The position numbers and the translations under genes are program-made. From a virus: DNA of 20,787 bases. The notes beneath the pieces were generated by a model. It saw nothing but the letters and a program-made list of their open reading frames with translations, was not told the DNA's origin and ran no database searches. The DNA is taken from IMG/VR virus record IMGVR_UViG_3300032241_001665, positions 1 to 20,787 of that record. The stretch is one strand, 5' to 3'. Positions 1 to 20,787 of this stretch are shown here, in pieces (within the stretch, counting starts at the first letter, position 1; each line of letters starts with the position of its first letter).

Positions 1-517
1 AGCCGGCGCTACTTCAACTTTATTAGGTAACATATCTGCTACAACCAATAACCAAACAGTTACATTATCACCTACTGGTACTGGTACTGTTACTATCAAC
101 CCAGCAGGTGCTTCCACAATGAATAACGTTGTTATCGGTGGAACCACAGCTGCTGCTGGAACATTTACTACAGTTACAGATTCAACAGGTAACGTTAGAA
201 CCATAGTGCAGAACGCACAATCAGGATCCTCATCATACACATTGGTTGCCACAGACGCAGGCAAACACATCTATATAACAGGCACAGGTGGTGTAACCTG
301 TCCAATCAATGTGTTCTCTGCTGGTCAAGCCATCACAGTGGTAAACAACACATCAGCTTCCGTAACTATTACAGCTCCTTCTGGAGGAACATTATATCTT
401 GCAGGTACTGCTTCAACAGGTAACAGAACACTAGCACAAAGAGGTGTTGCAACATTACTTTATGTTGTAGGTGGTGCTACACCCACAGTTATGTCTTCAG
501 GAGCAGGACTAACATAA
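1..517 (+). CDS. Tail-fibre-like virion structural protein, 3' end only
   Basis: This is the C-terminal 171 residues of a gene that begins before the window; the frame is open from base 2. The protein is rich in Thr, Gly, Ala, Val and Asn and short of charged residues. It carries the phage fibre repeat type 'TVTINPAGASTMNNVVIGG' followed by 'AAAGTFT', seen in many marine T4-like tail-fibre or virion proteins. The end resembles the conserved C-terminal domain of such proteins: YTL, then DAGKHI, then FSAGQAITVVNN, then LAGTASTGNRTLAQRG, ending in SGAGLT. It probably forms beta-structured fibre or baseplate-associated material that contacts the host. The repeat type and ending support a fibre, but the T4 counterpart cannot be named. 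The next gene follows after 4 bases, so the two are probably co-transcribed. Confidence 0.7.
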   Translation, partial: AGATSTLLGNISATTNNQTVTLSPTGTGTVTINPAGASTMNNVVIGGTTAAAGTFTTVTDSTGNVRTIVQNAQSGSSSYTLVATDAGKHIYITGTGGVTCPINVFSAGQAITVVNNTSASVTITAPSGGTLYLAGTASTGNRTLAQRGVATLLYVVGGATPTVMSSGAGLT

Positions 518-521
518 TATT

Positions 522-1172
522 ATGACTATACAACAGATGTTAAACAAAAATGGGCCATACGGAATTAACGTGGTTGCTTCAGGCACAGGTTCTGTTACTG
601 CTCCAGCATGGGCAACCAGTGTTACTGTAGAGGCCATTGGTGGTGGTGGTAACGGGTTTGGAAATAGCAGCTTCTCAAACAGAGCAGGTGGTGGAGGTGG
701 ACAATATGCCATATCCAATGCCAATATTTCAGTAACGGGAGGCACAACAATAGTTTACTATTCGGTGGGGGCAGCCGCCGCAGACAGTTGGGTGAACGTG
801 GGAACCAATGCTGATCCAACACTTGCATCTACAGGTGCTCTAGCCAAAGCAGGTACCTCAGGTGCATCTGGCACTGCAGGAGTGGGCAACCAAGCAGGTT
901 CCGTAGGTGCAACCACTCGAGTGGGTGGAACTGGCACAACTAGTTTTTCAGGAGCCGGCGGAGGAGGTGCAGGTGCTACTACTGCAGGTTCTGGTACTAC
1001 TGCAGGAACAGATACCACAGATTCTGCCACTGCAACAGCTTTGGGAAATGGTACTGGTGGTGCTAGTGGTGGAGGACCGGGAACTGCTCCTGGAGGTGGT
1101 GGGGGAAGTGCAACTGCAACAGGTACAAACCCAGCAGGAGCGATAGGAAGAGTTAGAATTATATTTGTATAA
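522..1172 (+). CDS. Glycine-rich tail/adhesin-like protein
   Basis: The product has 216 residues. Its N-terminal part (about residues 17-40) has the pattern 'VVASGTGSVTAPAWATSVTV' followed by EAIGGGGNG, common at the start of glycine-rich phage tail proteins. The rest is dominated by Gly, Ala, Thr and Ser, with runs such as GGGGG near residues 56-60 and 195-200, and a short closing beta strand 'GRVRIIFV'. By analogy with poly-glycine adhesins such as T-even gp38 it could be a fibre-tip receptor-binding protein; that role is inferred from composition and its position behind a fibre gene. The nearest GGAG lies about 18 bases before the ATG, so translation may be coupled to the upstream gene. 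Its base composition is clearly richer in G and C than the downstream genes, which may reflect modular exchange of receptor-binding genes. Confidence 0.65.
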   Translation: MTIQQMLNKNGPYGINVVASGTGSVTAPAWATSVTVEAIGGGGNGFGNSSFSNRAGGGGGQYAISNANISVTGGTTIVYYSVGAAAADSWVNVGTNADPTLASTGALAKAGTSGASGTAGVGNQAGSVGATTRVGGTGTTSFSGAGGGGAGATTAGSGTTAGTDTTDSATATALGNGTGGASGGGPGTAPGGGGGSATATGTNPAGAIGRVRIIFV

Positions 1173-1199
1173 TAACATATATTTCTAATATTAAAGTTA

Positions 1200-1207
1200 T
1201 ATAAATA
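1200..1207 (+). promoter_or_regulatory. T4-type late promoter (TATAAATA) for the gp67-like gene
   Basis: An exact copy of the T4 late -10 box TATAAATA. The predicted start is about 1213, giving a leader of about 16 nt that contains GAGGA just before the ATG at 1229. It is the first late promoter of the head module. Confidence 0.7.
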
Positions 1208-1228
1208 GTACTAAAAAGTGAGGAAATT

Positions 1229-1480
1229 ATGTCAGAACAAGTAAAAAATTTTATTGATAAGTTATCATCAGGTAATGCGGCTGATGCAGGAGAAGCATTT
1301 AAAAATGCTTTAAGAGATAAAGTAGGTAACGCTTTAGAAGATAAAAGAAAAGAATTAGCAAGTACTTTATTTACAAAATTTGAAGCAACACCCTTTAGTG
1401 ATGCAAAACCAGAAGTCATTGACCCATCACCTAAAACAGTACCAGACAGTATGATTAATAATGGCGAACAAGTTAAGTAA
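1229..1480 (+). CDS. 67: Small prohead core protein, gp67-like
   Basis: The product has 83 residues, close to the 80 of T4 gp67. Residues 5-48 (FIDKLSSGNAADAGEAFKNA, then LRDKVGNALEDKRKELASTLF) follow the same helical pattern as my recollection of the T4 gp67 N-terminus: a short amphipathic helix, an 'AF..A...K...A...K..IA..' stretch, then a variable tail. T4 gp67 is a component of the prohead scaffold core cleaved by gp21. It lies just before the gp21-gp22-gp23 cluster, where T4 also has gene 67, and has its own late promoter and a GAGGA ribosome site. Unlike T4 gp67 the C-terminus is not strongly acidic, so the assignment rests on the N-terminal pattern and position. Confidence 0.55.
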   Translation: MSEQVKNFIDKLSSGNAADAGEAFKNALRDKVGNALEDKRKELASTLFTKFEATPFSDAKPEVIDPSPKTVPDSMINNGEQVK

Positions 1481-1709
1481 TATAATTAAAGATATACAGA
1501 TTTCTGATTCTAAATCTTATAATGAATTAACGCCTGTAATGAAAAAAGCGGTAAATGAATTTTATAAAGAACTTGATAAAGAATCAAAAAATATTATAGA
1601 AGATTTTGAAGGTACAGTAGAAAAAATTGCAAAGTATCATAATTTAAATAAAGATGCTTTGTATGAATTTTTTGCAAAAGAAGTTAAAGAACAATTAGGA
1701 GCAAATTAA
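1461..1709 (+). CDS. Small helical protein of the head module, unknown
   Basis: The 82-residue product is not recognised. It is rich in Lys, Glu, Asp and Asn and looks largely helical, with the segments KKAVNEFYKELDKESKNII and KDALYEFFAKEVKEQLG. There is no signal peptide or membrane segment. It overlaps the end of the gp67-like gene by 20 bases in another frame and is followed directly by the next gene (stop TAA abuts ATG), so it belongs to the late head operon. T4 has gene 68, another small prohead core protein, in the equivalent slot. That makes a core role possible, but no motif supports it. Confidence 0.7.
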   Translation: MANKLSNIIKDIQISDSKSYNELTPVMKKAVNEFYKELDKESKNIIEDFEGTVEKIAKYHNLNKDALYEFFAKEVKEQLGAN

Positions 1710-1970
1710 ATGTCAACAACAATAAGACCTAAAGGTGCAGTCATTACAAATCCATCTGCAGATGTTGTAGGTAATTCTCATTTTGTATATTGTGTAGCAA
1801 CATCAAGTGCAACAACAGTATCAATTGCAAATCTTACAGGTTCAGACACAGGAACATATTCTGTTTATTTACATAATGCAGGTGATACTATTATAATTGA
1901 AAAAGGTATTAACGATACAATTACATCATCTTCTGCAAAGGTATTTGCAGTTGGTTCACCAAGAAGTTAA
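1710..1970 (+). CDS. Small beta-rich virion-like protein, unknown
   Basis: The product has 86 residues and is not recognised. It is rich in Thr, Ser, Val, Ile, Ala and Gly and poor in charge, with alternating polar/hydrophobic segments such as TTVSIANLTGSDTGTYSVYL and TIIIEKGINDTI that predict a small beta sandwich. Such composition is common in capsid decoration or fibre-associated proteins, but this is inference. The start is supported by AGGAG at 1697-1701, 8 bases before the ATG. The gene is the last of the three-gene run from the late promoter at 1200, just ahead of gp21. Confidence 0.65.
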   Translation: MSTTIRPKGAVITNPSADVVGNSHFVYCVATSSATTVSIANLTGSDTGTYSVYLHNAGDTIIIEKGINDTITSSSAKVFAVGSPRS

Positions 1971-1986
1971 TAAAATTACTACTTTT

Positions 1987-1994
1987 TATAAATA
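1987..1994 (+). promoter_or_regulatory. T4-type late promoter (TATAAATA) for gp21
   Basis: An exact TATAAATA. The expected start near 2000 leaves only about 10 nt of leader, containing AGAGGG at 2001-2006 unusually close to the ATG at 2010. Confidence 0.7.
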
Positions 1995-2009
1995 GTAACA
2001 AGAGGGACA

Positions 2010-2654
2010 ATGAAACTTATAAGAGAAGAAATTAACGAAGCAACTTATCTCGTAGAAGAAAACGAAGGTAAAAAAGAATACAAAATTAAAGGTGTATTCT
2101 TACAATCAGACATTAAAAATAGAAATGGTCGTATATATCCTAACGACATATTACACAAAGAAGTTACAAGATATAACAAAGAATTTATCAATAAAAATCG
2201 TGCATTTGGTGAATTAGGACATCCTGATGGCCCGGTTGTAAATCTTGAAAGAGTTTCTCACATGATTAAAAAACTTTATCCAGAAGGTAAAAACTTTATT
2301 GGAGAAGCAAAAATCATGGACACACCATACGGAAAAATCGTAAAAAGTCTTATAGATGAAGGTGCTAAATTAGGTGTATCATCAAGAGGTATGGGTTCTT
2401 TAGTACAAAAAAATGGTCATAATTATGTAGGAAATGATTTTTATTTAGCGACTGCTGCAGACATTGTTGCAGATCCATCTGCGCCAGATGCGTTTGTAGA
2501 AGGCATTATGGAAAATAAAGAGTGGGTTTGGAACAACGGTATGCTTATAGAACAAGACGTTGCTGCATGGAAACAAGAATTAATTAAGACTAAAAGAGTT
2601 GAATTAGCAGATAAAAAAGCAAAGATTTTCGAAGATTTTCTAAAAAAACTGTAA
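2010..2654 (+). CDS. 21: Prohead core protease gp21
   Basis: This is the T4-type prohead maturation protease. It sits in the scaffold core and, after assembly, cleaves gp22, gp23 and the small core proteins so the capsid can expand and take up DNA. The length of 214 residues matches the T4 protein (about 212). Visible family features are 'NRNGRIYP' at residues 38-45, 'GELGHPDGP' with the probable catalytic His71, 'GKIVKSLIDEGAKLGVSSRG' with the probable catalytic Ser at 124/125, and 'ADIVADPSAPDAFVEG' downstream. These fit the His-Ser fold shared with herpesvirus assemblin-type proteases. It has its own late promoter and is followed by gp22 and gp23, the order found in T4. Confidence 0.95.
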   Translation: MKLIREEINEATYLVEENEGKKEYKIKGVFLQSDIKNRNGRIYPNDILHKEVTRYNKEFINKNRAFGELGHPDGPVVNLERVSHMIKKLYPEGKNFIGEAKIMDTPYGKIVKSLIDEGAKLGVSSRGMGSLVQKNGHNYVGNDFYLATAADIVADPSAPDAFVEGIMENKEWVWNNGMLIEQDVAAWKQELIKTKRVELADKKAKIFEDFLKKL

Positions 2655-2678
2655 TATACTTACAGAAAACATTAATAT

Positions 2679-2686
2679 TATAAATA
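2679..2686 (+). promoter_or_regulatory. T4-type late promoter (TATAAATA) for gp22-gp23
   Basis: An exact TATAAATA 57 bases before the gp22 ATG. With a start near 2692 the leader is about 52 nt and contains the palindrome at 2707-2724 and a strong ribosome site. There is no late box directly before gp23, so this one probably serves both genes. Confidence 0.7.
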
Positions 2687-2706
2687 TCATTAATAAAGAG
2701 AGAAAA

Positions 2707-2724
2707 TTATAATTCGAATTATAA
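2707..2724 (+). repeat. Perfect 18-bp palindrome in the gp22 leader
   Basis: TTATAATTCGAATTATAA is fully self-complementary. As RNA it can form a 7-bp stem with a UCGA loop, in the leader that starts at the late promoter, ending 7 bases before the gp22 GGAG (2732-2735). It could stabilise the mRNA or present the ribosome site; as DNA it could be a dimer binding site. Confidence 0.6.
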
Positions 2725-2743
2725 CTTAAAAGGAGATTTCTCA

Positions 2744-3805
2744 ATGGCTACAGAAAAAAATGTAGAAAGTCAAGTATTAGCTGAAGCGGAAGCTGTAACT
2801 ATACCTGATGCTCCGAAGAAAAATGCTGTAATGGCAGAACCTACGCATCTTAAAAATGATGCAGAAGATTTAGGCCCTGCAGTCACAAGTCCAAATGACA
2901 CTCTTCCGGACGCTACAAAAAAATCAAAAAAAGTTTCTGATGCTATCAATGCTAAAGCTGCAGATGTTGACGCTAGTAAAAAACCAGACACAGAAGCTGG
3001 TGTTACTAAAGTTGCTACTCCAGGACAAACATTGAAAGTAGAAGAAGCAGAAAAAGAAGAAACAATTGACGTTTCTGATGACGTTAAAGCGTTAATCGGT
3101 GACGAAAAATTAACAGAAGAATTTAAGGCAAAAGCTGCGACAATATTTGAAGCTGCAGTTAAATCAAAAATTAACGAAGCTAAAAAGAAAATGAAAATGT
3201 CGTATGAAGCAAAACTTAAAGAAGATGTTGATACTACAAAAGCAGAACTTGTTGAAAAAGTAGATTCATACCTAAACTACGTTGTTGAGGAATGGATGAA
3301 GCAAAACGAGTTAGCAATTGAAAGAGGTATCAAAGGCGAAATCGCTGAGGATTTTATTAGTGGTCTAAAAAAATTATTTGAAGATCATTACATAAATGTT
3401 CCAGACGAAAAATATGATGTATTAGAAGATCAAGCTTCTAAGATCGAAACGTTAGAGAAAAAACTTAACGAACAGATCGAGAACAATGTAAAACTTAATT
3501 CTACAATTGGTGAATTAACTAAGAAAGAAATTCTTGGTGAAGTATCTGCAAATTTAGCAGACACTAATAAAGAAAAGTTTGCAAAGTTGGCTGAAGAAAT
3601 TGAATATTCTAATGCTGATGAGTTTAAGAAAAAAGTATTGACTATTAAAGAGTCCTACTTTAATTCAACAAAAGAGATTTCATCTAAAAATGAAATAGAT
3701 AACGTTGCCGAAGGCGATACTACAGATAATGTAGATTTGTCAAACGCTATGACTGCTTACACGGCCGCTATCAGTAAAACAAAAGACCGAATTAAAATCG
3801 GTTAA
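2744..3805 (+). CDS. 22: Prohead scaffolding core protein gp22
   Basis: This is the major scaffold core protein around which the gp23 shell assembles; gp21 degrades it during maturation. The identity comes from position between gp21 and gp23 and from composition: 353 residues, highly charged (Lys, Glu, Asp), largely helical, with coiled-coil-like stretches at about residues 140-180 and 225-260 ('QASKIETLEKKLNEQIENN'). The first 110 residues are low-complexity and rich in Ala, Lys, Asp and Thr. The C-terminal part (YFNSTKEISSKNEIDNVAEG, then AMTAYTAAISK) resembles the conserved tail of marine T4-like scaffold proteins. It is longer than T4 gp22 (about 269 residues), mostly in the N-terminal region. 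A strong ribosome site (AAAAGGAG) precedes the ATG. Confidence 0.85.
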   Translation: MATEKNVESQVLAEAEAVTIPDAPKKNAVMAEPTHLKNDAEDLGPAVTSPNDTLPDATKKSKKVSDAINAKAADVDASKKPDTEAGVTKVATPGQTLKVEEAEKEETIDVSDDVKALIGDEKLTEEFKAKAATIFEAAVKSKINEAKKKMKMSYEAKLKEDVDTTKAELVEKVDSYLNYVVEEWMKQNELAIERGIKGEIAEDFISGLKKLFEDHYINVPDEKYDVLEDQASKIETLEKKLNEQIENNVKLNSTIGELTKKEILGEVSANLADTNKEKFAKLAEEIEYSNADEFKKKVLTIKESYFNSTKEISSKNEIDNVAEGDTTDNVDLSNAMTAYTAAISKTKDRIKIG

Positions 3806-3827
3806 TTAAAAGGGAGAAAAAAAAGAT

Positions 3828-5177
3828 ATGTACTTATCTGAACAACTAGTTAAAAAATGGCAGCCAGTTCTTGAACACCCGGAGCTCCCAAAAGTAACGG
3901 ATAGTTATAAGAGGGCGGTCACAGCTGTAATCTTGGAAAACCAAGAGAAAGCATTAAGAGAAGACAGAGCATTTATTAGCGAGTCTGCGCCTATAAACTC
4001 TACAAATTCTTCTTATGTACAAAATTGGGATCCAATCCTAATTTCTTTAGTAAGAAGAGCAATGCCAAATCTAATTGCATATGATATCTGCGGCGTACAG
4101 CCAATGACTGGACCAACAGGTCTAATATTTGCAATGAGATCAAAATATCAATCACAAGCTGGTTCTGAAGCATTATTTGATGCAGCAGATACACAGTATT
4201 CTGGAACAAACGCTACTGGTTCAACATCATCAGGTTATTCTGGAACACAATCTGGAACAAACCCAGCTGTATTAAATGACAGTCCTGCAGGAACTTACAC
4301 AAGTGGTTCTGCAATGTCTACAGCTAGAGCTGAAGCTTTAGGTGATGCATCTACAAATGCTTTTGCACAAATGGCATTTTCAATCGAGAAATCGACTGTA
4401 ACTGCTAAATCAAGAGCGTTAAAAGCTGAATACACTATGGAACTTGCACAAGACTTAAAAGCAATCCATGGTTTAGATGCTGAGACAGAACTTGCAAACA
4501 TTTTATCTGCTGAGATCCTTGCGGAAATCAATAGAGAAGTTGTAAGAACTATCTACATCAATGCTGAAAAAGGTGCTTCTGCAAACACAGGAACTATAAA
4601 CACTACAACTGAAGGTATTTTCGATTTAGACACAGATTCTAACGGAAGATGGTCAGTTGAAAGATTTAAAGGTCTTATGTTCCAAGTAGAAAGAGAAGCG
4701 AATACAATTGCACTAAGAACTCGTAGAGGAAAAGGTAACATCTTGATCACATCAAGTGATGTTGCTTCTGCTTTACAAATGGCTGGTGTATTAGATTACG
4801 CTACATCTTTAAACAACAATTTACAAGTAGATGATACAGGAAACACATTTGCTGGAGTATTAAACGGAAGATATAAAGTTTATATCGATCCATATTCTGC
4901 AAATCAATCTGCAACTCAATACTTTATAGTTGGATATAGAGGAACATCTCAGTATGATGCTGGATTGTTCTATTGTCCATACGTTCCACTACAAATGGTG
5001 AGAGCTGTTGGTCAAGACAATTTCCAACCAAAAATTGGGTTTAAGACACGTTATGGTTTACAAGCTAACCCATTCGCTGAAGTAGGTGCTAACAGTGCAT
5101 CTGCCGTTAACAATGGTGCTGGTAATGCTAACGCTAACAGATACTACAGACGAGTTGAAGTTAAAAACTTAATGTAG
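3828..5177 (+). CDS. 23: Major capsid protein gp23
   Basis: This is the T4-type major head protein, an HK97-fold subunit of 449 residues, shorter than T4 gp23 (521) as in marine relatives. The N-terminal 52 residues look like the delta piece removed by gp21: the sequence FISE followed by SAPINST fits the (I/L)xE cleavage rule, so mature protein probably begins at Ser53. Downstream are the conserved features 'WDPILISLVRRAMPNLIAYD', 'VQPMTGPTGLIFAMRSKY', 'AEYTMELAQDLKAIHGLDAE' and 'YRGTSQYDAGLFYCPYVPLQ'. A Gly/Ser/Thr-rich insert lies at about residues 115-165. AGGGAG at 3811-3816 is the likely ribosome site. A strong terminator follows the gene. Confidence 0.97.
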   Translation: MYLSEQLVKKWQPVLEHPELPKVTDSYKRAVTAVILENQEKALREDRAFISESAPINSTNSSYVQNWDPILISLVRRAMPNLIAYDICGVQPMTGPTGLIFAMRSKYQSQAGSEALFDAADTQYSGTNATGSTSSGYSGTQSGTNPAVLNDSPAGTYTSGSAMSTARAEALGDASTNAFAQMAFSIEKSTVTAKSRALKAEYTMELAQDLKAIHGLDAETELANILSAEILAEINREVVRTIYINAEKGASANTGTINTTTEGIFDLDTDSNGRWSVERFKGLMFQVEREANTIALRTRRGKGNILITSSDVASALQMAGVLDYATSLNNNLQVDDTGNTFAGVLNGRYKVYIDPYSANQSATQYFIVGYRGTSQYDAGLFYCPYVPLQMVRAVGQDNFQPKIGFKTRYGLQANPFAEVGANSASAVNNGAGNANANRYYRRVEVKNLM

Positions 5178-5183
5178 TCTTTG

Positions 5184-5199
5184 TTTGTCTTACGACAAA
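5184..5199 (+). other. Small hairpin just after gp23
   Basis: TTTGTC and GACAAA form a perfect 6-bp stem with a TTAC loop directly after the gp23 stop, 5 bases before the main terminator stem. It may act with the terminator or protect the 3' end of the capsid mRNA. Confidence 0.45.
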
Positions 5200-5204
5200 T
5201 GATT

Positions 5205-5237
5205 AAAAGGGAGGCACTAAAAACGCCTCCCTTTTTT
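5205..5237 (+). terminator. Strong intrinsic terminator after gp23
   Basis: AAAAGGGAGGC pairs perfectly with GCCTCCCTTTT (11 bp, 9-nt loop), with the GC-rich core leading into a run of six T. It ends the head operon; the next gene starts from its own late promoter a few bases later. Confidence 0.92.
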
Positions 5238-5240
5238 GTT

Positions 5241-5248
5241 TATAAATA
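5241..5248 (+). promoter_or_regulatory. T4-type late promoter (TATAAATA), leaderless geometry
   Basis: An exact TATAAATA only 5 bases before the ATG at 5254. With the usual T4 late spacing (box at about -13 to -6) transcription would start on the A of the ATG. There is no room for a ribosome site. Confidence 0.7.
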
Positions 5249-5253
5249 TTATT

Positions 5254-5877
5254 ATGACTGTATTAGATTCTTATACAAGACAACCTACTAAACTAGATTA
5301 TGCTAGTCCTACACAATTTAAATTTAATATTCTTAAATTACCTACAGTAGAATATTTTTGTACAAGTGTTAATATTCCTGGTATTACTCTTGATTTTATA
5401 GAACAAAAAACAACACTTAAAAATATTCCTATTCCAGGTAATCGTTTAACATATGCAGATTTAACAGTATCATTTTTAGTAGATGAAAATTTAACTAACT
5501 ATCAAGAAATACACGGATGGTTGACTGGATTAGGATATCCTGAAGATAATAGTCAATTTCAAAATCTTGCATTAGCAGGTTCTGATAGATTTCCAAGTAG
5601 CAATCAACCTGTAAGTACTGAACCTGGACAATCTGGTTCTCCTGCTCCTAGTGCAGGTGCAACGTTATCCGATGCAACCCTTATGGTATTAACAAGTAAG
5701 AATAATCCTGTAGTGGAGGTTCGATTTAAAGACTTGTTTCCTGTATCATTAAGTGGTTTAAATTATAATCAACAACTAACAGATATAACTTATTTAACAG
5801 CAGATGTTACATTTAAATACTTAATTTATGAATTTGCAAATGTAAATTCATCAACTACTACTACTATAGTTACATAA
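5254..5877 (+). CDS. Tail-tube-fold protein (gp3/gp19-like)
   Basis: The product has 207 residues. The N-terminal half shows the pattern of the T4 gp19 tail-tube superfamily in marine myoviruses: 'SPTQFKFNILKLPTVEYFC', then VNIPGITL, then IPIPGNRLTYADLTVSFLVD, then NYQEIHGWLTGLGYP, then a core strand 'LMVLTSKNNPVVEVRFKDLF' and 'YLTADVTFKYLIYEF'. A Ser/Pro/Gly linker lies at about residues 110-140. In marine T4-like phages the slot between gp23 and uvsY is commonly taken by gp3, the tail completion protein, which shares this fold, so gp3 is my best guess and gp19 the alternative. I chose the ATG at 5254 over an upstream in-frame TTG because that TTG overlaps the terminator and late promoter. 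Confidence 0.65.
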   Translation: MTVLDSYTRQPTKLDYASPTQFKFNILKLPTVEYFCTSVNIPGITLDFIEQKTTLKNIPIPGNRLTYADLTVSFLVDENLTNYQEIHGWLTGLGYPEDNSQFQNLALAGSDRFPSSNQPVSTEPGQSGSPAPSAGATLSDATLMVLTSKNNPVVEVRFKDLFPVSLSGLNYNQQLTDITYLTADVTFKYLIYEFANVNSSTTTTIVT

Positions 5878-5895
5878 CAAAAGTTACACAATAGG

Positions 5896-5924
5896 TTGAT
5901 TTTTTAATAAATTTGTGATATATT
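5896..5924 (+). promoter_or_regulatory. Sigma70-like promoter of uvsY, leaderless geometry
   Basis: TTGATT (5896-5901), a 17-base spacer, then TATATT (5919-5924) preceded by TGA, an extended -10. The gap to the uvsY ATG is 6 bases, so the start should fall on or next to the A of the ATG. Confidence 0.65.
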
Positions 5925-5930
5925 AATATA

Positions 5931-6359
5931 ATGGATTTAGAACAATTACAATTAGAAGCCGATAAAGATTTAAAGTTAAATGATCTTGAATTAGACTTAG
6001 AATCTTTAAAAACTCCTCAGTTACATAACAAATATTTAAAACATTATACAAAGTTTAAATTACTTTTAACACGTTCAGAAGATGAATTAAAAACTTTAAA
6101 ACGTGATAAATGGGAATATTATACAGGTAAAGCAAGTCCTGAGGTATATCAAGTTAAACCTTTTGATCTTAAAATATTAAAAACAGATATAGACAAGTAT
6201 TTAGAAGCAGATGAAGATATACAAAAATTATCTCAAAAGGTAATGTATTTAAATACTGTAGTTGATTTTTTAGATCGTACATTAAGAGTAATTGTAAATC
6301 GTACATACACAATTAAAAATGCCATAGAATGGCGCCGTTTTACTTCAGGAGCATTATAA
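5931..6359 (+). CDS. uvsY: UvsY recombination mediator
   Basis: UvsY loads the UvsX recombinase on single-stranded DNA by displacing gp32, in recombination-dependent replication and repair. The 142-residue product matches the T4 length (137) and carries the family signature 'DKWEYYTGKASPEVYQVKPF' followed by D.KILKTDIDKYL, and the closing 'IKNAIEWRRFTSGAL'. It is acidic and helical. It is preceded by a sigma70-like promoter with no room for a ribosome site, while the next gene's start overlaps its stop (TAATG). That pairs uvsY with the downstream oxygenase and uvsW in one early/middle operon. No UvsX gene lies in the window. Confidence 0.93.
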   Translation: MDLEQLQLEADKDLKLNDLELDLESLKTPQLHNKYLKHYTKFKLLLTRSEDELKTLKRDKWEYYTGKASPEVYQVKPFDLKILKTDIDKYLEADEDIQKLSQKVMYLNTVVDFLDRTLRVIVNRTYTIKNAIEWRRFTSGAL

Positions 6360-6919
6360 TGTACTTAGAAAATAATCATTGTTTATCTATAGGTTTTTTT
6401 GATAAAAGTTTTTGTGATAGTATTATAGAAGTAGCAGAAGAAGCAAAATTACAAGATGCAAAAATACAAGATGGTAATAATAATAATAGAAATTCAAAAA
6501 TAACTTGGTTAACAAATGAAAGATTGAATAAAGAAATGGCTGAAGTTATTAATAATCATAACGTAAAAGCAAAATGGAATTTTAAATTAAATGAATTTGA
6601 ACCTTTACAATATACTGTTTATGAAATAAATGATCATTATGATTGGCATATTGATAGTCATACAAAACCATATCCAAATGGTTTAATTAGAAAAATAAGT
6701 TTTACATTATGTTTAAATGAAGATTATGAAGGTGGTGAATTTGAAATATCTAATCCCAATCCTAAACCAGAAAAACATATTAATACAAAATTTAATGATA
6801 AATTTACATTAGGCACAGTGATTTCATTTCCCTCATTTGTATGGCATAAAGTAAATAAAGTTACAAGTGGCACAAGAAAAGTATTGGTAGGTTGGGCAGT
6901 TGGTTCTCAATTTGTTTAA
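6359..6919 (+). CDS. 2-oxoglutarate/Fe(II)-dependent oxygenase
   Basis: The product has 186 residues and the prolyl-4-hydroxylase-like fold of 2OG-Fe(II) oxygenases. The metal ligands are visible: 'YDWHIDSH' gives H97 and D99, and FVWHKVNKV gives H163. R173 in 'SGTRKVLVGWAVG' is the probable 2-oxoglutarate ligand. The central strand 'ISFTLCLNEDYEGGEFEI' is typical. Small enzymes of this family are frequent in marine T4-like phages; substrates are mostly unknown and may be protein, peptide or nucleic acid. The ATG shares a base with the uvsY stop and has AGGAG 7 bases upstream, so translation is coupled to uvsY. The in-frame ATG 30 bases upstream lies inside uvsY and is less likely. Confidence 0.85.
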   Translation: MYLENNHCLSIGFFDKSFCDSIIEVAEEAKLQDAKIQDGNNNNRNSKITWLTNERLNKEMAEVINNHNVKAKWNFKLNEFEPLQYTVYEINDHYDWHIDSHTKPYPNGLIRKISFTLCLNEDYEGGEFEISNPNPKPEKHINTKFNDKFTLGTVISFPSFVWHKVNKVTSGTRKVLVGWAVGSQFV

Positions 6920-6921
6920 TA

Positions 6922-8430
6922 ATGACACTTACCAAATATATTATCATAGATAAAAAAAACGAAGTATATCTTAAAATAGAAGCAGAAGATGCTATTCGTA
7001 GAGATTTATCACAATACTTTACATTTGAGGTACCAGGTTATAAATTTACACCTCAGTTTAGAAATCGTTTTTGGGATGGCAAGATAAGATTATTTTCTTA
7101 TGCAACTGGACAAATATATGCGGGTCTTTATCCATACATTGTTAAATGGTGTCAAGATAATAAGATACAAGTTGTTGATGGAACTAAAATAAAAGATATA
7201 GAAGTAGATAGTAAAGCAATAGATAAGTTTGTTTCGGGTTTAAAAATACCAATGGAACTTAGAGATTATCAAAAGGCTGCGTTTAAACATGCGTTAGAAA
7301 AAAGTCGTTGTTTATTATTATCTCCTACTGCATCTGGTAAATCACTTATAGTTTATTTAATAGTAAGATTTAATCTATTAAGACTTAAAGAAAAATCAAA
7401 TAATAAAATATTAATTATAGTACCCACTACTTCATTGGTAGAGCAGTTATTTAAAGATTTTAAAGACTATGGATGGAAACCAGATAAACATGTACATCGT
7501 ATCTATCAAGGTCATGATAAAGAAACAGATAAAAATGTAATTATATCTACATGGCAATCAATTTATAATATGCCAAAAAAATGGTTTAAATCATTTGGTG
7601 TAGTAATAGGTGATGAGTGTCATTTATTTAAAGCAGTTTCTTTAAGTAAAATAATGACTAAGTTAGAAGATTGTAAATATAGAATTGGATTAACTGGTAC
7701 CTTAGATGGAACTAAAACTAATAAACTTGTATTAGAAGGTTTGTTTGGTGCTGTTAATAAAGTTACATCTACTTCTGAATTACAAGAGAAAAAACAATTA
7801 GCTGATTTAAAAATTATATGTTTAGTATTACAACATGATCAACATTCAAAACATTTTCTTAAAGATAAATCATATCAAGAAGAAATGGATTTCTTAGTAT
7901 CTAATGATAAAAGAAACAAATATATTAGAAATTTGTGTTTAAATTTACAAGGTAATTCTTTAGTGTTATTTCAATATGTAGAAAAACATGGAGTTATATT
8001 AAAAGAACTTATAGAAGATAAAGCCGAAGATAAAAAAATATTTTTCGTTTATGGTGGAGTAGAAGCTGAAGAAAGAGAAAAGATTAGATTCATTACCGAA
8101 AAATCAGATAACGCTATTATTATTGCAAGTTATGGTACTTTTAGTACAGGTATTAATATACGAAATTTACATAATATAGTTTTTGCGTCACCATCAAAAT
8201 CTCGTATAAGAAATCTCCAATCTATAGGTAGAGGTCTTCGTTTAAAAGATAATAACTCTACTGCTACATTATATGATATATCAGATGATTTAACTTACAA
8301 CGGAAAAGAGAATTATACTTTACAGCACTTCAGGGGGAGAATAAATATATACACAAGTGAAAACTTTAATTATGAAATACACAATATAGAATTAAACAAT
8401 GGAAACAATAAAAATAATAAAATTAATTAA
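6922..8430 (+). CDS. uvsW: UvsW helicase (SF2, branch migration)
   Basis: UvsW is the T4 RecG-like superfamily 2 helicase that unwinds R-loops and branched DNA and shifts replication from origin- to recombination-dependent mode. The 502-residue product (T4: 503) shows an N-terminal DNA-binding region with 'FRNRFWDGKIRLF', motif Q 'ELRDYQKAAF', Walker A 'SPTASGKS' (134-141), the box DECH (231-234), motif III 'LTGTLDG', motif V 'ASYGTFSTGINI' and motif VI 'QSIGRGLRLK' from Q433. All key helicase residues are present. The start at 6922 follows the oxygenase stop by 2 bases; an ATG 30 bases upstream would overlap that gene. The 3' end overlaps the next gene by 32 bases. Confidence 0.96.
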   Translation: MTLTKYIIIDKKNEVYLKIEAEDAIRRDLSQYFTFEVPGYKFTPQFRNRFWDGKIRLFSYATGQIYAGLYPYIVKWCQDNKIQVVDGTKIKDIEVDSKAIDKFVSGLKIPMELRDYQKAAFKHALEKSRCLLLSPTASGKSLIVYLIVRFNLLRLKEKSNNKILIIVPTTSLVEQLFKDFKDYGWKPDKHVHRIYQGHDKETDKNVIISTWQSIYNMPKKWFKSFGVVIGDECHLFKAVSLSKIMTKLEDCKYRIGLTGTLDGTKTNKLVLEGLFGAVNKVTSTSELQEKKQLADLKIICLVLQHDQHSKHFLKDKSYQEEMDFLVSNDKRNKYIRNLCLNLQGNSLVLFQYVEKHGVILKELIEDKAEDKKIFFVYGGVEAEEREKIRFITEKSDNAIIIASYGTFSTGINIRNLHNIVFASPSKSRIRNLQSIGRGLRLKDNNSTATLYDISDDLTYNGKENYTLQHFRGRINIYTSENFNYEIHNIELNNGNNKNNKIN

Positions 8431-8806
8431 TGGAGATGATATTGTTTGTAGTTTGGCAAAAGAACAATTGCCAGAACCCACACCTCTTATTCGTATAGAA
8501 AAACCATTACAAATTAAATATGTTTCTCATGTTACATCAAAAGGATTAAAAGATTATATTGCGTTAATTAAATGGACAGGTTATACCAATGATAAAATTA
8601 TATCTGTACCAAAAGATAAAATTGTTACTATTACAAACGCAACAGATGAAATGACTAAAAGTTATATAGACGTATCAGAAAAATATGAATTAATAGATCA
8701 ACCGAAAAAGGGTGATTATAAAATTGAAAAACTATCAAAAGAAGATAATGATACGTTTAATGAATTGTGGGATTCTTTTCGAGATGATAAAAAGACTTTA
8801 CATTAA
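8399..8806 (+). CDS. Conserved-type hypothetical protein, possibly Sm-like
   Basis: The product has 135 residues and I cannot name a family with certainty. The N-terminus 'IKIIKLINGDDIVCSLAKEQ' followed by PLIRIEKPLQIKYV resembles the two-strand start of Sm/Lsm-like domains ('L..G..I.....' then '..NP..I') seen in small T4-like phage proteins. The middle ('KWTGYTNDKIISVPKDKIVT') continues as beta strands and the C-terminus is acidic and helical. It starts inside the end of uvsW (32-base overlap) without a clear ribosome site, which suggests coupled translation. The slot between uvsW and gp55 usually holds a small unknown gene in marine relatives. An RNA- or DNA-binding role is only a guess. 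Confidence 0.7.
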   Translation: METIKIIKLINGDDIVCSLAKEQLPEPTPLIRIEKPLQIKYVSHVTSKGLKDYIALIKWTGYTNDKIISVPKDKIVTITNATDEMTKSYIDVSEKYELIDQPKKGDYKIEKLSKEDNDTFNELWDSFRDDKKTLH

Positions 8807-8916
8807 TTCTATATTAACTCTTATCAAAGAGACTACATGCTCATTATACACATTACTATTTAAAAAGTCAACCATTTTTAAAAACAAAAAAATTTAATCA
8901 TCATATTGATAAGTCA

Positions 8917-8945
8917 TTGACAAAAAACACAAATTATAGTATATT
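8917..8945 (+). promoter_or_regulatory. Sigma70-like promoter of gp55, leaderless geometry
   Basis: Perfect TTGACA (8917-8922), a 17-base spacer and TATATT (8940-8945). A 6-base gap leads to the ATG of the sigma factor gene, so the mRNA is predicted to start at its start codon. The preceding 110 bases hold no gene and no clear terminator. Confidence 0.72.
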
Positions 8946-8951
8946 AACATT

Positions 8952-9530
8952 ATGACAACATCTAAAAAATTAAAAGAACATTATGTAAGTAACAAAGAGT
9001 TTCTTGCGGCAATGATTGAATATCGAAAGATGGTAAACAAGGCTAAGAAACTAGGTCAATCAAAACCACTTGTTACTGATTATATAGGTAACTGTTTTTT
9101 AAAGATCGCAAATCATTTATCGTATAGACCTAACTTTATAAACTATACATTTAGAGATGACATGATCTCTGATGGTATAGAAAATTGTTTACAATATTTG
9201 GACAATTTTAATCCAACTAAATCAAATAATCCTTTTGCTTACTTTACACAAATTATTTACTACGCATTTATAAGAAGAATACAAAAAGAAAAAAAACAAA
9301 CAACAATTAAACATAAGATACTATTAGATTCTAATTTTGATGATATGACTTTACAACCAGGTGAAGATAGAGAGTTTCATAATCAATTTACAGAATTTTT
9401 AAAAAAGAATTTACCTATTGAAGAAGTTCCTAAAATAGAAAGTCTTGCTTATCATAGACAAGCTAAAAAAGAAAAAGCAAAGAAAAAGAAAAAAGAGCAA
9501 AAAGGTAAATTAGATTATTTTATAAACTAA
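8952..9530 (+). CDS. 55: Late-transcription sigma factor gp55
   Basis: gp55 replaces the host sigma factor on RNA polymerase and recognises the TATAAATA box of late promoters; with gp33 and the gp45 clamp it drives late transcription. The product of 192 residues (T4: 185) contains the sigma region-2-like core 'TFRDDMISDGIENCLQYLDN' followed by FNPTKSNNPFAYFTQIIYYA and FIRRIQKEKKQ, near-diagnostic for marine gp55. The C-terminus is very basic (AKKEKAKKKKKEQKGKLDYF), where T4 gp55 has its gp45-binding tail. The exact TATAAATA boxes in this window (1200, 1987, 2679, 5241, 19694) are its expected targets. Its own promoter is of host sigma type, as expected for a gene needed before late transcription. 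Confidence 0.95.
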   Translation: MTTSKKLKEHYVSNKEFLAAMIEYRKMVNKAKKLGQSKPLVTDYIGNCFLKIANHLSYRPNFINYTFRDDMISDGIENCLQYLDNFNPTKSNNPFAYFTQIIYYAFIRRIQKEKKQTTIKHKILLDSNFDDMTLQPGEDREFHNQFTEFLKKNLPIEEVPKIESLAYHRQAKKEKAKKKKKEQKGKLDYFIN

Positions 9531-9531
9531 T

Positions 9532-10593
9532 ATGAAGATTGCTTTATTAAACGATACTCATTTTGGGTGTCGTAATGATTCCCCTGCTTTTATAGAATAT
9601 CAAAATAGATTTTTTGATGAAATATTTTTTCCTTATATAGAACAAAATAAAATTACTACACTTATTCATTTAGGTGATGTAGTAGATAGACGTAAATTTA
9701 TTAACTTTCAAGTAGCACATAATTTTCAAAAAAAATTTTGGAAAAGACTTTGGGAGTTAAAAATAGATACTCATATTATATTAGGCAATCACGATACATA
9801 TTATAAAAATACAAATGAAGTAAATTCAATGGAACAATTGATTACTACGTTTGATGGTATTAATGAACCTTGGATTTATACAAAACCCAAAACAGTAAAC
9901 TTTGATGGATTAGATATATTATTTTTACCTTGGATATGCGATGCAACGTTAGAAGAATCTATACATGCAATTGATTCATCTACATCTCAAATATGTATAG
10001 GGCATTTAGAGATCAAAGGATTTGAAATGCACCGAGGTCATGTTAATGAACAAGGTTTAGAAAAAGAACAATTTAAAAGATTTGAAAAAGTTATATCAGG
10101 TCATTTTCATAAAAAATCAGATGATGGTCATGTTTATTATTTAGGAACACAATACGAAATGACATGGGCAGATTTTCAATGTCCAAAAGGATTTCATATA
10201 TTTGATACAACAACAAGAGAACTAGAAAGAATACCAAACCCAATAAAAATATTTAAAAAATTTATATATGATGATACTAAAGAAGATTATACTAAAAAAG
10301 ATTTAACAGAATATGAAAACTGTTTTGTAAAATTATTTGTATCTCAAAAAACAAAATCAGAGGTATTTGATAATCTAATTGAACAATTACAAAACAAAAT
10401 TAATGTACATGAATTAAATATTATAGAAGATGCAAGTAACGATATATCAGCAACAGTAAAAGAAAACATATTGGAACAAGGCGAAGATACCTTAACATTT
10501 TTAAACAATTACATAGATCAAATAGAAACAACATTAGATAAAAATAAACTTAAAGGATATGTAAAACAATTAATTGCTGAGGCAAACGAATGA
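9532..10593 (+). CDS. 47: Recombination nuclease subunit gp47 (Mre11/SbcD family)
   Basis: gp47 is the nuclease subunit of the gp46-gp47 complex, the phage Mre11-Rad50/SbcCD, which resects DNA ends for recombination-dependent replication and degrades host DNA. The 353-residue product shows all metallophosphoesterase motifs: 'LLNDTHFG' (D8, H10), 'LGDVVDRR' (D49), 'LGNHD' (N86, H87), 'GHLEIKG' (H158) and 'SGHFHKK' (H191, H193). The C-terminal 130 residues form the partner-binding region. It starts 1 base after gp55 and overlaps gp46 by 4 bases (ATGA), the usual arrangement for stoichiometric subunits. Confidence 0.96.
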   Translation: MKIALLNDTHFGCRNDSPAFIEYQNRFFDEIFFPYIEQNKITTLIHLGDVVDRRKFINFQVAHNFQKKFWKRLWELKIDTHIILGNHDTYYKNTNEVNSMEQLITTFDGINEPWIYTKPKTVNFDGLDILFLPWICDATLEESIHAIDSSTSQICIGHLEIKGFEMHRGHVNEQGLEKEQFKRFEKVISGHFHKKSDDGHVYYLGTQYEMTWADFQCPKGFHIFDTTTRELERIPNPIKIFKKFIYDDTKEDYTKKDLTEYENCFVKLFVSQKTKSEVFDNLIEQLQNKINVHELNIIEDASNDISATVKENILEQGEDTLTFLNNYIDQIETTLDKNKLKGYVKQLIAEANE

Positions 10594-12305
10594 TATTATT
10601 TAATAAGATAGTATGGAAAAACTTTTTATCTACAGGTAATACCCCAATAGAGATACAATTAGATAAAGCACTGAATACTTTAGTTGTAGGAACAAATGGT
10701 GCAGGTAAATCTACTTTATTAGATGCGTTATGTTTTGCATTATTTAATAGACCATTTAGATTGATTAAAAAAGAACAAATAGTAAATTCAATTAATGATA
10801 ATGATACATTAGTTACATTGTATTTTACAATAGGAACAAAAAAATATAAAATTATAAGAGGAATTAAACCTTCTATATTTGAAATTTATTGTGAAGATGA
10901 ATTAATAAATCAAGAAGCATCTAGTATAGATTATCAAAATTATTTAGAAAACAATATATTAAAATTAAACTATAGATCATTTGTACAAGTTGTTATACTA
11001 GGTTCTTCTTCTTATGAACCATTTATGAGATTAAGACCTAGACATAGGAGAGAGGTTGTAGAAGAAATATTAGATATTAAAGTATTTGGTAATATTGATG
11101 TGTTATTAAGAAATCAACAGACAGCATTAAATGAAAACTTGTCAGAATTAAAACATAAATGTGATTTAATACAATCAAAGTATGAAATAGAAACAAAACA
11201 TTTTAACGAATTACAAAATAGAGATACCAGTGAAAAAGATTCCAAAAAAGAAACAATAGATAACAACAAGAAAGCATTGACAGATTATTTAAGTAAAGTA
11301 AATAATTTAAATGATGAAATAGATCAATGTAAACAATTATTAATAGATAAAGACAAGATTAATCAAAAAGCAAATCAATTGTCTAAGTTAGAAGCAAAGA
11401 TAGAAACTAATTTATTAAAACATAAACGTTCTTTAGATTTCTTTAACAATAACGATACCTGTCCAGAATGTACTCAAACAATTGATAATAATTTTAAACA
11501 TATTAAATTACAAAAAGAAAATGAAACAATAACAAAATTAAATTCAGGATTACAAGATTTATTATCTGAAATAATTAAAACAGAAACAAAGATAAATGAG
11601 TTTAATGCAATATCAGATAAGATAAAAGATTTAAATATTCAAGTGATTAAAACAAACACTTCTATTGATGAGTTAAAAAAATATACAGATAGAATACATC
11701 AAGAAATTTTATTATTGGAAAACAAAACAATTAATACAAATACAGTTCAGCAACAATTAGATCAACTAAAGATAGATTTGGAAACAAGTAAAAAAGAATT
11801 AGAAAAGATTACAGAAGAAAAACAATACATAGATGTGTTAAGAGAATTATTAAGTGATAAAGGTGCAAAAGCAATGATTATTAAAAAGTATATTCCTATT
11901 ATGAATAATTTAATAAATCAATATTTACAAGCAATGGATTTTTTTGTGTCATTTAATTTAGATGAAGAATTTAATGAAACTGTTAAAAGTCGTCATAGAG
12001 ATAATTTTGATTATAATAGTTTCAGTGAAGGTGAAAAACTAAGAATAGATTTGGCATTAGTTTTTACATGGAGAGCAATAGCCAAAATGAAAAACAGCAC
12101 AAATACTAATCTATTAATACTAGATGAAATATTTGACAGTAGCTTAGACAATCAAGGAACAGATGATTTTTTTAAGATACTTAAAACATTAACAAAAGAA
12201 AATGTCTTTATTATATCGCATAAGGGTGATATATTATTTGATAAATTCACAAACATAATTAAGTTTGAGAAGGAACAAAACTTTACGAGGTTACAAAATG
12301 TCTAA
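10590..12305 (+). CDS. 46: Recombination nuclease ATPase subunit gp46 (Rad50/SbcC family)
   Basis: This is the SMC-like ATPase partner of gp47. Of 571 residues (T4: 560), the N-terminus has Walker A 'GTNGAGKST' (G34-T42). Two long coiled-coil arms flank a zinc hook 'CPEC' (C291, C294). The C-terminus has the ABC signature 'FSEGEK' (S479-G481) and Walker B 'LLILDEIFDSSLD' (D512, E513), followed by the switch His in 'FIISHKGD'. All elements needed for ATP-driven clamping on DNA are intact. Its last 8 bases overlap the deformylase gene. Confidence 0.96.
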   Translation: MILFNKIVWKNFLSTGNTPIEIQLDKALNTLVVGTNGAGKSTLLDALCFALFNRPFRLIKKEQIVNSINDNDTLVTLYFTIGTKKYKIIRGIKPSIFEIYCEDELINQEASSIDYQNYLENNILKLNYRSFVQVVILGSSSYEPFMRLRPRHRREVVEEILDIKVFGNIDVLLRNQQTALNENLSELKHKCDLIQSKYEIETKHFNELQNRDTSEKDSKKETIDNNKKALTDYLSKVNNLNDEIDQCKQLLIDKDKINQKANQLSKLEAKIETNLLKHKRSLDFFNNNDTCPECTQTIDNNFKHIKLQKENETITKLNSGLQDLLSEIIKTETKINEFNAISDKIKDLNIQVIKTNTSIDELKKYTDRIHQEILLLENKTINTNTVQQQLDQLKIDLETSKKELEKITEEKQYIDVLRELLSDKGAKAMIIKKYIPIMNNLINQYLQAMDFFVSFNLDEEFNETVKSRHRDNFDYNSFSEGEKLRIDLALVFTWRAIAKMKNSTNTNLLILDEIFDSSLDNQGTDDFFKILKTLTKENVFIISHKGDILFDKFTNIIKFEKEQNFTRLQNV

Positions 12306-12855
12306 AGAGTTAGTACTATTACCACCAACAGATCCAAGAGTACAATCTGCTATTGCACCATTTAAAGATGAGATGTTAGCAGAACATGGATTTAAAGATA
12401 GAAAAGAATTAACAAATACAATGTTTGATACAATGTTTAAATATGGAGGATTAGGATTATCTGCTAATCAAGTAGGTCTTCCATTTAACATGTTTGTGTT
12501 TGGTGGCCATCCGGAATTAGAACAAGGTAAAAAAGTTGCAGTATTTAATCCAGTAGTTGTATATAAAAGTGATGAAGAAATAGTTATGAAAGAAGGTTGT
12601 TTAACTTTTCCTTTTGTATTTTTATCATTAACAAGACCAAGAAAAATAACAGCAAAATTTGAAGACGAATATGGTGTTTTAAAAGAAGCAAAATTAGATG
12701 GAATGATGAGTAGAATATTTCAACACGAATATGATCATATGTTTGGTCGTTTATTTGTTGAAAAAGCAAGTAAATTTAAACTAAAATTAGCTTACGATAA
12801 AGCACATAAAGAAATGAAACGTATTGAAAAACGTAATAAGTTGACAAAAATTTAA
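12298..12855 (+). CDS. def: Peptide deformylase
   Basis: The enzyme removes the formyl group from the initiating methionine of nascent proteins at the ribosomal tunnel exit. The 185-residue product has the three metal/active-site motifs: 'GLGLSANQVG' (Q58), 'EGCLTF' (C101) and 'HEYDH' (H143, E144, H147). Motif 1 reads GLSANQ rather than the common GLAAxQ, a typical phage variant. Unlike very short phage deformylases it keeps a basic C-terminal helix (KAHKEMKRIEKRNKL) that could hold it on the ribosome. It follows gp46 with an 8-base overlap and a GAGG ribosome site. The last codons contain the -35 box of the next gene. Marine phage deformylases are thought to speed maturation of proteins made during infection. 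Confidence 0.93.
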   Translation: MSKELVLLPPTDPRVQSAIAPFKDEMLAEHGFKDRKELTNTMFDTMFKYGGLGLSANQVGLPFNMFVFGGHPELEQGKKVAVFNPVVVYKSDEEIVMKEGCLTFPFVFLSLTRPRKITAKFEDEYGVLKEAKLDGMMSRIFQHEYDHMFGRLFVEKASKFKLKLAYDKAHKEMKRIEKRNKLTKI

Positions 12856-12869
12856 ACTTGTGATATAGT
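12841..12869 (+). promoter_or_regulatory. Sigma70-like promoter overlapping the end of def, leaderless geometry
   Basis: TTGACA (12841-12846) lies inside the last codons of def, followed by a 17-base spacer and TATAGT (12864-12869) with a TGA extended -10. The gap to the next ATG (12876) is 6 bases, identical to uvsY and gp55. Confidence 0.7.
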
Positions 12870-12875
12870 TGGATT

Positions 12876-13097
12876 ATGATTGATGATGATATAAAACCTA
12901 AAATGTCTAAAGAAGAAAGAGATAAACTTATGCAAGAATTTCTTTCTAAAGGTGGTCAAATTAAAAAAGTAAAACCTGGTATAGCACAAGGTGCGGAATC
13001 ATTGAATAAAAGTAAAGTATTACAATGGACACAAAAAGAAATAATAAATCAGGAAAACAATAATAATTTTATACCATCAAAACACGATGACATATAA
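12876..13097 (+). CDS. Small hypothetical protein
   Basis: The 73-residue product is not assigned to a family. The N-terminal half is charged and helical (MSKEERDKLMQEFLSKGG), followed by a basic turn 'GGQIKKVKPGIAQGA', a pattern I have the impression of from short marine phage proteins without known function. The C-terminal part is polar and Asn-rich. It has its own host-type promoter with leaderless geometry and overlaps the methyltransferase start by 11 bases, so it is probably an early gene that leads a two-gene operon with the methyltransferase. The small basic form could fit a nucleic-acid or polymerase binding role, but nothing shows it. Confidence 0.72.
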   Translation: MIDDDIKPKMSKEERDKLMQEFLSKGGQIKKVKPGIAQGAESLNKSKVLQWTQKEIINQENNNNFIPSKHDDI

Positions 13098-14229
13098 ACC
13101 ATATACTATGCAAGACGTATTAAAGTCTGCAAGTAGAAAACTATTTACTGTAATTTCTACTTTTGCAGGTGGCGGAGGTTCTTCTACAGGTTATAAATTA
13201 GCAGGAGGTAACATACTTGCAGTAAATGAATTTGTTGATGCAGCAGTAGAAACATATAAAGAAAATTATCCAGATACACCTGTAATAAAAGAAGATATAA
13301 AAAAACTAACAGGAAAAGATTTTTTAAAATTAACTAATATAAAACAAGGCGAGTTAGATATATTAGATGGTTCACCACCATGTTCTGCATTTAGTATTGC
13401 AGGTAAAAGAGAAAAGGGTTGGGACAAGACTAAAAAATATTCTGATAACAAAGAAGTAGAAAACATAGAAGATTTATTTTTTGAATTTATTCGTATTGCA
13501 AAAGATATACAACCTAAGATTATAGTAGGCGAAAATGTTGCAGGTATTACAATGGGTGAAGCAAAAGAATATTTTAATCGTATAGTAAATGAATTTTCAA
13601 CTATAGGTTATGAGGCAGTAGGTAAAGTATTAAACTCAGCAGACTTTGGAACACCTCAAGCAAGACAAAGATGTTTTTTTATTGCAGTTAGAAATGATGT
13701 AATGGAAAAAATCGGATTAAATTTTATGAGTATGGAAAGTCAACTATATCCATTACCTACAGGAAAACAAGTTACTTTAAGAGAAGCAATAGATAATATA
13801 CAAAACGATCCTGAAGAAGAAAAAATGTTATTAGACTTTGTACAAGGTTCATTTCAAAAGAAGTGGATTGAGTTATTAGAGTTCTATCCAAAGAAACATT
13901 TAAAACCATCTGATCCTAAATATATAGAAATCAATCCAAAACAATCTATGTTTAATATGATAAGACCCTGTCCTGATTTACCTAGTCCTACTATTACACA
14001 AGCAGGTCAAAAAATGGGTCTATCTGGTGTATTTCATTATGCAAAAAATCGTAAGTTAACTATACCAGAATTAAAAAGAGTTATGGGATTACCAGATGAC
14101 TTTAAACTATCAGGAAAGTTTGATCAGCAGGCCGAAAGAATAGGGCGTATGGTTGCACCATTATGTATGAAGAACCTTGCTGAAACACTCTATAATAACG
14201 TTTTAGGGCCATTTTACAGCAAAAATTAG
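13087..14229 (+). CDS. DNA (cytosine-5) methyltransferase
   Basis: The enzyme transfers a methyl group from S-adenosylmethionine to C5 of cytosine in a specific DNA sequence. The 380-residue product shows the family motifs in order: motif I 'FAGGGGSSTGYKLAG' (26-40), motif IV 'GSPPCSAFSIAGKR' with catalytic C99, motif VI 'GENVAG' (148-153), motif VIII 'QARQRCFFIAVR' (191-202), a target-recognition region at about 205-310, motif IX 'PSPTITQAG' and motif X 'RIGRMVAPLCMKNLAETL'. Motif X reads IGR where IGN is usual. No restriction endonuclease is adjacent, so this is an orphan enzyme, probably shielding phage DNA from host restriction or marking it for regulation. The target sequence cannot be read from the gene. 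Confidence 0.93.
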   Translation: MTYKPYTMQDVLKSASRKLFTVISTFAGGGGSSTGYKLAGGNILAVNEFVDAAVETYKENYPDTPVIKEDIKKLTGKDFLKLTNIKQGELDILDGSPPCSAFSIAGKREKGWDKTKKYSDNKEVENIEDLFFEFIRIAKDIQPKIIVGENVAGITMGEAKEYFNRIVNEFSTIGYEAVGKVLNSADFGTPQARQRCFFIAVRNDVMEKIGLNFMSMESQLYPLPTGKQVTLREAIDNIQNDPEEEKMLLDFVQGSFQKKWIELLEFYPKKHLKPSDPKYIEINPKQSMFNMIRPCPDLPSPTITQAGQKMGLSGVFHYAKNRKLTIPELKRVMGLPDDFKLSGKFDQQAERIGRMVAPLCMKNLAETLYNNVLGPFYSKN

Positions 14230-14280
14230 ATAATATTTAAACAGGTTTGTCTTAATTTTGACACAATCTATAATAAATTA

Positions 14281-14298
14281 TTGATTTTAAACACTTTT
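14281..14298 (+). repeat. Copy A of a duplicated upstream element (before the CobT-like gene)
   Basis: TTGATTTTAAACACTTTT recurs exactly at 16561-16578. Both copies are followed by CATAAC within about 10-12 bases and, 52-53 bases from the repeat start, by CCTGATATA(T/C)TAAGCT, which holds the -10 box. It may be a binding site for an activator of both genes. Confidence 0.75.
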
Positions 14299-14315
14299 AA
14301 ATTGGTACATAACTA

Positions 14316-14344
14316 TTGAATTTTTAAACAACGCCTGATATATT
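14316..14344 (+). promoter_or_regulatory. Sigma70-like promoter of the CobT-like gene, near-leaderless
   Basis: TTGAAT (14316-14321), a 17-base spacer and TATATT (14339-14344) with 7 bases to the ATG. The -10 lies inside the duplicated CCTGATATATTAAGCT element. Confidence 0.65.
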
Positions 14345-14351
14345 AAGCTAT

Positions 14352-16556
14352 ATGACTAAATTAAATATTCAATCAAAATCGCAACTTGCAAAATTATTTG
14401 CAACCGAAAATCTATCTGTAGAACATAATAACGTAAAAACGGCATCGTTTGATTTATTGAATAGAGTATTGACATTACCTATCTTTAAAAATCCACAAGG
14501 CGATGTTTATGACATGTTAACTGCCCACGAATGTTCACACGCTTTACATACTCCTATATCCACATGGTCAAAATTAACAAATGAAGAATTTAGATTCTAT
14601 GTTAATATTTTAGAAGACACAAGAATTGATAGATTAATACAAAAAAAATATCCAGGTATTGTTAAAAACTATATTAATGGTTTTGATGTATTAATGCAAC
14701 AAAACTTTTTTAAATTAAAAGATAAAAATATTAATACAGATTTAATGTTAATTGATAAAATTAATATGTTTTATAAATCATCTAAAAGAATGAAAATTAA
14801 ATTTAATGATGATGAAAAAAAATGGTTAGATAAAGTAGATGCTCTTAAATCATTTAATGATGTAATTAAACTTGCCAAAGAATTATATGAATTTCAAGAA
14901 AATGAAATTAAAAAATTATCTATGTTACCTGAATTTGATAATCACCCTTATGTTAAAAATTATAAACTAGATAAAAATGGTAAACCAATTAAAGTAATCA
15001 CGACTAATTCTGATGAAAATACATTTGATAATAAAGATGATAATAAAGATGGCAATCAAATTAAAAAAAGTAATGAAGGCAATCCTAATGGTTATGGTGG
15101 TAACAATGTACAAGTAGATAACGCTCCATTAAAATCATATACTGATCAAGCATTTGAAGAAGAAAAAAATAAATTATTAGATACATCTAAAAGTTATAAT
15201 TATGTAACTTTACCTGAACCTATATTAAAAGACACAATCGTATCTTATAATACTTTTTTAGATGATTTTAGAAATAATAATAAAGAAGCATTTAAAAGAA
15301 GCTCTGATTGTGTACATTACTGGCAATGGTTAAAACAAGATTTTTTAAAATTTAAAAAAGAAAATGCAAAAACTGTAATGTATCTTGTTAAAGAATTTGA
15401 AATGAAAAAAGCAGCATCTGCTTATAAAAGAGCAACAATAGATAAAACTGGTGTTATAGATCCTCTTAAACTTAAAAATTATAAATTTGATGATAATATT
15501 TTTAAAAGATTAACTATATTACCTAATAGTAAAAATCACGGTATGATGATGTTATTAGACTGGTCTGGTTCTATGTCTGATATTTTAAGTAAAACAATAT
15601 ATCAATTAATGAATTTAATATGGTTTTGTCAAAAAATTAATATACCATTTGAAGTATATCTATTTAAAGATGTTGAAGAACAAAAAATTCCTTATGGTTT
15701 TAAACCATCATTTAAATATAAAAATAAAGATTTAGCAGCAGAAAATTTAAAACTTATAAACATTGCTAGTCATAAAATGAAAAAAAATGTATTACACGAA
15801 GCAATGACATACTTATATCTTGTAGCAAAACAATTTAATAGAAATTGGGAAAAAGAAAAAACAGAAGGCAGAATGATATATATTCCTGAAAACTATAAAT
15901 TAACATCTACACCATTGAACGAAGCATTATTAGTATGCCAAAAATTAGTACCTATTTTTAAAGACAAATATAAAATTGAAAAACTTACATTTATAACACT
16001 TACAGATGGTGAGACTAATTCTCATTTTACTGAAATGTATTATGATAATACAAAACCAACAAATCTATCTTCATTTAAAAGATATAGTGCAATTCATGTT
16101 GTTAAAGATAAAAATAAAAATTATTCAACTTATGATGTAAGATCAGGTGATTATTCTTATAACAGAACAGGCCTTACAAGTATATTATTAAATATGTTAA
16201 GAGAAAAGTATAATGTTAATACTATTGGATTCTTTTTATCAAAATACACAAGTAAATATTCTTTTGAACGATTTGTAAATGAATATAATCATTCTAAAGG
16301 AATCACTACTAAAAATACAAATTTTGATAAACTTAGAAAACAATTTTTAAAAGAAAAAACAATTGAAGTATCTAAATCAGGATATAACAAATACTTTATT
16401 GTAAATGCTAAAGACATGGGTATTTCATCTTTAGATTTAAACACTCTTAATACATCATCTAAAGTTTCCGATATTAAACGAAATTTCGTTAATTCTATGA
16501 AAAATCGTATTCATTCGAGAGTTTTATTAAACAGATTTATTGAACAGGTGGCTTAA
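14352..16556 (+). CDS. cobT: CobT-like VWA protein with HExxH metallopeptidase-like N-terminus
   Basis: This large (734-residue) protein resembles the CobT-like proteins of marine T4-like phages. The N-terminal part has 'TAHECSHALHTP' with an HExxH motif (H59, E60, H63) and 'NILEDTRIDRLI' about 25 residues later, where E88 could be a third metal ligand as in gluzincin peptidases. A low-complexity Asn/Asp/Lys linker spans about residues 215-260. The C-terminal von Willebrand A domain has a MIDAS motif 'DWSGS' (D403, S405, S407) and 'LTDGETNS' (D552). VWA proteins of this type work with MoxR/CobS AAA+ ATPases, the gene that follows. In bacteria CobS-CobT-CobN insert cobalt in B12 synthesis, but no CobN is visible, so a chelatase role is doubtful. 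Remodelling or cleavage of a protein partner is at least as likely. Confidence 0.8.
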   Translation: MTKLNIQSKSQLAKLFATENLSVEHNNVKTASFDLLNRVLTLPIFKNPQGDVYDMLTAHECSHALHTPISTWSKLTNEEFRFYVNILEDTRIDRLIQKKYPGIVKNYINGFDVLMQQNFFKLKDKNINTDLMLIDKINMFYKSSKRMKIKFNDDEKKWLDKVDALKSFNDVIKLAKELYEFQENEIKKLSMLPEFDNHPYVKNYKLDKNGKPIKVITTNSDENTFDNKDDNKDGNQIKKSNEGNPNGYGGNNVQVDNAPLKSYTDQAFEEEKNKLLDTSKSYNYVTLPEPILKDTIVSYNTFLDDFRNNNKEAFKRSSDCVHYWQWLKQDFLKFKKENAKTVMYLVKEFEMKKAASAYKRATIDKTGVIDPLKLKNYKFDDNIFKRLTILPNSKNHGMMMLLDWSGSMSDILSKTIYQLMNLIWFCQKINIPFEVYLFKDVEEQKIPYGFKPSFKYKNKDLAAENLKLINIASHKMKKNVLHEAMTYLYLVAKQFNRNWEKEKTEGRMIYIPENYKLTSTPLNEALLVCQKLVPIFKDKYKIEKLTFITLTDGETNSHFTEMYYDNTKPTNLSSFKRYSAIHVVKDKNKNYSTYDVRSGDYSYNRTGLTSILLNMLREKYNVNTIGFFLSKYTSKYSFERFVNEYNHSKGITTKNTNFDKLRKQFLKEKTIEVSKSGYNKYFIVNAKDMGISSLDLNTLNTSSKVSDIKRNFVNSMKNRIHSRVLLNRFIEQVA

Positions 16557-16560
16557 GTGA

Positions 16561-16578
16561 TTGATTTTAAACACTTTT
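16561..16578 (+). repeat. Copy B of a duplicated upstream element (before the CobS-like gene)
   Basis: An exact match to 14281-14298. It begins 4 bases after the CobT-like stop and is followed by CATAAC and by CCTGATATACTAAGCT, which holds the -10 box of the next promoter. Confidence 0.75.
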
Positions 16579-16594
16579 TTCTTTGTCATAACCC

Positions 16595-16623
16595 TTGTGG
16601 TTATTATATTAACCTGATATACT
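16595..16623 (+). promoter_or_regulatory. Sigma70-like promoter of the CobS-like gene
   Basis: TTGTGG (16595-16600), a 17-base spacer and TATACT (16618-16623). The -35 is weak, which would fit dependence on an activator at the upstream repeat. A start near 16630 leaves a leader of about 31 nt to the ATG at 16661. Confidence 0.5.
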
Positions 16624-16660
16624 AAGCTTATACAATTTAATTATGAAAGGACTAAATAAT

Positions 16661-17851
16661 ATGATTGAACTAAAAATAGACCAAAAATCTTTTGTAGATA
16701 AGATATATTCTTTTTACAAAAAAGATGTTTTAACAAGAGGTGAAATAAACTCTTTTTACAAAAAACAAAAACTTAAAAATCCATCTTGGTTAAAAACAAA
16801 TGAGTATAAAGTTGGTAGAGGTCAATATAAATTACCTTTAACATCAAATAAACCTATAACTACTGTTATACCTACAACAGAAATTAAACACGAAGCGGCT
16901 TATATCGTATCATCTTTAACAGGTGACATTGTACCTAAAAAAGATCCAGTGTTTGTACCATTTGGTAATTATACTGATATTAAATCTATCATTAAATCTA
17001 ATAAATTTTATCCAGTATTCGTTACAGGTTTATCTGGTAACGGTAAAACAATGTCTATATTACAGGCATGTGCTGAGAATAAAAAAGAATGTATTAGAGT
17101 TAACGTAACGATTGAAACAGATGAAGACGATCTATTAGGTGGTTATAGACTTAAAGACGGACAAACTGTATGGCAAAACGGCCCGGTTATAGAAGCAATG
17201 GAACGAGGTGCATTATTACTATTAGATGAGATTGATTTGGCATCTAATAAGATTATGTGCTTACAACCCATCTTAGAAGGTTCTGGTGTATTTGTTAAAA
17301 AAATTAACAAGTTTGTAAAACCAAAAGAAGGCTTTAACGTAATTGCAACTGCAAATACTAAAGGTCAAGGTTCCGAAGATGGTAAGTTTATCGGTACAAA
17401 TATTCTGAACGAAGCGTTTTTAGAACGTTTTCCAGTTACATTTGAGCAAAGATATCCTAATACTAAAACAGAAGAAAAAATCTTAAACAATACATTATCT
17501 ATAGTAGGTAAAAAAGATGCTGACTATGTAACTAAGTTAGTTAGATGGGCGGACGTTATTCGTAAAACTTACTTTGATGGTGGCGTTGATGAGATTATTT
17601 CAACTCGTAGATTAGTACATATTGCACAAGCATATAGTATCTTTGATAATAAGTTAAAAGCAATTGAATTGTGTACAAATAGATTTGATGAAGATACAAA
17701 AACTTCATTTGTAGATTTATACACTAAAGTTGATGCAGGTGCTACACCAGAACAGATACTTGAAAGTCAAAGAAAAGCTGAGGTTCAAGCACAAGCGGAA
17801 CTTGATAAACAAGATTCCAATGATAGTGAGGATAGCGGGGTAGTTGCTTAA
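16661..17851 (+). CDS. cobS: CobS/MoxR-like AAA+ ATPase
   Basis: The 396-residue AAA+ ATPase is of the MoxR/CobS type. Motifs are Walker A 'GLSGNGKT' (123-130), 'GGYRLKDGQTVWQNGPVIEA' of the pore-loop region, Walker B 'ALLLLDEID' (D189, E190), sensor 1 'NVIATANT' and 'FLERFPVTFEQRYP' with the arginine finger region. An N-terminal domain of about 100 residues has two SFYKK motifs encoded by an exact 15-base repeat (16709 and 16751). I place the start at 16661, where AAAGGA at 16646-16651 is well spaced; an ATG at 16643 has no ribosome site and would only add 6 residues. The ATPase probably acts on or with the preceding VWA protein. CobS homologues are widespread in marine T4-like phages, with no proven function that I know of. 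Confidence 0.88.
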   Translation: MIELKIDQKSFVDKIYSFYKKDVLTRGEINSFYKKQKLKNPSWLKTNEYKVGRGQYKLPLTSNKPITTVIPTTEIKHEAAYIVSSLTGDIVPKKDPVFVPFGNYTDIKSIIKSNKFYPVFVTGLSGNGKTMSILQACAENKKECIRVNVTIETDEDDLLGGYRLKDGQTVWQNGPVIEAMERGALLLLDEIDLASNKIMCLQPILEGSGVFVKKINKFVKPKEGFNVIATANTKGQGSEDGKFIGTNILNEAFLERFPVTFEQRYPNTKTEEKILNNTLSIVGKKDADYVTKLVRWADVIRKTYFDGGVDEIISTRRLVHIAQAYSIFDNKLKAIELCTNRFDEDTKTSFVDLYTKVDAGATPEQILESQRKAEVQAQAELDKQDSNDSEDSGVVA

Positions 17852-17871
17852 AACCTATCAATTTAGTCCTT

Positions 17872-17893
17872 GGGTGGTTAGAAATAGCCACCC
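17872..17893 (+). other. Hairpin with GAAA tetraloop after the CobS-like gene
   Basis: GGGTGGTTA pairs with TAGCCACCC (9 bp with one G-U) around a GAAA loop. No T-run follows, so it is not a classic terminator; it may protect the 3' end of the upstream mRNA. The next promoter begins 10 bases later. Confidence 0.7.
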
Positions 17894-17903
17894 TACACTA
17901 GAT

Positions 17904-17932
17904 TTGACAAAATCTATAAACTATGATACAAT
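17904..17932 (+). promoter_or_regulatory. Sigma70-like promoter of the ParB-like/GIY-YIG/bS21 operon
   Basis: Perfect TTGACA (17904-17909), a 17-base spacer and TACAAT (17927-17932) with an extended TGA. The leader to the ATG at 17959 is about 20 nt, has no Shine-Dalgarno sequence, and carries ACTAATAAC, also present before the gene at 20304. Confidence 0.7.
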
Positions 17933-17958
17933 AATAACAACTAATAACATTATATATT

Positions 17959-18957
17959 ATGAAACAATTGAAACAATTACCTAATAACGTTGCAAAAATG
18001 CCTGTATATCCAGGGTGTAAATTTTTATATTTTGCATTAGTAAAAGTAAAAGATATAAAAACAAGATTTTCTTTTGCAGATTTACTATGGGGAAAAATTA
18101 AAAATGCATTAATCAATATTCGTACCACAAATTGGCTTATTGTCAAAACAATTGAGACTTCAATTATCGAAGGCACCTATGATACTTCAAATTTTGAACC
18201 ACCTATAGTATCTGAATCATTAGAACTTTTTATGGGCAAACATAGATATTTAGCTCATTTAAATACAAATGAAACCTATATGATCGTTGCAGTAGTTGAA
18301 TTTTTACATTTTGAAAATAAAAAACCTATTCATTGGTTAAGAATTGCTCAAGGTATTGAAAATAATAAACCAGTTTTTAAAAATCAAGGCACCGATGATG
18401 ATAATATACAAATTGTTTTAACACAAATAAAAGAAAAAACTATATCATTAGAATATAACGATATTGAAAATTCTTTTAAATGTTTAGGCATAAAACAAGG
18501 CATAAAAAGAAAAAAACTTATAGATTTAGTTTATAAAAAACTTAATAAAAAATCTTCTATAGAAATTCCTGAACAGTTATCAGCAGAAGAAAAAAGAATA
18601 TGGTTTAAAAAAACATATCCAAATTGTACAGCATCAACACCTGAAAATATAAAAATAAATGATGATAATAATATTTATTTATTAGGTGAATATAAAAATA
18701 AAACTGATAGATATCCTATAATAAATCCTTATAAAATGTTGTTAACAGCAACAGCACATAAAGATAACCAAGTAGTTTTTCAATACAGTGTAAATGCTGA
18801 AACTGCAAAACAAGTAAAAATAATGAGAAACTATGTACCATTAAATATGATTGAGTTTGAAAATAAAATTTGCAATATGGCAGATTATATTAGATCATTT
18901 AATTATAAAAGACCAATACAAATACCAATGTCTCAACTGAAAGGAGATATAAAGTAA
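17959..18957 (+). CDS. ParB/sulfiredoxin-fold-like protein, unknown function
   Basis: The product has 332 residues. The stretch from about residue 70 to 116, 'EGTYDTSNFEPPIVSESLEL', then FMGKHRYLAHL, then TYMIVAVVEF, resembles the ParB N-terminal (ParB/Srx) fold, in which a 'G(R/K)HR..A' motif binds nucleotide (here G93, H95, R96). The C-terminal 200 residues are basic and not recognised. ParB-like phage proteins include CTPases, DNA nucleases and modification-related factors, so the activity is open. It heads a tight operon: its stop overlaps the next gene's ATG (TAATG) and a ribosome site AAGGAG sits inside its last codons. It is driven by a host-type promoter, suggesting early expression. 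The lineage assignment is moderate; the coding call is strong. Confidence 0.6.
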   Translation: MKQLKQLPNNVAKMPVYPGCKFLYFALVKVKDIKTRFSFADLLWGKIKNALINIRTTNWLIVKTIETSIIEGTYDTSNFEPPIVSESLELFMGKHRYLAHLNTNETYMIVAVVEFLHFENKKPIHWLRIAQGIENNKPVFKNQGTDDDNIQIVLTQIKEKTISLEYNDIENSFKCLGIKQGIKRKKLIDLVYKKLNKKSSIEIPEQLSAEEKRIWFKKTYPNCTASTPENIKINDDNNIYLLGEYKNKTDRYPIINPYKMLLTATAHKDNQVVFQYSVNAETAKQVKIMRNYVPLNMIEFENKICNMADYIRSFNYKRPIQIPMSQLKGDIK

Positions 18958-19325
18958 TGTCTTTAAAAAATAAAAATATAATTAATCAATCAGGTGTTTA
19001 TTTCATAAAAATGAAATTAGATTCTGAAATTATTAAAGAATGTCCCAATACTAATTTTATAAAAATTGGTGAGTGTGTTAATAAAGAAAATAGAAAAGAT
19101 GATTTAGATACAGGTAGTCCTTTTCCATTAGAAGTAGTAGGTTTTATACCATTACCTAGAGATAAGAATATTCTTAGAGCAGAAGAAAAAAGAGCTCATT
19201 CATATTTTGGTCACTATCATTATAAGGGAGAATGGTATAAAAATATGGAGAATCTTGTTGATGATTATGTTAATTTAAGAAAAAAAGATTTAACTAACCA
19301 AGAAACCGTTAAGGAGGTATATTAA
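18957..19325 (+). CDS. T5orf172/GIY-YIG-like small protein
   Basis: The product has 122 residues. The order 'GVYFIKM' (13-19), 'FIKIGEC' with 'ENRKDDLDTGSPFPLEVVGF' (44-63), an 'AEEKRAHSYFGHYHYKGEWY' segment (E76, H81, GEW 91-93) matches the T5orf172/MUG113 branch of the GIY-YIG nuclease superfamily: first-strand Tyr, KIG, an Arg on the helix, a Glu and a C-terminal EW(Y/F). Here the second motif is KIGE and the first is GVYFI, a normal variant for this branch. It may be a small endonuclease acting on DNA, or a binding protein without cleavage. The ATG overlaps the upstream stop and has AAGGAG 10 bases before it. The last codons encode the perfect Shine-Dalgarno sequence of the bS21 gene. Confidence 0.72.
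   Translation: MSLKNKNIINQSGVYFIKMKLDSEIIKECPNTNFIKIGECVNKENRKDDLDTGSPFPLEVVGFIPLPRDKNILRAEEKRAHSYFGHYHYKGEWYKNMENLVDDYVNLRKKDLTNQETVKEVY
19311..19318 (+). promoter_or_regulatory. Perfect Shine-Dalgarno AAGGAGGT of the bS21 gene
   Basis: An eight-base match to the 16S anti-Shine-Dalgarno, the strongest ribosome site in the window. It lies 8 bases before a CTG in the bS21 frame and supports initiation there despite the lack of ATG, GTG or TTG. Confidence 0.75.
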
Positions 19326-19326
19326 A

Positions 19327-19533
19327 CTGGGGTTAAAAGTAGAGGTTAAGAATAACAATGTTGAAAAAGCAATGCGTATTCTTAAAAAGAAACTGTTAAA
19401 GGAAGGTGTTATGAGACTGTATAAAATGAAACAGACTTATGAAAAGCCATCCGAAAAAAGAGTTAGAAAGCAAAAAGAAATGCGAATTAACTTTTTAAAA
19501 AGACAAAAAATGATAAGAGATTCACAGTTTTAA
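19327..19533 (+). CDS. rpsU: Ribosomal protein bS21 (phage-encoded), non-ATG start
   Basis: A 68-residue, very basic product with the layout of bS21, the small-subunit protein beside the anti-Shine-Dalgarno end of 16S rRNA. It has an N-terminal strand 'LKVEVKNNN', then 'VEKAMRILKKKLLKEGVMRL', then the family signature 'YEKPSEKRVRKQKEMR' and a lysine/arginine-rich helix. In E. coli the matching part is YEKPTTERKRAK. There is no ATG, GTG or TTG at the right place: CTG at 19327 sits 8 bases behind a perfect Shine-Dalgarno and is my choice; ATT at 19321 is the alternative, and the first ATG (19357) would remove the N-terminal strand. bS21 is among the ribosomal proteins known from viruses. Here it is last in the ParB-like/GIY-YIG operon. 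Expressed, it could replace host bS21 and change which mRNAs initiate. Confidence 0.85.
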   Translation: MGLKVEVKNNNVEKAMRILKKKLLKEGVMRLYKMKQTYEKPSEKRVRKQKEMRINFLKRQKMIRDSQF

Positions 19534-19625
19534 CGCCAAATGTGAACGAATAAATATTATTGATATAGGCAATTCGTAAGACCTATATCGGCGTTGAAAG
19601 GTTTGAACCTACCTAAAGGTTCACA
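19532..19625 (+). ncRNA. Candidate structured RNA with possible pseudoknots
   Basis: Between bS21 and hsp20 several long complementary stretches fit together. P1 is AACGCC (19532-19537) with GGCGTT (19590-19595). P2 is GATATAGG (19562-19569) with CCTATATC (19582-19589), stacked directly on P1. P3 is GAACCT (19605-19610) with AGGTTC (19617-19622). Two pseudoknot pairings are possible: ACGAAT (19546-19551) with ATTCGT in the P2 loop (19572-19577), and TGTGAAC (19541-19547) with GTTCACA (19619-19625). The second competes with P3, which suggests a switch or alternative folds. I do not recognise a known riboswitch or ribozyme core. It could be an independent small RNA, a 3' element of the bS21 mRNA, or a leader element of hsp20. 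Confidence 0.5.
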
Positions 19626-19635
19626 AATCGGTGTT

Positions 19636-19667
19636 TGGTGGTTTACTCCGTGATAAACAAACCACCA
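19636..19667 (+). other. 9-bp hairpin before the hsp20 promoter
   Basis: TGGTGGTTT (19636-19644) pairs perfectly with AAACCACCA (19659-19667). It ends one base before TTGACA and shares the GGTGGTT/CCACC core with the hairpin at 17872. There is no T-run, so termination is uncertain; a 3' stabiliser or factor-dependent stop is possible. Confidence 0.65.
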
Positions 19668-19668
19668 C

Positions 19669-19697
19669 TTGACAAATTATAGTTGAATAACTATATA
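19669..19697 (+). promoter_or_regulatory. Sigma70-like promoter of hsp20, overlapping the late box
   Basis: Perfect TTGACA (19669-19674), a 17-base spacer and TATATA (19692-19697). Four bases of this -10 are shared with the TATAAATA late box that follows, so the two promoters use almost the same site. Confidence 0.6.
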
Positions 19698-19701
19698 AAT
19701 A
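19694..19701 (+). promoter_or_regulatory. T4-type late promoter (TATAAATA) of hsp20
   Basis: An exact late box. The predicted start at G19707 would place a stem (GAAAG with CTTTC, 19707-19711 and 19725-19729) at the very 5' end of the mRNA, ahead of a 54-nt leader with AGGAG at 19751-19755. Confidence 0.7.
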
Positions 19702-19760
19702 ATATTGAAAGTGCCAATAGTGGGCTTTCAATTTTAACTTGCTTAACAAAAGGAGATAAA

Positions 19761-20213
19761 ATGACTAATAGACAATTAAGCATATTCAATCAACTGAGAC
19801 CTTTATCCATAGGGTTTGACAATGTATTCAATCACTTTGAATCAATGTTAAATGATGACTTTGGATTAAGAGTTCCAACAGTAAACTATCCACCATACAA
19901 TATCGTAGAGACTTCAAAAAACAATTATGATATTGAAGTTGCTCTTGCTGGTTACAACAAAAAAGATATTGATGTAACCTTTGAGGAAGGACAGTTAACC
20001 ATCAAATCTAAAAAATCTGATAAAGATGAAACTAAAGATAAAGATGGTAATACAATCTATAAAGGTATTGCTAAGAGATACTTTGAAAGATCATTTACAA
20101 TTGCTGATGATGTTGAAATCATAGGCGCTGAGTTAAAAGATGGTCTATTAAAGGTATCATTAGAAAAGATTATACCTGAATCTAAAAAACCAAAAACTAT
20201 TGATATTAAGTAA
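19761..20213 (+). CDS. hsp20: Small heat shock protein Hsp20 (IbpA-like)
   Basis: The 150-residue product is an alpha-crystallin-type chaperone that holds unfolding proteins without ATP. The domain spans about residues 45-140: 'YPPYNIVETSKNNYDIEVAL', then AGYNKKDIDVTFEEGQLTIK, a charged loop with KDKDGNTIYKGIAKRYFERS, then LKDGLLKVSLEKIIPE, ending with the 'IDI' tail motif that docks neighbouring subunits. The start is set by AGGAG 5 bases upstream; no earlier ATG is in frame. Hsp20 genes are common in marine T4-like phages and may assist folding or assembly of structural proteins late in infection. The late box supports late expression, while the overlapping host-type promoter would add early expression. 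Confidence 0.95.
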   Translation: MTNRQLSIFNQLRPLSIGFDNVFNHFESMLNDDFGLRVPTVNYPPYNIVETSKNNYDIEVALAGYNKKDIDVTFEEGQLTIKSKKSDKDETKDKDGNTIYKGIAKRYFERSFTIADDVEIIGAELKDGLLKVSLEKIIPESKKPKTIDIK

Positions 20214-20232
20214 TTAGTATCAATTTAAATAG

Positions 20233-20265
20233 AAGGCCGATAGTGATTGACATTGTCGGCCTTTT
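20233..20265 (+). terminator. Intrinsic terminator after hsp20 with a promoter box in its loop
   Basis: AAGGCCGA (20233-20240) pairs with TCGGCCTT (20256-20263), an 8-bp stem followed by TT and T-rich sequence (cctTTTgTgTT). The 15-base loop contains TTGACA, the -35 box of the following gene, so termination and initiation signals are interleaved. Confidence 0.8.
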
Positions 20266-20275
20266 GTGTTAATAT
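20247..20275 (+). promoter_or_regulatory. Sigma70-like promoter inside the hsp20 terminator
   Basis: TTGACA (20247-20252) in the terminator loop, a 17-base spacer that includes the 3' arm of the stem, and TAATAT (20270-20275) with TGT before it. The leader of about 22 nt carries ACTAATAAC and ends ATTATGAAA, like the leader at 17933-17958. Confidence 0.65.
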
Positions 20276-20303
20276 AGCTATATAAACTAATAACTATTAT
20301 ATT

Positions 20304-20768
20304 ATGAAAAAGAAAAATCAAATATCTACTGATAACTCAAATGATTTGTTTGAACAATTTTGTATTGAACGAGCAAAAAAACTAGAAAGAACAAAAAAAA
20401 GATTATTTGTTTTATGGAGCGGTACTAAAGAGAGTACAATAATAGTTAAATCTATATTAAAAGTAGTTCCTGTAACTCGATTATATTTTATTATGAATCA
20501 AAATTCTTTAAAAAAAGATTTTAAAACTTATGATAAATTTATTAGTAAAATCTCAGGCGGACCTGACGGTGCCGGTGAACAAATTTGGTGCGAAAAAATA
20601 ACTAAAAAAGGTTTTATAAAATATATATTAAATTCTACTGGGCCTGATCCAGATAACTTTGATCCCAAAAAAGATTTATTTGTAGGGTGTTCAGATGATT
20701 TAGATCATCTATTCGAAAAAGATGTTGACATTCAAAATAAATTATGTTATATTCCAAGTATAACATGA
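20304..20768 (+). CDS. Degenerate PP-loop-like protein, unknown
   Basis: The product has 154 residues. After a charged helix, 'RLFVLWSGTKESTIIVKSIL' (33-52) resembles the PP-loop of ATP pyrophosphatase enzymes (PAPS reductase, asparagine synthase and related), where the motif is SGGxDS. Here it reads S39-G40-T41-K42-E43-S44, with Gly and Asp replaced, so ATP binding may be weakened. Phages related to T4 carry PP-loop proteins with 'WSGG.DST'. The rest (FISKISGGPDGAGEQIWCEK, then PKKDLFVGCSDDLDHLFEK) is not recognised. The protein is short for an enzyme of the class, so it may be one part of a split protein: the next reading frame overlaps its stop (ATGA). It has its own promoter and no ribosome site. 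Confidence 0.6.
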   Translation: MKKKNQISTDNSNDLFEQFCIERAKKLERTKKRLFVLWSGTKESTIIVKSILKVVPVTRLYFIMNQNSLKKDFKTYDKFISKISGGPDGAGEQIWCEKITKKGFIKYILNSTGPDPDNFDPKKDLFVGCSDDLDHLFEKDVDIQNKLCYIPSIT

Positions 20769-20787
20769 AATACAATGAAGATAAAAT
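20765..20787 (+). CDS. Start of a further gene, cut by the window end
   Basis: An ATG overlaps the stop of the preceding gene by four bases (ATGA) and opens a frame (MKYNEDK) that runs to the end of the window. Such overlaps are common between coupled genes here (gp47-gp46), so this is probably the next gene of the operon or the remainder of a split PP-loop protein. Only seven codons are visible, so nothing can be said about function. Confidence 0.4.

Follow-up and report, generated by a model that had tools for sequence, protein, structure and literature searches.

Promoters and genes of the window

The window, meaning the whole stretch of DNA that was analysed, is a 20.8 kb viral fragment (20,787 nt) of a T4-like phage. 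When both of its strands were scanned, the pattern TTGAYN-17-TATANT-6-ATG was found at 5896-5933, 8917-8954 and 12841-12878 and nowhere else, and these three exact matches are those that the original prediction had assigned to uvsY, to gp55 and to a small gene starting at 12876 (g12876). The matching layout with seven bases that it had described for the cobT-like gene (TTGAAT-17-TATATT-7-ATG, 14316-14354) was likewise found. The features concerned are:

5896-5933, + strand: uvsY promoter, -35 TTGATT (5896-5901), spacer of 17, -10 TATATT (5919-5924), ATG at 5931
5931-6359, + strand: uvsY, recombination mediator (Pfam UvsY, E 6e-37)
8917-8954, + strand: gp55 promoter, TTGACA (8917-8922), spacer of 17, TATATT (8940-8945), ATG at 8952
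8952-9530, + strand: gp55, late sigma factor (PHROG 234 late sigma factor, E 1e-60)
12841-12878, + strand: g12876 promoter, TTGACA (12841-12846), spacer of 17 with TGA, TATAGT (12864-12869), ATG at 12876
12876-13097, + strand: g12876, small ORF of 73 aa with no assigned function
14316-14354, + strand: promoter of the cobT-like gene, TTGAAT, spacer of 17 with TGA, TATATT (14339-14344), seven bases, ATG at 14352
14352-16556, + strand: cobT-like peptidase gene (PHROG 459 peptidase, E 2e-176)

The discriminators are AATATA at uvsY, where the spacer ends in TGA (extended -10), AACATT at gp55 and TGGATT at g12876, whose -35 falls within the 3' end of the deformylase gene. The uvsY site can also be read as an overlapping hexamer pair, TTAATA-17-TATAAT, and the register of 6 is favoured there by relatives that have TATAAT-TATATT-ATG. 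No homologue of g12876 was present in the phage collection searched; the SutA RNAP-binding domain matches its product weakly (E 4.6e-5, under the curated cut-off), and the product may, judging from this match, be an early RNA-polymerase-binding protein.

Early promoters are not uniform in this respect, and the association of early promoters with a leaderless layout that had been proposed does not hold as a rule, since the sigma70-type promoters of genes 16643, 17959 and 20304 are predicted to give leaders of about 20-26 nt, without Shine-Dalgarno. As a separate observation, the promoters of the cobT-like (14336-14354) and cobS-like (16609-16643) genes have CCTGATATAYTAAGCT(T)AT in common, followed immediately by ATG at one of the two genes and about 12 bases later at the other. 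Two unrelated genes also share, at 17930-17961 and 20284-20306, a leader-like stretch ACTAATAAC and then an AT-rich run ending in ATATTATG; these stretches extend 26-28 bases past the -10 and are without Shine-Dalgarno.

Late promoters have been encountered in the window in the form known from T4, with TATAAATA before head and tail genes and with gp55 encoded. They are of two kinds:

5241-5256, + strand: leaderless-type late promoter of the tail-tube gene, TATAAATA (5241-5248), TTATT, ATG at 5254
5254-5877, + strand: tail-tube gene (PHROG 45 tail tube, E 1e-37)
1987-2012, + strand: contrasting late promoter of the gp21 protease gene, TATAAATA (1987-1994), 15 bases with GAGG, ATG at 2010
1200-1231, + strand: contrasting late promoter, TATAAATA (1200-1207), 21 bases with GAGG, ATG at 1229

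Between the capsid and tail-tube genes, at 5205-5237, there is a strong hairpin with a T-run on the + strand (oriented both ways), which directly precedes the tail-tube late promoter.

Promoter-to-ATG distances in relatives and control phages

Relatives were gathered via gp55, uvsY, cobT and the capsid gene, and the genomes of Pelagibacter phage Mosig, Methylophilales phage Melnitz and Pelagibacter phage HTVC008M, the nearest isolates by major capsid protein identity (78%, 69% and 67.5%, respectively), were added to them; T4, Syn9, P-SSM4, AG-345-F15, P-SSM2, KVP40 and phiM12 served as control phages. An early promoter was required to have at least 5 of 6 matches per hexamer and a spacer of 16-18, and d denotes how many bases separate the -10 (or the late box) from an ATG close to the beginning of a called ORF.

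In the marine T4-like relatives, the distance from sigma70-type promoters of spacer 17 to ATG has its peak at exactly 6 bases. With each family counted once (gene calling being mechanical and family clustering approximate), d=6 holds 10.7 of the 74 early weights of the pelagiphage group, compared with 1.6 if distances were uniform, a simple null that weighs less than the tests with control phages, permuted motifs and other spacings. If only the IMG relatives are taken, the family-weighted early peak becomes modest (5.4 of 43, p about 0.003). Among the isolates, Mosig has d=6 at 4 of its 12 early promoters, those of HTVC008M favour d=9-13, none of those of Melnitz is a strict d=6 site, and some homologues in the latter two have longer leaders. 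There is furthermore a hump at d=9 in the relatives, part of it with GGAG/GAGG directly before ATG, which implies that the leaders of some of them are ultrashort and not of zero length.

Individual families keep the distance while the sequence around it changes. At d=6 there are 28 distinct uvsY homologues with 12 different discriminators and 49 distinct gp55 homologues with 22, the abutting hexamers being near consensus and the 17-base spacer invariant. At offset 6, counted per site and not per family, ATG occurs 60 times against a background of 11.6, while GTG (3) and TTG (5) stay at or below theirs (5.8 and 9.2).

The late promoters have a register of their own, one that numerous gene families share, the tail-tube gene of the window among them: TATAAATA lies exactly 5 bases before ATG, and with families counted once d=5 holds 12.9 of the 53 late weights of the pelagiphage group, compared with 1.2 under the uniform expectation. 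Late distances fall into two groups: a sharp peak at d=5 and, after few at 6-14, the long leaders. The tail tube alone contributes 68 distinct d=5 homologues with 25 different discriminators and proteins down to 26% identical, and late d=5 sites are common to Mosig, HTVC008M and Melnitz. An early/late division of initiation mode, with leaderless early mRNAs and Shine-Dalgarno leaders on late ones, is ruled out by this late d=5 class; what had been said of Shine-Dalgarno leaders on late genes stands for gp21, gp22 and hsp20 and fails as a generalization, as the tail-tube gene lacks one. The real division is that between zero-length and long leaders, not that between early and late genes.

T4, KVP40, Syn9 and AG-345-F15 have neither the early d=6 nor the late d=5 peak, and the Prochlorococcus phages show early d=6 in isolated cases (2 of 25 in P-SSM2, 1 of 15 in P-SSM4).

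Could the layout be due to chance in an AT-rich genome, or to start codons that were wrongly assigned? TATA-like hexamers are abundant in such genomes. Promoter-like hexamer pairs are not in excess in the region (68, with 70.8 expected), so the signal resides in their placement relative to ATG. The exact pattern was absent from 100 dinucleotide shuffles of the window, and in 1000 further ones it was absent from 984 and occurred once in 16, never more than once, whereas the window has three, which bears out the earlier statement that identical spacing goes beyond chance. When spacers of 12-22 between TTGAY and a TATAAT-like hexamer were compared, only 17 stood out (127, the others being at most 45), and among the spacer-17 pairs the commonest distance is d=6 (20 distinct N-termini) and the next d=9 (13). 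Out of 56 permutations of the eight late-box letters, only TATAAATA shows the d=5 peak; the top-scoring others (TAAATAAT at 3, ATATAAAT at 6 and ATAAATAT at 4) look like TATAAATA sites shifted by a base or two. Of the d=6 homologues, 25 of 28 (uvsY) and 36 of 49 (gp55) have an in-frame stop within 12 nt upstream of the ATG, and those ORFs are therefore unable to begin much further 5'. Chance and AT-richness are thus ruled out by the shuffles, the permuted motifs, the off-spacing controls and the AT-rich control phages without a peak, and misassigned starts by the close in-frame stops and the conserved N-termini, which makes this explanation hardly credible.

Predicted transcription starts and mode of initiation

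The preferred start of the sigma70 RNA polymerase is 7 bp downstream of the -10 (PMC5730371), and d=6 therefore sets +1 on the A of ATG. In T4, the first base of the 8-bp late box is at -13 (PMC2988020), so that the box reaches from -13 to -6, and d=5 sets +1 on that same A. Two promoter classes of differing geometry, with registers one base apart, would in this way converge on the same predicted start. The base before ATG is a pyrimidine, the context that RNA polymerase prefers before the start (PMC5730371), at 97% of the late d=5 sites, compared with 50% of the late sites with long leaders and 49% of genes overall; among the early sites, 76% at short and 57% at long distance have it.

Shine-Dalgarno-like 4-mers follow the same division. 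In the IMG relatives they precede 5% of the late genes at short d and 64% at long d, and 18% and 54%, respectively, of the early ones; for the late promoters of Melnitz, the counts are 0 of 2 at short d and 14 of 14 at long d. In the window, no Shine-Dalgarno was found within 20 nt (the last 3 excluded) of the uvsY, gp55, g12876, cobT-like and tail-tube genes, nor in any of the 26 uvsY homologues with d=5-8. The gp55 homologues at d=5-8 have such a 4-mer within 20 nt in 14 of 53 cases, and at d=6 these 4-mers would fall in untranscribed promoter sequence.

The reading that we favour is that these are real promoters whose RNA very probably starts on, or within 1-2 bases of, the A of ATG, yielding leaderless mRNAs. 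Six bases from the -10 to ATG at sigma70-type promoters, and five bases from TATAAATA to ATG at the gp55-type late promoters of the phage, would each put the start on that A; the 5'-terminal AUG would then be engaged directly by the ribosome, with no need of a Shine-Dalgarno, and promoter-proximal genes would be of two kinds, either leaderless or with a leader that is usually long enough for one. The placement of the promoters, its conservation, the two registers, the initiator bases and the behaviour of the controls are observed, and it is from promoter geometry that we infer where the RNAs actually begin and how they are translated. The leaderless mRNAs of the original prediction thus gain support from the relatives, the promoter registers, the initiator bases and the control phages. 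The preference of HTVC008M for d=9-13, the lack of a strict early d=6 site in Melnitz, the d=9 hump, the Shine-Dalgarno-like 4-mers of the gp55 homologues and the modest early peak of the IMG relatives alone are points against it.

Compaction of the genome could be the origin of the abutting layout. Compaction as the whole explanation, with promoters that are squeezed to a working minimum and serve mainly the downstream genes, the first cistron being leaderless by default and perhaps poorly translated, is in keeping with the compactness of these genomes and with the -35 of g12876 inside the deformylase gene. Nonetheless, it predicts a tail of small distances above the minimum, whereas the late distances are bimodal and sharp at 5, and the long-term conservation of d while discriminators diverge, together with the pyrimidine at -1, speaks for a functional register; we consider it unlikely. 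The main mRNAs might, on the other hand, be read through from upstream promoters and translated by Shine-Dalgarno or coupled initiation, the abutting promoters being minor. The GGAG/GAGG before ATG in some d=9 relatives, present only on a longer transcript, and the longer leaders of some HTVC008M and Melnitz homologues would fit with this. The absence of Shine-Dalgarno at the uvsY, gp55, g12876 and cobT-like genes of the window and in the uvsY homologues, the near-consensus hexamers and the invariable spacer of 17 make it quite improbable.

SAR11 hosts and the phage-encoded bS21

SAR11 bacteria are the hosts of the nearest isolate, and their use of Shine-Dalgarno is low, at 13-18% of intergenic starts in the two genomes measured. 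In four SAR11 genomes, 400 kb each, 20 first-ATG starts were found at d=5-6 where 5.8 were expected, and none of the 24 starts at d=5-8 has a Shine-Dalgarno, for which reason SAR11-type hosts, judged from their genomes, probably make and translate leaderless mRNAs. Counting -10-to-ATG distances over the whole phage and host genomes, with shuffled controls, had been proposed as a check; in the relatives and in SAR11, such counts give the d=6 peak of the relatives and a SAR11 peak of the same kind, although weaker. The -10 excess 5-6 bases before ATG recurs in other SAR11 genomes, at genes with GcrA- and Fur-like N-termini (named by eye). The strict phage promoter pattern has one match in six SAR11 genomes, which indicates that host promoters are unlike the phage consensus; EM motif discovery applied to the host starts failed to settle on any promoter motif. 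The layout was not seen in the unrelated SAR11 phages Kolga (part), HTVC010P and HTVC019P, in which few promoters were found, and thus the host alone seems not to impose it.

The window also encodes a ribosomal protein:

19327-19533, + strand: ribosomal protein bS21, no ATG start (Pfam PF01165, E 5e-16)

Its gene has AAGGAGG at 19311-19317, followed by in-frame ATT (19321) and CTG (19327). Elsewhere bS21 starts with TTG (L012), ATT-TTG (Mosig, L161, about 9965-10141) or ATG (L030), and the SAR11 homologue (L328) is likewise without ATG at its start. The non-AUG start could serve autoregulation; infC has an AUU start and is autoregulated. Besides the window, Mosig, HTVC008M and Melnitz encode bS21, and none of the seven control phages has it. 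These four carriers are mutually related, so the co-occurrence with the leaderless layout may be due to shared descent only. A link between bS21 and initiation mode is conceivable; that phage bS21 modifies the ribosomes of the host in infection and tips the balance of initiation between Shine-Dalgarno and leaderless mRNAs, as a translational regulon, is an improbable proposal, under which recombination, late sigma and tail-tube genes would obey a separate initiation rule.

Comparison with known systems and outlook

In cellular leaderless genes, a -10 few bases before the start codon gives a leaderless mRNA, which has been shown experimentally there and is predicted here; those genes have one promoter class, often without a -35, while the marine phages have a near-consensus -35 and -10 and, in addition, a phage-type late promoter in its own register. 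The cI mRNA of phage lambda is likewise naturally leaderless and begins on AUG (PMC4965119), although it represents a single gene and not many gene families with both promoter classes. T4 has in common with the window the late box TATAAATA and the gp55 and UvsY protein families (PMC2988020); it differs in having no called gene at early d=6 or late d=5 and in its long leaders, with a Shine-Dalgarno-like 4-mer in 64% (early) and 83% (late). In Prochlorococcus MED4, likewise marine and streamlined, 6-8% of primary TSSs are reported to lie within 10 nt of a start, and these leaderless TSSs are those of host transcripts (PMC5607370); the phages P-SSM2 and P-SSM4 have the layout in isolated cases only.

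The Melnitz paper describes 31 early and 15 late promoters, and a search of its text returned no comment on start-codon spacing (PMC9004378). A literature search, limited for subscription papers, found no leaderless mRNAs reported in pelagiphages or T4-like phages. Leaderless mRNAs are already known, and no report was found of their use at many genes of a T4-type phage, or of gp55-type late promoters positioned for a start on AUG.

Should the reading be confirmed, leaderless initiation could be tested in the existing isolates Mosig, HTVC008M and Melnitz, and the layout would provide an annotation rule for starts and promoters, namely an ATG 6 bases past the -10 or 5 past TATAAATA. It would also mean that phages of abundant ocean bacteria combine two modes of initiation.
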